Positions 1-64,000 are shown, counted from the stretch's first letter. The stretch: DNA of 64,000 nt from Planctomycetia bacterium (GCA_015075745.1 JABTTW010000001.1:1860001-1924000), one strand, 5' to 3'. The notes: generated by a model from the sequence alone, not told the origin. Program-made: numbers and translations.

Positions 1-3000
1 CAACCCGGCCGGGCCCAAGTACGCCTTTGGTCCCATTGACCGACATGATTCGATCGACCAGCATCAAGGGCTCATCAGGCAGTCGAACGCGTGTGCGATA
101 GCCGTCGATGATTTCAAATTTCGGGCCAAGCACATTGGCCACCTTTCCACGGGCAAACTCCAAACACAATTCGCGGGAGTAGGCCGGCGCGGCGGCACGA
201 CGAAGAGAGACTGGCGGAACCGACTGGCGAGGCGATATCGGCATCTCGTTGTCGTTGACGATTTCCGAAAGTACTGCTGCGCCGTCGACCTTACCGACTG
301 CGCTTTCCAACAACTCGGCCTGCATCGTAAGTACTGATGCCAATTCCCTGGATGCGCTTTCGCTGAATCGCAGATATGCATCATGCGCCGCCGTTGTTCG
401 CGCCGCGGTCGCAAGCACAGCATCTCTCAGCATGACGAATTCATCCCCTCCACCGGGCACCGATGGCATGAACACATCCGCCGATTCATCAATGCCTTCG
501 CCTGCAGAATCTTCCCGTGACGGCCGCGCGGGCAATGTCTCCCCTAAAGCCATCGAACGCTGCGGAGTCGGCAAAGGCGGGGGTAATTGCTCAAGCCGCG
601 TTGATATCTCGATCACGGCATGCCCCGGGAGCCGCGACGAAGCCGCATCGTCAAGGGCGTCTCGATACAATCCCGCCAGATTCACCGGCACGCGCTGGGC
701 GATTAATCCGGCGAGCAGTGCCATCAGCGAATGGAGTTCCTCATCCGCTCTACCTGAGGCCGATGCCGCAAAATACGATCTTCCTTCGAGGATCCGGTCG
801 ATCATGCGCGTACACGACGCCTGCGGGCCGACCTCGACAAACAGTCGCACACCATCGGCATACGCCTGTCGGATGACCGCCGGAAAATCAAAACCATGGA
901 TCGCCTGGGCCGTGATGGATTCAGCCGCGGTCTCCTTAGAGACGTTGTAGGCCTTTCCGGCGGCAGCGCTATAGAAGCGAATGCCATCGGGCGGACTCGT
1001 TGGGAGAAGATGAAGCTGGCGATACGCCTGCTCAACTTCATTCACAGCCTCGAAGTGCACCGTCGGAACGCCATCGATCGTAATGGCGCGACTGCCGGCA
1101 CGCCGTGCCGCCTCATGAACATCGCGTCGCAATCCGCCGACCACGCATTCTGTCGGTGTATTCACGATCAACAGTCGGGCGTGATGAAGGCCGACCAGCG
1201 CCTGTCGCACAACTTCGACAGGTTTCGCAACGACCGCGGCGCACCACTCCGAAGCTGCATCAGGCGGCAATCTCCATGCGCTGTAGATCGCGTTGCGTGG
1301 CCCGGCAAGCTGCGACTTGAAGAGCGGCGAATCGCTCATCCGGCGAAACATTTCATCGCGATCGGGCCACGCCCGAAGCGCGAAGAGGCCGACCGACTCG
1401 CCGAGGCTGTAGCCGATCGTTGCACGGGGGCGCAGACCGGCTAATTGAAGAATATCGCTGGCCAGGACGCCGAAGGAAACCTGTCCGAATATGAGCCGCT
1501 CGACATCGTGAGCGACCGCGTGCATTGCCTCCTGCCGCCAGCCATTGGGCCAATCGCAGCGCCAGGGCATCAGTTGTTGCGGCGAGAAGTGGCCGGCAAG
1601 CCGATCCGATTGAGCATCCAGCGCATCGACCACCTGCGGGAAGTGCAGTGCGAGCTCACGCCCCATGCCGAGGTAGTGATTGCCGGAACCGGGGAAAACG
1701 AATGCAAGGTCACCCTTGCCGCCGAGTGGATCCGGGAAAAAGAAAACGCCATCCTGACCGCGAATGGCCTCGGTCGGCTTATCACGTAGCGACTTTTGGG
1801 CAGAGTCGATTGACCGTACGAGCGAAACTGAACTGTCGGCGACGATCGCGACGGCGAGGCGTTTCGAGGTATCGGCAGAGTGTTCACGTAACCACCTTGC
1901 GGCAAGGCTGCCGAGGCCATCACTGGCCGTCTCGGCAAATCCGCGAAGCTCGGTGAGACCTCGAACAAGCTGGGCGACGTCACTCGCCTCGACGGCGAAG
2001 GTGGCCGTCGGCATGTCAAGCACGGGCGCGCGAGAGCGGGTGGATAATGGCTCCTGCTCCTCAAGGATCACGCAAGCGCTGTTGCCGTCGCTCGTCGTCG
2101 CGCTGACCAACGCTCGCCGGGGCCCATCGACTCGATCGCGTAACCAATACTGCGGCTCGACCGGGAAATGGAATGAGTCCGACTGATTGTGCAATGGCGA
2201 TAGGCTCGCCCGCGTTCCCGGTAATGTCGCGTGATGGAGGCATAGTGCGGCTCGAATAAGCGATGCCATGCCAGTGGCAGCCCCACAATGACCGACGCAT
2301 AGAGTGGACGAGCTAAGCGCGACGAGTTGAGGGACTTCGGAGAAGGCCGCCTGAATGTCCGGCGAAGTCTCGCTACTTCCCGCGAACTCAACAAGGCCGA
2401 CGGAGGCGGCTTTGACATCGGCATCCTCGCAGGCTCGAAGCAGCGCGGCCGACCCCTTGACAGCATCTCCCGAGGCATGACCGAGACCGCGGATTACGGC
2501 GTAGATTCTATCTTCATCACGCAGGGCATCGGACAATCGCTTGACGACCAGCGCAGCCGCGCCATCCCCAACATGCTGATCGCCATTGCCGGCCGACGTC
2601 ATTGCAGCACGGCTGTCGGTCGCCAGGTCGATTGCGCCGACAACGACGGCGTCCATCTCCCGCGCCCGCAGAGCCCGAACGGCGACTTCAAGTCCCTTGA
2701 GTCCGGATGTCTCCTCGCAGGAAACCGCGAAGCTCGGTCCGCCCAGTTGAAACTCACAAGCAATGCGACTGGCGATGATCCCGCCCAGGGCCCCGAGCGT
2801 GCGAGTAGCGTTGAGTGCTGGACAAATAGCATCCTGCATTGCCGTGACCCAGTCAGCCTCCTGTTGCGGGGAAAGCTCGATGCCGAGCCTTCGCGCCCAT
2901 CGGCGGGCTTGTGACGGCAGCCACCATCGCAGGTGGAAGTTTGTCGTGTTGAAGTCGAGGGACATGCCGATCAGCACACCCACATTCGGACGGCGCTCGC

Positions 3001-4663
3001 GTAGAGGCATGCCCGCGTCCATCATCGCCTCGGCGACGACATCCAACATGAGAAGCTGTTGAGGAAGAATCTCCGGCAGTTCCATCGGCGGGATGCGAAA
3101 TCGCCCCGAAACGACCTTCAACTGATCAATTTCGGTTCGCTGGAGCGCACCGCCGAACGCGACCCGCCGGAACTCGGCAAGCGAAGCGGCATCGCCGAAG
3201 TGCGCGCCCATGCCGACGATCGCAATTGGTTCAGTCGGGTCCTCTGTTGTCGGGGCGATGATGATCGTTGACGGTAAGCGGCTCCTCTCAGGCTCCACAC
3301 TCGCCAGGTACTCCTCAACCAGGACATGGGCATTGATACCGCCGAACCCGAAGGCGCTGATCGCGGCGCGGCGCGGTGTCTGCCTGTCGCGAGGCGCCCA
3401 TGGCTCCGGGGCGACCTGCACTCTAAACGGGCTGCCCTTCAGAGGAATCGCTCCACCATGGTCTCGATAATTCGCCGACGGCGGCAGCGTCTCATGCCGC
3501 ATGGCGAGCAGTACCTTGATCAAACCTGCTGCGCCTGCGCCCGTGAGGAGATGGCCGATCATCGACTTGACCGATCCGATCGCGCACTGGCCGGACCTGG
3601 CGCTAATCTCCTCCCAAAGCGTCCTCATGCTCTGAATCTCAACCGCGTCGCCGGTAGGAGTGCCCGTACCATGACACTCGATGAGATCGACGCTGTCCGG
3701 CGTCCAACCCGCTGCCTCATAGGCTTGGCGCATGGCCCGAAGCTGCCCCTCGCTGTCCGGAGCAAGAAGGCTTCCGCCGATGTCGTTCGATAGACCGATG
3801 CCGCGAATGACCCCGTGGATCTCGTCGCCGGCGGCAACCGCGTCATCGAGGCGCTTCAGAACAATGACCCCCGCGCCCTCGCCGACAACGAGTCCATCGC
3901 AGGAGGCATCGAACGGAGCGCATCGGCCGCTTGGGGAGAGTGCGCGTAGCTGAGTGAACCCCATCTGCGTATAAAGACACTCCGGACGCGAAACACCACC
4001 GGCGAGCATGGCGTCGGCTCGCCCGCTTCGTAGCTCATCACACGCGAGCTTCACAGCGTATAAAGAAGATGCGCACGCGGCATCAAGCGTGTACGTCCCG
4101 CCGCCCAACCCCAGGGCCTGTGCCAGCAGAGCAGCCGGCAATCCAACAACGCGTCCGTTCATCTGGTGCGTGACCGTCGACTTTTCCCGCTCTCTTGCCG
4201 AAACAATGCCCGCATGCTCAAAGAGCCGTCGCTCAAAGTCCGCACCCAATGTTTCTCGCGTAATGGCCGATGATGCGTCGGTCGGCAGCGCAATGGCCGC
4301 GAGGATCACACCTATGCGATCGTGATCGACTCCGTCCATCCGGGCATGGCGGTAGGCGTCACGCCCAGCATGGAGGACAAAGTGATAGAGCGGATCAAGC
4401 TGCGAGAGCAAATGCCTGTCGATTTCCAGACCGGCAGGATCGAGCCGGAAATCCTCAACAAAGCACCCGCGGACAGAAAGGACTTTGTCCGCCGATGGCG
4501 CATCGGCGATTGCGCGATGCGGTTCAATGATCCACCGACCAGGCGGAACCTCGCGCGTCATGTCGCGGGCCTGCGCAATGTTGTTCCAAAAGGCGCGCAG
4601 GTCAGCCGCGCCGGGGAAGACGCCGCCCATGCCGACGATGGCGATCGGACAATCACGTTTCAT
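1..4663 (-). CDS. pfaC: PfaC-like PUFA/secondary-lipid synthase subunit, KS-CLF-AT-DH (partial, runs off left edge)
   Basis: The frame is open from the ATG at 4663 to the window edge, giving 1,554 visible codons with the C-terminus missing. Domains in order are a ketosynthase (about residues 5-455; C197 in DAACASSL, H331 in CHGTGTPTG, H371 in KSMIGH), a chain-length-factor-like KS (about 470-900) and a PfaB-type acyltransferase (about 980-1300; S1086 in GYSLGES). A predicted helical stretch follows (about 1410-1460), then the start of a FabA-like hotdog dehydratase (RLPDEPLMLVDRI near 1535). In the second KS the catalytic Cys position appears to be Glu (E651, SCEETS), which fits a CLF. An AT inside PfaC is known from myxobacterial Pfa3 and thraustochytrid OrfB. 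The start lies 10 bp after the pfaA stop, with a GAAGG ribosome site. The protein would elongate and dehydrate chains together with PfaA and PfaD in the cytoplasm. Confidence 0.9.
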   Translation of the reverse strand, partial: MKRDCPIAIVGMGGVFPGAADLRAFWNNIAQARDMTREVPPGRWIIEPHRAIADAPSADKVLSVRGCFVEDFRLDPAGLEIDRHLLSQLDPLYHFVLHAGRDAYRHARMDGVDHDRIGVILAAIALPTDASSAITRETLGADFERRLFEHAGIVSAREREKSTVTHQMNGRVVGLPAALLAQALGLGGGTYTLDAACASSLYAVKLACDELRSGRADAMLAGGVSRPECLYTQMGFTQLRALSPSGRCAPFDASCDGLVVGEGAGVIVLKRLDDAVAAGDEIHGVIRGIGLSNDIGGSLLAPDSEGQLRAMRQAYEAAGWTPDSVDLIECHGTGTPTGDAVEIQSMRTLWEEISARSGQCAIGSVKSMIGHLLTGAGAAGLIKVLLAMRHETLPPSANYRDHGGAIPLKGSPFRVQVAPEPWAPRDRQTPRRAAISAFGFGGINAHVLVEEYLASVEPERSRLPSTIIIAPTTEDPTEPIAIVGMGAHFGDAASLAEFRRVAFGGALQRTEIDQLKVVSGRFRIPPMELPEILPQQLLMLDVVAEAMMDAGMPLRERRPNVGVLIGMSLDFNTTNFHLRWWLPSQARRWARRLGIELSPQQEADWVTAMQDAICPALNATRTLGALGGIIASRIACEFQLGGPSFAVSCEETSGLKGLEVAVRALRAREMDAVVVGAIDLATDSRAAMTSAGNGDQHVGDGAAALVVKRLSDALRDEDRIYAVIRGLGHASGDAVKGSAALLRACEDADVKAASVGLVEFAGSSETSPDIQAAFSEVPQLVALSSSTLCVGHCGAATGMASLIRAALCLHHATLPGTRASLSPLHNQSDSFHFPVEPQYWLRDRVDGPRRALVSATTSDGNSACVILEEQEPLSTRSRAPVLDMPTATFAVEASDVAQLVRGLTELRGFAETASDGLGSLAARWLREHSADTSKRLAVAIVADSSVSLVRSIDSAQKSLRDKPTEAIRGQDGVFFFPDPLGGKGDLAFVFPGSGNHYLGMGRELALHFPQVVDALDAQSDRLAGHFSPQQLMPWRCDWPNGWRQEAMHAVAHDVERLIFGQVSFGVLASDILQLAGLRPRATIGYSLGESVGLFALRAWPDRDEMFRRMSDSPLFKSQLAGPRNAIYSAWRLPPDAASEWCAAVVAKPVEVVRQALVGLHHARLLIVNTPTECVVGGLRRDVHEAARRAGSRAITIDGVPTVHFEAVNEVEQAYRQLHLLPTSPPDGIRFYSAAAGKAYNVSKETAAESITAQAIHGFDFPAVIRQAYADGVRLFVEVGPQASCTRMIDRILEGRSYFAASASGRADEELHSLMALLAGLIAQRVPVNLAGLYRDALDDAASSRLPGHAVIEISTRLEQLPPPLPTPQRSMALGETLPARPSREDSAGEGIDESADVFMPSVPGGGDEFVMLRDAVLATAARTTAAHDAYLRFSESASRELASVLTMQAELLESAVGKVDGAAVLSEIVNDNEMPISPRQSVPPVSLRRAAAPAYSRELCLEFARGKVANVLGPKFEIIDGYRTRVRLPDEPLMLVDRIMSVNGTKGVLGPGRV

Positions 4664-4673
4664 GCGGCGACCT

Positions 4674-7600
4674 TCAGGTGGCGGCGGACAATCGGGAAGG
4701 CGGACGGAAGGCATCCCAAAGGAGCGGATCTACCGTGCATTCGTAACCGCTGATTTCAGCGACGAGCGCGCCGGCCGCACTGACGAATGCAATGTCAGAA
4801 GTCATCTTCGCCCGCGAGGACTCGCGAACCTGGAGAATGCACGTTACCCCATCCATCGGCAGCGAAGGGCAATACAACCGAAGGCGTCCGAAGTGAGTCG
4901 GCAGCGACGGCGCGCCCAGCTCTTCGCAGCACCATAGGATCGCCAATTGAAACGCGGCATCGAGAATCAAAGGATCGGCGATCCATGCGCCGCGCAACGG
5001 CTCGGACATCCAATCGCGCGGAGCGCCTGCGGACACGACTCGACCGACGATGCCTCGGCTGCTGAGCCCGCGAATCTCACGAATGCCGCGCAGGTGCGGC
5101 CCGTGGAAGAGATTTTCCTCATATGCAGAATCGACATTACGCGGATAGGCGCGGTCGATGACGGCGTGTTCCTCGGGCGCGGCAGGAGCAGACAACCTTT
5201 GAGCCGCCAGGAGTATTTTTGAATGGGCGTGTATGGCCGGCAGACCATCGTTGCGGACAGATCGCAATTCGGCATCGACAATGAAGGCGTCGCCATCTCG
5301 ACGAGAGCGAGATACCGCAAGCATCACACCCAGCGTACCCTCACGGTCAAGAGCCGCGGCCTTGAGGACTCTCAAGTCGTCGATACCACGCACAACGAGG
5401 CCCGGATTTGCATGCAGCGCCGCATGGGCCATCCACTCGACCATCATCGCAACAGGCAATACCGGCCGGCCGGCCAGCAAGTGCGATCGGAGAAACGGAA
5501 ACCGCTCTGCATCGAGATCGAGTTGAAATGCAATCGAAAGGTCCCCGGTCGGAGCGGCCGGCGCGGCGACGGGCTCAACATGGATGCTTTTTCGTCGACT
5601 CAGCGGTGCGCCGACGACGACCTCGACATTGCCCGACTCGACGAGCGTCTCGGTCACCATCGCTTCCGCGCCGGCGGCAAGCGGAATCAATTCGACGCCC
5701 TGCCGAACAAACTCGCGACGCAATGCCGGCGTCACCATGCCACCGTCCCACGGGCCCCAGTTGATCGATGTCACACGGCATCGAGACAGCTCACGACTCA
5801 TTCGCCGTGCAATCTTGTTCAGAGATTCGTTCGACATGGCATAGTCGCTCTGGCCGACGTTGCCGTATCGGGCACTTACCGAAGAGAAAAGGACGACCTG
5901 CCGCAATTCGTCGAGATCGAGCTCGGCGAGCAGATTTCGAAGGCCGACGATCTTGGTGTCAAAGACTTTCGCAAACTGTTCGGCGGTTTTGTCCTTGATG
6001 AGCCGATCTTCCAGCGTCCCGGCGGCGTAAATCAGGCCGCGGACAGGGCCGTGCTGCGCAATAATGCGCTGCGTTACCTCGCGAAGCGCCTCGGCATCTC
6101 GCACATCCACCGCCTCGTAAGCGACGCTTGCGCCGGCCTCGGCGATGCGATCAATGTTCTTGCGAATCTCTCGAGCGGCCATTCGCGCACTGAACTCAGC
6201 CTGCAATTCGGCGGGCGTCGGTCGCTGGCCTGCGAATGCGTGCTTCAGAATCGCCTGCTTAATGTCGGACTCGCTGGTCAGCGGAGCAAGCCAGGACGGC
6301 TCCTCCTCGGGTACGGGCGAACGACCGAGCAGAATCAGCCTCGGCGCACACTGGCGGGCCAGGGCAATCACCGCCTCGGCCGTCACGCCTCGAGCGCCGC
6401 CGGTCACGACGACAACATCATCGGCGCAGAGGGCAGGCTGTCCGATCTTCGCGGATTCCTGCTGGACCTCGAATTCCAGCCGTCGCCCGGACCCCAGGCC
6501 AACTTCCGTCGGACCGTCGGCGGCCAACTCACGCAGTATCGCCGAAGCAGCCGCGGGCAGGTCAGTCCAATCAGGCGAGACATCAATCGCGCGACAGCAC
6601 ACGTTCGGCCACTCCAGCGCTGCGGTTTTGGTCAGGCCGGCGAGCCCACCGATCACAGGATCGAAGTCGCTCCCGACAAGACCCATCGCGCCGTCAAGAC
6701 GAGTAATGGTGGCGAATACGGCGCGTCCCGTTTTCGCTGCGCCGGTGAGATCGGCGCTGACAAGCCTGGCGGCCATCAAGGCCTCACGCAGGAAAACGTC
6801 GGACGATTCTCGGCCCGCCATCGCACCGGACGTGGCAATCGGCGAAACAATAATCAATCCGACAATGCCGGTGCGCTTCGTGCGCCCTGATATTTCAGTG
6901 AGATTGACCAATCGCGCGGCGATGCCGGCGGAAATACATTCATCGATGATCGCGGCGGATAACCCCTCGCCGTCGTCGGTGACCCAGATTTCACCGTCCG
7001 AGGCGATATTCAGCGGGCGATCCTGCGGCGGCTGCGTCTCGACGGCGATCAGAACACCCCGCTTAAGCAATGCCAAATTCTGTGGCTCTGCTTTGATTTC
7101 CCGTGGTGCGACCGACACGCTCGAAGCCTGCTCACGCGATGGTGCGATCGCGGGCGCCGCTGGTGACTGCGAAAGGTAATAATCGACAACCTGCCGGAGC
7201 GTTCTCAGGCTGCCCATGAACTCCGGCTTCACCGGCGGCAGGTCAGGCGTCTGCGCCTCAACGCCGGCAAGAATCTCGACGCGCTTGATCGAGTCGATAC
7301 CGAGATCCGCTTCCATGTCCATGTCGAGATTGAGCATGTCGGGAGGATATCCCGTGCGCTCGGCAACAACGCTCAGGAGTGTTTGACCGAATGCATCGGC
7401 GTTCTGAGTGGATGTCGCGGCCGCGGGTCCGGCACTCGGCGCAATCGGCTGCTTCGGCGATTCTGTCGGTTGAGGCGAGGGCGTCAGCGGTATATCCGCC
7501 GCGCCGCCGGCCATGAAGTCAACAATATGACCGAGCGTACGCAAACTGCCCATATGTTCGGGCTTGATGGTGGGAAGGCCCGGCAACCGTTCCTCAATGG

Positions 7601-10600
7601 CCGAGATGATCTCCACTCGCTTAATGGAATCGATGCCTAAGTCGGCCTCGATGTCCATTTCCAGGGTGATCATCTCCGATGGATACCCGGTCTTTTCGCA
7701 CACGATCTCTTGAACAATCGGTTCTATGCGAGATCGCGCGTCACCCTGAACACTAGCGGGCGCCTTGGCCGCGGGCACGGACTCAACGGAAGAGATTGGT
7801 TGAGCCTTCGGCTTGGGAGACTCGACGATCGGCGCGGCCTGAGTTTGGCGAACAGGCGGCATCTGATGGGCCGGCGGTGCTGCGACCGCGATTGGCTTTT
7901 CGGCCTCCACGGGCGGCAGCGACGGCGACTGCTGGTAAACAGGTTGAGAACGATTCAACGAGTTCGATATAAGTCGATGCTGACTTTCGAGAAGCTGCTG
8001 AAAGGCCCGATGGGCTTGCTCCTGAGTCGCGAGAAACTTCTCGTGAGCTGCGGCGGTCTGCTGTTGCAGGGACTGCATCGAGCGAAGCCCCTCCTGCATG
8101 ACGCGCAGCGCATCAGTAAGGACCGGAGATACCGACGGGACACTCGCAGACTGATCTATCTCGGACCGACTCGGGCCTGGCGATGCGGGGGGCATATCGG
8201 AGGTTTCTGACATTTTCGCACTCTTTGAAGCTTGTTCAATCCTGGCCGGCCGAACAGGAACGGAAGCCGGCGGAGATCGTTTGGTCGTTTCGCTTTTTTC
8301 CGGCAACTCTGTCGCCGGCTTCGGCGAACGGTAGTTCGCGCCGACGAGCGGCACCATCATCTTCTGCTTGCGAGGCTCCCTGGCGGCCGCCTCCCATTGA
8401 GTTAAGTCAACTTCATGTCCGGCCGCGGCAAGTTGCGCGACCAATCGTCCGAGGTCGGAGATTCCGCATTTTCGCCCCGCACTGGCATCCATGCTGATCG
8501 CGGCGTGCTGCCTGTCTTTTAAGATCGAACCGACAAGGCCGGTGAGGATTGGCTTGGGCCCCACCTCCAGGAATGTCCGAACGCCGGAATCATACAGCGA
8601 CTCGATTTGGCCGACAAAATTGACGGGAGAAAGCAATTGGCCCGCCAGAAGTGACTTTGCCTCTTCTGGGTCGCCCGGATACGGCGCGGCGGACGAGCCG
8701 GCAATCACCGGAATTTGCGGACCGGCGAATGCAGAGGCTTCGATTGCACTTCCCATTGATTCAGCCGCATCCGCCATCAACGGGCTGTGGAACGCGCCGG
8801 ATACTTGCAACTTGGTGCTGGCGAATCCAAGCGCCTTGCATGCTTCGGCAGCGCGATCAATTGCCTCGTGCGAACCCGAAAGGACGCACTGGCTCGGGGA
8901 GTTGAGATTGGCAAGCACCACATCGAGGCGGCTTTCGGCGATGAGATGGTCAAGATCGGCCGGCGAAGCCTTCACAGCAAGCATAGCGCCGCGATCTTCT
9001 CCGTCACCCGCCATCAGCCGACCGCGAAGCCGAGAAAGGCCCATCAGCGTCCGTTCGTCGTAAGCGCCGGCGACGGCAAGCGCGACAAGTTCACCGTAGC
9101 TATGGCCGCAAACGGTGTCGGGACGAACACCGAAGCGACCGAGGACTTTCGACATGCCCCACTCAATCGCTGCGAGTGCGGGCTGAGCGATGTCAGTTCG
9201 GCGAAGTCGATCTTCCTGTGCCTGGCGAGCCTCTTCAGTAAAAGCCGAGGTTGGATAGATGGCGTCAGAAACAGAGTGAACGGGACCGTCAAATCCCTGA
9301 TCGGTCTCTGTGAGGGCCGCGCGTAACTCTGGAAAAGCGCACGCCATTCTTCGGGCCATGCCGACGTATTGGCTGCCCTGGCCGGGGAAAAGAAACGCCA
9401 GCTTTCCTTCGGCGGGCGTTGCTGAATAATAAATGTTGGGTAGCGTCCAGCGGTCGGCGCCCGTTGCCAGACGATCGGTTGCCTTTCCCAGGATAACAGA
9501 CAAATCGTCGCCGTGTTCAACGATGATGAGCAAACGGTGAGTATCTTCGCGACAGAAATCGCGGCGAGATTCACATGCCATCCAAGCCAGGTGCGTGCGA
9601 TCGAATTCCGGCTCGACGACAGTCTTACTCCACACGGCGAGTTGACTCACCAACGAATCGCGTGAATCAGCGGACAGCGCGATGATCTCCACGGAGCCGT
9701 CCCACGCAGGAACCTCCTGCGCTACGCCATGTTCTTCGAGGACCACATGAAAATTGCTGCCACCGAAGCCGAATGAACTGACCCCGGCGCGACGCGGCGT
9801 GCTGTGGTCGGTCAACCACGGTCGAAGTTCGGTATTCAAATAGAACGGACTGTCGCCAATTCCCATTTTGGGATTCGGCTCGCTGATCTTCAGGGTCGGC
9901 GGGAAACTTGCGTGATAGATCGCAAGGGCCGCTTTGACCATTCCGGCCGCGCCGGCGGCGGCCTTGGTGTGGCCAATTTGTGACTTCACAGAACCCAATG
10001 CGCACCATGCACCGTCACCGCGCGCTTCTCTAAAAACCGTGCGCAAGGCATCGAACTCAGTGGCATCGCCGACGGTGGTGCCGGTTCCGTGTGCCTCAAG
10101 CAGTGAAACGCTTTGCGGCGAGATTCCGGCAAGCTCATAAGCGTTACGAAGGCAGCGCGCCTGTCCCGCCGCGTGCGGTGCATAAATGCTCTGCGAACGG
10201 CCGTCGCTCGAAGTGCCCATGCCTCGAATCACGGCATAGACGCGGTCGCCGTCTCGCTCGGCATCGGCGAGGCGCTTGAGAACAACCATGCCGATGCCTT
10301 CGCCGAGAACCGTGCCGTCCGCGTTGGCGCTGAATGGCCGCGCATCGCCCGTTGGCGACAGGGCGGGCGTCTTCGAGAAGCACATATGCATGAAGATGTC
10401 GTTGAGCGTATCCGCTCCACCGGACAGGATCATGTCGGCCCGGCCAGTGGCGAGCTCCATCATGGCGAGATGCACCGCGCCGAGCGAGCTCGCGCACGCC
10501 GCATCAATGACGCAGTTCGTGCCTCGCAGGTTCAACCGGTTGGCAATTCGGCCCGCGACGACATTGCCGAGTAGTCCGGGAAACGAATTTTCCTGCCAGG

Positions 10601-11159
10601 AGACATAGCCTTCCGAAATACGGCGGATGACTTCCTCGGCGGTCTTCGGGTCCACGCCGGCTTCGGCAAGCGACTTTCGCCACAGGGGATGACCGAGCCG
10701 CGCGCCGAGGGAAATGACCAGCTCTTGCGTGCCGGTGATGCCAAGAATGACGCCAGCACGCTCACGGTCAAACTCGCGTGAATCGTCGTATCCAGCGTCG
10801 GCGAGGGCCATCTTGGCCACATGCAGCGCGAGTAGTTGAGTCGTGTCCGTTGCTTCAAGAATACTCGGTGGGATGCCGAATTCGGTGGGGTCAAACTGTA
10901 CCGGCGAAAGATAGCCGCCGCGAGAGCAATAAGTATGATCCGGCCGCTTAGGGTCGGCGTCGAAATAGTCCGCTGGCGACCAGTGCGTCGGCGGTACTTC
11001 GGTAATACCATCCTCACCTCGGGCAAGGGTTCGCCAGAACTCTTTAAGATTCGCCGCGCCGGGAAAAACACATCCCATGCCCACGATGGCAATGGGACAC
11101 TGCCCCGGACCCGCGCCTTGTCCTTTGGTACTCAATCTCAGGCCTTTTTGGTTGATCAA
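4674..11159 (-). CDS. pfaA: PfaA-like PUFA/secondary-lipid synthase subunit, KS-AT-ACP-ACP-KR-DH
   Basis: This is a 2,161-residue iterative type I synthase. The ketosynthase spans about 20-475 (C222 in DAACASSL, H357 in AHGTGT, H397 in KSQIGH). The malonyl acyltransferase spans about 585-890 (FPGQGSQYVG, S687 in GHSYGE). After a Pro-rich linker and a helical stretch (1015-1065) come two acyl carrier domains with phosphopantetheine serines S1178 and S1290, both in LGIDSIKR. The ketoreductase (about 1360-1850) shows TGGARGVT and Y1773 in SDYAMSN. A C-terminal dehydratase-like hotdog has H1893 in the SHLLAGRPVLP motif. Marine PfaA proteins usually carry more carrier domains. No ATG fits the N-terminus; a TTG at 11159 with an upstream GGCGGA is the best start, and TTG at 11135 is an alternative. 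The gene begins 28 bp after the pfaD stop. Confidence 0.93.
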   Translation of the reverse strand: MINQKGLRLSTKGQGAGPGQCPIAIVGMGCVFPGAANLKEFWRTLARGEDGITEVPPTHWSPADYFDADPKRPDHTYCSRGGYLSPVQFDPTEFGIPPSILEATDTTQLLALHVAKMALADAGYDDSREFDRERAGVILGITGTQELVISLGARLGHPLWRKSLAEAGVDPKTAEEVIRRISEGYVSWQENSFPGLLGNVVAGRIANRLNLRGTNCVIDAACASSLGAVHLAMMELATGRADMILSGGADTLNDIFMHMCFSKTPALSPTGDARPFSANADGTVLGEGIGMVVLKRLADAERDGDRVYAVIRGMGTSSDGRSQSIYAPHAAGQARCLRNAYELAGISPQSVSLLEAHGTGTTVGDATEFDALRTVFREARGDGAWCALGSVKSQIGHTKAAAGAAGMVKAALAIYHASFPPTLKISEPNPKMGIGDSPFYLNTELRPWLTDHSTPRRAGVSSFGFGGSNFHVVLEEHGVAQEVPAWDGSVEIIALSADSRDSLVSQLAVWSKTVVEPEFDRTHLAWMACESRRDFCREDTHRLLIIVEHGDDLSVILGKATDRLATGADRWTLPNIYYSATPAEGKLAFLFPGQGSQYVGMARRMACAFPELRAALTETDQGFDGPVHSVSDAIYPTSAFTEEARQAQEDRLRRTDIAQPALAAIEWGMSKVLGRFGVRPDTVCGHSYGELVALAVAGAYDERTLMGLSRLRGRLMAGDGEDRGAMLAVKASPADLDHLIAESRLDVVLANLNSPSQCVLSGSHEAIDRAAEACKALGFASTKLQVSGAFHSPLMADAAESMGSAIEASAFAGPQIPVIAGSSAAPYPGDPEEAKSLLAGQLLSPVNFVGQIESLYDSGVRTFLEVGPKPILTGLVGSILKDRQHAAISMDASAGRKCGISDLGRLVAQLAAAGHEVDLTQWEAAAREPRKQKMMVPLVGANYRSPKPATELPEKSETTKRSPPASVPVRPARIEQASKSAKMSETSDMPPASPGPSRSEIDQSASVPSVSPVLTDALRVMQEGLRSMQSLQQQTAAAHEKFLATQEQAHRAFQQLLESQHRLISNSLNRSQPVYQQSPSLPPVEAEKPIAVAAPPAHQMPPVRQTQAAPIVESPKPKAQPISSVESVPAAKAPASVQGDARSRIEPIVQEIVCEKTGYPSEMITLEMDIEADLGIDSIKRVEIISAIEERLPGLPTIKPEHMGSLRTLGHIVDFMAGGAADIPLTPSPQPTESPKQPIAPSAGPAAATSTQNADAFGQTLLSVVAERTGYPPDMLNLDMDMEADLGIDSIKRVEILAGVEAQTPDLPPVKPEFMGSLRTLRQVVDYYLSQSPAAPAIAPSREQASSVSVAPREIKAEPQNLALLKRGVLIAVETQPPQDRPLNIASDGEIWVTDDGEGLSAAIIDECISAGIAARLVNLTEISGRTKRTGIVGLIIVSPIATSGAMAGRESSDVFLREALMAARLVSADLTGAAKTGRAVFATITRLDGAMGLVGSDFDPVIGGLAGLTKTAALEWPNVCCRAIDVSPDWTDLPAAASAILRELAADGPTEVGLGSGRRLEFEVQQESAKIGQPALCADDVVVVTGGARGVTAEAVIALARQCAPRLILLGRSPVPEEEPSWLAPLTSESDIKQAILKHAFAGQRPTPAELQAEFSARMAAREIRKNIDRIAEAGASVAYEAVDVRDAEALREVTQRIIAQHGPVRGLIYAAGTLEDRLIKDKTAEQFAKVFDTKIVGLRNLLAELDLDELRQVVLFSSVSARYGNVGQSDYAMSNESLNKIARRMSRELSRCRVTSINWGPWDGGMVTPALRREFVRQGVELIPLAAGAEAMVTETLVESGNVEVVVGAPLSRRKSIHVEPVAAPAAPTGDLSIAFQLDLDAERFPFLRSHLLAGRPVLPVAMMVEWMAHAALHANPGLVVRGIDDLRVLKAAALDREGTLGVMLAVSRSRRDGDAFIVDAELRSVRNDGLPAIHAHSKILLAAQRLSAPAAPEEHAVIDRAYPRNVDSAYEENLFHGPHLRGIREIRGLSSRGIVGRVVSAGAPRDWMSEPLRGAWIADPLILDAAFQLAILWCCEELGAPSLPTHFGRLRLYCPSLPMDGVTCILQVRESSRAKMTSDIAFVSAAGALVAEISGYECTVDPLLWDAFRPPSRLSAAT

Positions 11160-11187
11160 CTTGGATCCGCCGCGGCGGAGTGGATGT

Positions 11188-13071
11188 CTATATCAGTTTT
11201 AAAATCGCGTCGCGCTCAATCGGCCGGAAGCCGGTCGCCTCGGGAGCCAATTCAACGCCCTGACCGCGGAGCCAGTTTACTCGAAACTGGACAGCTGCGC
11301 CGAGCAGGATGTTCATGGCTACCGTAACCACGCTTCGGTTCTCCGGCTTGGCTAGAAAAGTGCCCCGAGTCCATTCATTGAAGGCCCCCATCGCCGGGCC
11401 GCACCATATCTGGTAATCCGCCTTGCGGGACGCCTCGCCCTTGTTGGCCCAGTCCGACGAGCGACCGAGATACGACCTGAAAACCAGCGCCATCTTGTGC
11501 TTCGGCTCGCGCTGGGCGCGGGCGATCTGACTCGGGTCACGCTCCTCGAAGAAGCGGCGAGTCTCGTCCCATGCCTGTTCAAGCGAGCAGCGGAAGAAGT
11601 CTCGTTCCAGCGGGGACCGTTGCGAAGGCGGCAATGCCTCCAGGCTGTCGAATTCGCGGTAGAGGTCATACAGCTTGCGAGCGCGGACAGCGAAGAGCGT
11701 GCCCCACTTCAGTACCTGTACTTTCACTCCCATCTCGAACATGTCCGCGGCGGGGGCCATGGCGATGTCGGCCGGACCCGCCTGTGCAAGCATCTCCCGG
11801 ACGGTCTGTGAAGTACCGGCCTCAAGACACCCCTGATTGACTGAACCGGTCATCACGTAGGCCGCCCCCATTGAGAAGGCCGCAACGGCGGACGCAGGCG
11901 TGGAAATACCGCCTGCCGCGCCGACACGCAGCGGCTCGGCGTACTGATACTTCGCCTGCACTTCATCTCGCAGGGCAATCATCGATGGCAAAAGCGAAAT
12001 GGCCGGACGATTGTCGGTGTGCCCGCCGGAGTCCGCCTCGACGGTAAGGTCCGGGGCGACAGGCACATGTTCGGCGAGCTTGGCCTGCGCCTCGGTGATG
12101 AATCCGGACTGCACGAGCTGTGCAAGCAGGTTCGCGGGCGGCGGCATCATGAACTTTCGGGCAACTTCGGCGCGCGAGACTTTGGCGATCACCGTGTTAG
12201 GGCAAACAACGCGCCCATCCGGTCGTTGATGAATGCCCGCGAGGCGATATCGAATCAGCGGAAGCGTCAAATCGAGATAGGCCGAAGCATCGACAAGCTT
12301 GACGCCGCGGCGCAGGTAAAGATCGACGACGCCGGATTCCAAGTCCGGCTCGTTCGGACTATGGATGAGATTGATGCCAAATGGCGAACTGCCGAGATTG
12401 CGATGGAGTCGATCAATCGCCTGCTCAACGCGGGCAATCGGCAGACCGGCCGAGCCGAAGAATCCAAGCATGCCGGCGCGGCTCATCGCCTCGACGACTT
12501 CCTCTGAACCGATGCCGTTGGCCATGGCGCCGGCCAGGTACGCGTACTTAAGTCCGTATGCATTTCGAAACGCCGCGTCACCAAGTTGTGAAGGATGAAG
12601 GGCCGGCGCAAACGCGACCAACGGATGGCAGGGCTCGACATGCAGCGAACCCTCTCCGATGAGGCTCCGTCCGCCGACGCCGACCGCCTGACCTCCGCGG
12701 TGACGAACAATGTGCAACGGCTCCGACACTTTCAAAAGTGCCGCATGGATGGCATCTGATCCCGCCTGGGGTCCCCTTTCACCGGGCAGCCACCAGCCGA
12801 TTTGTCCAGCCGTGCCACCATCAACAACGCCTGTCGGATCCGCCTCGTCGCCGGAATGAATCGATCTCGCGCCGCCGTCGAGGGGCAGCCGCCGTGCCGC
12901 CTTCACGCCCAGATCGAGCAGCAGGTTGCACCCCGCGAAGAAGGTGCCGACCGCCAGCTTGGCCGTCGTCTTCGCGCCGGCCGCTGCCGCGTCAATGGCC
13001 GACCGACCGCCATCGAGGGCGGAACTGGCCAACGAGCCAACCGTGTGTCTGGGCTCACCGTGTTCGCTCAT
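11188..13071 (-). CDS. pfaD: PfaD-family FMN-dependent enoyl reductase
   Basis: The protein has 627 residues with the 2-nitropropane-dioxygenase-like TIM-barrel sequence typical of PfaD, for example FAPALHPSQLGD, YAYLAGAMANGI and the C-terminal run of conserved Trp/Asn-rich blocks. PfaD acts in trans as the enoyl reductase of PUFA-type synthases, reducing selected double bonds. An upstream in-frame start at 13191 would overlap ispH by more than 100 bases. The ATG at 13071 lies two bases after the ispH stop and is preferred. The first roughly 75 residues (Ala/Gly-rich helix, Asp/Gly-rich linker) appear to extend beyond the usual PfaD length of about 540; their role is unknown. The position directly ahead of pfaA and pfaC supports one operon. 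Confidence 0.92.
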   Translation of the reverse strand: MSEHGEPRHTVGSLASSALDGGRSAIDAAAAGAKTTAKLAVGTFFAGCNLLLDLGVKAARRLPLDGGARSIHSGDEADPTGVVDGGTAGQIGWWLPGERGPQAGSDAIHAALLKVSEPLHIVRHRGGQAVGVGGRSLIGEGSLHVEPCHPLVAFAPALHPSQLGDAAFRNAYGLKYAYLAGAMANGIGSEEVVEAMSRAGMLGFFGSAGLPIARVEQAIDRLHRNLGSSPFGINLIHSPNEPDLESGVVDLYLRRGVKLVDASAYLDLTLPLIRYRLAGIHQRPDGRVVCPNTVIAKVSRAEVARKFMMPPPANLLAQLVQSGFITEAQAKLAEHVPVAPDLTVEADSGGHTDNRPAISLLPSMIALRDEVQAKYQYAEPLRVGAAGGISTPASAVAAFSMGAAYVMTGSVNQGCLEAGTSQTVREMLAQAGPADIAMAPAADMFEMGVKVQVLKWGTLFAVRARKLYDLYREFDSLEALPPSQRSPLERDFFRCSLEQAWDETRRFFEERDPSQIARAQREPKHKMALVFRSYLGRSSDWANKGEASRKADYQIWCGPAMGAFNEWTRGTFLAKPENRSVVTVAMNILLGAAVQFRVNWLRGQGVELAPEATGFRPIERDAILKLI

Positions 13072-13073
13072 AC

Positions 13074-14060
13074 TTACGCCCCCGTCGGCCTCAGCACGGA
13101 GAGCGCGACATCGCTCGCCCCGCGATCCGCAATCGCCTGCTTCAGCGAAACCGGTATCTGGAAGACGGTACTCTCCTCCGCCGTCGTGCAATACTCAATT
13201 TCCTTTGCCCCTTGTTCGAGGAGCTTGCCAACCACGGCCTGTACGACTCCCTCAGGAGTACTGGCTCCCGCCGTCACACCGACGACGTCGACACCTTCCA
13301 GCCATTGCAACTGAATCTCACCGACTCCGTCGATCAGGAATCCACGTACGCCGCGCGCCTGAGCGACTTCAACAAGCCTTGCCGCGTTGCTCGAATTGCG
13401 CGATCCGACGACCAAGAGCAGCTTCATGCCGCGACGGGCCATCTCCTTGACGGCGTCCTGCCTGTTTTGCGTCGCATAACAGATGTCATCCGTCGGCGGC
13501 AATTCGAGACTTGGAAATCGCCGGCGCAGCGCCGCAAGCACTCCGGCGGTATCGTCAACTCCCAACGTGGTCTGCGTCAGCACCATGAGCTTCTTGCCGG
13601 CCGGAAGCGTGACCGTCTGCGCCTGGGACTCATTCTCCACCAGCGTAATATGTTCGGCCGACTGACCTAGCGTGCCGATGACTTCGTCGTGACCCTTGTG
13701 GCCGATGAGAATAATGTGATAGCCCTGCTTGACGAATCGATGCACTTCGAGATGCACCTTCGTCACCAGCGGGCATGTCGCGTCGATGACCTGCAACTGC
13801 CGCCGCTTCGATTCTTCGAACACCGTGGGGGAAACACCGTGAGCGCTGAGAATCGTCACCGCCCCGGTCGGCACCTCACCCACTTCCTGTACGAAGACCG
13901 CGCCTTTGGATCGAAGGTCCGAAACGACGTGGCTGTTGTGAACGATTTCTCGGCGCACATAGACCGGCGGGCCGAAGACTTCGAGCGCCAAGTCGACGAT
14001 CTTTACCGCTCGATCAACGCCGGCACAGAATCCCCTGGGATTGGCAAGTAGAACTTTCAT
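13074..14060 (-). CDS. ispH: 4-hydroxy-3-methylbut-2-enyl diphosphate reductase
   Basis: The protein has 328 residues and carries out the last step of the MEP isoprenoid pathway, converting HMBPP to IPP and DMAPP with a [4Fe-4S] cluster. The three cluster ligands C12 (NPRGFCAGVDRA), C96 (DATCPLV) and C194 (DDICYATQNRQ) are present at nearly the E. coli spacing. The GSRNSSNA substrate loop and the histidines in HNSHVV and SAHGV are also visible. The ATG at 14060 gives the canonical MKVLLANPRG start; a TTG one codon upstream is less likely. The stop is two bases before pfaD, so ispH heads the pfa transcription unit. ispD, another MEP gene, lies 14 kb away. Confidence 0.96.
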   Translation of the reverse strand: MKVLLANPRGFCAGVDRAVKIVDLALEVFGPPVYVRREIVHNSHVVSDLRSKGAVFVQEVGEVPTGAVTILSAHGVSPTVFEESKRRQLQVIDATCPLVTKVHLEVHRFVKQGYHIILIGHKGHDEVIGTLGQSAEHITLVENESQAQTVTLPAGKKLMVLTQTTLGVDDTAGVLAALRRRFPSLELPPTDDICYATQNRQDAVKEMARRGMKLLLVVGSRNSSNAARLVEVAQARGVRGFLIDGVGEIQLQWLEGVDVVGVTAGASTPEGVVQAVVGKLLEQGAKEIEYCTTAEESTVFQIPVSLKQAIADRGASDVALSVLRPTGA

Positions 14061-14305
14061 CAATCGTCCGCCCTGTCGTCGCTTTTTCTTCGCGGCAGAG
14101 GTCCCGGATCATATCACACCCTGACCTTCTCCGCCTTACTTGGGGACCGAGCCCAAAGCAGGATTCTTGCGTTGGAGGCAGCCTGTTTACCGCGATTCTG
14201 AGTTACTGGACCGAATTGACCGTGCGATGATTGGAAATCTCCCTGCCTTCTCGACTACGATGGATCGTTCCGAGTCGTTAGGCAAATTATCTGGAGGGGA
14301 GCCCA

Positions 14306-15457
14306 TTGAATCCAATACCTCGTCTTTCAGTCCCGTTCCTGCTCCAAACAGCGATCGTGACGACATCGCTATTCTTATTCCTTCCCGGACCCGCTTCCGC
14401 GGGCCCCAGCTTCATGGGGTTGGGCGACATTCCCGGCGGCCTCAATTCGAATTTTGCCAATGCCATCTCCGCTGATGGTTCAACTGTTGTGGGCGCGGCA
14501 TTGACGACCGAAGGCTTCAGCGCTTTTCGTTGGACCTCGGCAACGGGCATGGTGAATCTCGGAGATTTGCCGGACGGCGCCCACGAAGGCACCGCGACGG
14601 CCGTCTCCGCCGATGGCTCGGTCGTCGTCGGCACGGGCGCATCTCTCGAAGGCCGCGAGGCCTTTCGATGGACTCAAAGTGAAGGACTCGTCGGTCTCGG
14701 CGATTTTCCCGGATTCGATTTCGACAGCATGGCCAACGGTGTGTCCGCTGACGGGTCGGTCATCGTCGGCGCCGCGACAGGCTTTTTTCTGCCCACGGCC
14801 TTTCGATGGACCGCCGGCATGGGGCTTGTCGATCTTGGCGATCTACCCGGCAATTCCCCATTTTCCGCAGCTCAGGCCGTTTCAGACGACGGCTCAATTG
14901 TGGTCGGGCAGAGCATCTCCAACCTCGGCAATGAAGCATTTGTTTGGACACAGTTAGATGGAATGCTGCCGCTGGGCGATCTTGCCGGCGGTCCGCATTT
15001 TAGCGCGGCCGTCGATCTGTCCGCCAACGGCGCAGTCATCGTCGGTTTCGGCATGACGGACCAGGGAGAAGAAGCATTCCGCTGGACCCAGGGCACCGGC
15101 CTTGTCGGCCTGGGCGACTTGCCCGGCGGCGCGATGCAGAGTTCCGCCAGGGCCGTTTCCGCGGACGGCTCCGTCGTGGTCGGAACTTCAAAATCCGCAC
15201 TGGGCGATGAAGCATTTCTTTGGACGCAGGGCGGGGGAATGCGAAGCCTTATGGAGATCCTGGTAAGTAACTTGAACCTCGACTTGGCGGGATGGACGCT
15301 CAGCGAGGCGCTCGACATCTCGGCCGATGGGACCACGATCGTCGGGCGCGGCGTCAACCCCTCGGGGAATACCGAAGCGTGGATCGCGGTCATTCCCGAA
15401 CCGGCGACGGGCATTCTCTTGCTGATCGGCTTCGCGACCATGATCCGTCGGCAGTGA
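14306..15457 (+). CDS. Secreted HAF-repeat protein with PEP-CTERM-type tail
   Basis: The protein has 383 residues. An N-terminal signal peptide ends near PGPASAGP. Seven copies of a repeat of about 45-50 residues follow, each with a variant of VSADGSVVVG and most with an EAFRWTQ-like and a GLGDLPGG-like segment. This is the HAF repeat pattern, expected to form a beta-rich repeat or propeller. The C-terminus has a PEP-CTERM-like sorting signal: IPEP, a hydrophobic stretch, then RRQ. The protein is therefore probably exported and processed by an exosortase system. The start codon is TTG, eight bases after a strong GGAGG ribosome site. No exosortase gene is seen here, and the repeat function is unknown. 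Confidence 0.88.
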   Translation: MNPIPRLSVPFLLQTAIVTTSLFLFLPGPASAGPSFMGLGDIPGGLNSNFANAISADGSTVVGAALTTEGFSAFRWTSATGMVNLGDLPDGAHEGTATAVSADGSVVVGTGASLEGREAFRWTQSEGLVGLGDFPGFDFDSMANGVSADGSVIVGAATGFFLPTAFRWTAGMGLVDLGDLPGNSPFSAAQAVSDDGSIVVGQSISNLGNEAFVWTQLDGMLPLGDLAGGPHFSAAVDLSANGAVIVGFGMTDQGEEAFRWTQGTGLVGLGDLPGGAMQSSARAVSADGSVVVGTSKSALGDEAFLWTQGGGMRSLMEILVSNLNLDLAGWTLSEALDISADGTTIVGRGVNPSGNTEAWIAVIPEPATGILLLIGFATMIRRQ

Positions 15458-15488
15458 GAACAGCTTTGCGCCGGCGATAAAAGCGGCT

Positions 15489-16208
15489 TTACGGTTCAGA
15501 GTTGAGCAGCCCCAGAATCTTTTCCCGCATCGCATTCAGGGCCTTACCTCTGTGACTGATTCTGTTCTTGTGTTCCGCGGGCAGTTCGGCGGCGGTCATT
15601 TGCAAATCGGGGATCAGGAAATACGGGTCGTAGCCGAAGCCGCCGGCGCCGCGCGGCTCGTCGATGATCAAGCCTTCAAACACACCGTGGGCCGACGCGA
15701 GGACGCGCACATTGCCGTGGGCCGTTGCGAGGATGCCGTCGACGCTGGTGGGCGAGCTCTTTGGGCTTGCCAGCACCATGACGCAGTGGTAGCGGGCTGT
15801 TCGGCGCTCGAGGGGAAGTCCGCTCATTGCGGCGACGAGTTTGGCGTTGTTGGCGGCGTCGCGTTGGGGCCGGGGGAGGTGGGCGGCGGTGCGATCGAAG
15901 TAGGCAGAGTGAACTCCCGGCTCACCGCCTAGTGCATCCACTTCCAACCCCGAGTCGTCGGCGAGGGCCCACAGGCCGGTGAGGCGGGCGTAGTAGGTTG
16001 CTTTGAGGGTGGCGTTTTCGAGAAAGGTGGCGCCGGTCTCTTCGGGTTCGGGGATGGGGCTGGGCAGGTCGGAGAGGGAAGCCCATTGCAGGGACGCGGT
16101 GAGAGAGGTGAGGGGAGACAGGGGAGCAGGTGAGCGGGCGGCGTCGGCGAGGACGGCTTGAATCTCGCGGACTTTGGCGGGGTTGTTGGTGGCGATGAGG
16201 ATCTTCAT
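15489..16208 (-). CDS. rdgB: RdgB/HAM1-family non-canonical purine NTP pyrophosphatase with a repeat-derived insertion
   Basis: The protein has 239 residues and removes XTP/dITP from the nucleotide pool by hydrolysing them to monophosphate and pyrophosphate. Family motifs are all present: TNNPAK near the N-terminus, EETGATFLENA, DDSGLEVDALGGEPG, GFGYDP and SHRGKAL. The ATG at 16208 gives the canonical MKILIATNNPAK; longer frames upstream are purine-rich repeat sequence. Residues about 25-39 (a Ser/Pro/Leu-rich segment) are absent from typical family members. They are encoded by the same purine-rich repeat found just upstream of the gene. The catalytic core is otherwise intact, so the protein is probably active. 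It is convergent with the PEP-CTERM gene, 31 bp away. Confidence 0.93.
   Translation of the reverse strand: MKILIATNNPAKVREIQAVLADAARSPAPLSPLTSLTASLQWASLSDLPSPIPEPEETGATFLENATLKATYYARLTGLWALADDSGLEVDALGGEPGVHSAYFDRTAAHLPRPQRDAANNAKLVAAMSGLPLERRTARYHCVMVLASPKSSPTSVDGILATAHGNVRVLASAHGVFEGLIIDEPRGAGGFGYDPYFLIPDLQMTAAELPAEHKNRISHRGKALNAMREKILGLLNSEP
16099..16137. repeat. Copy of the local purine-rich repeat inside rdgB
   Basis: The plus-strand sequence here combines GAGAGAGGTGAGGGGA with ACAGGGGAGCAGGTGAG, matching units of the intergenic array at 16240-16475. It lies in frame within rdgB and encodes the extra Ser/Pro-rich residues. Confidence 0.75.
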
Positions 16209-16601
16209 GGGCGGTGAGGTTAACGGCGGAGAGCGGGGAGGGAAAAGGGAAAGGTGAGCAGTTGAGCAGGGGAGCAGGTGAGGGGACAGGGGAGCACATC
16301 GCTGCGGCGATGAGAGAGGTGAGAGGAGAGCAGGGGAGCAGGTGAGGGGACAGGGGCAGAGAGGAGAGAGGGGAGAGGAGAGCACATCGCTGCGGCGATG
16401 AGAGAGGAGAAAGGGGACAGGAGAGCAGGTGAGGGGACGGGGGAAAGGGGACAGGAGAGCAGGGGAGCAGGTGAGAGAAAACGGACCTCGGCGGGGACCT
16501 CAGTGGGGGTGCGGCGAGGATGCGGCGATGAAAACGGACGTTGGTGGGGGTTGGGCGTGTAAAAAGGGACGTCTGCGGGAGGAAGCTCGCCGGGTATGCG
16601 C
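16209..16601. repeat. Purine-rich degenerate tandem repeat array in a long intergenic gap
   Basis: The gap between rdgB and the secretin gene is 633 bp with no convincing gene. From about 16240 to 16475 the plus strand is made of irregular repeats of GCAGGGGAGCAGGTGAG and GGGGACAGG. Two copies of AGCACATCGCTGCGGCGATG, itself a short palindrome, lie at about 16292-16311 and 16380-16399. The strand bias (almost all A/G) is extreme. From 16476 to 16601 I see no structure I can name; the rest of the gap holds the secretin promoter and leader, listed separately. Confidence 0.8.
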
Positions 16602-16630
16602 TTGCAATAGGGGGCGGGGCGGCGTAAATT
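16602..16630 (+). promoter_or_regulatory. Probable sigma-70-type promoter of the secretin gene
   Basis: A TTGCAA -35 box (16602-16607), a 17-base spacer and a TAAATT -10 box (16625-16630) are seen. Transcription would start near 16637, leaving a leader of about 200 bases before the coding start at 16842. Confidence 0.55.
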
Positions 16631-16636
16631 CTAGTA

Positions 16637-16841
16637 GGACTGCGCGATAAAGACCTGAGCCGGCACCCAGACGTGCCAGCCGCATGCACCCCACCAGTGC
16701 TCAGGTTCGGGTAAGACGAGGGAATGCCCGAAGAGAAGTATCCAGCCAGGCGAAGCGAGCCTCGATATAGAGTACAGAGCCGCCGGACTCCGCACGCCGA
16801 TTGGGATGTGCGGGTGGGCATATGTGACGAGGAGAAGAGTC
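16637..16841 (+). promoter_or_regulatory. Structured 5' leader of the secretin gene, possible regulatory RNA
   Basis: Several exact inverted repeats follow one another. A possible three-way junction is closed by ACCTGAGC (16653-16660) and GCTCAGGT (16699-16706). It holds a GGCAC/GTGCC hairpin and a GCAC/GTGC hairpin that competes for part of the closing stem. Next come TTCGGG/CCCGAA (16706-16711, 16727-16732), AGGC/GCCT (16748-16762) and CCGCAC/GTGCGG (16790-16795, 16808-16813). The last hairpin lies about 20 bases before the GAGGAGAAG ribosome site. I do not recognise a known riboswitch class. Confidence 0.45.
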
Positions 16842-19829
16842 ATGATTCGACGAGCACTGATGTGTGGCGTGCTGGTCCTGACGATGGTTGTTGGGATGGG
16901 GCAGGTTCGCGCTGATGAGCCGGTTGAGAGTGCGCGTGAGCGGCTGAGCCGGGCGATCGGGCTTTGCGAGGCGGGTGAGTACGAGGCGAGTCATGAGATT
17001 CTGATTGGGATTGATGAGGATGAGATTGAGGATGAGGGGGGGCAGTTGCAACTGCAGCGATACCTCTCCAAGACCGAGCAGGCCTTGGCCGGCATCGAAG
17101 AGGCGAAGAAAGATTTCGCCGCCGCCGAGGCAGCCGAGAAGGCGAACGACAAAAACCAAGCCGTCCAGCTCTACACTCGTGTAACGGAAAACAAGTACGC
17201 TTCGAAGGATGCCAAGGACACGGCATCGAAGAAGCTGGATGAATTCTCCAAAAAGTCTTCGAAGGACGCAGCACCGCCTCCGGCCGATGGCAAGATCGAG
17301 AAGATGACGGAGGCCGCCTCGTCCGCACCTCAGAATCAAACGGCGTCATGGGCCCCCGCGACAACGCCGCCCGCCAAAAAAGGCGGCTCTTCAATCGTCG
17401 AGGAACTGGCCATCGAGCACGAGCTGCTGTGGCAGCAGGCGGTACAGACTTATAAAGAGGCGGCCCGCAAGCTCCGGGTTTCAGTGCTCAAGGAAGATTT
17501 CGCCGAGGCCAAGCGCCAGCTTGATTTCGCCCGGGAAACCATCGAACTGAACCGACGTTACGCTTCGCCGGCTGCTCGCTACGAAGAATTGCGCGATCAG
17601 GCGGTCGAGCTGGAGCGATTTCTTCAGGATGAGCAGCGCAATTACGACGAACGCGTCATCCGCGAGAAGCAGCTTGAGATTCAGCAGCGCGAAGCGGACC
17701 GCGGGGAGCGGATTCGCAACACCAAGCTCAAGCAGGTTGATGCGCTCATGAGCCAGGCGGAGGAACTCGTCGGCGAACAGCGCCTGAATGAAGCGATTCA
17801 GGTTCTCGATCAAATTCTGGCCATCGACCCGCAAAACGAGCAGGCCGCATGGAAGCATGAAACCTTGAGCGACCTTGCTCAGGTCCGACGCATCAAAGCC
17901 ACCTCTCGCACCAAGGATCGCGAAGTTCAGGACCTCGTTGCCGAGAACGTGGAATCGGCCATCCCCTGGCACAACGACATTAACTATCCGAAAAACTGGC
18001 CGGAAATCGTCGCCAAGCGGCCCTCCAACGAAGAGGCGAGCGAACCCGAACAGAATCGACAGGTTCGCAAGAAGCTTGGCACCGTGGCGCCGGAATTGAA
18101 ATTCGACGCCCAGCCGTTTGAAGAAGTCATCGAACAGCTTCGCGCCCTGACCGGCCTCAACATTATTCCAAACTGGCCGGCCCTTGAGGCCGTCGCGATT
18201 GAGAAGGACAGCGAGGTCAGCCTGCGCGTCCAGAATGTCTCATTTGAAAAAGCCCTTCAGCTCATGCTCGACGCTCTTGGCGCCGGCGAGACGGAACTCG
18301 CCTATGAAATCGACGAAGGCGTGATCCGTGTCTCCACCAAGGAAGACCTCAGCCGGCGAACCCTGACTCGCGTCTATAACGTCCAGGACCTCATCATCAC
18401 CGTCCCGACTTTCCGTGGACGAGCGATCAACCTGGACCAGATCGGCCAGAACTCCAGTCAGCAGGGTGGCCTCGGTGGAGGTCGATTCCTCCAGGGTGGC
18501 GGCCAGGGCGGTGGAGGCGGTGGTGGTGGTGGTGGCGGCGGCCAGGGTCTGTTCGGCGGCGGCGGAGGTGGCGGCCAGGGTGACGATGAAGAAGAAATCG
18601 ATACCGATCCTCTTCAGCCGATCATTCAACTGATTCAGCAGACGATCGACCCGGAAAGCTGGCGAGAGGCGGGCGGAAACGTCGGCGCCGTCCAGCAGCT
18701 CAATCAGCAGATCATCGTCACCCAGACCTCGACCGCGCATCAGGAGCTGCGCGATCTCTTACGTCAGCTTCGCCAGTCGCGTGCGCTGCAGATCGCCGTC
18801 GAAGCCAGATACATCACGATTTCGCGCAACTGGTTGGAACAAATCGGCGTCGACCTCGACGTCATCCTAAATAACGGTAACGCCGGGTTCGACAGAACCA
18901 CGATTCTCAATCCGGCAACCGGTAATCCGGTTCTCGTTCCAAGAGAATTCACCAGACTGGGATTCACGCCCGGTGCGCCTGGAGGCATCGGCATTACGCA
19001 ACCAACGCAGCCGTTCGGCCATGTATTTGGTCAACCGGGTCTCGTTCCCGGGACGGGCAGCGTCGGCCCGGCGTCAGGAAGTCTTACGCCGATTCCGATC
19101 GTCAATAACACGCTCGATCTGGCCTCGCCGCAAAACACCAATATCGCCGGGTCGCTTGGCGGCTTGGCCAACACCTCGCCGGCGTTCCAGATTTTCGGCA
19201 GTTTTCTTGACAATATCCAGGTTGACTTCCTCCTTCGAGCAACGCAGATCGACCGTCGATCGAGCGACCTCGATGCTCCTCGACTCGTGCTCTTCAACGG
19301 GCAGCGGGCGACCTTTGAGTCGTTTATTGAGCAGGACTACATCGCCGCTTTGACGCCCGTCATCGGTGATAACGCCGGAGCCTTCCTGCCGCAGGTAGCC
19401 ACGGCTCTCACCGGCCGGTCGCTCGACGTGCAAGCGACAGTCTCCGCTGATCGGCGCTACGTCACCATGACGGTGCGAACCTTCACCCGCGTCACCGGCG
19501 ACTTCCGCACCGTGTTCTTCGGCGGTTCGCAGACGGTCGGATCGGGCTTCATCGAACTCGCGACGCAGACAACTCAGCAGATCCGCACGACGGTCAGTGT
19601 TCCTGACGGCGGCACTTTGCTCATCGGTGGCCTTAAACTCTCGGCTGAGCGCGACGTCGACGCCGGTGTTCCCGTGCTTTCGAGAATCCCGATTCTCAAG
19701 CGAGCCTTCTCGAATACGTCAAACGTTAAGGACGATCAAGTACTTCTCATCCTCATCAAGCCGACCATCATCATTCAGGAAGAGGCTGAGGCCGAAGCGT
19801 TTCCGACGCTTTCGTCCTCCGCGCCCTGA
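16842..19829 (+). CDS. Secretin-domain outer-membrane protein (GspD/PilQ-like) with coiled-coil N-terminus
   Basis: The protein has 995 residues. A signal peptide (MIRRALMCGVLVLTMVVGM, cleavage near VRA-DE) is followed by a long Glu/Ala-rich helical or TPR-like region (about 30-400). A secretin short N-terminal-type domain (about 420-505) follows, then a very Gly-rich linker (about 543-580), an N1-like ring domain (about 600-650) and a secretin core to about 985 with VPDGGTLLIGG near residue 920. Secretins form gated outer-membrane channels for type II secretion or type IV pili. No partner ATPase or pseudopilin genes are seen here. The ATG at 16842 is chosen because it begins the signal peptide and follows a GAGGAGAAG ribosome site. 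Confidence 0.9.
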   Translation: MIRRALMCGVLVLTMVVGMGQVRADEPVESARERLSRAIGLCEAGEYEASHEILIGIDEDEIEDEGGQLQLQRYLSKTEQALAGIEEAKKDFAAAEAAEKANDKNQAVQLYTRVTENKYASKDAKDTASKKLDEFSKKSSKDAAPPPADGKIEKMTEAASSAPQNQTASWAPATTPPAKKGGSSIVEELAIEHELLWQQAVQTYKEAARKLRVSVLKEDFAEAKRQLDFARETIELNRRYASPAARYEELRDQAVELERFLQDEQRNYDERVIREKQLEIQQREADRGERIRNTKLKQVDALMSQAEELVGEQRLNEAIQVLDQILAIDPQNEQAAWKHETLSDLAQVRRIKATSRTKDREVQDLVAENVESAIPWHNDINYPKNWPEIVAKRPSNEEASEPEQNRQVRKKLGTVAPELKFDAQPFEEVIEQLRALTGLNIIPNWPALEAVAIEKDSEVSLRVQNVSFEKALQLMLDALGAGETELAYEIDEGVIRVSTKEDLSRRTLTRVYNVQDLIITVPTFRGRAINLDQIGQNSSQQGGLGGGRFLQGGGQGGGGGGGGGGGGQGLFGGGGGGGQGDDEEEIDTDPLQPIIQLIQQTIDPESWREAGGNVGAVQQLNQQIIVTQTSTAHQELRDLLRQLRQSRALQIAVEARYITISRNWLEQIGVDLDVILNNGNAGFDRTTILNPATGNPVLVPREFTRLGFTPGAPGGIGITQPTQPFGHVFGQPGLVPGTGSVGPASGSLTPIPIVNNTLDLASPQNTNIAGSLGGLANTSPAFQIFGSFLDNIQVDFLLRATQIDRRSSDLDAPRLVLFNGQRATFESFIEQDYIAALTPVIGDNAGAFLPQVATALTGRSLDVQATVSADRRYVTMTVRTFTRVTGDFRTVFFGGSQTVGSGFIELATQTTQQIRTTVSVPDGGTLLIGGLKLSAERDVDAGVPVLSRIPILKRAFSNTSNVKDDQVLLILIKPTIIIQEEAEAEAFPTLSSSAP

Positions 19830-19875
19830 TCGTCTGCGACAGCGGATTGTTCGACATTCAAGTATGATTGACCTT

Positions 19876-19920
19876 CAAGGGCCGATCGCTCCATGGGCAG
19901 GGCGTTCGGCCCTTGTTATT
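19876..19920 (+). terminator. Hairpin terminator after the secretin gene
   Basis: CAAGGGCCGA (19876-19885) and TCGGCCCTTG (19906-19915) form a perfect 10-bp stem followed by a short T-rich stretch (TTATTT), about 45 bases after the secretin stop. Confidence 0.7.
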
Positions 19921-19985
19921 TGCCGATATATGCGCAATCGTGAGCGTGTGCTCATGTAACAATCGCCCCATCAAAGACCGGTTTC

Positions 19986-22040
19986 GTGCAGAGTTTGACC
20001 GACACCGCCGCAAATCCTGACCTCCACTCAAGCACCCGGCGCGACGCAACGGGCCTGGCGGCATTGATCGCTTCGGCGCTGTTCGTGTGCGCGATTTCAT
20101 GGTTTCAGCTCGGCAGCATCGACCTGGGCTATCACCTCGCCTACGGGCGGCACTTCCTGGACACCGGCAAGATCGTCGAAGTGGACCCTTTCATTTATCC
20201 CGAGGTGGCCAGGCCGTTCGTGAACGCAAACTGGGGCTCACAGGTACTCATCGCCCTTACCGAACGCACGGCCGGTGCCGCCGGGCTCATCGCGCTTCGG
20301 TCATTGTTGCTTTTGATTGTATTTGGATGCATTGCCCAGGTTGTGCGCCTCAGAACGAACGGACCGCACTGGATCGCATGGGCCTGGATGCTCGCCGCCA
20401 TCGCTGGCTACGAACGGTTCACATTGCGACCGGAGTTATTCAGCTACGCTCTGATGATGGTGCAGCTTGTGATTTTATCGAGAGGACTTCGCGGCCGTCA
20501 GGACTGGATCAAGCTCGGACTGCTGCAGGTGCTTTGGGTCAATCTGCATAGTTACTTTCTCGTCGGTGTCATTCTCTCGGGCGCCTATCTTTGCGGCTCG
20601 ATGTTTCGCGTTCTGTGGAATAAGAGCGACAAAGATCATCAAGATGCTCGCAGTGCCCTTAAATATCTGGCGGTGGCGATGAGCATTCAGATGGCCGCGT
20701 GTTTTATCAACCCCTGGCTGCACCGCGGCGCGCTCTTTCCGATTCAGACACTGAGCTATCTCAAGAACGAAAGCGTCATGGCGGGCGGCGAGGGCTGGAC
20801 CGGCGAGAGCGCATGGTCCGCCATTTCCGAATTCAAGTCGCCGTTTGCTTTCCTCGATCAGCCGATCAACATCCGAACCATTCAGGCGTACTTAGGCCTT
20901 CTCGCGGTCGCGGGCCTGGCCGTAGCCGCACTATTGGCCCAGCGGCAGACCGGCCCGGCGCTGGCGGTGCTTCTGCTCTTTGCCATGTCCACGCAGATGC
21001 GGCGAAACATCTGCCAATTCGCACTTGTCGCCTCGCCGCTGGCGATGCTCGCATTCAGCCGCTTCAAGCCCTGGTCGACTGAGGCGATGATCGCGGCCCG
21101 TCGCGTTCGCTTCGTCGCGATTCTCATCACAATCGGCGCGGCGGCATGGTGGACATTTGGCATTGTTGAGGGGCGGTTCTATTACCGGGAGCGCCGTATC
21201 AATCGCGTATTTGGCGCCGGCTACAACAAGCGCGTGTTCGCCATCGGCGCGGCACAATGGGTTGCCGATCACGCCGATCAGCTCAAGCCCAACCTCTATG
21301 TCAATTACTTCGCTTCGAGCAACACGCTGCCGTGGCTGCCGCCGAAGTTTAAGGTCTTCGTCGATACCAATACCTTTGCCTATCGCGAATCATCGCTCGC
21401 CGACGCCTACAAACTCGGGATGGGCCAGCTCGATCATGCCGCATTCTTCAGCGATCACGACGTTAACATCGTTCTGTTGCACTGCGGATCGGACACGCAA
21501 TTGCTCGTGCGGCGACTTGTCGACGACTACACCAACTGGGCCCTCGTTCACTTTGACCGGCACGCGGTCATCTTCGTCCGCCGCATCCTGGATCACGTTC
21601 CCATTATTCGGGCGTCTCCCGTCGCAATGAATGACCTCGACCCAGCGCAGTGGATCGCCGACACCACCGGCAGTCCCTCGCAGCGCGCACTCGATCTGGG
21701 GATTGCCGCCGGTGTGCCGCTGTCACTCGGATGGCACTCCAAAGCCCTTGCCCTCGCCGAGGAAGCCGCCCGACTTGCCCCGGACTATCACGAGGCCTGG
21801 CAGTTTCAAGGCGTCTGCCACGGAAACTTGGGCAACGAGGCAGCCAGAGCGGGACGACTTGAAGACGCCGAGCGCGCATACAACCGTGCCCTGGAGTGCT
21901 TTGGAGAAGCCCTGATGCTCACCCGCGAGGGGACAGCAAACTACGACCAGGCCATGGCCTACTCGCGACTCACTATCGAGAAGCTGAAGGAACTCGCCGG
22001 GATGAGAAACCCCCAGGACCCTCCGCAAATGCCCTCCTAA
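19986..22040 (+). CDS. Polytopic membrane protein (GT-C-like) with C-terminal TPR region
   Basis: The protein has 684 residues. About ten to twelve hydrophobic segments fill residues 25-410. The first external loop has SIDLGYHLAYGRHFLDTG followed by DPF.YPE, a pattern common in uncharacterised GT-C-type membrane proteins. A soluble segment follows (about 420-560). The last roughly 120 residues look like TPR helices (ALALAEEAARLAPDYHEAW, then AERAYNRALECFGEAL). A polyprenyl-sugar glycosyltransferase role is inferred only from the fold pattern; no substrate can be given. The start is GTG at 19986. The gene stands alone between a terminator and the padR operon. Confidence 0.75.
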   Translation: MQSLTDTAANPDLHSSTRRDATGLAALIASALFVCAISWFQLGSIDLGYHLAYGRHFLDTGKIVEVDPFIYPEVARPFVNANWGSQVLIALTERTAGAAGLIALRSLLLLIVFGCIAQVVRLRTNGPHWIAWAWMLAAIAGYERFTLRPELFSYALMMVQLVILSRGLRGRQDWIKLGLLQVLWVNLHSYFLVGVILSGAYLCGSMFRVLWNKSDKDHQDARSALKYLAVAMSIQMAACFINPWLHRGALFPIQTLSYLKNESVMAGGEGWTGESAWSAISEFKSPFAFLDQPINIRTIQAYLGLLAVAGLAVAALLAQRQTGPALAVLLLFAMSTQMRRNICQFALVASPLAMLAFSRFKPWSTEAMIAARRVRFVAILITIGAAAWWTFGIVEGRFYYRERRINRVFGAGYNKRVFAIGAAQWVADHADQLKPNLYVNYFASSNTLPWLPPKFKVFVDTNTFAYRESSLADAYKLGMGQLDHAAFFSDHDVNIVLLHCGSDTQLLVRRLVDDYTNWALVHFDRHAVIFVRRILDHVPIIRASPVAMNDLDPAQWIADTTGSPSQRALDLGIAAGVPLSLGWHSKALALAEEAARLAPDYHEAWQFQGVCHGNLGNEAARAGRLEDAERAYNRALECFGEALMLTREGTANYDQAMAYSRLTIEKLKELAGMRNPQDPPQMPS

Positions 22041-22185
22041 GCCCACTCCCTGCCAGTTGCACACTCTCATTACAATCAGTATTGACAACAACTTACGGCA
22101 AAAGCGGGTGGCCCTGCCGAGACCACTTTCAGGCCCCAATGCGGTAACCGCAAACGGCTTTCGTATTTCAAACCAGAGTCGATAG

Positions 22186-22216
22186 TTGACTTTACATGAT
22201 ATGCGACGCATACTAT
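22186..22216 (+). promoter_or_regulatory. Candidate padR promoter
   Basis: TTGACT (22186-22191) is followed by CATACT at 17 bases or TACTAT (22211-22216) at 19 bases. The -10 choice is uncertain. Either -10 overlaps the palindromes below, as expected for an autorepressed gene. Confidence 0.45.
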
Positions 22217-22230
22217 GTGATACATAGTAT
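22200..22230. promoter_or_regulatory. Two abutting palindromes, probable PadR operator
   Basis: TATGCG-A-CGCATA (22200-22212) abuts ATACTATGT-GAT-ACATAGTAT (22210-22230), a perfect 9-bp-arm palindrome. They lie 15 bases before the padR start and over its likely -10 region. PadR regulators usually bind ATGT/ACAT dyads at their own promoter. Confidence 0.65.
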
Positions 22231-22244
22231 CGGAGCCATGAATC

Positions 22245-22604
22245 ATGCAAATAGAACGAGAACTCCTCAAAGGCGTCCTTCCCATGGCGGTTATGCGCCT
22301 GCTCAAGCGGCGGAGCATGTACGGCTACGAGTTGGTGACCGAAGTCACGCAGCGCAGCGACGGGGTGCTAACCCTGGGACAAAGCACTCTGTACCCCCTG
22401 CTCTACAACCTCGAGGCCCAGGGCCTGGTCGAGAGCGAGTGGCAGGCCTCGCAAGGCGCGCGCGACCGTAAGTACTACAAACTCACCGACAAGGGCCTTC
22501 AGCGGCTCGAGCGCGACCTGTCCCAGTGGGAAGCGCTCGTCCGCGGCATGGGCCAACTGGTAGTCGGGACGTCCGAGGGAAGAGTGTCCGTGGTCCTGCC
22601 ATGA
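22245..22604 (+). CDS. PadR-family transcriptional regulator
   Basis: The protein has 119 residues and is a winged-helix PadR N-terminal domain nearly end to end: the LPMAVMRLLKRRSMYGYEL helix, LGQSTLYPLLYNLEAQGLV and the wing RDRKYYKLTDKGLQRL. The short C-terminal part should be the dimerisation helix. It probably represses its own operon through the dyads just upstream. The stop overlaps the start of the next gene as ATGA, so the two are translationally coupled. This arrangement is typical of PadR paired with a membrane HAAS/DUF1700-like protein. The ligand or signal is not visible. Confidence 0.92.
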   Translation: MQIERELLKGVLPMAVMRLLKRRSMYGYELVTEVTQRSDGVLTLGQSTLYPLLYNLEAQGLVESEWQASQGARDRKYYKLTDKGLQRLERDLSQWEALVRGMGQLVVGTSEGRVSVVLP

Positions 22605-24343
22605 GCGATACGGCCCCATTCATGCAAAGTGACGCCTTTGAGTCACTGCCTGATGCGCTTTGTGAAGTCATCCGCAGCGTCGTCCGGAAGACGCGCCTGT
22701 GGCCATCTGAGAAGCGCGACGTGCAGGCGGAACTCGAGTCTCACTTTCGCGAGGGACTGATCGAGCTCATCGGGCAGGGCATGAGTGTGGATGAATCCGT
22801 CGAGGTCTTGCGCGACGGCTTTGGTGATCCTGAACTGACGGCGAAACTCATTCGCCGCGGAAAGAAAAGAGGTAGATCGATGTTCTGGAAAATAATCGTG
22901 GGTACGGCGCTCACCGGGCTCGGCGGCGTCGGCACGGGAGCGGCCTATGTGGGTTATCTCTGGCTGGCCGAGCCGAATCCCACAGTCAATTACGTTGCGA
23001 AAATCAACGAACCGATCATTCAGATTCCCGAAAGCGATCGAAGCTGGCCCGTCCTGCGCGATGCGATCCTTCAAATGACATCTTCACCGGGAATCGAAAA
23101 GATTCGCGGCACCATGCCGCTGCCGGGCGAGGCAACGTGGCCGGAAGCAATGACATGGGTGTCACAAAATCAGAACTTGCTACCCGTGTTTATACGTGCA
23201 GCTCAGATGCCGGCATATGGATTCGTCTATGACAATGCTTCCACGGCGGAGTTTCTGGCCGCGCGAGCCGCGGCGCGGGGCGAACCGGCTTCACAAGCCG
23301 TTATAAAAGACGACCCCCTTGCACCGCCGACGCTCTCCCTGCTTCTTCCTCATCTGTCGGATTATCGCGATGCAGGTCGGCTCCTTCTTCTGGCCGCGAG
23401 AAATGAGCTTTATCACGGTGACTTCGTTGAATGCTGGACGGCGCTGGATTCGGTGCATCGACTCGGGGCACAGTTGCTCACCGGACAGACCCTCATCGAG
23501 CAGCTTGTCGGGCGGGCGATGATGGGCATGGCAGCTCAGGAGATGCGCCGTGTGCTTTACGACCTGCGAGACACCATCACGCCGGAGCAACTGGCAACGG
23601 TCGGCGAAAGCTGGTTCATGACCATGCCGCTTGACTCGATGAAGCCCAACTACGAAGGTGAAAAGCTCTTCTTCAGCGATGTTGTGCAGTACATCTTTAC
23701 CGATGACGGAAATGGGAATGGACGCCTGATCCCCAGCCAGTTCGAGAAGATTGAATGGCTCGGCCGCGACCCTTCAACTTCAAAGGAAGACAGCTTCCAT
23801 CGCGAGGGGCGGTACCTTCACATTGCTGCCGTCCACGCAGATCGTGCCACAACGATCGAAAAGTACACCGAGCTATGGAATAAAATGCACGAACGGATTC
23901 AACTTCCGCTGCACGACCCGCGCCGAGAGGATGCCGGCAGAGTTCTTGACGCGGCCCTTGAGAATGAGCCGCTGGGCCGATTCGCCGTCATCAGCACGCT
24001 CCTGCCGAATTTCTCCAACGCCGACGCATCCCTGCGCGAAAGTGTCATTGAGACGAAGGCCCTCCGAACCATTGTCGCCCTGCTGAGATTTCGTCTCGAC
24101 CATGCGGCATTTCCCGCGAAGCTCGGCGATTTGGTCCCGACCTATATCGCAGAGGTCCCGATGGACGCCTACAGCGGATCGGAACTTCGGTACGATTCCG
24201 CCGCCCCCTATGGCCCTCGCCTGTACAGCGTCGGACGCAACATGAAGGATGACAACGGCGTGTCGAAAACACCCCTCGGACAATCCGACGCGGACCGTAC
24301 GACGCTCGACCTGGTCTTTTGGCCGGAAGATCACCTGAAATAA
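22601..24343 (+). CDS. Membrane-anchored protein with N-terminal HAAS-like domain, partner of PadR
   Basis: The protein has 580 residues. The start is the ATG that overlaps the padR stop. Residues about 10-85 form a helical, charged domain (WPSEKRDVQAELESHFREGL, then VEVLRDGFGDPELTAKLIRR) resembling the HAAS/DUF1700 module commonly found next to PadR regulators. One transmembrane segment follows (about 92-118). A large extracytoplasmic region of about 450 residues has no catalytic motif I recognise; its C-terminus resembles planctomycete proteins with a pilin-like tail (PMDAYSGSELRYDSAAPYGPR, then YSVGRNMKDDNG). It is probably repressed by PadR. The function is unknown. Confidence 0.75.
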   Translation: MSDTAPFMQSDAFESLPDALCEVIRSVVRKTRLWPSEKRDVQAELESHFREGLIELIGQGMSVDESVEVLRDGFGDPELTAKLIRRGKKRGRSMFWKIIVGTALTGLGGVGTGAAYVGYLWLAEPNPTVNYVAKINEPIIQIPESDRSWPVLRDAILQMTSSPGIEKIRGTMPLPGEATWPEAMTWVSQNQNLLPVFIRAAQMPAYGFVYDNASTAEFLAARAAARGEPASQAVIKDDPLAPPTLSLLLPHLSDYRDAGRLLLLAARNELYHGDFVECWTALDSVHRLGAQLLTGQTLIEQLVGRAMMGMAAQEMRRVLYDLRDTITPEQLATVGESWFMTMPLDSMKPNYEGEKLFFSDVVQYIFTDDGNGNGRLIPSQFEKIEWLGRDPSTSKEDSFHREGRYLHIAAVHADRATTIEKYTELWNKMHERIQLPLHDPRREDAGRVLDAALENEPLGRFAVISTLLPNFSNADASLRESVIETKALRTIVALLRFRLDHAAFPAKLGDLVPTYIAEVPMDAYSGSELRYDSAAPYGPRLYSVGRNMKDDNGVSKTPLGQSDADRTTLDLVFWPEDHLK

Positions 24344-24375
24344 TCCGTCGATGACCCCTCCCGGCCAAGTAAACG

Positions 24376-24417
24376 CGCCCGTGACATCGACTCTCGATGT
24401 CACGGGCGTCTTTATGT
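24376..24417 (+). terminator. Strong hairpin terminator after the PadR/HAAS operon
   Basis: CGCCCGTGACATCGA (24376-24390) and its exact complement (24394-24408) form a 15-bp perfect stem with a CTC loop, followed by TCTTTAT. It lies between two convergent genes and could act on both strands. Confidence 0.85.
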
Positions 24418-24450
24418 CTGAACAGAATTTCCCGGGGGATGCTTTGAAGA

Positions 24451-25356
24451 TTATCGCGACTCAGGAGACCGCAATGCTGCGTCTTCGCCCTGTCGCGGAA
24501 TCTTCACCAGAAATGACCAGTTCGGCATCTTGACCTGCTTGCCGTTCTCGTCCGTTGCGATTCGCTGAACGATATGGCCGTTCTCCAGGTTGTACTTGAG
24601 TTCCTCTTTACCGCGAAGTGCTTTAACGGCCGGACTGTAACCGGTGCGACCATCTCCCGTATCAACCAGGGCGTCCTCGCCGAACGTGCCGACGCATATC
24701 GAAGTCTCAGCCTTGTCAGGATCGTGATAGTAATAGGCTTCGTGGCCGCGATCGCGAAGATCCTTAACCCACTCAACCGCCGCGGCTTTGTAGTCATGCA
24801 ATGAAGGCGTCGGATATGTAACGCCGACATGCAAAGTGTAGAACCCTCGTGCGTTTCTCAGGTCCCACTCCGTCGGGCCGACGTCGGGGCGCGGCTGTGG
24901 GATAGGCCGAGCCGAGAAGAACGGGTATTGGTCCCCGATCGCAAGCTTGCGAATGAAATCCAAGTCCGTTTTTACTTCGCTGGAGATGTCAACAATGACA
25001 TCGCCCTGGGCGTAGCGTTCGCCGTCAACTTTTGCCTCAACATACTTTAATTCATAGCTTCCGTAGAAAACGCGGCTGCGATCCTTGTCGTGCTGAACAG
25101 TGACCAAGTCCGGCCGAAGACCCGATACGCGCTTCAGGGAACTTGCCAGGGCATCAGCGGTTTCAGCGTGGCGCTCTCCTCGGTACTCATTGCACTCAAT
25201 GGTCCATGTCTCCACGTCGCCGGCCCTATGCCCACCGCCGATTCCGACTAGCGATCCCTTCTGCCAGAAGTCATCCCACTTCTGCTTTTCCTGCTCACCG
25301 CAGCCGATAATCGACAACGAAAAGGCGATGACAATCGACCATTTGTACTTCAACAT
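24451..25356 (-). CDS. Lipoprotein with SPOR-like C-terminal domain
   Basis: The protein has 301 residues. The ATG at 25356 follows a GGAAGAG ribosome site and begins a lipoprotein signal peptide (LSIIGC lipobox, Cys at about 19). Longer in-frame starts up to GTG 25398 would overlap rph. After a low-complexity linker, residues about 40-130 form one domain. Residues about 165-225 (GFYTLHVGVTYP, then AAAVEWVKDLRDRGHEAYYY and TSICVGTFGEDA) look like a SPOR/sporulation-related fold that could bind denuded peptidoglycan. It is the last gene of the thiL-tsaE-rph unit, with its coding start just after rph. The function is inferred, not certain. Confidence 0.7.
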   Translation of the reverse strand: MLKYKWSIVIAFSLSIIGCGEQEKQKWDDFWQKGSLVGIGGGHRAGDVETWTIECNEYRGERHAETADALASSLKRVSGLRPDLVTVQHDKDRSRVFYGSYELKYVEAKVDGERYAQGDVIVDISSEVKTDLDFIRKLAIGDQYPFFSARPIPQPRPDVGPTEWDLRNARGFYTLHVGVTYPTPSLHDYKAAAVEWVKDLRDRGHEAYYYHDPDKAETSICVGTFGEDALVDTGDGRTGYSPAVKALRGKEELKYNLENGHIVQRIATDENGKQVKMPNWSFLVKIPRQGEDAALRSPESR

Positions 25357-25387
25357 CCCAGATCTCTTCCGCATCATTCGTCTTAAG

Positions 25388-26131
25388 CTATTTGCCACGG
25401 GCCCCCAGTGAATGAGACTGTATCGACTTCAATTGACGGATTCCCTTCTCCGCCAGGGCCAGCATTTTGTTCATCTGAAGTCGGCCAAACGGCTTTCCTT
25501 CCGCGGTGCCCTGTACCTCGATGAATCGGCCGCTTCCCGTCTGCACGACGTTGAAATCCACCTCCGCATCCCTGTCTTCAACGTAATTCAAGTCGAGCAG
25601 GATTCGGCCCTCGACGATGCCGACGCTGACGGCCGCAACCGAATCAACGATTGGATTAACCGCCAACACCTTGTCCTTTCTCAAACGCCGCACGGCATCG
25701 ACCAATGCAAGATATGCCCCCGTAATGCTTGCCGTTCGCGTGCCCCCGTCCGCCTGAATCACGTCGCAGTCAATCCAGATCGTCCGCGGCCCCAGCTTCG
25801 CCATGTCCACAATCGCCCGCATCGATCGCCCGATGAGTCGCTGAATTTCCTGTGTTCGACCGTCTACCTTTGTTCGATTGCGCGGACGACGGCTGTCTGT
25901 GCTGGCGGGAAGCATGTCGTACTCCGCTGTCACCCAACCCAGCCCGGCCGCCTCTCGCCACTTCGGCACGGATTCCTCAATCGACGCGGTACACAGCACA
26001 TGAGTATCACCGGCCTTGATCAACACCGACCCAGCCGCGCTCTTGGTAAAGCCTCGGTGGACCGTAACTTTACGCAGCACATCGGGCATGCGACCGTCGG
26101 CCCGGGATTTCTTCGATATCGACTTGGACAT
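25388..26131 (-). CDS. rph: Ribonuclease PH
   Basis: The protein has 247 residues, the usual length. It trims the 3' ends of tRNA precursors phosphorolytically, releasing nucleoside diphosphates, and works as a hexameric ring. The sequence follows the family from the N-terminal [21 protein letters not shown], through the RNA-binding [26 protein letters not shown] region, to the metal and phosphate site [21 protein letters not shown] and the [22 protein letters not shown] block. It starts 11 bp after tsaE and is part of a leftward housekeeping operon. Confidence 0.97.
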
Positions 26132-26142
26132 GGCTGCGTACG

Positions 26143-26616
26143 TTACCCGGCCGCGCCGAGCTTTGCCAGCCGCGCTTCTGCTTCCGTGCCGGTCGTGATC
26201 ACTGAAAGTCGACGGTCCGTCTCTCCTTCAATCTCAATCGCGATCCAAATCGTGTGCGAAGGCATCGCTGCTGCAACTCGATCGGCCCACTCGACGATCA
26301 CCACGCCCCCGTCCGTCATCTCCTCAAAGCCCAACGCATCAAACTCCGTCGGGCTGCCAAGGCGATAGGCATCGATGTGACTAACTGGATGGCGGCCCGC
26401 GTACTCATTGATCAACACAAACGTCGGGCTGCTCACCAGGCGCGCGTCCGACACACCCAGTCCCAGCGCCAAGCCCTTGGTCAATTGTGTCTTTCCTGCC
26501 CCAAGCCCGCCCGCCAAGGCAACGACATCGCCGGGCGCCAGCATTTCGCCGATCGCTCGACCGATCTCAATGGTCTCATCCGGGCTGCCGGAAACGATTT
26601 CTAACGTCGTAGTCAT
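26143..26616 (-). CDS. tsaE: tRNA t6A biosynthesis ATPase TsaE
   Basis: The protein has 157 residues. TsaE is the ATPase that works with TsaB and TsaD to add threonylcarbamoyl to A37 of ANN-decoding tRNAs. The Walker A motif is clear ([15 protein letters not shown]). Also present are [31 protein letters not shown] and VVIVEWADR. The ATG at 26616 overlaps the thiL stop as ATGA and gives the standard length; a longer frame upstream is only antisense or shadow sequence of thiL. Confidence 0.94.
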
Positions 26617-27611
26617 GATTGATCCGTAAAATGCTGCCAACCACGCGGCTCGATCGGCGTCCTCGATCCATCGGCGTTCAAGAAACTGACGCCGCAACCG
26701 GACTCCGCCGACCCGATCATTCGAAATCCGGCATTCGCGCCGGCCTCTGCATGATCTGCGGATTCCGACCATGCGGACCAGGCTGCCGGGTCAACCGCGC
26801 ATAGCAGCTCAAAATCTTCGCCGTCGTTTAGAACATGGTCGAGCACCGTCCGCCCATCTTTGTTCGCCAACTCAATAGCGGCCTCCGACGCCAGACTCTC
26901 AACAACCTGCGGCAGACATACAATGCCGCACCGCGAGGCATCCGCCAGTCGATGGGCATCCATGGAGAAACCGTCCGAAAGGTCCATCATGGCGTGGAGC
27001 GCCGGACCCAGCTTCTCCGCGAGAAGTCTTGCCTCCCGAACTCGCGGCTCAAAATCAAGATGGTGCCCCATGATGCTCCCGCCGAGCTTTCCGCTCACGA
27101 CCAACAAATCCCCGGGCAACATGCCGGATCGTCGCACCGGCTCAATACGCGAAGCCGTTGCAGAGCCTTGAGCCCCCCATGGCTCCGCGATCACAGTCAC
27201 GTCGATCACCAGCGGCTTGTCCCAACTATTCGTGTCCCCGCCGATCAGCGTCACCTCGAACTGCCGCGCGAGCCGATCGATCCCTTCGTGAAGCTCCCTG
27301 GCCTGCGTCATCGTCCAGGCATTAGGAAGGGCCACGCTCACCATCGCCCATCTCGGTCGAACCGCCATGGCCGCGCAATCTGACAAGCTTACGGCCAACG
27401 CCTTTCGCCCGATTCGATCCGGCGAATGGACCGAGGCGTCGAAATCCACGCCGTCCATGAGCATGTCACTGGTGACGAGAATCCCCCCCGGTCCCCCGCG
27501 AACCATCGCCATGTCGTCGCCGATCCCAATGGGCACTTCCGTCCCGCCGGCGGAACATTTTGACCGAATCCAGGCGATCAGTTCATCTTCAGACTTCTTG
27601 GGAGGCTTCAC
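26613..27611 (-). CDS. thiL: Thiamine-monophosphate kinase
   Basis: The protein has 332 residues. It phosphorylates thiamine monophosphate to the active diphosphate with ATP. Family features include the N-terminal GIGDDMAM metal site, LVTSDMLMDGVDFD, the SLSDCAAMAVRP signature, GGDTN, and the C-terminal MMDLSDGFSMDAHRLADAS and LNDGEDFELL blocks. The start is GTG at 27611. The stop overlaps the tsaE start, so thiL is probably the first gene of the thiL-tsaE-rph-lipoprotein unit. It diverges from ispD across about 150 bp. Confidence 0.95.
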   Translation of the reverse strand: MKPPKKSEDELIAWIRSKCSAGGTEVPIGIGDDMAMVRGGPGGILVTSDMLMDGVDFDASVHSPDRIGRKALAVSLSDCAAMAVRPRWAMVSVALPNAWTMTQARELHEGIDRLARQFEVTLIGGDTNSWDKPLVIDVTVIAEPWGAQGSATASRIEPVRRSGMLPGDLLVVSGKLGGSIMGHHLDFEPRVREARLLAEKLGPALHAMMDLSDGFSMDAHRLADASRCGIVCLPQVVESLASEAAIELANKDGRTVLDHVLNDGEDFELLCAVDPAAWSAWSESADHAEAGANAGFRMIGSAESGCGVSFLNADGSRTPIEPRGWQHFTDQS

Positions 27612-27641
27612 GCCGGAAATTGTAATCTCCCCGCCAGTCCC

Positions 27642-27670
27642 TTGCCTGCAAACTCGATCGATCGTAGATA
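27642..27670 (+). promoter_or_regulatory. Candidate ispD promoter
   Basis: TTGCCT (27642-27647), a 17-base spacer and TAGATA (27665-27670) lie about 95 bases before the ispD start in the divergent thiL/ispD gap. Confidence 0.45.
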
Positions 27671-27763
27671 GAATGAACAGGATAGCCGGGGCGTGCGAAG
27701 CGGATAAACAGGGGAACCTGATCGGTCGGCTCGCCGGTATGCAACCGGCCCACGGAGGCAGCC

Positions 27764-28516
27764 ATGGACAAGATGAGTGTCATCGTCGTCGCGGCAGGCA
27801 GCGGAGAACGCTTCGGAGGCGGCGAGAATAAGATTTTCGCCAAGATCGGCGATCAACCCGTCTTCCTCATGGCGCTTCAACTCTTCGTCAATCGCGAGGA
27901 TGTGTGCCAGACCATCCTCGTCGTTTCTCCCTCCGACATCGACCAGATGAAGTCCAAGTTCGGCCCCAATATCGGCTTCATGGGCGTCAAGCTCGTTGAG
28001 GGTGGCAAGGAACGATATGAATCGGTCGCCAAGGGTCTTGCCGTTGTCTCGGATGAGGCCAAGTTGGTCTGCGTTCACGATGCCGTTCGGGTTTGCGTCG
28101 CGGCAGACTGGATCGATCAGATTTATCATGCCGCCCTTAAGCACGGCGCGGCCATCCCCGCCTGCCCAGTTACTTCGACGCTCAAACGCGTAAGTCCAGA
28201 GGGAGTCATTACTGAAACCGTCGCCCGCGATGGCCTCTTTATGGCCCAGACCCCGCAGGTTTTCCGTCGCGACATCCTTCAGGAGTCGTACGATGCGTTG
28301 GCAGCAGGAAAGCTGCAACTGCCCGATGCCGTGCCGCTTACGGACGATGCCCAGTTGGTGGCCGCCGCGGGCCACCCGGTCTATGTCCTCGACGGCGACC
28401 CACGAAACATCAAAATCACAACCAAGGGCGACCTGACGCTGGCGGCTCAGCTATCGAAATCCCTGCCCCAAAAGCCCGCCACCCGGCGCGGTATTTTTGA
28501 GGAGGCGCAGTGGTAA
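27764..28516 (+). CDS. ispD: 2-C-methyl-D-erythritol 4-phosphate cytidylyltransferase
   Basis: The protein has 250 residues. It transfers CMP from CTP to MEP, the third step of the MEP isoprenoid pathway. The nucleotide-binding N-terminus VVAAGSGERFGGGENKIFAKIGDQPV is intact, as are VHDAVRVCV, ACPVTSTLKRV, AQTPQVFRRDIL and the C-terminal GDPRNIKITTKGDL. The start follows a GGAGG ribosome site eight bases upstream. It has no operon partner on the plus strand; the next gene has its own candidate promoter. The window also has ispH, so two MEP genes are present but not linked. Confidence 0.96.
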   Translation: MDKMSVIVVAAGSGERFGGGENKIFAKIGDQPVFLMALQLFVNREDVCQTILVVSPSDIDQMKSKFGPNIGFMGVKLVEGGKERYESVAKGLAVVSDEAKLVCVHDAVRVCVAADWIDQIYHAALKHGAAIPACPVTSTLKRVSPEGVITETVARDGLFMAQTPQVFRRDILQESYDALAAGKLQLPDAVPLTDDAQLVAAAGHPVYVLDGDPRNIKITTKGDLTLAAQLSKSLPQKPATRRGIFEEAQW

Positions 28517-28554
28517 GAAGCAGCGGCGCCGACGCTTGATCATCTCCTGCCGAA

Positions 28555-28583
28555 CTTGACCAATACACCGGAAATCGTTGAAA
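28555..28583 (+). promoter_or_regulatory. Candidate promoter for the TPR-like lipoprotein
   Basis: TTGACC (28555-28560), a 17-base spacer and TGAAAT (28578-28583) lie about 80 bases upstream of the coding start. Confidence 0.45.
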
Positions 28584-28662
28584 TACGGGCCGGTTTCAGG
28601 ACGAAACGCCCTCTGGACGGACCGCGCGGCCGAGCCGCGACATGAGCCCAAGGATAGCTCCC

Positions 28663-29637
28663 ATGAAAACTACGAAGATCTCACACACTGGCTTCGTCTG
28701 CTCACTCGTGGCCCTGGTCGGCATGCTCGCCGGCTGTGAAGGCTGGAACCGAAAGCACGATTACTCTGTGGCGGATGTCAAACCGCCCGCCGAGGACGCC
28801 GAACCAACGCGCGGCGTAACTGGCCAAACAGCGAACTTCGCCGACATGGTCGAGGACATGATGGCCACTCGCCAGGAGTTCCTCGCCCAGGTCAAGTCGC
28901 TTCAGTCGGCCTATCTCGCCGCCGGCGACAGCGTCAAGGCAAACTGGTGCCGACGCCTTTCGTGGCAGCTCGATGAAGTGCTCAACTATCCGTTTCTCTC
29001 TGCAGCGCCGGCCGAGCACCGCGTGGACGTCTCTCCCGTGGAATCAATTCAGGAAGCAGACCGCCTCTATGACGAGGCACTGGGGATCTACAAGCAAGTC
29101 GCCCTCGTTCCGCTCGCAGGCGCTTTAGAGGCCAACAAAGAAAAAGCTCGAAACGCCCTGGTCATGTTCAAGCGCATCCTGAAGGAATACCCTCGCTCTG
29201 ACAAAGTCGACGACGCCGCCTTCTATTGCGGGGAGATTTACAAAGAGTACCTCCGCGAGGAAGACCCGGACGATGAACTGTCTGTTCGGTACTACCAGTG
29301 GGCCGCCGCCCTCGACGCCGATACGCCGCATCCCGCGAGGTTTCAGTGTGCCGTCGTCTACGACTTTCGCCGCCATGATCGGGCAAAGGCGATCGAAATG
29401 TATCACCAGGTCATGGAGTTGAACGAGGCAAACAACCAGTCGAATGCTCGCTTCTCCGCCACGCGCATCGAACAGCTTACCGACGAAGAATACAGCCACC
29501 TCAAGCCCGAGGACCGCCCCAAGCCCAAAGCCGTCGCCGGTGAACCACGCTCGGGTGACAACCCGGATGACACGTCAGGCGGCGTTAAGCGCACGAGCAA
29601 TCGGGAAAGCCCGCTAGAGCCGACCCCGACTCCCTGA
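28663..29637 (+). CDS. TPR-like lipoprotein
   Basis: The protein has 324 residues. A lipoprotein signal peptide ends at LAGC (lipobox LVGMLAGC). A hydrophilic linker is followed by a helical region with TPR-like pairs (YDEALGIYKQVALVPLAGA, ALVMFKRILKEYPRSDKVDDA, KAIEMYHQVMELNEANN) and a charged Pro-rich tail. This resembles outer-membrane BamD/YbgF-type helical-repeat lipoproteins only in general architecture; I do not assign it to those families. The ATG at 28663 follows an AAGGA ribosome site; an ATG 21 bases upstream would only lengthen the signal peptide. Confidence 0.75.
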   Translation: MKTTKISHTGFVCSLVALVGMLAGCEGWNRKHDYSVADVKPPAEDAEPTRGVTGQTANFADMVEDMMATRQEFLAQVKSLQSAYLAAGDSVKANWCRRLSWQLDEVLNYPFLSAAPAEHRVDVSPVESIQEADRLYDEALGIYKQVALVPLAGALEANKEKARNALVMFKRILKEYPRSDKVDDAAFYCGEIYKEYLREEDPDDELSVRYYQWAAALDADTPHPARFQCAVVYDFRRHDRAKAIEMYHQVMELNEANNQSNARFSATRIEQLTDEEYSHLKPEDRPKPKAVAGEPRSGDNPDDTSGGVKRTSNRESPLEPTPTP

Positions 29638-29646
29638 CCGCTTTTC

Positions 29647-30243
29647 CTAGAATACAGATTCCCACTTGGTCGCATTGACCTGCAAGGCAGGATGCGACAC
29701 AAGCAGGTGCCACACCACGGCTTGAAGCGCCTCGGTGTGCGGCGTCACGCGCTGCTCGCTCACCGTCGGCACGATCACGCACGAGTCCGCGACCTTCGCC
29801 GTATATCCCCCGTCGCGGCCGACCACGCCGAAGACTCTCGCTCCAACCTGTTTGGCATACTCAAGCGCTCGAACGAGATTGACGCTGATCTGCTTTTCCT
29901 GGTGCCCTCCACCGACCGAAAACACAAACAACCCGTCCCGGTCGCACAGCCGGCTCCCCTTAAGCCACGCAGCGAATGATTCATCCCAGCCTTCGTCGTT
30001 GATCCTTGCGGTAAGCTCCGACACGTTGTCCGTCGGGGCATAGCTCTCAAAACCCGCCAGCTTGCGAAAGTCATTGACCGCGTGGCTCGCGTGACCCGCC
30101 CCGCCGCCTACACCGAGGAAAAAGAGTCGCCCGCGAAGCTCGCGCAGCGAGGCCAGCTTCTGCGCCATGACCTCAATCTGCGCCGCGTCCAGTTGCTTGA
30201 TGATGTTCCCGGCCTCTTCGAGATAGGTTGCCGCGAAGGACAT
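29647..30243 (-). CDS. SIS-domain sugar-phosphate isomerase, GmhA-like
   Basis: The protein has 198 residues and is one SIS domain of the sedoheptulose-7-phosphate isomerase (GmhA) type: GRLFFLGVGGGAGHASHAVNDFRKLAG, then VFSVGGGHQEKQISVNLVRALEYAK and VPTVSEQRVTPHTEALQAVVWH. GmhA converts sedoheptulose 7-phosphate to a heptose phosphate for surface polysaccharide. It is the last gene of a leftward operon after three large membrane proteins, 18 bp from the nearest, with an AAGGAAA ribosome site. This supports a role in building an activated sugar for a cell-surface glycan. The exact substrate is uncertain. Confidence 0.85.
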   Translation of the reverse strand: MSFAATYLEEAGNIIKQLDAAQIEVMAQKLASLRELRGRLFFLGVGGGAGHASHAVNDFRKLAGFESYAPTDNVSELTARINDEGWDESFAAWLKGSRLCDRDGLFVFSVGGGHQEKQISVNLVRALEYAKQVGARVFGVVGRDGGYTAKVADSCVIVPTVSEQRVTPHTEALQAVVWHLLVSHPALQVNATKWESVF

Positions 30244-30261
30244 AATAAAGATTTCCTTGTG

Positions 30262-32727
30262 CTATCGTTCCCTGGCGGGCTCGCCGCCATTCTCCATGAC
30301 CGTAAACAGTACAGGCGCCGATTCGCCGTGCGCATTGCGCAGGCGAATTGTATGCGCTCCGACCTTCGCCAGAAACCTCGCCGGCACATTCGCCGACATC
30401 CAGCGATCGTCGCCCAGAAACGCGGGAATCGACACCCCGTCGAAGAGAACCTCGGTACCCGAAATCGCCCGCTCACATTCGATCGAGATCGCCGACGATC
30501 CATCCGGCTGGACATTGAAAGACACCCCTGAAGGAGTCGATGCGGGGCTAACACTTTTCAAGATAGGCGGGTCAACCGGAGCAATATCCGGCCTCGCCTT
30601 CTCTGCAAACGTCCGCCGCTGGGCGGGGCCGATCACCCGGTACCCGGGAAGGATAATCTCCTCGATGGTCGCCTGCTGCATTTCCATGAACGGTACGCGC
30701 TGCCGGTGAATCGTGACCGTCAGTGACGACAGCGTCACCGGCAACCATCTCGCATCGATAACGGCAAACCGATCGAGACGATCGCCCGTCCAAAGGCATC
30801 GCGATTTCCCGGCTGCGTCGACGCCGTCAATTCTCATTTCGACAATTCGTGAGTTCGATTTGTCCGTCGGCGGCAGGACAACCTGCATCCACGAGAGGTC
30901 CGCTGGTTGAACCAACTCGAATCGCAGCCAGTGGTCGCCCGGCGATATTGCCGACTTCCACGCAGTCGCGCCGTCGGGCGACGCATCGTGATCGAAAACA
31001 TTGGCCGGTTCTACGGCGTCGTTATCGACGCTATCTGCCGTAACCGATTGCACGGGAAGCGGGACTCCGTCCATCGCCTTGAGGACCGAGCCCAACTCCA
31101 AGACGCGAACGTCCGCCATCAGCGGGCTGCCGCGAAAATCGTTGTAGGCAAACGCCTTCAGCTCGGCCCACATCGTGTCCGTCGTATAAAGCGAGGGCAA
31201 ACAGAAGACCGGATCGATCTGCTGTACATAGGCCTGAAAACTCGGATGGTCCCGATCAAAACTCCACGGGTAGTAGGAGATGATCCACGTCTCAGGCGGC
31301 AACTGCCGCAGCTCGTCCATCGACAAAATCGCGGGAGAACTCGGAAACCAGGCAATCGGCAGCCACGCGACTGGACGTTCGCCCTTGTTGCTCTCCACCC
31401 AGTCGAGCGTCTTGCCAAGGCTCAGATGTGCCGCGAAGACCTGTCGCGCCTGCGCAAACGGGATCCAACCGACCACGATCACACCGGCTGCGACAATCGC
31501 AAGGCGGATGTTGGTTCGACGCACGACGGTTCGGGCGATCCCCACGATGGCCATCGCGGCAAAGAGAAACAAAAAGGGCTGCAGGACCGAACTCTGTCGG
31601 AAGAACGCCATACTCTTCGTGAGCGTGGTCACATACAGCAGGCACAGCGGAAGGCCCCCGACAAAGGCAAACCGTGTCGCCGGGCGATCCGCCATCGCCG
31701 CCTGCGCATAGCCCAGGCTGACGAACCAACCGGCAACACAGGCAAGTATGAGCGGAATGCCGAATTGACTGACAAAAGACTCTCCCCACTGGCCGAGACT
31801 GCCCAGCGTGCCCCAGTGAGCCGCGTGTAGTTTGCGTAGTTCAATGAGCGTCGCGAAGGGCCCTTTTTCCCATGGAATCCCGACTGCGTAGTGGCTCATC
31901 AGTTCGAGCACGATTTGCAACCACACGGACCCGACGACGAACACAACGACCTTGCCCCAGAACGCGCCAAGCCGCCACTCGCGCCACAACCTGAATACCC
32001 AGTACAAGAAGCAGACCGGCCCCACAAGATAAAAGGCGGTGTAGTGAACATTCTGCGCCAGCCAAAGAAACGAACCAGCCAAGAATAGACGCGTTGCACC
32101 GGAAAATCGCCTTGAGCCGTGGTTCATCTCATCGCGCATCAACAACCAGAACGCGACCATCGCAAAGGGCAGGCCGAGGATTCTCGACTCCGGCTGAGGC
32201 GTCCACAGAACAAAGGTTGGAGACGTAGCCAATAGGAGAAGCGAAATCAGTGCCGCCGTCCGATGGCGAATCAGCGCCGCCGCGAACCACGCCCAGGCCA
32301 GCAGGATCAGCCCATGCAGTATCGTCGTCCAAAGTAAAAAAAATCGAAACGCGCCGGTCTGCTCACCAAAGGTCGGCAGCGGATAAGAGCGAAGGCTAAT
32401 CCCCAGCTTGAGCGGCAGATAGGAGACAAGGTAGAAGTACGGTTGCAGCGCGTTATAGTAACTGAACGCCCCCTTCCAATCCCGAACCGTATCCATGCCC
32501 TTGATGAACAAAACACGATCATCCATCACCCAGCCGTACACATATCGGAAGTTTATGAGCCAGACCGATAGGTAGGCGAAACACACGGCAGCCACGGCGA
32601 ACCAGTATTGACGGGCCGACACATTGTCTGACGATGAGATTGACGTGATGCTCGCTTGCCTTTCGGTCGGCCAGGATCGAGCCGATGGCGGGTCCATTGA
32701 CTGATGCTGGGACTGCGCTGTTGGCAT
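30262..32727 (-). CDS. Large GT-C-like membrane protein with discoidin-like and TIG-like C-terminal domains
   Basis: The protein has 821 residues. About a dozen membrane segments fill residues 40-440. The first external loop has INFRYVYGWVMDDR, an acidic pair where GT-C glycosyltransferases hold their catalytic residue. A soluble half follows. It contains a discoidin/F5-8C-like stretch (about 575-690: NVFDHDASPDGATAWKSA, HWLRFELVQ) and an Ig/TIG-like C-terminal domain (about 722-815) with FNVQPDGSSAISIECE. The 850-residue neighbour upstream is a clear paralogue. It probably transfers or handles a lipid-linked sugar outside the membrane; this is inference. The ATG at 32727 is 12 bp after the preceding gene. 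Confidence 0.75.
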   Translation of the reverse strand: MPTAQSQHQSMDPPSARSWPTERQASITSISSSDNVSARQYWFAVAAVCFAYLSVWLINFRYVYGWVMDDRVLFIKGMDTVRDWKGAFSYYNALQPYFYLVSYLPLKLGISLRSYPLPTFGEQTGAFRFFLLWTTILHGLILLAWAWFAAALIRHRTAALISLLLLATSPTFVLWTPQPESRILGLPFAMVAFWLLMRDEMNHGSRRFSGATRLFLAGSFLWLAQNVHYTAFYLVGPVCFLYWVFRLWREWRLGAFWGKVVVFVVGSVWLQIVLELMSHYAVGIPWEKGPFATLIELRKLHAAHWGTLGSLGQWGESFVSQFGIPLILACVAGWFVSLGYAQAAMADRPATRFAFVGGLPLCLLYVTTLTKSMAFFRQSSVLQPFLFLFAAMAIVGIARTVVRRTNIRLAIVAAGVIVVGWIPFAQARQVFAAHLSLGKTLDWVESNKGERPVAWLPIAWFPSSPAILSMDELRQLPPETWIISYYPWSFDRDHPSFQAYVQQIDPVFCLPSLYTTDTMWAELKAFAYNDFRGSPLMADVRVLELGSVLKAMDGVPLPVQSVTADSVDNDAVEPANVFDHDASPDGATAWKSAISPGDHWLRFELVQPADLSWMQVVLPPTDKSNSRIVEMRIDGVDAAGKSRCLWTGDRLDRFAVIDARWLPVTLSSLTVTIHRQRVPFMEMQQATIEEIILPGYRVIGPAQRRTFAEKARPDIAPVDPPILKSVSPASTPSGVSFNVQPDGSSAISIECERAISGTEVLFDGVSIPAFLGDDRWMSANVPARFLAKVGAHTIRLRNAHGESAPVLFTVMENGGEPARER

Positions 32728-32739
32728 TCGTCGGATTCT

Positions 32740-35292
32740 CTACGGCCGGACGACGAATTCAAGCGATTCGGACCGTCCACAAGGATTCTCAAGCCAGATT
32801 GAATAGGAACCGGGGCCAAGAACTTGATTCGGCGGCAGATTTGCGGTGACCCAATGGTCGTTTCCAAAGGCCGTCTTCAGAGAATGGCCGGCAAACAACA
32901 CACGCGTTCCGCGGACGACATCGGCACAGTCAATTGACAGGGCATACGTTCCATCCGGTTGTACGTTGAACGTCTGGCCAGCCTTCATTTCACTCGGGTG
33001 AATCGCCATGAGGCGAGGAACCATGGCCCGCAACGAAAGCAAGCCGGACTCTCGGAAGTCGTCTTTCAACCGTACCACAACCTCGCCAGGCCCCTCAAAT
33101 CTTCGGCAATCCCCGACTCCTTCGAGTTGGTCGGGGTATTCAGTCCGGCGCGTCGAGACGTCTTCGCCGTTTAGCTGCATTACAACATGTGCCCCGTGGC
33201 CTGAGACAGTGGCAAGTACGCCGGCGTGACCCCAGCACACGTCGATCAGATTGAGCGGCGCGAATGCGCGCCGGGGCCGCGGCCTGACCAGTTGGTACCC
33301 GGGAAAGACGATCTCCTCGATTTCAGCAATGGGAGTGGACGTCCACTCATCGACGGTCTGACTGCGAATGACGAATCTCATTTGTTGGACCGGCCGTTTC
33401 TTCCACGATGCCTCGACGATCGACAGGTAGCCCAGTTTGTCGCCTTGCCAGACAGATTCCTGACGTCCCGTGCCGTCGTCAACGAAAATCTCAAGCGCAT
33501 CAATCTTCGAAGTGATCGCATTGGCATCCATCGATGGGCAAATGATCTGCACCCGATCAAGACGCGGGAGTGACGTGAATCGGATTTCAAGGTAGTGACT
33601 TCCCGGCGAGGACGCGGATTTCCATGATGTATGTCCGTCGGGCGAGCCTCCATCGTCGAATACGTTTACAGCCTCATGTTCAATCGATGCTTCTGAGTCC
33701 GCCTCAAGCGAGGCGATTTCGAGTGGCTGCCGGTCGACGACAACGTAATCGGAAATGCCCAATACGCACGCTTTGTTCATAAGCGAGTCGTTGCGCCAGT
33801 CGTTATTCGGCCAATACGGAGAGACCTCGGCATACACCGCATCCGTGCTCCAGAGCGTCGGGAACGACGCCTCCGGAATTAGTTCCCTCAATCGCGCGGC
33901 GCTCGCCGGTCGGCCCCAGACAAAGCCCGCAGGAAAGTAGGTGACCAGAACTGAATCCGGGGGCGTATCTCGAAAGTCGGGTGGATTGAAGAGGCCGTAA
34001 GTGCCGCCGTACCATGCGACCGAGAGCCACTTCACCTGTTGAGTCGCACGATGCGCATGAGCGAACTGCAATGCTCTGCCCAGGCCCAGGTGTCCTTTAT
34101 AAACTGAGGCCGCTTGTCGGGCTTCATGGCCGCCCACGGCGAGGAAAAGCGCGACCGCCAATGCCGATTGGAACAATCGTTTCCTGGATGCACGGTTCAC
34201 GATTGCCATAATCGCCGTTGATGCGGACAGGTATAGAAACGGCTGCAAGACGGTTGTCATTCGGAAGAACGGCATCTTTCCCGAAACGAGCAGCAGAACG
34301 ACCGCCAGCGGGATTGCCAAAGCGACGGTCCGCTGTGCCGGGCTGATTGACCCGCGGATGATCTGCACGGTTTGGATAGTCCAACCCGCAAGGATGAGAA
34401 TAAGGAGCAGCGGCCCCATTTGGCTCAAGGCGGACCGCAGCCAGAGTTCGAGATTGTGTTGCAATGAAAACCTGGATGTGTGCTGCGATCCGGAACGAAC
34501 GGCGAACATCGCAGGTCCCTTGTCCCAGGGAAGTCCCGCCGCGAAATGACTAACGAGTTCGACACCGACAATGGGAATCACAAAGGCGAGGACGAACAAA
34601 GCGAATTCACCAATCACCGCGCGGCGACGATGTGTCTCAGTCAACGCGCCCAGCCAATGACAAATCGCAAGAGGCCCCAATAGATATGCGGAGGTGTAAT
34701 GAATTGACAGGGCGATGGAGCAAAGAAGACCGGCGCAGAACTGACGCCGCCCATTTCCGCGGGTACCTGGAGCGCTCGACATCATCAGCCATATCCCCGG
34801 AAGCCCCGCCAGCAGACCGAAATACCGCGAGTCGGGCTGAGGCGTCCAAAGGAACAGCGAAGGAGACGCAATCAGCAGGGCAAGGGAACCCAAGGCCACG
34901 GTGCGATTGCGACAGATCTTGCAGGCGAAGGATGTCCAGAGCAGCAGAAGAAGTGCGTGGAGGAAAACGGAATAGAGCAGCAGGAAGCGAAAGTGGCCGG
35001 TCCGGTCTCCGAATAACGGAATGGCGAATGAATCAAGCTCTATTGGCAAGGCGGCCGGCAGCAGCGAAATCAGATAGAAGTAGAAGTGAAGTGCATTGCG
35101 GTCATCCGCCCTAAAGGGGGCAAGCAAGTCCGCGGCAGTCTTGCACGCCTTCTCATAGACCAGGCGATCATCCATCATCCAGCCGTAAACGTATCGAAAG
35201 TTGATGAGCCAGATGAACAGGTAAGCCGCGATCAGCGAGACCGCCAGAACCCAATAGGCGCGCCGCGAAATGTCATTACTAGTTTCGCTCAC
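32740..35292 (-). CDS. Large GT-C-like membrane protein, paralogue of its downstream neighbour
   Basis: The protein has 850 residues. It shares INFRYVYGWMMDDR in the first loop, the WTPQPDSR loop and the same order of modules with the 821-residue protein. A membrane half (about 15-440) is followed by a discoidin-like segment (NVFDDGGSPDGHTSWKSAS, HYLEIRFTSLPRLDRVQI, about 545-660) and a C-terminal TIG-like domain (about 761-850, FNVQPDGTYALSIDC). Between them lies a second, more diverged Ig-like stretch. The start is GTG at 35292 and overlaps the stop of the preceding gene as GTGA, showing translational coupling. Tandem duplication followed by divergence is likely. Substrate unknown. Confidence 0.75.
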   Translation of the reverse strand: MSETSNDISRRAYWVLAVSLIAAYLFIWLINFRYVYGWMMDDRLVYEKACKTAADLLAPFRADDRNALHFYFYLISLLPAALPIELDSFAIPLFGDRTGHFRFLLLYSVFLHALLLLLWTSFACKICRNRTVALGSLALLIASPSLFLWTPQPDSRYFGLLAGLPGIWLMMSSAPGTRGNGRRQFCAGLLCSIALSIHYTSAYLLGPLAICHWLGALTETHRRRAVIGEFALFVLAFVIPIVGVELVSHFAAGLPWDKGPAMFAVRSGSQHTSRFSLQHNLELWLRSALSQMGPLLLILILAGWTIQTVQIIRGSISPAQRTVALAIPLAVVLLLVSGKMPFFRMTTVLQPFLYLSASTAIMAIVNRASRKRLFQSALAVALFLAVGGHEARQAASVYKGHLGLGRALQFAHAHRATQQVKWLSVAWYGGTYGLFNPPDFRDTPPDSVLVTYFPAGFVWGRPASAARLRELIPEASFPTLWSTDAVYAEVSPYWPNNDWRNDSLMNKACVLGISDYVVVDRQPLEIASLEADSEASIEHEAVNVFDDGGSPDGHTSWKSASSPGSHYLEIRFTSLPRLDRVQIICPSMDANAITSKIDALEIFVDDGTGRQESVWQGDKLGYLSIVEASWKKRPVQQMRFVIRSQTVDEWTSTPIAEIEEIVFPGYQLVRPRPRRAFAPLNLIDVCWGHAGVLATVSGHGAHVVMQLNGEDVSTRRTEYPDQLEGVGDCRRFEGPGEVVVRLKDDFRESGLLSLRAMVPRLMAIHPSEMKAGQTFNVQPDGTYALSIDCADVVRGTRVLFAGHSLKTAFGNDHWVTANLPPNQVLGPGSYSIWLENPCGRSESLEFVVRP

Positions 35293-37610
35293 GGCTCGCT
35301 TGCGCCACTGATCGAGAAACTCAACTCGTTGGACTCAGACCGGCCATATCGTAATAACACGCGATACTCGCCCGAACGCGCCAACATCACTGGCGGCACA
35401 ACCGCGGTCAACATCGATTCCCCGCCATACGAAGTCGCTAGCGGTTTGCCGTCGAAGACAATCACCGTTCCCGCCAGGGCATTTTCACACTCAATACCGA
35501 TTGCCGATCCACCGTCAGACTGCAGATTGAATCCGACGCCCTCCTGTGTTTGCGCCGGATGCAGCCGAATCAGCCGTAGTGGCTTGTCCCTCGGCTGAAC
35601 TCGCTCCGCGGCTCGCCGCTCTCTCTCCTCTGCTGTCCCCACGACCCACTCAAGCCTTCCGGACTCACCCGTCCAGCTCGAAAGGTAAGCGGAGTGTACG
35701 CCCGGCGAACTGACCAGCTCCATGGGCACAAGCGCCGTAAGATAGGTCTCGCTCGCTCGCGCCGTCACCAGCCGTCGATCGCCCAACACAAGCACCGTAT
35801 CCGGCGCGGCATGCTCGGCCCGAATGGCAATGGCCGACTCACCACCCGCCTGCACGTTACAGCCCACGCCGACCAAAACAAAATCCGGCTCCAGGGCCAC
35901 AAGCCTCGGCGGCGGCGCCTTGTCGGCGGGATCATATCCGGCCATGCCGTTGTCGATATCGATCACGACATTTCGGTCATCCACTTCGCCTTCCAGCGTC
36001 GCCGCGGACTCGTACCCGACGAATCGCACAACGAGCCCCGGCTGGCGCAACAACTCCGGCACCATCGGCCCGATGCCGCCCGCCGCCAGCGCCCACCGCC
36101 AATGCTCGGGATTGGCGGTCAGAAACGTCATCGACTCCAGCGGATGATCCCGAAACACCTTAATGACCGGCCGCTCAATCTGCCGCGTTCCTCGCGCAGC
36201 AAACTGCCAATGATAATTTGAATTCTGATTGCTCAAATTCCCGTTGAGCATGATCAAGACCAGCGCAGGCGCCCAAAGGAATCGCACCAGCCAACCCGCG
36301 CGATCGAGGCTGATCGCCAGAAGCACTGCCGCGCCCGCCAGCGGTTCATACATGTAATACATCTGCAGGTTTCTAGTCAGGAGCGTCGGGCCGAAGTACG
36401 CCGCGATCCACATGCCCCCGATCAGCAGCCGCCATTTCGCCCGACGACCCGAGACCAGCGTAGCCCCCAAGAGCAGAAGAAAAGCCGCGTATTGCCCACA
36501 CTCAAGATGCCTGATGGTCCTCGCCTGGTTAGGTCCCTGGTGTGCGAACCATGCGCTCAGGCCTCGTGCACCACTCATCGCGAAGTCCGTCCGAAATGTG
36601 TCAACTGACAGATTAGCAATCGCGGAAAGGAAAACGGTCGTCTTATGCAGCGTCTGATCCACGAGCAGCTTGGGCGAATAGACGGCGCTTGAAGACGGCA
36701 TCGTCGTCACGATGATTAACCGCATCATCAGGTATCCACCGATCAAGAGAACAAGTGGAATCAGTCGTATCACCCACCGCCGACCCTGGTTGCGCCATTG
36801 TCCCGACGGAACTACATGACAGAATACGATGGCGCCGACGACAGAGATGATGACCAGTCCATAATCCTTGGTGAAGATTGCCAGCCCTGTGAATAAGAGT
36901 GCGGCAAGATAATCCCTTCGAGCCTGCGATTCGCCGTATCTCAACCAGCACAAGAATCCCATGAGTATCAGCATCAGGCTGACGATGGAGTCATTGCAGT
37001 TGATGTAGCCGATGTTTGTCATGTGAATCTTAGACAAGGCAAAGAGCGCCACACCTGCCGATCTGGCGTAGCGCGACGAGGTCAGTCGACACAACACCCG
37101 ATGAAGCAGAAGCACGACAACCACCGAGCCAATGAAATTACGCCCGTGATGGACCCATGGATCCAGCGGAAGTATGAACATCCAAAAGAGATTGACGGCA
37201 CAAAATACGGGGCGGAAAAAGATATTATCCGTTGCACTCCACACGCCGCCCCAGAAGCTGTCGCCCGCCGCCCGATACTGACCGAAGTAAATGAAGTCCT
37301 CGCCCAGAAAATAGCTGTCAAACGCGGGCCGCGTCATCCACAACATGATCGCCCCGCAGACGAGCGTGACGACGGCCGATTCAATCCAGCTTCCCGGTAT
37401 TTTGCCGGAAACCGGTCCCGCGCCTGAGTCGCGCGCTGGCTCGGCCGACGAGGCGCCGCGCGATTCGGACGCCGTCGCTTTCCACGACCGACTCGACGGA
37501 TCGGCTTTCGAATTCAGAACAAGAATCCTCGTTTGGCGACTCTCAGTCGGCGATTTTTTCTTGTGCCCTGACGATGGGCTGATCTTCCGGGGGTGCACGG
37601 TAGAGGTCAA
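35289..37610 (-). CDS. Large GT-C-like membrane protein with two C-terminal TIG-like repeats
   Basis: The protein has 773 residues. A hydrophilic N-terminal tail of about 65 residues precedes about ten to twelve membrane segments (to about 480). The first loop has FDSYFLGEDFIYFGQYR, with an acidic pair as in GT-C enzymes. The soluble end has two copies of an Ig/TIG-like domain (about 585-665 and 679-773); the second carries FNLQSDGGSAIGIECENA and the first CNVQAGGESAIAIRAEHA. The membrane part is not closely related to the two downstream paralogues, but the C-terminal domain is. The only start giving the full frame is TTG at 37610; a GTG four codons later is an alternative. First gene of the operon. 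Confidence 0.72.
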   Translation of the reverse strand: MTSTVHPRKISPSSGHKKKSPTESRQTRILVLNSKADPSSRSWKATASESRGASSAEPARDSGAGPVSGKIPGSWIESAVVTLVCGAIMLWMTRPAFDSYFLGEDFIYFGQYRAAGDSFWGGVWSATDNIFFRPVFCAVNLFWMFILPLDPWVHHGRNFIGSVVVVLLLHRVLCRLTSSRYARSAGVALFALSKIHMTNIGYINCNDSIVSLMLILMGFLCWLRYGESQARRDYLAALLFTGLAIFTKDYGLVIISVVGAIVFCHVVPSGQWRNQGRRWVIRLIPLVLLIGGYLMMRLIIVTTMPSSSAVYSPKLLVDQTLHKTTVFLSAIANLSVDTFRTDFAMSGARGLSAWFAHQGPNQARTIRHLECGQYAAFLLLLGATLVSGRRAKWRLLIGGMWIAAYFGPTLLTRNLQMYYMYEPLAGAAVLLAISLDRAGWLVRFLWAPALVLIMLNGNLSNQNSNYHWQFAARGTRQIERPVIKVFRDHPLESMTFLTANPEHWRWALAAGGIGPMVPELLRQPGLVVRFVGYESAATLEGEVDDRNVVIDIDNGMAGYDPADKAPPPRLVALEPDFVLVGVGCNVQAGGESAIAIRAEHAAPDTVLVLGDRRLVTARASETYLTALVPMELVSSPGVHSAYLSSWTGESGRLEWVVGTAEERERRAAERVQPRDKPLRLIRLHPAQTQEGVGFNLQSDGGSAIGIECENALAGTVIVFDGKPLATSYGGESMLTAVVPPVMLARSGEYRVLLRYGRSESNELSFSISGASEP

Positions 37611-37731
37611 GCGGATTGCGTCTCCGCCGGGGCATCGCTACGCTCCGAATTGCGCCGATCTCATTCGTGCCGACCCATGCAGGCGATGGGCGCAACGGGT
37701 CATCGAGGGCGCCAGTGTTTCAAGAGGTCTC

Positions 37732-38934
37732 ATGAATCCAACGGCCAAAAAATGGACACTCCGCCTCATCAAGCTCTCCGTTTGTGCGGGCGCGCTATGG
37801 TACCTCTCCGGCAAGGTAACGTTTCGCGACTACGCAAGGCTCGCGGAATCCCCGAAGCTCAAACAACGCATCATTTCCGAGACCGGCGACTCGCTCGTCA
37901 TTCTCAACGCCGCCACCGATCAGCCTCGGACAATCTCCGCCCATGCACTCGCCGTTCAGGATTCGCTGAAGCCCGGCCAGCGTCCGATTGAGCGAGGCCT
38001 TTTCTACATCATCCGCTCCGCAAACTGGTCGTGGACCGGCTGGGCCATCGCCACCATGGCCCCGATCCCGTGCATCCTCGCATGGCGACTCCGGTACCTC
38101 CTCGCCATGCAGCAGATTGTCCTCAATTTTCGCGACGCCGTTCTGCTCACCTATGCGGGCAACTTCTTCAATTTCGCCATGCCCGGCACGACCGGCGGCG
38201 ATGTCTACAAGGCCTATCACGTGGCCAAGCGAACCACCAGGCGCGTCGAGGCCGTCACCATCATCATTCTCGATCGTGCCATCGGCATGATCAGCTTTCT
38301 GATTCTCTCCGTGGGCGCGCTGCTTATTGCCCGAAAAGAGGAATTGCTCGGCGAGTACGGAATATGGGTCACTTACCTGATGCTCGCGTTCTTCCTCGGA
38401 TGCCTGCTGTTCTTCTCGCGCCGCGTCCGCGATTTGTTGCGATTCGAGAAATTGCTTGCCAGGCTGCCCTTCGGCGACAAGATTCGCCGCATCGACGAGA
38501 CCGCCTACCAGTTCCGTCATCACCCCGTTCGGGCAATGAACGCTCTCGTCGCCACGTTTGCTAGTCACTTCCTCGGCGTAACCGTGATTTATTTTCTCGC
38601 CCGCGGGTTTGGTATTCACCCGAAGGCCGACGAGTCGATTCGCGATTTCTACCTCGCGTGCCTGCTCTCCACCGTGGTCGGTCAGTTGTTCTCCGCCGTA
38701 CCCATCAGCGTGCAGGGCTTCGGCCTGATGGAGGCCGTTTTCTATCGCGTACTCGTCGTCGGAGGATGGGCGACGGCCTCGCAGATGCTCGCCCTCACGC
38801 TGTCGTTCCGAATCGTACAGATTTTCTGGGCCTTGCCCGGCCTCGTCGTTCCCTGGCTCGGCTTCGAAGCGCCGCCAACCGAGGGACCCACTCCAGGCAC
38901 GACCGGTCCAAACCTTCCCTTGCCAGAGGCCTAA
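37732..38934 (+). CDS. UPF0104 / LPG-synthase-transmembrane-domain membrane protein
   Basis: The protein has 400 residues with about eight membrane segments. It matches the LPG_synthase_TM (UPF0104) family: YAGNFFNFAMPGTTGGDVYKAYHV near the middle, IILDRAIGMISFLILS and PISVQGFGLMEAVFYRVL. Family members are thought to move or modify membrane lipids, and some are fused to MprF lysyl-transferase domains; this protein has no such domain. An unusual loop (about 30-90) lies between the first and second membrane segments. The ATG at 37732 follows a GAGG ribosome site. The stop overlaps the convergent moeA stop by four bases. It diverges from the GT-C operon across 121 bp. Confidence 0.85.
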   Translation: MNPTAKKWTLRLIKLSVCAGALWYLSGKVTFRDYARLAESPKLKQRIISETGDSLVILNAATDQPRTISAHALAVQDSLKPGQRPIERGLFYIIRSANWSWTGWAIATMAPIPCILAWRLRYLLAMQQIVLNFRDAVLLTYAGNFFNFAMPGTTGGDVYKAYHVAKRTTRRVEAVTIIILDRAIGMISFLILSVGALLIARKEELLGEYGIWVTYLMLAFFLGCLLFFSRRVRDLLRFEKLLARLPFGDKIRRIDETAYQFRHHPVRAMNALVATFASHFLGVTVIYFLARGFGIHPKADESIRDFYLACLLSTVVGQLFSAVPISVQGFGLMEAVFYRVLVVGGWATASQMLALTLSFRIVQIFWALPGLVVPWLGFEAPPTEGPTPGTTGPNLPLPEA

Positions 38935-40220
38935 TCGAAGCCCCCCGTCGTCGGAATCACTTCCACTCCAGAGCCCGCCGGTGCCGCCGTGTCGGGATTC
39001 AGCAAGCAAAGAAGTGCATTCGCTTCCGCCAGCCCGAATGGATCGCTCGAGCCCGACCACTTCGTCGGCGCTGCGAGCAAACCCCTTGCCTCGTCGCTCC
39101 ACACCTTCGCGGGAACGTAGGCCGGCCGCGAATCGCGATGCGCCTTGATCTCCTCCGCCAGCGTCACGCGCACCGTCCTCGGAGGCAGTGGCTCAAAACC
39201 TTGCAGGCCGCGAATCGCCATCCGCACGAACAACCACGCGCACACGAATGCGCTCACCGGATTGCCCGGCAGGCCGAACACCTGCTGGCCGTCCGGCCCG
39301 ACGCCGTACGCCATCGGCTTGCCCGGCCGCATGGACACCCCGTGAAACCGCCACTTTACACCGAGAGACTCGAACGCCTGCGGCACCAAATCATGCGTGC
39401 CCATCGACATCCCGCCCACAGTCAGCACGATCGGGCACTCCATCGCATTTCGAAGCGTGGCAATGAGCGCCTCCAACTCGTCCGGCGCGGAACTCGGCGG
39501 CCGCGGAGATGCCCCAAACTCCCGCATCATGGCCGAAAGCATCGGCCCGTTACTGTCGTAGATTTGTCCGAATCGACGCGTTTCCCCGGCCCTCACCAGT
39601 TCATCGCCCGTCGACACGAGCGCAACTTGAACCTGATTTGCGACTTCGAGCGTCGCCGCGCCGGCCGTCGCGGCCGCGGCGATTTGCGCCGCCCCAATTC
39701 GCAGGGGCGGCGTCAGGACTACGTCACCCCTGCGACGATCGCTGCCCTGACGCGAGGCATTCTTCCCCTGCGCAACTGCAACACGCAGAACCACACTATC
39801 TGCGTCGACTTCGCAATCTTCAATGCGAACGACGGCATCCGCCCCCGACGGAATCGCAGCGCCAGTGTTAATCTGCATGGCCTCGCCGCAACCGATCGTC
39901 GTGTTCGTCGTCCGCCCAGCGACTATAAGACCGCAAATCTTCAGCCTCGACCCGGCAGCGGCGCAGTCCGCCGACCGCACCGCAAATCCGTCCATCATTG
40001 ACTTGTCAAAAGCGGGGTAGTCGTCGTCGGTGATGACCGGACAAGCCAGAACACGACCGATACACTCCCCGATCGGAACCGTCTCGATCCCCACCTTCGG
40101 CGTGCCGTGGAATCCGCCCATGGCGCTCTCAAGAACCCCATTGCGAACGACCTCCCAGGCCTCGCCCATCGCCAGCAGCCGATGGGGGCGCTTACCCCAC
40201 GATGGCGAAGTTGTTGACAC
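38931..40220 (-). CDS. moeA: Molybdopterin molybdenumtransferase MoeA
   Basis: The protein has 429 residues. It inserts molybdate into adenylylated molybdopterin. Visible family motifs are DYPAFDKSMMDGFAVRS, QINTGAAIPSGADAVVRIED, the RQGSDRRRGD segment, VALVSTGDELV, GQIYDSNGPMLSAM, TVGGMSMGTHDLV and the FGLPGNPVSAFVC loop. All domains of the MoeA fold appear present. The start is GTG at 40220; an internal ATG at 40169 would remove 17 residues and is possible, since neither has a strong ribosome site. No other molybdenum cofactor genes are in the window. Confidence 0.94.
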   Translation of the reverse strand: MSTTSPSWGKRPHRLLAMGEAWEVVRNGVLESAMGGFHGTPKVGIETVPIGECIGRVLACPVITDDDYPAFDKSMMDGFAVRSADCAAAGSRLKICGLIVAGRTTNTTIGCGEAMQINTGAAIPSGADAVVRIEDCEVDADSVVLRVAVAQGKNASRQGSDRRRGDVVLTPPLRIGAAQIAAAATAGAATLEVANQVQVALVSTGDELVRAGETRRFGQIYDSNGPMLSAMMREFGASPRPPSSAPDELEALIATLRNAMECPIVLTVGGMSMGTHDLVPQAFESLGVKWRFHGVSMRPGKPMAYGVGPDGQQVFGLPGNPVSAFVCAWLFVRMAIRGLQGFEPLPPRTVRVTLAEEIKAHRDSRPAYVPAKVWSDEARGLLAAPTKWSGSSDPFGLAEANALLCLLNPDTAAPAGSGVEVIPTTGGFD

Positions 40221-40250
40221 GATAGTGATTCATCCTGCCGCGCAGAATCG

Positions 40251-43121
40251 TCAACGCGCGTTCATCGAAACGGTATCCTTCTTTTTTCCACCCTGCTTGG
40301 AATCGTCATCGCCTGCTTTCGGAATGACGACCAGCCGGATCGCGCGATCATCCGTCATATACTTGGCCGCGACTTCCTTCAGTTGTTTGGCTGTGAATGT
40401 ATTAAACACCTCGGGAAGCTGCTTCATCTCCTCAAGCGAATGCTTGCGATAGACCATCTCCCTGATCTGGGTAAACCAGAACTCCGGCTCCTTCATCCTG
40501 GTATCCAGGTCGATGATCACCTGCTTCTTTGCAGTCTCAACTTCTTCATCCGTCGGTCCATCCGCGGCAAATGCTCGCATCATCTCCAGGACCGTGTCCG
40601 CAAGCTTTTCCGCATTCTTCGGGTCAGTCGGCGCCGCGCCAAAGATCATCCCCAATCCGGGAATCGTCCGCGCCGGCTGGCTCTGACAGCCGATGCCATA
40701 GACCAACTGCTCTTCCTCGCGAATCCGCTTGGTAAATCGATCCGTGAGAATTCTCGTCGCCACGGTTAGCGCTCGGCGATCCATCGTGTCGCGCTCCTCG
40801 CAGCCGACGAAACCCGCCAGCACGATCGCCTTCGGCGTCACCGAATCGAACTCTACCTTTTTCTCATAGGGCCCATCGCCGCGATTGAGCTTCCTGAAAC
40901 CATCCATCGCGGCGAAGTCGCTGGACCGCTCCGGCAAGGCGCCCACATAGGCGCACGCCAGTTCCATCGCCTTGTCCAGCTTGATATCACCAACGATTGT
41001 CATCTCGATCGCCGCCTTGTCGGTGATATGCCGCAGCCAGGCCATGCCCGCGTCAGGCGCGAGCTTCTCGATCTGCTCCGGCGTCAGGTCCACCAGTCGA
41101 GGATCGGACGCGAGCACGGTTTGCTCCATCGCAGTCACCAGCTGGCCCCCGGGTGTCTTTTTCGTCACCTCCAACTGCTGGATTCGCTGTTGCTTCCAAT
41201 TGTCAAACGCCGCCTGTTCGATCTTTCCATCAGTCAGCAGCGCGTAAGCCAACTCTAATCCAAAGCCCAGATCGGCCGGCGAGCCGCTGAGCGAAACCGT
41301 GAGCGCATCGGTGTCAATGCTCCCGCCAAGCCGAATCTTCCGGCCGGTCATCAGGTCGCGCATTTGTGTCGAGTCGAGTCGCGACGTCGCGGGGTGGTTA
41401 AATGCGATCTCCGCCACCTCACTCACCCCATGATTTTCAGCCGTCTCCTCGATCTTCCCGCCCGGCATCACCAGGCTGACCAGCACCTTATCCTTCTCAT
41501 AGTCCATGAACCGGTGATGTACGACGACGCCGTTGGAGAGGGTCGCGGTCGTAAACTTCAGCTCATCATCTGTTTCCGATGATACGACCTTCCCGGCCTT
41601 GGGCTTGGCCGCGAGGAGCGGCTGAGCCTTCGTCGCCTTCGTGGGTGCGGTTGTCTTCTTCGCCCATGCCTCCGAGGCAACCGCAAGGACATCGCTCTTC
41701 GAAGGAATCTCCAGGCCGTCCTTCTTCTCCGGCATCGCCAGCGTGTAGGCATAGTCAGCCGACTTGAAATTTGTCACGAATACCTTGTGGATCTCGTCGA
41801 CCGTCACGTCGCCAAGAATCTTCTTCTTGAGCTCCAACTCCTGCTCGGCGGAAAGGATGGGCTCCATCTGGCCGATCGCCCGGCTGATGCGATTGATCAA
41901 CATCGAAGCATCCAGCGTCGATTCTCGCTCGACAGCGCGCTCCGCGTTTGAGAGAAACTCCTCTTTCGCCAACTTCAATTCAGCGTCAGTGAATCCGTGC
42001 TCGATCGCTCGATTCGTCTCCGTCACCACCTGCGCTAGCATCTTCTGCCAGTCCTCCGGCTGTCCGAATGCAATCGCCGTCGGAAGAATCGCCTCGTGGA
42101 ACATATCTCTGACAAATAGCCCGGACCCCCGGAACGACGCCTCGCCGCGATCCACCATCTCCCGCAGCCGCCGACCGACGATCCACGTGCCGATGTTTTC
42201 AACCTCATTGAATCGATAGTCCTTGACAGTCTTGATCGGCGCCCGCGCCGGCTGGATGGCCGCCATCATCACCTGACACATCACCTGCTCGGGGTCCGTC
42301 AGCACGAAGGCCCGCGCCTCCTTGGCCGGCTTGATCCCCGCGCCAGGCGGATCGCGCCGCGCTGCCCGCGCCTTGAACGTACCAAAGTACTTCTTCGCGG
42401 TCTTCACCATCTCATCGGCCTTGATATCTCCGATCACGATCAGCGTCATGTTCTCCGGCCGATACCAGGTGTTCCAGTAGTCGACGAACTCTTCGCGAGG
42501 AAACTCGGCGATCTGCTCTTCATCGCCGATCACGTCGTGCACCGCGACGCGCGACCCCGCGAACACGCTCTTCATCCACTCCTTTTGAATGCGCTCCATC
42601 GCGCTCTTCGACGCTCTCGACTCCTCGAGAATGACCTTTCGCTCGTTGTCGATCTCCTCATCAAGGAGCAGAATCCCGTCGGCGAAGTCACTGAAAATCG
42701 TCATCGCCTTTTCGACCGTCTCAGGCTTCGCATCCGGCATGAACAGCTTATAAACCGTCTCCTCGTGATTGGTATGCGCGTTCGAGTCCGCCCCGAAACG
42801 CATTCCCAGCTTGTTCATGTATGGAATCAGCTCGCCCGGCTTGAAGTGCTTCGAACCATTGAACGCCATGTGCTCCAGAAAGTGCGCCAGCCCGTTCTGC
42901 GACTCCGTTTCATTCAGAGCGCCCGTGTCGACATGCAGGAAGAACGCCGCGCGATCCGGCGGATTCTTATGCTCCCGGATGATGTACGAAAACCCATTGT
43001 CGAACTTCCCATAGACATTGTTCGGGTCGCGCGGCAGATCGTCGCCCGCCCGCAGTGTCCCCGCGCCCACCAACAACCAAAGCGAAGCAATGACGAATCT
43101 TAATCTCATTAATGGACGCAT
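40251..43121 (-). CDS. Secreted M16-family zinc peptidase
   Basis: The protein has 956 residues. A signal peptide (about 1-25, cleavage near LRA-GD) is followed by a typical double M16 arrangement. The first half has the inverted zinc motif H80-FLE-H84 in GLAHFLEHMAFNGS with the third ligand E160 in DNERKVILEE, exactly 76 residues later. The second half (about 510-930) lacks the zinc motif, as usual. It should degrade peptides outside the cytoplasm. The ATG at 43121 follows an AAAGGG ribosome site; an ATG four codons later is also possible. It is monocistronic and ends 30 bp before the moeA start, in the same direction, so read-through into moeA is possible. Confidence 0.94.
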   Translation of the reverse strand: MRPLMRLRFVIASLWLLVGAGTLRAGDDLPRDPNNVYGKFDNGFSYIIREHKNPPDRAAFFLHVDTGALNETESQNGLAHFLEHMAFNGSKHFKPGELIPYMNKLGMRFGADSNAHTNHEETVYKLFMPDAKPETVEKAMTIFSDFADGILLLDEEIDNERKVILEESRASKSAMERIQKEWMKSVFAGSRVAVHDVIGDEEQIAEFPREEFVDYWNTWYRPENMTLIVIGDIKADEMVKTAKKYFGTFKARAARRDPPGAGIKPAKEARAFVLTDPEQVMCQVMMAAIQPARAPIKTVKDYRFNEVENIGTWIVGRRLREMVDRGEASFRGSGLFVRDMFHEAILPTAIAFGQPEDWQKMLAQVVTETNRAIEHGFTDAELKLAKEEFLSNAERAVERESTLDASMLINRISRAIGQMEPILSAEQELELKKKILGDVTVDEIHKVFVTNFKSADYAYTLAMPEKKDGLEIPSKSDVLAVASEAWAKKTTAPTKATKAQPLLAAKPKAGKVVSSETDDELKFTTATLSNGVVVHHRFMDYEKDKVLVSLVMPGGKIEETAENHGVSEVAEIAFNHPATSRLDSTQMRDLMTGRKIRLGGSIDTDALTVSLSGSPADLGFGLELAYALLTDGKIEQAAFDNWKQQRIQQLEVTKKTPGGQLVTAMEQTVLASDPRLVDLTPEQIEKLAPDAGMAWLRHITDKAAIEMTIVGDIKLDKAMELACAYVGALPERSSDFAAMDGFRKLNRGDGPYEKKVEFDSVTPKAIVLAGFVGCEERDTMDRRALTVATRILTDRFTKRIREEEQLVYGIGCQSQPARTIPGLGMIFGAAPTDPKNAEKLADTVLEMMRAFAADGPTDEEVETAKKQVIIDLDTRMKEPEFWFTQIREMVYRKHSLEEMKQLPEVFNTFTAKQLKEVAAKYMTDDRAIRLVVIPKAGDDDSKQGGKKKDTVSMNAR

Positions 43122-43489
43122 CGAATGCCCTTTCCAAGGAAGGAAAATACGCTGTCGCCCGCCCGGGCATTCATACGCCCGACAGGTTGTACCTTATCAG
43201 TTTAATCGTAAGTCACCCCATCGCATAATCCACACTTACCGACAGTTCTTCGCCAGGGCGACCCGTCACGGCGTGACCGCGTCCATGGGCACCGGCCTAC
43301 AAAACCGAACTGCAACCGCCGCGCCCATGAAATCAGGCCGGATTCCGGCGATCAGCACCGGTTCAGGATCGCAGCCCCATCAAACAAAACACTCTTCTCA
43401 AGTCAGTAATCGAGGCTTGGTTCGAAATGCGGCTCCAGAAGCGCGGCGGCGGTTTGCAAATCAGTCACTGCGACCTGAGAATAGTATAC
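43122..43489. other. Divergent intergenic gap between M16 peptidase and ferritin-like gene
   Basis: This stretch of 368 bp has no convincing gene. It must hold the promoters of two divergent genes. I see only a weak TTGCAA/17/GAGAAT pair (43454-43482) for the plus-strand gene, and a short CCGGATTCCGG palindrome near 43340. Confidence 0.5.
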
Positions 43490-43990
43490 ATGAGCGATGC
43501 CCCTACCCCTGACGCGGCGGCCGGCCGCGGACCCGACAAGCTGCTTGCGATCGGCGCATACGGCGAAATGGTGGCTGCCTACCGCTATCTCGTTCTTTCC
43601 GAAAAAGCACCCAGCGAGAAGCTCCGCGTCGAATTCGCCGCAATGGCCGACGAAGAACAGGAACACAAACAGCGACTGCAGAAGCTCCTCGCCGACATGT
43701 ACCCCACCGCCGATTTCGTACTGACCGCCGAAGACAAGGAATCCGTCGTAACCGGCCCGCGCCTTCTGGAGATTCGCACGGAAAACGACCTGGTCGAAGC
43801 AATGCAGATGATTCTGGAGACGGAGCGAAAAACGGCAAGCTTCTACGGGCATCACAGCAAGCTAATCCCGATTCCGCACTTAAAGTCGCTCTTTCACGAG
43901 CTGGCAGAAGAGGGGGCGGAACATTATCAGCGGCTTAAATCCCTGGCTCGCGAGGCCGGTCTGCTTTCGCCATCCAACGACCCGAGTTGA
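43490..43990 (+). CDS. Ferritin-like diiron protein
   Basis: The protein has 166 residues. A four-helix ferritin/rubrerythrin-like pattern with Glu and Glu-His pairs is visible: E26 in AYGEMVAAYRYL, E56/H59 in ADEEQEHKQRL, E110 in ILETERKTASFY and E141/H145 in AEEGAEHYQRL. Such proteins bind a diiron site and deal with iron storage or peroxide. No rubredoxin-type Cys pairs are present, so it is not a full rubrerythrin. The ATG at 43490 is preferred over an in-frame start 63 bases upstream, which would add unrelated sequence. It is followed by mrp, which has its own promoter. Confidence 0.8.
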   Translation: MSDAPTPDAAAGRGPDKLLAIGAYGEMVAAYRYLVLSEKAPSEKLRVEFAAMADEEQEHKQRLQKLLADMYPTADFVLTAEDKESVVTGPRLLEIRTENDLVEAMQMILETERKTASFYGHHSKLIPIPHLKSLFHELAEEGAEHYQRLKSLAREAGLLSPSNDPS

Positions 43991-44016
43991 TAGTCCCCCC
44001 GCGCGACTCAGCGTTT

Positions 44017-44045
44017 TTGTCTTGGCGATTTTTTCACCCTATACT
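44017..44045 (+). promoter_or_regulatory. Probable mrp promoter
   Basis: TTGTCT (44017-44022), a 17-base spacer and TATACT (44040-44045) lie 44 bases before the mrp start. Confidence 0.6.
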
Positions 44046-44089
44046 TCGATAATTCCTTCCGAAAACTCCACGAACGAGAGCGAGCATCC

Positions 44090-45163
44090 ATGAGTCTGAC
44101 TCAAGAAACCATCACGACAGCCCTTCGGCAAGTCCAGGACCCCGAACTGCACAAAGACCTTGTGACGTTGAATATGGTCAAGAGCATCGCCGTCGACGGG
44201 TCCGCCGTACGGCTGGGTATCGAATTAACGACCCCGGCGTGTCCGATGAAGGACCACATTCAAAAGGACATCGAAGCGGCCCTCAAACAGATCGGCGCGA
44301 CCAAGGTACACATTGAGTGGAGCGCTCAAGTCCGCTCCACCCCCAAACTCGCCGCCCACCTGCCGGGCGTCAAGAACGTCATCGCCGTCGGTGCCGGCAA
44401 AGGCGGCGTCGGAAAGTCGACCGTTGCTGTTCTCGCCGCCGTCGGCCTCGCCCGCGAAGGCGCAAAGGTCGGGCTTATGGACGCCGACGTGTACGGCCCA
44501 TCCATTCCCAAGATGCTGGGGATCGAATTTGAGAAGCCGCGGGTGCGCAATGAGAAGTTACTTCCTCTCGACGCCTGCGGCATCAAGGTCATGTCGATCG
44601 GGTTCATGGTCGAGCCCGAGCGAGCGGTAATTTGGCGCGGCCCCATGGTCCACGGCGTTATCAAACAATTCCTGGAACAGGTCGATTGGGGCGAATTGGA
44701 CTATCTGATCATCGACTTGCCGCCCGGGACCGGCGACGTACCTCTCACCCTCTCGCAGTCGATCCCGATAACCGGTGCGGTCGTCGTCTGCACGCCGCAG
44801 GAAGTGGCCCTGCTTGACGCGATCAAAGCCCTGAGGATGTACCAGCAACTCAACGTCGACATCCTCGGCATCGTCGAGAACATGAGCTACTTCCGCGCTC
44901 CCGATACAGGCACGGAATACGACATCTTCGGCCGAGGCGGCGCCAAGAAGGCCGCCGAGCGAGTCGGCGTTCCTTTTCTCGGCGAGATTCCAATCAACAT
45001 CAGCATCCGATTGAGCGGAGACTCAGGCAGCCCCGCGGACGCTTTCGAGAAAGCGGATCAGGCCACGCGCGATGCCATCGTATCCTTCGTTCGCAAAATG
45101 GCGGGACAAGTGAGCATCAAGTCAGCAAGCGGCGCTGTCCCACTTGAGCTCAAGATCACCTGA
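44090..45163 (+). CDS. mrp: Mrp/NBP35-family iron-sulfur cluster carrier ATPase
   Basis: The protein has 357 residues. An N-terminal MIP18/DUF59 domain (about 1-80, TPACPMKDHI with C51) is followed by the ParA-like ATPase: deviant Walker A GAGKGGVGKST at 101-111, LMDADVYGPSIPKMLG, and IDLPPGTGDVPLTL. The family delivers Fe-S clusters to target proteins. The usual CxxC after ENMS is replaced (ENMSYFRAPDTGTEYDIFG), a variant also known from other Mrp proteins, so cluster binding may use other residues. A candidate promoter lies 44 bases upstream. Convergent with the HEAT-repeat gene. Confidence 0.94.
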   Translation: MSLTQETITTALRQVQDPELHKDLVTLNMVKSIAVDGSAVRLGIELTTPACPMKDHIQKDIEAALKQIGATKVHIEWSAQVRSTPKLAAHLPGVKNVIAVGAGKGGVGKSTVAVLAAVGLAREGAKVGLMDADVYGPSIPKMLGIEFEKPRVRNEKLLPLDACGIKVMSIGFMVEPERAVIWRGPMVHGVIKQFLEQVDWGELDYLIIDLPPGTGDVPLTLSQSIPITGAVVVCTPQEVALLDAIKALRMYQQLNVDILGIVENMSYFRAPDTGTEYDIFGRGGAKKAAERVGVPFLGEIPINISIRLSGDSGSPADAFEKADQATRDAIVSFVRKMAGQVSIKSASGAVPLELKIT

Positions 45164-45184
45164 CGGAATCATTCACGCCCAGGT

Positions 45185-45208
45185 GATCGCCTGCTGCTTC
45201 CGGCGATC
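45185..45208. terminator. Possible hairpin between convergent mrp and HEAT-repeat genes
   Basis: GATCGCC (45185-45191) and GGCGATC (45202-45208) form a 7-bp stem with a 10-base loop. No T-run follows, so its role as a terminator is uncertain. Confidence 0.35.
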
Positions 45209-45231
45209 GCATTCTGACTCACGACGCCGCA

Positions 45232-46851
45232 TTACTCGCGCGATTGCAGTCGCTCGATCGCTCGCTCGATTTCCCGGCGGATGTTCTGACTGAGTTCATG
45301 CTTCAGCGCCTTCCGAAGGGCAGCCACATCCGCCGGAGCTCCGATGACCCCAAGCGCTCGCACGGCCTCGGTTCGGACACCCTCGGACTCGTCGAAAACC
45401 ATGAGATGCGAAATCTTCTCGACCGCCGACACGATCGAGTAGTGCTCCGGCGCCACACACGCCGCCACAGCCTGACAAGCGCGGCGTCGCACCGAAGGTT
45501 CCGGATCGTCGAGTGCTTTAAGCAAAGCCTCCGTGCTGATGCCGGCAGGACCGGCAGCCGAAAGGCCCGCAAGCGCCATCGCCCGAACGCGCTTGGACTT
45601 GTCCTTGAGCAAGCCTTGTACGCGACCAAGATCGTCGGGCCTGTCGCTCAATGCCAGCGCAAAGACGGCGTGCGCGCGAACAACGTCGCTCTTGTCTCGC
45701 GCTAGCTGATCGAGCTTCTCAGGGTACTCAGCGGAAAGTTTCTTGAGAATGCCCTGGGTCTTCTCAACGAGATCGTGCTCCCGACTGTTGCGAGCGGACT
45801 CCCATGCGAGAAACGTCTCCACGAGCGCTTTCTTAAGTCTCTTCGTCGAAAGACGCTCGCCGGCCCGACCAGGCGATGCCTGTCGCTGAAGCTCGACCAC
45901 CGCAGGCTGCCATAGGGAATCCGGCCATCGCCCCAGGTATTCATCGCAAATGTGCTCCGCCGCGTTTGCGTCCTTCTTACGAAGCGCATCAAGCGCCCCG
46001 GCAAACGCCGTGAGCTGAACTTTGATCAACTCCTGAGCATCTTCATTCAGGAGCCTCATGTCGGTAAGACGACTGGTAAGTCTGATATCATATTCCTCGG
46101 CCGCGGAGCCACGCGCGCGCGCAAACGAAACTTTCGCATCAAGCTTCTGAAGGACACGGTCGGGCCGGGACCAGTGGATGATGATCTGCGCCTTCCCGAA
46201 TTGATACTCGCGCTCCAATGACCCCGTAAAACGGCCTTCGACAAAAACCGTCAACCGCGCATGAACGTCGTCCTTGATCTTCGCCAGATCGACGAATTCA
46301 AAAGTCTGCGTCCCCTCAAAGTTGTCGAGCTTCAGATCGCGCTCCCATCGATGCCCGGCATCCAGCTTCTCGACCGGCCAATGAGCGAAGTCGAGGACCA
46401 TCTGCATGATCGTTCGATTAACCGGATCGGAGAGCGGCGCCTGAATCGGAGCGTCCCGCGCCGTAAGCGTGGCGCTCTGAAGCCGCGTGCTGGGAGGCGG
46501 CAGGTTAAACAGCGCCGCGCTCGGGGTCGGCTTGATCTCCTTCTTGTCGCGATAAAGCTTGCGAACCTTCGCGGGCAGGTCGTCCGTCATTTGATAGACC
46601 ATCACGCTGCCGGGCGTCGACTCGTCGATGTTGCATTGAGTAAGCCATGCCTGCTGAGAATAAACCAGCGTCTCCACGTACTCGGGCTTTTTGATCGTGC
46701 GCCGTGTCGTGCGCTTGATCGAGTGCCGCGTGAGATGGCCGGGCAGCAGATTGTTGCGAAAGCTCATTCGCTGCGCGGACTGACCCGGGACCGGCGCCGC
46801 CTGTCCGCCGAATATGACGGCCGCAAGTGCGAGCATTCTGGCATTTCGCAT
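45232..46851 (-). CDS. Secreted HEAT-repeat protein
   Basis: The protein has 539 residues. The ATG at 46851 follows a GGAG ribosome site and begins a signal peptide (MRNARMLALAAVIFGG, cleavage near GQSA). Residues about 60-330 form a domain I do not recognise. From about 375 to the end there are HEAT-like helical pairs (VVRAHAVFALALSDRPDD, RVRAMALAGLSAAGP, PSVRRRACQAVAAC, GVRTEAVRALGVIGAPADVAAL). HEAT repeats act as protein-binding scaffolds; the partner is unknown. A longer frame to 46926 would lack a signal peptide at its start. Downstream of lgt by 84 bp and probably in the panC-lgt unit. Confidence 0.78.
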   Translation of the reverse strand: MRNARMLALAAVIFGGQAAPVPGQSAQRMSFRNNLLPGHLTRHSIKRTTRRTIKKPEYVETLVYSQQAWLTQCNIDESTPGSVMVYQMTDDLPAKVRKLYRDKKEIKPTPSAALFNLPPPSTRLQSATLTARDAPIQAPLSDPVNRTIMQMVLDFAHWPVEKLDAGHRWERDLKLDNFEGTQTFEFVDLAKIKDDVHARLTVFVEGRFTGSLEREYQFGKAQIIIHWSRPDRVLQKLDAKVSFARARGSAAEEYDIRLTSRLTDMRLLNEDAQELIKVQLTAFAGALDALRKKDANAAEHICDEYLGRWPDSLWQPAVVELQRQASPGRAGERLSTKRLKKALVETFLAWESARNSREHDLVEKTQGILKKLSAEYPEKLDQLARDKSDVVRAHAVFALALSDRPDDLGRVQGLLKDKSKRVRAMALAGLSAAGPAGISTEALLKALDDPEPSVRRRACQAVAACVAPEHYSIVSAVEKISHLMVFDESEGVRTEAVRALGVIGAPADVAALRKALKHELSQNIRREIERAIERLQSRE

Positions 46852-46935
46852 GATGAGGCTCCGCAAATCCCCCGATTGCAGGCTCGCCGGTGAGTCGTGT
46901 GCAAGGTCCGCGGTGTACCGCCCCACTGGATGACG

Positions 46936-48165
46936 CTACCTGCTGTTCGTGGCGGCTTCCTCGTCGGGCCATACGAACGGGGCAACGCGCGGGCTCACCA
47001 TCGGCATCCTCTTATAGATTAGCACAAGCATGAGCAGCCCCGCCAGAAAAGTTCCCGCACTGATGGCCTGAGAGATGGTGACACCCCCCACATCAAGCGG
47101 ATTATCCTGCCGGATCGACTCGTGAAGCACCCGGGAAACCGAGTAGAGCATCAAAAACCAGGGCAGAACGATCCCATGCCGCCTGCGATAATAGAAGAGC
47201 ACAGAGAGAATCCAGCATATAAGTGCGGCCGAGACCGTCTCGTAAAGCTGCGTCGGATGAACGGGTTTCGAGCGAAAGCTTTTGGTCAATTCGTTCAATT
47301 CCGCCAGCGTAAGTCCGTACTTCTGGCATTGGCCTTCAACCACCCCGATCTTGGTGTTGGCGTGGGCCAAAACGGCCTTGTGGGCCACATCCTCGCGAGC
47401 TCGGGCAGCCGCATATTCAGGCGTGTTAACACCCGCGTCGTGAGCGACTTTCAGCGCCTTCAAAGATTCGGCGTGAACCTCTTGCAGGCTCTTTCGCGTT
47501 CTGGAATCGTCCGCCACGGCCTCGGCGATGAATTCCTGGGGCAATGGAGAAACTTCGCCCGACCGCTCAATCGAAAAGATCAGCTCCTTGGGAAGCGTGA
47601 GCTGCCCGAACTGGAATTGCTGTGCCATAGCCGGACTGCCATAGGGAAACTGCACGGCCCAGGGAAACTCCGCGCGCTCGACGGCCGGGTCGGAATGATC
47701 CACGCACACCGATCCCCAGCAGCATCCATTCAAAAAACATCCGATCCGCGTCACGGCGAGCCCCCACGCAAGCGACGGCGCCGCCATGTCCATGTACCAC
47801 CGGGTGGATGCCTTTGCGATGAAGTGGAGATAAATGACGATCGCCGGAATTGTCAGCAGCGGACCGCCCCAGAACTCCAGGCCGCCGGCGCGAATGTCAA
47901 AGATCGCGGCGAACGGGTTGGACTGATTGGCAAAACGAGTGTCCCAGTAGTGCAGCACGAACATCAACCGGGCGCCCGCAACACCGAAAATCAGTGAGAT
48001 GAAGCCGATGTTCAACACGATGTCGGGATTTGCCTTTGAACGGTCGGCGCGCCGGCAGGCCATCCAGATCGCCGACAAAAAGGCGATCGTCATCATGACG
48101 CCATAGCTCTTGACGTCGGCAAGCCAGTCGGGCAAATACGGAATCCTGAACATCGTCGGGTGCAT
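46936..48165 (-). CDS. lgt: Phosphatidylglycerol-prolipoprotein diacylglyceryl transferase with internal insertion
   Basis: The protein has 409 residues against the usual 260-300. It attaches diacylglycerol to the lipobox cysteine of prolipoproteins in the membrane. Conserved elements are GVAGARLMFVL, GGLEFWGG, the Lgt signature RIGCFLNGCCWG (140-151) and HPTQLYE (303-309). The extra length is a charged, mostly helical insertion at about 179-299, between the FPYGSPA strand and HPTQLYE, predicted to lie outside the membrane core. The enzyme is probably functional, since the window encodes several lipoproteins. It starts 8 bp after panC with an AGGACG ribosome site. Confidence 0.93.
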   Translation of the reverse strand: MHPTMFRIPYLPDWLADVKSYGVMMTIAFLSAIWMACRRADRSKANPDIVLNIGFISLIFGVAGARLMFVLHYWDTRFANQSNPFAAIFDIRAGGLEFWGGPLLTIPAIVIYLHFIAKASTRWYMDMAAPSLAWGLAVTRIGCFLNGCCWGSVCVDHSDPAVERAEFPWAVQFPYGSPAMAQQFQFGQLTLPKELIFSIERSGEVSPLPQEFIAEAVADDSRTRKSLQEVHAESLKALKVAHDAGVNTPEYAAARAREDVAHKAVLAHANTKIGVVEGQCQKYGLTLAELNELTKSFRSKPVHPTQLYETVSAALICWILSVLFYYRRRHGIVLPWFLMLYSVSRVLHESIRQDNPLDVGGVTISQAISAGTFLAGLLMLVLIYKRMPMVSPRVAPFVWPDEEAATNSR

Positions 48166-48173
48166 GGGGCGTC

Positions 48174-49049
48174 CTATGGCAAGTTTACGAGAATGTTATC
48201 AATCAACCTGACGCCCGCCAACCGAATGGCCCCGGCGATCATCATGCGCGGCTGCGGCCCGCTCAATTCCGCCAGCGTATCCGGGTCCACGACGCTTAGA
48301 TAGTCCGTGGAAACATCCGCCGCGCCGGACACGACCGACTTCATCGCGGCGATCACCCGACCCATGGACATCTCCCCGGCCTCGATCCGATCCTTCCCGG
48401 AACATAGCGCCTTATAGAGGAGTAAAGCGCCGTCCCGGTCTTCCGGCCGCAATCGGGCATTTCTGCTGGATAGTGCCAATCCATCGGCATCCCGCACCAG
48501 TGGACAAACTTGGATCCTCACCGCCATCCGCAGGTCTTCAACCATCCGCCGAATGATAACCGCCTGCTGGGCGTCTTTCTGACCGAAGTAAGCGATGTCG
48601 GGCGTCACAATGTTAAACAGCCGGGCAACGACCGTGCAGACTCCTTCAAAGTGCCCCGGCCGATAGGGGCCGCAAAGTGCATCAGCCAGCGGGCCGGGCA
48701 CAACGCGCGTCTGATCTCCCGGTGGATAAATCTCCATCGTGTCCGGCACAAACAGGAGGCAAACGCCCGCTTCGGCGCAAGCCTTCGCGTCGGCATCAAG
48801 AGCCCGCGGATATGCAGTGAAGTCCTCGTTCGGCCCAAACTGCTTTGGATTGACATAAATACTAACGACGACGAAGGGATCGCTGGCTCCGGCGGCTGCG
48901 TGAATCAAGCTGACGTGCCCGGCATGCAGCGCCCCCATGGTCGGGACAAAACAGATCGTCCGGCCGGCACGACGCGCATCAGCGACCGCACCTCTTACTT
49001 CGGCGACGGTTCGTGCGATGAAGGGAATGCTGGGTGTTCCGATTGTCAC
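48174..49049 (-). CDS. panC: Pantothenate synthetase
   Basis: The protein has 291 residues, full length. It joins pantoate and beta-alanine using ATP to make pantothenate, the precursor of coenzyme A and of the phosphopantetheine arms needed by the Pfa carrier domains. Motifs visible are FVPTMGALHAGHVSLI with the HxGH site, SIYVNPKQFGPNEDF, YFGQKDAQQ, and the KMSKS-like LALSSRNARL. The start is GTG at 49049. It is the first gene of a probable panC-lgt-HEAT unit. The next gene upstream, the selenoprotein, ends 55 bp away on the same strand, so read-through is possible. Confidence 0.96.
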   Translation of the reverse strand: MTIGTPSIPFIARTVAEVRGAVADARRAGRTICFVPTMGALHAGHVSLIHAAAGASDPFVVVSIYVNPKQFGPNEDFTAYPRALDADAKACAEAGVCLLFVPDTMEIYPPGDQTRVVPGPLADALCGPYRPGHFEGVCTVVARLFNIVTPDIAYFGQKDAQQAVIIRRMVEDLRMAVRIQVCPLVRDADGLALSSRNARLRPEDRDGALLLYKALCSGKDRIEAGEMSMGRVIAAMKSVVSGAADVSTDYLSVVDPDTLAELSGPQPRMMIAGAIRLAGVRLIDNILVNLP

Positions 49050-49104
49050 GCCGCATGTTTTACTGCCGCTCGCCGACGCCTTCCAGCGTAAGCCGTAAAA
49101 CTGT

Positions 49105-49617
49105 CTATTCCTTGAGCAATTCCTGAATCCGCTTCTCGATGTCCTTCATGCCGGACTTCGAGAAACCGACCTCGTCAAAAGCGATGCGGCCCTCTTTGTC
49201 GATCAGGAAATTATGCGGAATGGACTTGCCCGAGTAGCTCTCGCGAAGGACGCTTTGGCCGTTCAGCAGCACGGTATACCCCAGCTTTTCCTTGCTGACG
49301 TACTCTTTGACCTTCGCCTCCGGCTCATCCCAGGCGTTGACCGCGAGAAGGCGGAAACCGTCCTTCTCATACTTCTCTACAAGTGCCTTGAGGTGCGGAG
49401 ACTCCGCACGACAGGGCGGTCACCCGACGGCCCAGAAGCAGATCATCACAACGTGGCCCTTGTGCTGGGCCAGGGACACTTTCTGTCCGGACAGATCGGT
49501 TAGCTCAAAGTTGGGAGCAACCTTGCCGGGCGTTCTCTGCGATTGGGCACATCCTCCGGCCAGCATGAACCCGAGGCCCGCCGTGAGAATTTTCTGCGCG
49601 AACACGTTTGTCTTCAT
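49105..49617 (-). CDS. TlpA-like thioredoxin-fold lipoprotein, probable selenoprotein (UPPC active site)
   Basis: The protein has 170 residues if the in-frame TGA at 49420-49422 is read as selenocysteine at position 66. A lipoprotein signal (GFMLAGGC, Cys23) is followed by a redoxin domain: APNFELTDLSGQKVSLAQ, then CFWAVG-U-PPCRAESPHL. Residue 66 is the first position of the CxxC redox motif, with C69 as the second. The frame continues without further stops through AVNAWDEPEAKV, the cis-Pro loop SIPHNFLIDKEGRIAF and a final helix. A hairpin 10 bases after the TGA fits a bacterial SECIS. It probably acts as a membrane-tethered thiol-disulfide reductase outside the cytoplasm. A Cys-to-stop pseudogene is the main alternative. 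The start lacks a ribosome site and may be leaderless. Confidence 0.85.
49393..49422 (-). promoter_or_regulatory. Bacterial SECIS-like hairpin following the in-frame UGA
   Basis: On the minus strand the UGA (49422-49420) is followed by 10 bases and then GTGCGGA-GTC-TCCGCAC (49409-49393), a perfect 7-bp stem. Read as 6 bp, the apical loop is AGUCU with a G in the second position followed by U, starting 16 bases after the UGA. This fits the general spacing and loop rules for bacterial SECIS elements. Confidence 0.7.
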
Positions 49618-49624
49618 GATTGAG

Positions 49625-49654
49625 AGTATAATTGTGAGTAAGGCTGAGTCGCAA
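49625..49654 (-). promoter_or_regulatory. Candidate promoter of the TlpA selenoprotein, probably leaderless
   Basis: On the minus strand TTGCGA (49654-49649), an 18-base spacer and TATACT (49630-49625) end only seven bases before the ATG at 49617. The mRNA would begin at or very near the start codon. Confidence 0.5.
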
Positions 49655-49751
49655 GCTCTCCCTAAAAAAATGCCCTCGCCTATCCGGATTCGCTCCGGTA
49701 GAACCTCCGATTCCAACCATTAACCGCCGCCGCAATCGAGGAACCCCAGGA

Positions 49752-51152
49752 ATGGAGATTCCATTTTCGTTGACTCTCGACCGACATTCCCGTCACAAGC
49801 AAGCCACCGTTGCCTCTCGAACGCGACGACGCATGTTGAGCGTCCTCGTGCTCATTCCCCTGGCGACCGGTTGCACCCTGTTGGAGGCAATCCTCGGACT
49901 TCTGGGGGGAGGTGGTCCGCCCCCGACCACACAAGTCGGGCTTGAACTCATCGCCGATGGCCTCGTCGCGCCGGTCGGCCTGGTGGCCCCGCCCGATGGC
50001 TCAAACAGGTTGTTCGTCATAGATCAAATTGGCAAGATTCGAGTAATCGACTCGTCGGGCAAACTGCTCGACAAGCCCTTTCTCGATCTCGCCGACCGGA
50101 TGGTCGCCATCAACACCAGCTTCGACGAGCGCGGCCTCCTGGGCCTCGCATTCCATCCTGACTATGCCAATAACGGCCGCCTCTTCGTCTTCTATACCGC
50201 GCCGAAACAAGCAGACATTCCCGCCGGGTTCGATTCTGAATCGCACATCTCCGAGTTTGCGGTCCTGCCCGGCGACGCGAATTGCGCCGACTCAACCAGC
50301 GAACGCATCGTGCTGCGATTCGGCAAACCGCAGGCCAACCACAACGGCGGACAACTCGCCTTCGGGCCCGACGGATTTTTATATATCGGTGTCGGTGATG
50401 GTGGCGCCGCAAACGATGAAGGCACGGGACACAATCTGACCATCGGCAACGGTCAGGACAAAAACTCCCTGCTCGGCAAAATCCTCCGCATCGACGTCAA
50501 CGGCGCATTGCCGTACCAAGTGCCCCCCTCAAACCCCTTCGTCGCAGACCCCAACGCCCGCGACGAAATCTTCGCCTGGGGCCTGCGAAATCCCTATCGG
50601 TTCTCATTTGAATCAACCGGACAGAATCGACTATTCGCCGCCGACGTCGGACAGGCGCTCTTCGAAGAGGTCAACATTGTGACACTCGGTGCAAATTACG
50701 GCTGGCGCATTCGAGAGGGCTTCTCTTGTTTCGACCTGGACAATCCCGTCGTCCCCTCTCAGAACTGCGATACCCACGCCGCCGATGGAACGCCCCTCAC
50801 CGACCCCATCCTGCAATACCCCCACAGCGAACCCGCCGGCGGCCCGCAGGGCTCGGCTGTCATCGGCGGATTTGTCTACCACGGCAACACGCTCCCCCTC
50901 GTCGGACAATACATCTTCGGCGACTACAGCAAGGGGCCGCCCTTCGCTGACGGTTCGCTCTTTGCCGCCGAAGAATCCGCCGAGGGCGCCTGGTCGATGC
51001 GGGAAGTCGGCGTTCGCGATCGTCCCGATCTTCGATTCGGCAGATTCATTCTCGGCTTCGGGCAGGATGCCGCGGGCGAACTCTACCTCCTGAGTTCCGC
51101 GAACCTCGGACCCACCGGCGAAACCGGACAGGTGCATCGGATAATTCCGTGA
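49752..51152 (+). CDS. Soluble PQQ-type sugar dehydrogenase-like lipoprotein
   Basis: The protein has 466 residues. A lipoprotein signal with lipobox PLATGC (Cys about 41) is followed by a six-bladed propeller of the glucose/sorbosone dehydrogenase (GSDH) family. Visible family segments are DERGLLGLAFHPDYANNGRLFVFYT, QANHNGGQLAFGPDGFLYIGVGDGG, NSLLGKILRIDV, EIFAWGLRNPYRFSFE, DVGQALFEEVNIV and GANYGWRIREGFSCF. Some relatives oxidise aldoses with PQQ; many planctomycete members are uncharacterised. The start follows GAGG at some distance. It is followed by a cytochrome c-type lipoprotein 45 bp downstream, a plausible electron acceptor. It diverges from the TlpA selenoprotein. Confidence 0.9.
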   Translation: MEIPFSLTLDRHSRHKQATVASRTRRRMLSVLVLIPLATGCTLLEAILGLLGGGGPPPTTQVGLELIADGLVAPVGLVAPPDGSNRLFVIDQIGKIRVIDSSGKLLDKPFLDLADRMVAINTSFDERGLLGLAFHPDYANNGRLFVFYTAPKQADIPAGFDSESHISEFAVLPGDANCADSTSERIVLRFGKPQANHNGGQLAFGPDGFLYIGVGDGGAANDEGTGHNLTIGNGQDKNSLLGKILRIDVNGALPYQVPPSNPFVADPNARDEIFAWGLRNPYRFSFESTGQNRLFAADVGQALFEEVNIVTLGANYGWRIREGFSCFDLDNPVVPSQNCDTHAADGTPLTDPILQYPHSEPAGGPQGSAVIGGFVYHGNTLPLVGQYIFGDYSKGPPFADGSLFAAEESAEGAWSMREVGVRDRPDLRFGRFILGFGQDAAGELYLLSSANLGPTGETGQVHRIIP

Positions 51153-51197
51153 AGATCAATCAACATCAACCTTTTGGGCTCGCAAAAGGGAGAAACC

Positions 51198-51650
51198 ATG
51201 AGATGCTTCGTCGTCACCATCGCCCCCATCCTCATAACCCTGGGGGCTCTCTCCGGATGTGACACAACCATCGTCCCTGGCGGCCTGCCTTCAGACTCTG
51301 ATACCAACGACAAGGACCCCGGCGTCTCCTTCGCCAACGACATCCAGCCGATCTTCACGACACGCTGCGCCGCCTGCCATCGCGACGGCGGAGCAGCCGC
51401 CTTGCCGAATATCGCCATGCGACTCGATCAAGGCCAATCGTTTGCATCTCTCGTGAATCAACCAAGCGGACAAAACGCAGGCGTCACCCTCGTCATCCCG
51501 GGCAATTCATCCAACAGCCTGCTGTTCCAAAAAGTAAGCTCGCCCGTCCCCCCAGTCGGCTCGCGCATGCCCCTCTTCTCAAGCCCGCTCGATCAGGCGG
51601 AACAAGACCTAATCCGCGACTGGATCGACCAGGGAGCGAAAGACAACTAG
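51198..51650 (+). CDS. Cytochrome c-type (PSCyt1-like) lipoprotein
   Basis: The protein has 150 residues. A lipoprotein signal ends at GALSGC (Cys about 20). The mature part has one CxxCH haem site (RCAACH) preceded by FANDIQPIFTT, the typical start of a planctomycete PSCyt1-like domain, and ends with DLIRDWIDQGA. A Met for the sixth ligand may be that in GSRMPLF. The ATG at 51198 follows AAAGGGAGAAACC and is preferred over an upstream in-frame ATG. It lies directly after the sugar dehydrogenase, so it may accept its electrons. Confidence 0.9.
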   Translation: MRCFVVTIAPILITLGALSGCDTTIVPGGLPSDSDTNDKDPGVSFANDIQPIFTTRCAACHRDGGAAALPNIAMRLDQGQSFASLVNQPSGQNAGVTLVIPGNSSNSLLFQKVSSPVPPVGSRMPLFSSPLDQAEQDLIRDWIDQGAKDN

Positions 51651-51670
51651 CAATCGACGTGACTCAATCG

Positions 51671-52315
51671 CTAAGTTCTGCCCTTCCCAACCGCCGCCAC
51701 AAAGCGCCCTATCGCCTCGGCATCCTTGATACCGGGCGAAGATTCGACGCCGCTTGAAGCATCCACCGCCCATGGATGTATACGGCGAATCCCGGCCGCA
51801 ACATTCGCGGAAGTCAGTCCCCCGGCAAGAATGATCGGCGGGGCGTCATCCAGCGCCCCCGCCTCGCGGGCCCCGGCAACGAGGTCCCAGTCAAAGCGCT
51901 TTCCCGTCCCGCCGCGTGCCTCGGGATTGAATGCATCCAGCAGAACGCCGCACACGCCGGCGTCCGCGAACCGGCGCACATCGTCAACGAACGCCTTGTA
52001 TCGCACCGACATCGCCTTGATCACGCGCAGCCCGCCAAGCTGACCGACCATCGCCGGCGGCTCGTCGCCGTGAAGCTGCACCGTTGAGATTCCCACCTCT
52101 GCAGCGATCCTGAGGATCGTCGCCGCCCGTGAATTCACAAAGACCCCGACCGCACTGACGAAGGGCGGCAGCGATGCGACAATCTCCCGCGTCTGCCGCG
52201 TCGAAACGCGCCTGGGCGAATCCGCAAAGACAAGACCGATCGCATCCGCGCCCGCCTCGGCGACCGCCATCGCATCTTCAAGTCGCGTGATCCCGCAAAT
52301 CTTGATTCGCACCAT
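51671..52315 (-). CDS. trpF: Phosphoribosylanthranilate isomerase
   Basis: The protein has 214 residues. It is the TIM-barrel enzyme of tryptophan synthesis that isomerises phosphoribosylanthranilate. The catalytic Cys lies in VRIKICGITR, and the rest follows the family: ADAIGLVFADSPRRV, VGVFVN, VQLHGDE, LLDAF, LAGGLTSANV and VDASSGVESSPGIKD with the catalytic Asp. The ATG at 52315 begins the canonical sequence; a longer in-frame start upstream falls into recJ sequence. No other trp genes are near. Divergent from recJ. Confidence 0.96.
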   Translation of the reverse strand: MVRIKICGITRLEDAMAVAEAGADAIGLVFADSPRRVSTRQTREIVASLPPFVSAVGVFVNSRAATILRIAAEVGISTVQLHGDEPPAMVGQLGGLRVIKAMSVRYKAFVDDVRRFADAGVCGVLLDAFNPEARGGTGKRFDWDLVAGAREAGALDDAPPIILAGGLTSANVAAGIRRIHPWAVDASSGVESSPGIKDAEAIGRFVAAVGKGRT

Positions 52316-52435
52316 GTGAATCGTCGCCTGATAAATCCGAGCCGCCCGGTTTGCCGTCGGCCGAAGACTCAGCGTACCATGCAGACGATCAGCGGGGAAC
52401 ACGCCCGCTACCCGCGAATTACAAAGGACGCCGTC

Positions 52436-54190
52436 ATGCCCAAGGATTGGGTCATTCCACCACCCGCCGCCCAGCGCGACGACCTCGCCCGAACGCTCCG
52501 CATCTCGCCCATCGTCGCCCAGGCCCTGTGCAATCGCGGCGTAACCGATGCCGCCGTCGCCCGGCAGTTTATGAAGCCGCAATTAACCGACATGCTCCCC
52601 CCCGAGGCCTTCCCGGCGACCATCCGAGCCGCCGAGCGAATCTGCGACGCCGTGAGCGCCGGAAAAAAGATCGTCATCTTCGGCGATTACGACGTCGACG
52701 GCGTCACCGCGGTGTCAATTCTATGGCACTGTCTGACCATCGCCGGGGCTTCTCCCGGCTTCTACATCCCCCATCGCCTCGAAGAGGGCTACGGCATCAG
52801 CGCCGACGCAATCGGCAGCCTCGCCGATGACGGCGCCCAACTCATCATCAGCGTCGATTGCGGCATCACCGCGATTGAGCCGGCAAAACTCGCCCGCCGG
52901 CGCGGCGTAGATTTGATCATCACCGATCATCACCAACCACACCGCGACGCCAACGGAAACCCCCAACTGCCGGACGCAATGATCGTCCATCCCGGCGTCA
53001 CCCTGCCCGGCGATCCCGAATACCCCAATCCCCATCTCGCCGGCGCAGGCGTGGCCCTCAAGCTCGCATGGGCGATCGCCCAGCGCGTCAGCGGAGCGGC
53101 AAAGGTCCGACCGGACCTGCGCGACTTCCTCGTCGACGCCATCGGCCTGGCCGCCATGGGCACCGTGGCCGACGTCGTCCCGCTCATCAGCGAGAATCGC
53201 ATCATCGCCCACCACGGCCTCCTCGGCCTCCCCCAGAGCAAGCTGGCGGGCATACAGGCACTGCTCCAGATGTCCGGCGTCACCGGACGCAAACTCGAGG
53301 GCTATGATATCGGCTTCAAACTCGGTCCACGCCTCAACGCCATCGGCCGCATGGGTCACGCCCGCCTCGCCGTCGAGATGCTCACCCGCGCTAACCCCGA
53401 CGAAGCCATGAAGATCGCCCAACACCTCGACCAGCTCAACAAGGACCGCCAATCACTCGAGCGCCGCATCTCCAACGAAGCCCACCAGATGGTCGCCGAC
53501 ACCGGGCAGGATTCAGACGCCGTTCGCGCCATCGTCCTGGCATCCCCCGGCTGGCACGCTGGCGTCATCGGAATCGTCGCCGGCCGCATCGCAGAGTCGT
53601 TCGGCAAACCGACCGTCATGATCGCCATCGAAAACGGCACCGGCCAGGGCTCGGCCCGAAGCATAAAAAACTTCCCGCTCGATCGGGCCTTCGCCGACTG
53701 CGCCGAACACCTCATCCAGTACGGAGGCCACGCGATGGCGGCAGGTCTGAAGATCGAGGCCGCAAAGGTGGACGCCTTTCGAGATGCCTTCGCCGCCCGC
53801 GCAGCCCAGCTCCTCACCTCGCGCGACATGCAGTCCAAACTGACGATCGACGATCAAGTCTCCCTGGGCCAGCTCGATGAACCGCTCGTCCACGACCTGT
53901 CGCGGCTCGAGCCGTTCGGCACCGGAAATCCCGCCCCCCTCCTCGCCACCAGCGAACTGGAAATCGTCGGCGAGCCGCGCACCGTCGGCGGCAAGGGCAC
54001 CCATCTGCAAGTCACGCTGGCCGAGGGACGCAGGCAGTTCAAAGCCATCGCCTTCGGTCAGGCCGCCCTCAAGCCCGCGCTCCTCGATCATCGTCGATGT
54101 CGCGTGGCCTTTCGGCCGATCATCAATGAGTGGAACGGCCGACGAACAGTCGAAATGCAGGTCGTGGACTTTCAGTTCGCCCAGGCATGA
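52436..54190 (+). CDS. recJ: Single-stranded-DNA exonuclease RecJ
   Basis: The protein has 584 residues. It degrades single-stranded DNA from 5' ends in recombination and repair. DHH-family motifs are visible: IFGDYDVDGVTAVSIL, ISVDCGITA, LIITDHHQP with DHH, and LVDAIGLAAMGTVADVVPL. Further on are GPRLNAIGRMGHARLAVEML, the DHHA1 region with ASPGWHAGVIGIVAGRI, GHAMAAGLKI, and a C-terminal OB-like domain. The ATG at 52436 follows AAAGGA and is preferred over one 120 bases upstream. The stop overlaps the start of the next gene as ATGA. Confidence 0.96.
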   Translation: MPKDWVIPPPAAQRDDLARTLRISPIVAQALCNRGVTDAAVARQFMKPQLTDMLPPEAFPATIRAAERICDAVSAGKKIVIFGDYDVDGVTAVSILWHCLTIAGASPGFYIPHRLEEGYGISADAIGSLADDGAQLIISVDCGITAIEPAKLARRRGVDLIITDHHQPHRDANGNPQLPDAMIVHPGVTLPGDPEYPNPHLAGAGVALKLAWAIAQRVSGAAKVRPDLRDFLVDAIGLAAMGTVADVVPLISENRIIAHHGLLGLPQSKLAGIQALLQMSGVTGRKLEGYDIGFKLGPRLNAIGRMGHARLAVEMLTRANPDEAMKIAQHLDQLNKDRQSLERRISNEAHQMVADTGQDSDAVRAIVLASPGWHAGVIGIVAGRIAESFGKPTVMIAIENGTGQGSARSIKNFPLDRAFADCAEHLIQYGGHAMAAGLKIEAAKVDAFRDAFAARAAQLLTSRDMQSKLTIDDQVSLGQLDEPLVHDLSRLEPFGTGNPAPLLATSELEIVGEPRTVGGKGTHLQVTLAEGRRQFKAIAFGQAALKPALLDHRRCRVAFRPIINEWNGRRTVEMQVVDFQFAQA

Positions 54191-55857
54191 CCGAAAACAC
54201 TTCTACCGACATTCCCGCCGCGTCGATGGGCTCCCGTCGCTGCGATCTCATCGCCGCGATTCTCATCCTCATCGCGGTCCTCCTCACCGGTGCTCCAGGC
54301 ATCACCGAAGGCGGCCTCGGCTGGTCTGACGCCCCCAACCACACCTTCGACGGCGTATTCGTATACGAGTTCTTCCGAAACTGGCCCCTCGATCATGCCC
54401 GCGAATGGGCGGAACAGTTCTATCTTCGCTATCCCGCACTCGGAATAATCGTCTACTACCCGCCCGGCTTCGCCGTCGTCGAGGCCGGACTCTTCGCAAT
54501 CTTCGGCGTAAACATCGCAGTCGCACGCGCGACCGTCCTCGTCTTCGCATTCGGCGCAGGCTGGCTCATGTACCTGCTCGGCCGCCGATGGTTCGACCGC
54601 CCCACCGGCCTCCTCGCCTCACTGCTTCTCATCACATGTCCGCACGGACTCTTGTGGATGAACGACGTGATGCTCGAGTGGCCGGCGACATTCTGGATTC
54701 TCGCCTCCGTCTGGACCTACGAGCAGTACCGACAGGCGCATCGTCCAATCTGGGCCATCGCGCTGGCGGCAGCGATCGTCATGGCATTCATGACCAAGCA
54801 GACGGCAGGCTTCATTCTCCCTGTACTGCTCGTCCAGTCGCTCTTGCAACCCGACCGCCGCAAACATCTCCTTAGGCCGTCGCTCATCGCGAGCATCATC
54901 GTCGCCTGCGCAATCATCGGCGCATACATCCTCTTCTCGCGAAAGTACACCGCCCTGCCATCGCAACTCTTACGGGTATCGTTCGATTTAACCGGCCTGG
55001 CCCATTGGCCGGCGGAAATCCTCGGCTGGCCGCTCGTGCCCATTGCCCTTCTCGGCCTCCTCACTTTCATCATGAAGCCTGACCGCGGCCCCCGCGCACT
55101 CCTGCTGCTGTGGTTCGCCGCATGGACCGGCTTCAGTCTCTCCATCGCCGCAAAGGAGCCGCGCTACCTGTTCTTCTCGATTCCTCCGCTGGCGTTCGCC
55201 GCCGTCCGATTCGGTTTCGTCTCAGAGTCATCCGAAGGCTCGAAGAACACCCTCTCCTGGTCATCCGCCGCGCCGCGACTCGCGCTCCTGAGCACCCTCG
55301 TTTTCGTGCAGGGCGTCCTCGCTCGGTCCCACGACACAGGCCGGTTGCCCGACCACGCCGCCGCCGTGGCGAAACTGGTCGACCTTGGAAACGCCGACCT
55401 CGTCCTCATCGACGCGGTTCGCGACGGCCAGTTCATCTTCGACGTCTATCAAAACGCCGCCGCGCGAGACAAAATCATCCCGCTCCGCGCCAGCAAGTTG
55501 CTCTACGCAAGGGCCGCCCGCGAAAAATACGACTACCAGCAATTCGTCGACTCGCCCGAGGAAATCGTCGCCCTCTTCAATCGCTACGGCATCCGCTACG
55601 CCGTCATCGAGTCTGAATATCCGACAACCCCCTATGCCGACGCCGATCCGCCTCCGCGCAAGATGCTGCGAGAACTATTGGCGCACGATGCCCGATTCGC
55701 CCTCGTCGAGTCCTGGCCGATGAAGTGCGGCGATCCCATCTGGGATTCCGTCAAACTGCAACTCTACGAATACCGCGACTGCCCGCCGCGCACCCACAAG
55801 AAAATCAAGCTCTCAATCCCCGCCATGAACCGCGAAGTGGAATTGGAGCTTCCCTAG
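54187..55857 (+). CDS. GT-C membrane glycosyltransferase (PMT/ArnT-like)
   Basis: The protein has 556 residues. About eleven membrane segments lie in residues 15-400. The first external loop has GLGWSDAPNHTFDGVFVYEFF, with an Asp placed as in GT-C enzymes, and an LRYPALGIIVYYPPGF segment typical of PMT_2/ArnT-like proteins. Further on are LEWPATFWILASVWTYEQY and KEPRYLFFSIPPLAF. A soluble C-terminal part of about 150 residues follows. It probably transfers a sugar from a polyprenyl carrier; acceptor unknown. The start overlaps the recJ stop by four bases. Confidence 0.85.
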   Translation: MTENTSTDIPAASMGSRRCDLIAAILILIAVLLTGAPGITEGGLGWSDAPNHTFDGVFVYEFFRNWPLDHAREWAEQFYLRYPALGIIVYYPPGFAVVEAGLFAIFGVNIAVARATVLVFAFGAGWLMYLLGRRWFDRPTGLLASLLLITCPHGLLWMNDVMLEWPATFWILASVWTYEQYRQAHRPIWAIALAAAIVMAFMTKQTAGFILPVLLVQSLLQPDRRKHLLRPSLIASIIVACAIIGAYILFSRKYTALPSQLLRVSFDLTGLAHWPAEILGWPLVPIALLGLLTFIMKPDRGPRALLLLWFAAWTGFSLSIAAKEPRYLFFSIPPLAFAAVRFGFVSESSEGSKNTLSWSSAAPRLALLSTLVFVQGVLARSHDTGRLPDHAAAVAKLVDLGNADLVLIDAVRDGQFIFDVYQNAAARDKIIPLRASKLLYARAAREKYDYQQFVDSPEEIVALFNRYGIRYAVIESEYPTTPYADADPPPRKMLRELLAHDARFALVESWPMKCGDPIWDSVKLQLYEYRDCPPRTHKKIKLSIPAMNREVELELP

Positions 55858-55932
55858 TTCGTTGACGCTGCATCCGCCCAGTTCGTACAATCCGCCGATT
55901 GGAAGTATTGGAATCTCTCGCGGAGTCTGTCC

Positions 55933-57105
55933 ATGCCTTTTGAGCGCCCCGAGCGGCTCGCCGTCCTGCCGCCCTATCTATTCATCGACATCGACCGCAA
56001 GAAGCGCGCCGCCATCGCCGCCGGAAAAGACGTCATCGACTTCGGCGTCGGCGACCCCGATCGGCCCACACCGAGATTCATCATCGACCGCATGGCCCAG
56101 GCCATCTACGACGCGAAGAATCACAAGTATCCCTTCGATACCGGCGTGCCCGAGTTTCGACTCGTTGCCGCCGACTTCTTCAAGAAGCGCTTCGGCGTCA
56201 CCCTCGACCCGCAAAAGGAAATCATCGCCCTCATCGGCAGCAAGGAAGGCCTCGGCCACCTGCCGCTTGCCGTCATCAACCCCGGCCAGATCGGCCTGAT
56301 CCCCACGCCCGGCTATCCCGTCTACAACGCGGCGACCATCTTCGCCGGCGGTGTTCCCTACGAGATGCCGCTCCGCGAAGAGAACGGCTTCCTTCCAGAC
56401 CTCGCCGCGATCCCCGCCGACGTGCTCGATCGAACCGCTCTGATGTTCGTCAACTATCCCAATAACCCGACCGGCGCCGTCGCCCCGTTGGACTTCTACG
56501 AGCGATGCGTGCACCTGGCGAAGAAGCACGACTTCATCATCTGCTCCGACGCCCCCTACACCGAGACCTACTTCGACGACAACGACCGCCCGCATTCAAT
56601 CATGGAAGTCGCCGGCGCGATCGACGTCGCCATCGAAATGCACTCGCTCTCCAAGACCTTCAACATGACCGGCTGGCGAGTCGCCTTCGCCGTCGGCCAT
56701 CCCGAAGTGCTGGCCTCACTCGCCAAGGTCAAGGGAAACATGGACTCCGGCGTCTTTGGCGCGATCCAGCATGCCGCCATCACCGCCCTGGAAGGCATTG
56801 ACCGACCCGAGGTCGCCGAGATTCGACGCATCTACAAAGAACGACGCGACGCCCTTGTGCCGATGTTAAATAAGTACGGCTTCGCCACCGAGCTTCCCCG
56901 GGCGACCTTTTTCGTCTGGTCGAAGTGTCCGGAAGGATACGCCTCGATGGAGTGCGCTTCGAAATTGCTGGAAGAGGCGGCCATCGTCGCCATACCAGGC
57001 ATCGGCTTCGGAAAAGCCGCCGACAAATACGTGCGTTTCGCCCTGACAGTAGAGAAGGAAAGAATCGCTGCGGCCCAGTCGCGGCTGGCGGGGATCAAGT
57101 GGTAA
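55933..57105 (+). CDS. dapL: LL-diaminopimelate aminotransferase-like PLP enzyme
   Basis: The protein has 390 residues of the fold-type I aminotransferase class I/II. It probably converts tetrahydrodipicolinate to LL-diaminopimelate in one step, for lysine and peptidoglycan. Features are FGVGDPDRPTPRFIIDRM, HKYPFDTGVPEFR, GSKEGLGHLPLA, PTPGYPVY, NYPNNPTGAV, SDAPYTETYF and the PLP lysine K241 in SLSKTFNMTGWRVAFAVG. The NMTGWR region and overall blocks match DapL rather than general aspartate aminotransferases, but other substrates cannot be excluded. Its stop overlaps the folK start. Confidence 0.9.
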   Translation: MPFERPERLAVLPPYLFIDIDRKKRAAIAAGKDVIDFGVGDPDRPTPRFIIDRMAQAIYDAKNHKYPFDTGVPEFRLVAADFFKKRFGVTLDPQKEIIALIGSKEGLGHLPLAVINPGQIGLIPTPGYPVYNAATIFAGGVPYEMPLREENGFLPDLAAIPADVLDRTALMFVNYPNNPTGAVAPLDFYERCVHLAKKHDFIICSDAPYTETYFDDNDRPHSIMEVAGAIDVAIEMHSLSKTFNMTGWRVAFAVGHPEVLASLAKVKGNMDSGVFGAIQHAAITALEGIDRPEVAEIRRIYKERRDALVPMLNKYGFATELPRATFFVWSKCPEGYASMECASKLLEEAAIVAIPGIGFGKAADKYVRFALTVEKERIAAAQSRLAGIKW

Positions 57106-57590
57106 ACGGTCGCAGAAAAAAGCAAAACGCGTACATCGCCCTGGGCTCCAACCTCGGACGCAGAGAACGAAACATCTCCGCTGCGCTCAACGCTCTCGAG
57201 ACGACCAAGGAAATCGATGTCGCCAAGGTCTCCAGCCTCTTCGAGACCGAGCCGGTCGGCGGGCCGGACGATCAGCCTCGATTCATCAACGCCGCCGCGC
57301 ACCTTCGCACGACCTTGTCGCCTGAGCGCCTATTAGCCGTCTGCCAGCAGATTGAAGCGTCCCTGGGCCGCAAGCGCGAAGTTCCCTGGGGACCGCGTAC
57401 CATCGACCTGGACATCCTCATCTTCGGTGACGAAATAAGATCCGAGCCTGAAATGATGATCCCCCATCCCCTCCTCCACGAGCGGCGGTTCGTCCTTGAG
57501 CCGCTTGCAGAGATCGCGTCTGACCTCGTGCATCCAACGCTCGATCAGACCATTCAGCAGCTCTACGATGCCCTTCTGGCCGCTTCATAG
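57099..57590 (+). CDS. folK: 2-amino-4-hydroxy-6-hydroxymethyldihydropteridine pyrophosphokinase
   Basis: The protein has 163 residues. It adds pyrophosphate to the pterin in folate synthesis. Motifs are AYIALGSNLGRRERNI, SSLFETEPVGGPDDQPRFINAA, the catalytic WGPRTIDLDILIFGD with its Asp pair, and PHPLLHERRFVLEPLAEI. The GTG at 57099 overlaps the dapL stop and follows GGGGAT. This makes it the fourth gene of the recJ-GT-dapL-folK unit (dapL itself starts 75 bp after the GT gene). Confidence 0.95.
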   Translation: MVNGRRKKQNAYIALGSNLGRRERNISAALNALETTKEIDVAKVSSLFETEPVGGPDDQPRFINAAAHLRTTLSPERLLAVCQQIEASLGRKREVPWGPRTIDLDILIFGDEIRSEPEMMIPHPLLHERRFVLEPLAEIASDLVHPTLDQTIQQLYDALLAAS

Positions 57591-57774
57591 ACCTGCCACG
57601 ACCGTTCCAGGTCCACGGTGCAAATCGATTGAATCTCATTATTCCCGGTCAAAGGTCGCACGCTCGCGGAACTACTGAGAAATGACCCAGATAGACCCTC
57701 GCGTTGGCTTTGGATTGCGTGATATCCGCTGGAGTTTCTCTCTTAGATGGATCGCTCAGTCAACTCTCGCGCCC

Positions 57775-59694
57775 CTAGGCGACGGAGCGTCTCCTACCTC
57801 GCACATAGCTTCTCCCGCCCAATAGGGCCGCAGAGACGATCACAAGCGGCAGAACCCCCATCGCTCCGCACATGCTCTGGAACAACGAGAGCCACGGGAA
57901 GAATCCATTACCAAATCCCGGATCGATCGGGCCCGGAAAGTAGTAGCCACAATCCCCGATCGCAAAGCGCGACATCTCATCAGGTGTGAAAAACGCCACG
58001 CTTCCCGTGGCCGCCGGCTTGTCACGATCGGTGATATCGACTGTCTGAAAGCCCGCCTGAGACAGTGAAAAGACTCGGCTGCCCACAACCCCCACGCGCT
58101 CGACACGGCCATCGTGCTCGAAGAATCCCCTCTGCGAAAGTGCCGCGTCGCTGAAATCGACAAGCTGCACGCCGCTCTTGCACTGCGGAACGTAATAGTC
58201 GCGGACAATCCCCTGGCCGTTCGGCCCCCCCAATGGAACAGGATCGCCGGAATACTCATAATGGGTAAACGGAACCGCGATCAGGCCGAGCTCGTCGACG
58301 ATCTTAAACGCCTTCTCGTCATAGACTGCCTCCGACTCCGTGAAAGAGCCCGGCGGACCCAGAACGACTCGACCGATCTGAGTCGGATTGGTGGGGTCTT
58401 CGACGTTGTAATACGCCACGGCCGGCCGCCGCCCGTCGGTGTCATCAATACCAATGGCAATGAGCCGATCGCCCCGCGGCTCGATGTGCGTCGAGAAACC
58501 CGGCACTTCAAGCTGACCGCTGACCGAAGGCGCCGTCGGATCGCTCAGATCAACCACGAAAAGCGGATCCACCCGCAGAAACGTGACAACATAGCCCTTT
58601 ACGCCGTCGAATCGCACCGCCTCCAGTGACTCGCCCTGTATGACTTCGACCTGGCCGAGCGCGACGACGTTGTCGAGATCGGCAAGATCGTAGGTGAATA
58701 CGCGCACCTTTCGGAAGCCAAATCCCCCCGACTCGGTGGCGATCCGAAATACGCCGCCGAAATCATCCATATAAAAGCGATTGCGAATCGCGCCGGGCAC
58801 ATTGAAGAATCCGCGCACGTCGATCACCCCGGTCGCATCAGTGATGTCCACCAGTTGCACACGGGTCATCGACTGGCCGGAGTTTACATCGTAATTGCGA
58901 CTCGCGACCGACAGAAGCGACTCGCTTACGTGCATTTCCAGTCCCGCCCCCGCAAACGTCTCGCGCTGAACGGGAACGATGTTGGCCGGGTCGGCCACGT
59001 TGATCGACGCGACAAAGCCCTCATCAACATGATCGTCGCCGCTCATGGAATCGAATTCGTAGGGAATCAGGGTTCGTCCGACGACGTAAATCACATTCCC
59101 GACGCGCCGACTATCGTTGGCGAAGCCAACGAGGTTGATCTTGCCTTGCAGCGCCGGCGCTGCCGGATTGCTCACGTCAATGATCGCAAGCTGGCTTCCG
59201 TCAAAGTCCGGCGCAGGCGGCGGAAACACGTCCGGCGCGATCGACGAACTCGCGCCGATAGGACCGCCCTCGATATAGGGAAAGTAGTAATCCGCACTCA
59301 ACAGGGCAAAGACCTGCGATCCCACGACATACATCTCGACGCCGCGACCGCGAAGGTCGAACTGCCCGAGAATCGACGGCGCATCAGGATTCGCCACGTC
59401 GATGATGATCAGACCTTTGAATCGATTGAGCGCATACACGCGGTCGCCGACGACCTTGACGATGTCGGCATCCTCAATCTCGCGCGCAGCGAGCCCGGCG
59501 GCGTCGGCCTCAACCTGCGGCAATGGATTGCCCGCCGGCGCGGAAAAAGTTCCGCCCGTGCCATCGGTTGCAAGTCGCTGCGCATCGCACGCGCCAGTAA
59601 GCAGCAATGCGACCGCCGCCGACAGACACAGTCTGATCAAACCGCCAGCAGAATTCCGGAGACTCTGTTCGCAAAACGAAGTTCGGGGAGTCAT
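57775..59694 (-). CDS. Secreted beta-propeller-domain protein with C-terminal anchor
   Basis: The protein has 639 residues. The ATG at 59694 follows AAGGG and begins a signal peptide (LSAAVALLLTGAC); the Cys could be lipidated, although the lipobox is not canonical. The body holds many propeller-like strands of the LVIP/Beta_propel class: LIIIDVANPDAPSILGQFDLRG, LAIIDVSNPAAPALQGKI, LFVVDLSDPTAPSVSGQLEV, GVQLVDFSDAAL. The C-terminus has a hydrophobic stretch (VLPLVIVSAALLGG) followed by RGRRRS, a sorting-signal-like tail. It is probably exposed on the cell surface. No catalytic residues are recognised. A longer frame to 59910 runs into the adjacent hydrolase gene. Confidence 0.85.
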   Translation of the reverse strand: MTPRTSFCEQSLRNSAGGLIRLCLSAAVALLLTGACDAQRLATDGTGGTFSAPAGNPLPQVEADAAGLAAREIEDADIVKVVGDRVYALNRFKGLIIIDVANPDAPSILGQFDLRGRGVEMYVVGSQVFALLSADYYFPYIEGGPIGASSSIAPDVFPPPAPDFDGSQLAIIDVSNPAAPALQGKINLVGFANDSRRVGNVIYVVGRTLIPYEFDSMSGDDHVDEGFVASINVADPANIVPVQRETFAGAGLEMHVSESLLSVASRNYDVNSGQSMTRVQLVDITDATGVIDVRGFFNVPGAIRNRFYMDDFGGVFRIATESGGFGFRKVRVFTYDLADLDNVVALGQVEVIQGESLEAVRFDGVKGYVVTFLRVDPLFVVDLSDPTAPSVSGQLEVPGFSTHIEPRGDRLIAIGIDDTDGRRPAVAYYNVEDPTNPTQIGRVVLGPPGSFTESEAVYDEKAFKIVDELGLIAVPFTHYEYSGDPVPLGGPNGQGIVRDYYVPQCKSGVQLVDFSDAALSQRGFFEHDGRVERVGVVGSRVFSLSQAGFQTVDITDRDKPAATGSVAFFTPDEMSRFAIGDCGYYFPGPIDPGFGNGFFPWLSLFQSMCGAMGVLPLVIVSAALLGGRSYVRGRRRSVA

Positions 59695-59827
59695 TTTGTT
59701 CGACCCTTGGGCGAGGAGGGACTGTGCAGGCGGGGGTGCAAACCCGAGGCGGGTTGCAAAACCACCACAGGCACCCAATAGCATATCACGTCCGCGCTCC
59801 ATAACAAGTCGGACCGGAAAAAAGGCC

Positions 59828-59854
59828 CCTATCGGGTAAACAATCCCCGATAGG
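59828..59854. terminator. Perfect 9-bp hairpin, terminator-like on the minus strand
   Basis: CCTATCGGG (59828-59836) and CCCGATAGG (59846-59854) pair perfectly. On the minus strand the stem is followed by GGCCTTTTTT; on the plus strand by TCTTTGAT. It lies 40 bases before the hydrolase start and 130 before the propeller start. Confidence 0.5.
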
Positions 59855-59893
59855 TCTTTGATACCGACAGCAACCTGCCTTAGTGTCTTATCC

Positions 59894-60733
59894 ATGCTCC
59901 AGCCCTGCATCGAAACGCTTCGCTATTCCGACGGCTACCGCGCCGCGGTGCGATGGTGGCGCCCGCCGGAGCCGCGCGGCGCGGTGCTCTACTTTCACGG
60001 GATTCAATCGCACGGCGGATGGTACGAGATGTCCGGCGCCCGACTCGCCGAGGCGGGCTTCACCGTCCTGATGCCCGATCGCCGCGGCAGCGGGCTCAAT
60101 CAGGCCCAGCGCGGTCACTCGCCGTCGATCGAACGATCGGTGCAGGACGCCGAGGAGAGCCTCAGCGAAGTCCTGCGAATCTCGGGAAAGCCCGCGGCGC
60201 ATCTCGTGGGCGTCAGTTGGGGCGGCAAGCTCTGTGTAGCGCTGGCCGCGAAATTGCCGGAGCAGGTCGCGACGATGTCCCTGATCGCGCCCGGCCTCTT
60301 TCCGAGAGTAGACGTCTCGGCCACGGAGAAGATTCGCATCGCCCTCTCGATCGTCAACGACCGCGAGCGCGCCTACGACATCCCGCTGAACGACGCGCGC
60401 ATGTTCACCAACAACCCCGAGCGGATTCGCTTCGTCGAGGGCGACCGACTGAAGCTCGCACAGGTCACCGCGGGATTCCTGCTGATCTCGCGGCGACTGG
60501 ATCGCAGCACGTCGCGGCTGGCCGAGTCGGCCTATCGAAACCCCGTTCATCTGCTGCTCGCGGGACACGACAAGATCATTCACAACGACCGCTCGAGCGA
60601 CTGGCTGCGCGATCTGCCTTCGCCGGATCGGCAGATCACCATGTACCCCGAGGGGCACCACACCCTGGAATTCGACGCGGACCCGACGGCATTCATCGAG
60701 GATTTGTGCGCTTGGATCGCCCAGCGCGCCTGA
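59894..60733 (+). CDS. Alpha/beta hydrolase, monoacylglycerol-lipase-like
   Basis: The protein has 279 residues. A cytoplasmic serine hydrolase fold is shown by YFHGIQSHGGWYEM (oxyanion loop), VLMPDRRGSGLN, the nucleophile elbow VGVSWGGKL, a late acidic strand (LLLAGHDKIIHND) and the catalytic His in YPEGHHTLEFD. These suggest an esterase or lysophospholipase-like enzyme; the substrate is unknown. The ATG at 59894 is chosen; an in-frame start 36 bases upstream overlaps the hairpin region. It lies divergent to the propeller gene, and 135 bp separate it from metG. Confidence 0.88.
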   Translation: MLQPCIETLRYSDGYRAAVRWWRPPEPRGAVLYFHGIQSHGGWYEMSGARLAEAGFTVLMPDRRGSGLNQAQRGHSPSIERSVQDAEESLSEVLRISGKPAAHLVGVSWGGKLCVALAAKLPEQVATMSLIAPGLFPRVDVSATEKIRIALSIVNDRERAYDIPLNDARMFTNNPERIRFVEGDRLKLAQVTAGFLLISRRLDRSTSRLAESAYRNPVHLLLAGHDKIIHNDRSSDWLRDLPSPDRQITMYPEGHHTLEFDADPTAFIEDLCAWIAQRA

Positions 60734-60810
60734 CCGCGCGCGACGGCGATATCCGATCCATCCAAGTCCTGGCGGATATCCGGGGCGTTTTCGCCCTCGC
60801 ATTCGCTGCT

Positions 60811-60838
60811 TTGCGCAGATCGGAAACGTCCGTAGAAT
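60811..60838 (+). promoter_or_regulatory. Candidate metG promoter
   Basis: TTGCGC (60811-60816), a 16-base spacer and TAGAAT (60833-60838) lie 30 bases before the metG start. Confidence 0.5.
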
Positions 60839-60868
60839 CAGCGCCGTTTCATTCACCCTGGAGTTGTC

Positions 60869-62644
60869 ATGGCGAAACGCCGCTTTCTCATCACTGCCGC
60901 CCTGCCTTATTCGAACGGCCGCCTGCACGTCGGTCACGTGGCCGGGGCCTATTTGCCCGCCGACATCATGGTGCGCTACCTGCGCTCGCGCGGGGACGAC
61001 GTCCGGTTCATCTGCGGCAGCGATGACAACGGCGTGGCCATTGAGATATCCGCCCGCAAGGAAGGCACGACGCCGGCGGAGCTTTGCAGTCGGTACAACA
61101 AGCGGCAGGCGACCGACTTCGAGGGGCTGGGGATTCACTTCGACATCTACGGCGGCACGCACCAGCCGCAGTTCGTCGAGCTGCACAACCAGTTGAGCCA
61201 GGATTTCTTCAAGACCATCCACAAGAACGGTCACTTCGTGAAGCGGACGACGGAGCAGCTTTACGACGTCCAGGCGTCCAAGTTTCTGCCGGATCGCTAT
61301 GTCAACGGGGCCTGCTATCACAAGATGCCCGATGGCAAGCCGTGCGGCAATCCCGCGGCGCTGGGCGACCAGTGCGAGCAGTGCGGCAACAGCATTGACC
61401 CGCTCAAGCTGATCAACCCCATCAGCACCATCACCCAGACGACGCCGGAAAAGCGCACCACGACGCACTGGTATCTCCAGTTGGAGAAGTTCCAGGGCAT
61501 GCTGGCCGACTGGTTCAGCCTGGTGTCGCTCGACTGGCGGCCGATCGTCACCAACTTCGCCCTCGGTTCGATTCGCACCGGCCTGCCCGAGCGGGCCATG
61601 ACGCGCGACCTGGAGTGGGGCGTGCCTGTTCCGCTGGAAGACCCGGACGCCAAGGGCAAGGTGCTGTACGTCTGGTTCGATGCGCCCATCGGATACGTGA
61701 GCTTCACGGCGGCCTTGTGCCAGGAGCGCGACGGCGATTGGCGCAAATACAAGGATTGGTGGCAGAGCCCGGACTGCGAGATCATCCATTTCATCGGCGA
61801 GGACAACATTGTCTTTCACGCGCTGATCTGGCCGTCGATGCTGCTGGGCACGCAGTTCACGGCCGCGGAGATCGCCGCGCGCGGCAGCAACTACACCAAG
61901 CCGAAGGACGAGGGCTTCTATCAGCTTCCGACGAACGTGGTGGCCAACGCCTTCCTGAACATCAAGTTCCCTGGTCGCGAGGAAGAGAAGATCAGCAAGA
62001 GCCGCGGCACCGCCGTCTGGATTGAGGACTATCTTAAATCATTCGATCCTGACCCCCTTCGTTACTACCTGACCATCAACGCGCCCGAGTCGCAGCGGAC
62101 GGCGTGGAGCTTTGACGAGTTCGTCGAGCGGAACAACGCCGAGTTGATCGCGACACTGGGCAACTTCGTGAATCGCTGGCAGAAGATCGTGACCGAGGAC
62201 TTCGGCCGCAAGGTGCCCCCGGCGGAAAAATCCGACGCGCTGGAGAAAGAACTGCTCGACATGATCCGCGAGCTGCCCAATGAGGTCGCCGACGAGATCG
62301 AATCCACGCGATACAAGGCGGGCCTCGGCCGGGTGATGGAGGCCTTTCGGGCGTGCAACCGGTACATCGACACGCGGGCTCCGTGGACCTCGCGAAAGAC
62401 GGACATGGCCCTGTGCGCGGCGACGGTGCATACCTGCATCCAGGCGGTGCGCACGCTGGGCGTCCTGCTCGAGCCGTTCCTGCCGTTTGCCAGTGAGAAG
62501 ATTCGCGTCTCGCTGAATGTGCCGAAGGAGCAATGGACCTGGGCCACGGCGGCTGAACCACTGGCAGTGGGCCACACGCTGGGCCCCGCGCCGGAGGTTT
62601 TGTTCCGGAAGCTGGACCCGAAGGAATTCGCGCCAACGGAGTAG
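60869..62644 (+). CDS. metG: Methionyl-tRNA synthetase
   Basis: The protein has 591 residues. It charges tRNA-Met. The HIGH motif is H20-VGH-23 in LPYSNGRLHVGHVAG, the KMSKS motif is EEKISKSRG, and the connective peptide has zinc-knuckle cysteines (NGACYHKMPDGKPCGNPA, then QCEQCG). An anticodon-binding helical domain follows. No C-terminal tRNA-binding (EMAP-like) domain is present, so this is a short form. The start follows CTGGAG. A small membrane protein gene follows 20 bp downstream and may be cotranscribed. Confidence 0.97.
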   Translation: MAKRRFLITAALPYSNGRLHVGHVAGAYLPADIMVRYLRSRGDDVRFICGSDDNGVAIEISARKEGTTPAELCSRYNKRQATDFEGLGIHFDIYGGTHQPQFVELHNQLSQDFFKTIHKNGHFVKRTTEQLYDVQASKFLPDRYVNGACYHKMPDGKPCGNPAALGDQCEQCGNSIDPLKLINPISTITQTTPEKRTTTHWYLQLEKFQGMLADWFSLVSLDWRPIVTNFALGSIRTGLPERAMTRDLEWGVPVPLEDPDAKGKVLYVWFDAPIGYVSFTAALCQERDGDWRKYKDWWQSPDCEIIHFIGEDNIVFHALIWPSMLLGTQFTAAEIAARGSNYTKPKDEGFYQLPTNVVANAFLNIKFPGREEEKISKSRGTAVWIEDYLKSFDPDPLRYYLTINAPESQRTAWSFDEFVERNNAELIATLGNFVNRWQKIVTEDFGRKVPPAEKSDALEKELLDMIRELPNEVADEIESTRYKAGLGRVMEAFRACNRYIDTRAPWTSRKTDMALCAATVHTCIQAVRTLGVLLEPFLPFASEKIRVSLNVPKEQWTWATAAEPLAVGHTLGPAPEVLFRKLDPKEFAPTE

Positions 62645-62664
62645 GGGCGGAGGCGGGCACCGAA

Positions 62665-62871
62665 ATGAGCCAAGACGGTTCGAAGCGGGCACAAGAAATC
62701 TTGGGCAACGTGCTTATGGCGGTTGGCGTCACGGCGTTTGTCATCGCCGGAGGTTCCCTGATTCATTCGCAAATCAACTCCAAGCCCATCAACGGGCTCT
62801 TGCTTGCGGCCATGTTTTTTTGCGCCATCTCGAGTTTCGGCATGGTATTCCTTTCCCGCCGCAGCCATTGA
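62665..62871 (+). CDS. Small two-helix membrane protein
   Basis: The predicted protein has 68 residues and two hydrophobic helices (about 15-34 and 44-63) separated by SQINSKPIN, ending in SRRSH. The start lies 20 bp after metG behind a GGAGGCGGG stretch. I do not recognise the family. It could be a real small gene or a chance frame; the hydrophobicity and ribosome site favour a real gene. Confidence 0.55.
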   Translation: MSQDGSKRAQEILGNVLMAVGVTAFVIAGGSLIHSQINSKPINGLLLAAMFFCAISSFGMVFLSRRSH

Positions 62872-63486
62872 TTCGTGCATTCTGATTGCCTTGTGTGAGA
62901 GACGATTGAAACCCTCGCCGGGCGGCGCAGGCGCGTGCAAATCCAAGGTGACATAAGGTGACACAAGGCCTTCGGAAACTGTGCCAACTCGCGTGGCGGG
63001 CACGTGTTGGGGCGCTTCGGGTTTTTGGCGGTTTTTCGTGAAAACGGGCAAGGTGAAACACGACCGGTGTATGCCCGAAAGGGCACGGAAAGTCTCGGGA
63101 AAGTTCGTTTGTAAGTCCTTGAAAAACGAGTCGGAAAAGTGACACAGTGAAACGGATGTCAGGCTGACGCTGCGGCGCGGAACGGAATCGATGTCTGACA
63201 AGACAACTGGGCGCAAGTTGGCGGTGGGCGTGAACATTTCATAGGAGACTCTTGCTCCGCGCTCGCGCCGGCGAACGCATTTTTTACTCGACCAGAAGGC
63301 GAGCGGCCCTGGGTAGTCGCCCAGAGGGCGCGCATTCTTAAGCCCCAACGGGGCGCAGGGTTGTAGCCACGGGTGGAGCATCGCCGAGGCGTCAGCCGTT
63401 GGCGATGCGGAACCCGTGGAATGGTTCGGCGAGTATGATAAGCCCCGGAGGGGCGTTGGAAGCTTTCGTTTACCAATAGGTGTCGC
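62872..63486. other. Intergenic gap with no gene, leading into a REP-like element
   Basis: From 62872 to about 63325 I see no gene, promoter or repeat beyond two copies of GTGACA(T/C)AAGG near 62949 and 62957. The right part, from about 63330, is the REP-like element listed separately. A long minus-strand open frame covers most of this gap and runs antisense into metG; it is not credible. Confidence 0.5.
63330..63463. repeat. REP-like palindromic element upstream of the RAYT transposase
   Basis: A long imperfect hairpin (CCACGGGTGGAGCATCGCC at 63367-63385 with GGCGATGCGGAACCCGTGG at 63401-63419) is flanked by short palindromes AGCCCCAACGGGGCG and AGCCCCGGAGGGGCG. The last 60 bases of the window carry a related CGCCCCTACCGGGGCGGG. 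This layout is typical for REP sequences maintained by REP-associated transposases. Confidence 0.7.
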
Positions 63487-63939
63487 ATGCCCGGCACGTA
63501 CTCGCAGGTTCTGTTACACGTCGTCTTCAGCACCAAGCATCGCGAGAAATGGATCAGTGCGCAAATCGCAGAGCGTCTCTACCCGTACATCGGCGGGATT
63601 GTTCGCACTGAGAAGGGGACACTGCTCGACGTCGGCGGCATGGAGGATCATGTGCACCTGTACTTGCGCTGGCGGCCGGACGAGTCGATTTCAAATCTGA
63701 TGCGAGTCGTGAAAGCGCGGTCGTCGAAGTGGGTCCATGAGACTTTTCCGAGACTCGCCGCGTTTGCGTGGCAAGAGGGCTACTCTGCATTTTCGGTCAG
63801 CAAGTCGCAGGAGGACACGGTCAAGAAGTACATCTCGAATCAGGCTGAGCATCATCGGCGTGAGGATTTTCGATCGGAGTTACTGCGGTTGCTTACGGCA
63901 CACGGGATCGAATTCGACGAGCGGTATGTGTGTGATTGA
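63487..63939 (+). mobile_element. REP-associated tyrosine transposase (IS200/IS605 TnpA-like)
   Basis: The protein has 150 residues and is a Y1/HUH transposase. The metal-binding His pair is H55-V-H57 in GGMEDHVHLYL, and the catalytic Tyr is Y115 in TVKKYISNQAEHH. The N-terminus GTYSQVLLHVVFSTKHRE and VVKARSSKWVHE are family-typical. The enzyme cuts and joins single-stranded DNA through a 5'-phosphotyrosine. The gene is intact and follows AGGTG. Palindromic repeats occur on both sides, which suggests a RAYT/REP pair more than a classic IS200. Confidence 0.9.
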
Positions 63940-64000
63940 TGCTTTGCTGCGGAGTCGAAGAACTCCTCCGCCCCTACCGGGGCGGGTCGCGCTGCGCGAT

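Follow-up and report, generated by a model that had tools for sequence, protein, structure and literature searches.

An ispH-led pfa operon of a Planctomycetia bacterium and its probable tie to polyunsaturated hydrocarbon synthesis

The operon and its genes

The window, by which we mean the whole stretch of 64,000 nucleotides that was analysed (G000:C1:1860001-1924000), belongs to a planctomycete genome of 5.0 Mb that is 97% complete. Its first 14,060 positions are occupied by four genes on the minus strand, ispH, pfaD, pfaA and pfaC, which follow each other in this order as a single operon (Table 1). Start and stop positions as well as family models agree with the four genes given in a preliminary description of this DNA, and pfaD is indeed the first of the pfa genes. 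The intergenic gaps are 2 nt (ispH/pfaD), 28 nt (pfaD/pfaA) and 10 nt (pfaA/pfaC). The ispH gene starts with the ATG at 14060 and its stop codon ends at 13074, pfaD starts with the ATG at 13071, and pfaA starts with a TTG at 11159 and ends at 4674. The start of pfaC is most likely the ATG at 4663, and the protein has up to 2311 aa if it is counted from an upstream ATG at 4714.

Regarding the flanks, the preliminary description had advised reading to the left of the window for the rest of pfaC. The gene runs 2.2 kb beyond the left edge and ends at position 1857779 of the genome, and the next gene, which is on the plus strand, encodes a di-haem cytochrome c peroxidase. On the right side a gene for a HAF-repeat protein (window 14306-15457, plus strand) diverges from the operon. 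Both flanking genes are on the opposite strand and therefore the operon consists here of exactly ispH, pfaD, pfaA and pfaC, without any ole, tailoring or other partner gene beside pfa in this genome.

Table 1. Features of the operon (window positions) and of the oleBC-oleD genes (genome positions)
Feature	Position	Strand	Evidence
ispH (4-hydroxy-3-methylbut-2-enyl diphosphate reductase), first gene of the operon	13074..14060	-	PF02401, 311 bits; NCBIfam PRK01045 models
pfaD / pfa1, flavin enoyl reductase with FabD-type helical insert	11188..13071	-	TIGR02814
pfaA / pfa2, KS-MAT-ACP-ACP-KR-PS-DH, 2161 aa	4674..11159	-	TIGR02813; Pfam domains
PfaA ketosynthase	9720..11108	-	DAACASS, EAHGTGT, VKSQIGH present; PfaA-KS clade in tree
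PfaA malonyl transferase	8490..9404	-	GHSYG, AFHS
PfaA two acyl carrier proteins	7185..7715	-	LGIDSI twice
PfaA ketoreductase	5745..6413	-	GGARG, S-Y-N
PfaA PKS-type dehydratase	4734..5537	-	HxxxGxxxxP, DAAFQ
pfaC / pfa3, 5' part, KS-CLF-AT-(4 FabA hotdogs)	1..4663	-	full gene L007:12779-19714:-
PfaC ketosynthase	3293..4648	-	groups with PfaC-type KS of PDB 6riw, SH-aLRT 100; phmmer to 6riw E 1e-122
PfaC chain length factor	2000..3241	-	active Cys to Glu as in 6riw (VSCEETS / VSAEENS)
PfaC PfaB-like acyltransferase, proposed off-loading domain	590..1762	-	GYSLGE; TIGR02816 87.5 bits, below cut-off 144
OleB-OleC fusion (one 857-aa frame), then OleD	C1:1957237-1960802 (L329:14237-17802)	-	found by reading about 0.9 Mb of the genome

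PfaA reached 1555 bits with the model TIGR02813, whose cut-off is 1010, and PfaD reached 640 bits with TIGR02814, whose cut-off is 449. PfaD is 55-56% identical to the solved PfaD proteins of PDB 6lkc and 4yx6, and it carries an N-terminal extension of around 110 aa (window 12750-13071) which has no Pfam match and is conserved only in the family of the window. All the reading frames of the operon are open and every catalytic motif checked is intact: the Cys-His-His residues of the ketosynthases (KS), the serines of the malonyl transferase (MAT) and the acyltransferase (AT), the S-Y-N residues of the ketoreductase (KR), the His and Asp of the PS-DH and the serines of the acyl carrier proteins (ACPs). 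The two ACPs, the dehydratase (DH) at the C-terminus of PfaA and the AT inside PfaC, all of them noted in the preliminary description, were found again, the first as two LGIDSI motifs, the second as a domain of the PKS type and the third by its GYSLGE motif. PfaC contains furthermore four FabA hotdogs, of which the second and the fourth carry a His/Glu dyad (HFVDDMVMPGTLMYE and HFYQDPVWPGSLGLE respectively), whereas the first and the third gave no match to this motif, as expected for pseudo-DH/DH pairs. The protein ends after the fourth hotdog, and AGPAT and thioesterase domains are absent from it.

Assignment to the Pfa synthases

We built a tree of 61 KS domains, in which the PfaC-type KSs, including that of 6riw, which we take to be the KS-CLF of Moritella marina, formed one clade (SH-aLRT 100) and the PfaA-type KSs a separate one (90). 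The KSs of ars (phenolic lipid) systems and one Streptomyces KS were placed beside the PfaA-KS clade, with the ars-type KSs in a clade of their own, and the trans-AT, type II and FabF sequences lay away from both Pfa clades. This tree holds no marine PfaA KS, and the KS of 6riw and, in the reductase tree, the solved PfaD sequences stand in for it. In the enoyl reductase (ER) tree the PfaD of the window grouped with its taxonomic order within the Pfa reductases that are not marine, at a distance from both 6lkc/4yx6 and the DfnA-type reductases of trans-AT systems. Both trees are quick searches with one kind of support each.

These trees rule out an ordinary or trans-AT polyketide synthase (PKS). 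The preliminary description had named a position of the KSs within ordinary PKSs as the observation that would speak against it, and they fall in the Pfa clades. The trans-AT PKSs with a PfaD-like ER (DfnA) do share the ER family and the FabD helical insert, with 46% identity, but the MAT and AT of the window are in cis, in PfaA and PfaC, and its KS and ER sequences lie outside the trans-AT branches. Of the elements of a Pfa synthase we found a PfaA with KS, MAT, tandem ACP and KR, a PfaC with KS, a Cys-less chain length factor (CLF) and FabA-like dehydratases, a PfaD, and the corresponding KS phylogeny. By its predicted domains, then, the operon is an iterative PUFA-type (Pfa) secondary-lipid synthase, and the Pfa-type identity already proposed is borne out by the family models, the KS tree and the ER tree.

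We also considered that the cluster might have decayed or be silent, or that an ordinary PKS had been mistaken for a Pfa synthase. A scan of the operon for promoters and terminators gave no promoter-like consensus upstream and no terminator signal, and the former could be taken as a sign of silence, although it says little for planctomycetes. Against it, the frames are open, the motifs are intact, pfaC was found in 15 of the 17 genomes of the window's family and both trees exclude an ordinary PKS, so we regard this explanation as extremely improbable. Judged from sequence, the operon is real, intact and conserved. Searches of viral and phage collections gave no match.

Distribution and comparison with known systems

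Of 294 genomes of the phylum, 44 had a pfaD above the cut-off, and so had 30 of the 298 that were sampled from the class. The planctomycetes that we looked at have, as a rule, the order pfaD-pfaA-pfaC. Among the relatives of PfaA two ACPs are the commonest number (39/81) and a dehydratase at the C-terminus was seen in 77/81, so neither feature is a novelty, and the AT lies inside PfaC in 31 of 34 cases.

The preliminary description had stressed that order and architecture differ from marine pfaABCDE. The difference as such holds: with respect to marine pfaABCDE, the AT of the window is fused into PfaC, pfaD comes first, there are two ACPs versus 4-6, PfaE is missing and the PfaD sits on a separate branch of the ER tree. 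Nevertheless, it is not novel. In the myxobacterial pfa1-pfa2-pfa3 clusters an ER is followed by KS-MAT-ACPn-KR-PS-DH and then by KS-CLF-AT-FabA dehydratases, with the phosphopantetheinyl transferase (PPTase) elsewhere (PMC8436480, PMC6731297), and pfaBC fusions were already described by Shulse & Allen (PMC3098273). Given these precedents and the counts among the relatives, the differences from the marine type are features of a known terrestrial arrangement.

The operon shares with the myxobacterial clusters (Aetherobacter, Minicystis rosea) the gene order ER/PfaA/PfaC and the AT in PfaC. However, its PfaC lacks the terminal AGPAT and the extra PKS-type DH4, it is led by ispH, and only an AcpS-type PPTase was found in the genome. 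Since there is no AGPAT at the end of PfaC, we rejected the AGPAT-terminated myxobacterial subtype and filed the operon simply as a Pfa synthase. As read from their sequences, two other PfaC homologues, one in a planctomycete (G052, L092) and one on a plasmid of Azospirillum lipoferum 4B (L196), close with a stretch resembling a PKS-type dehydratase and an AGPAT-like acyltransferase, which is the myxobacterial form.

The pfaBC fusion is also shared with Type I of Shulse & Allen (Geobacter, Gemmata) and related types, and a Geobacteraceae (Geomonas) sequence fell in the same PfaA and PfaC clades as the KSs of the window. An ispH leader is not mentioned in the parts of their text that we consulted (PMC3098273).

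The ispH gene at the head of the operon

The leading ispH is the single copy of this gene in the whole genome. It stands directly before pfaD in 11 of the 13 family genomes where both genes were found, and it also precedes pfaD in two further families of the order (L078, L079, L082, L083 and L081). In the genome of the last locus (G368) ispH and pfaD are still adjoining, with pfaA-pfaC on another contig, so that the ispH-pfaD junction outlived the split of the cluster.

According to gene names read from the sequences, in the relatives of the family the operon lies between ispH and dapF-ispF-cysS-ruvCAB. The latter are housekeeping genes and therefore not tailoring partners, and this neighbourhood argues for a stable vertical inheritance of the operon. 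In the genome of the window ispF is 0.75 Mb away from the operon, which means that the right half of the neighbourhood has been rearranged.

The leading ispH might have a functional meaning, if the co-transcription of the sole ispH with a polyene synthase served to co-regulate the supply of isoprenoids and polyunsaturated lipids or to combine both in one membrane lipid. We hold this to be quite doubtful, and a literature search found no description of such an isoprenoid coupling for any Pfa system. The conserved ispH-pfaD junction poses in any case a simple question about the regulation of these synthases.

The ole genes

All the members of the OleABCD pathway (OleA, OleB, OleC and OleD) were detected in the genome of the window. 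Among its four KAS III-type proteins, the one at C1:1496679-1497716 is OleA: phmmer gave E 4e-68 to the 3row/3s21/4kti/5vxh set (annotated as 3-oxoacyl-ACP synthase III), which is presumably OleA of Xanthomonas campestris, versus 1.5e-25 for the next KAS III, that is, 42 orders of magnitude. It scored 483 bits against NF006720, and the motif published for OleA, EPxx[AS]x(14,18)DxxNACL (PMC7158056), is present in it. The fused oleBC and oleD lie 33 kb to the right of the window. OleC and OleD matched their NCBIfam equivalog models over the full length but below the cut-off (670/900 and 421/580 bits respectively). A fused oleBC is known elsewhere, in an oleA-oleBC-oleD operon (PMC7158056). In this genome oleA stands alone at around 460 kb from oleBC-oleD, and neither is linked to pfa.

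Across the 298 genomes of the class, an orthologous OleA (around 55% identity or more) was present in 30 of the 30 genomes with pfaD versus 1 of the 268 without it (Fisher p 2e-40, kinship ignored). An OleA-like match was found in 18 of these 268 genomes; 17 of the matches had around 43-47% identity, and the three of them that we put in a tree formed a separate clade, whereas the remaining one (G514) was a pfa-type OleA in a fragmented assembly. The sampled members of the window's family without pfa (G402, G426) also lack OleA. Furthermore, the presence or absence of pfa and OleA varies jointly inside four families (f1, f94, f95 and f97), which indicates, with no species-tree correction, that the co-occurrence is not one shared event.

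The two sets of genes are also linked physically. We found oleA directly behind pfaC in nine genomes of the class (G420, G384, G311, G443, G456, G480, G220, G538, G482) and in six of other planctomycete classes (G056, G133, G171, G025, G045, G163), and oleB, oleC and oleD come next in G538, G482, G420, G384, G220 and G056. In the window's own family most of the genomes looked at have oleA away from pfa, G480 retaining it behind pfaC, and in the OleA tree the OleA of the window falls in a family clade among the pfa-linked OleAs.

The likely product

In Pfa synthases the DH domains of the FabA type catalyse dehydration and isomerisation, which gives cis double bonds, PS-DH and ER account for the saturated steps, and the AT is able to hydrolyse acyl-ACP, acting as a thioesterase (PMC9702510). 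In Shewanella the Pfa synthase supplies OleA with a chain that is predicted to be 16:4, and OleBCD lead to a 31:9 hydrocarbon (PMC6463001). The pfaABCDE and oleABCD genes of Shewanella/Photobacterium hold the same enzyme activities as the set described here, including the passage of the Pfa acyl chain to OleA. Regarding the Type I clusters, including a planctomycete one, Shulse & Allen suggested that they feed olefin synthesis (PMC3098273), and the co-occurrence and linkage reported above turn this suggestion into a strong comparative case for the present group.

The product is thus probably a long polyunsaturated hydrocarbon similar to hentriacontanonaene, made from Pfa chains that OleA joins head-to-head. 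PfaA and PfaC would condense malonyl units on the two ACPs of PfaA, the KS-CLF pair of PfaC influencing the chain length, and KR and PKS-type DH of PfaA, FabA-type DH of PfaC and the ER PfaD would build the acyl chain and its several cis double bonds. The polyunsaturated acyl-ACP would most likely be taken by OleA, which would join two chains head-to-head, and the OleBC fusion and OleD would convert the beta-keto acid into a long polyunsaturated olefin (31:9 kind). The AT of PfaC would probably offer a second exit, as free fatty acid. We infer that the Pfa enzymes are active in this bacterium and that OleA draws here on their acyl chains, and likewise the chain length, the number of double bonds and the off-loading by the AT. 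Three observations weigh against this reading: in the window's genome oleA and oleBC-oleD lie apart from pfa and from each other, OleC and OleD stay below their equivalog cut-offs, and the one PPTase found is of the AcpS type.

The alternative is that the synthase makes a membrane PUFA (C18-C22) which the AT of PfaC frees for phospholipids, with OleA working on FAS II chains and co-occurring merely as a membrane trait. A complete Pfa synthase is present, its AT could act as the thioesterase mentioned above, and the same architecture leads to DHA, EPA or arachidonic acid in Aetherobacter and Minicystis (PMC8436480, PMC6731297). Nevertheless, we consider it unlikely: the strict co-occurrence of pfa and oleA together with the pfaC-oleA adjacency in several classes suggests a shared substrate, and PfaC has here no AGPAT, the domain by which myxobacteria transfer PUFA to lysophosphatidate, although the planctomycete homologue L092 has an AGPAT-like end. 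Another lipid or polyketide unrelated to Ole, such as a glycolipid alkyl chain, a phenolic lipid or a hybrid polyketide, seems very improbable. Heterocyst glycolipid chains and phenolic lipids are indeed products of homologous clusters (PMC3098273), but the glycolipid type is without FabA-type DH, versus the four FabA hotdogs and two His/Glu dyads found here, and clusters of the phenolic-lipid type come with type III PKS partners, none of which lies near this operon, and their ars-type KSs are a separate clade.

The preliminary description had considered the product not predictable from sequence, a hydrocarbon, a PUFA or another lipid. This was too pessimistic, since the co-occurrence and linkage of oleABCD favour the hydrocarbon among the three. 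Most environmental Pfa clusters are without a known product, and of the PUFA KS domains in metagenomes more than 92% lie outside the known products (PMC10308959). The pfa-ole tie changes "product unknown" into a specific and testable prediction for a whole branch of the Planctomycetota, and polyunsaturated long-chain hydrocarbons would here be a possibly overlooked source of biogenic olefins. What is added is this prediction of the product, as gene order and architecture were already known.

Phosphopantetheinyl transferase and other genes of the genome

Marine Pfa systems have a dedicated PfaE. In this genome we found no dedicated PfaE-type PPTase, the only PF01648 protein being one of the AcpS type (C1:2307076-2307369, L110), and a single PF01648 protein is also the state of 22 of 25 planctomycetes checked, most of them with pfa. 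Either AcpS serves the ACPs of the Pfa synthase or a divergent PPTase was missed. The class assignment does not depend strictly on PfaE, because the PPTase gene may lie elsewhere or another enzyme may take its place. That these synthases apparently rely on one AcpS raises a simple question about their activation.

Two paralogous KAS III-like proteins (C1:128127 and C1:3211309; L113 and L114) are distinct from both FabH and OleA. Elsewhere in the genome (L008:6215-10315, around C1:2706214-2710315) a pair of type II ketosynthases lies together with a pair of FabA-like dehydratases, a separate set which resembles those for aryl polyenes or other type II secondary fatty acids.
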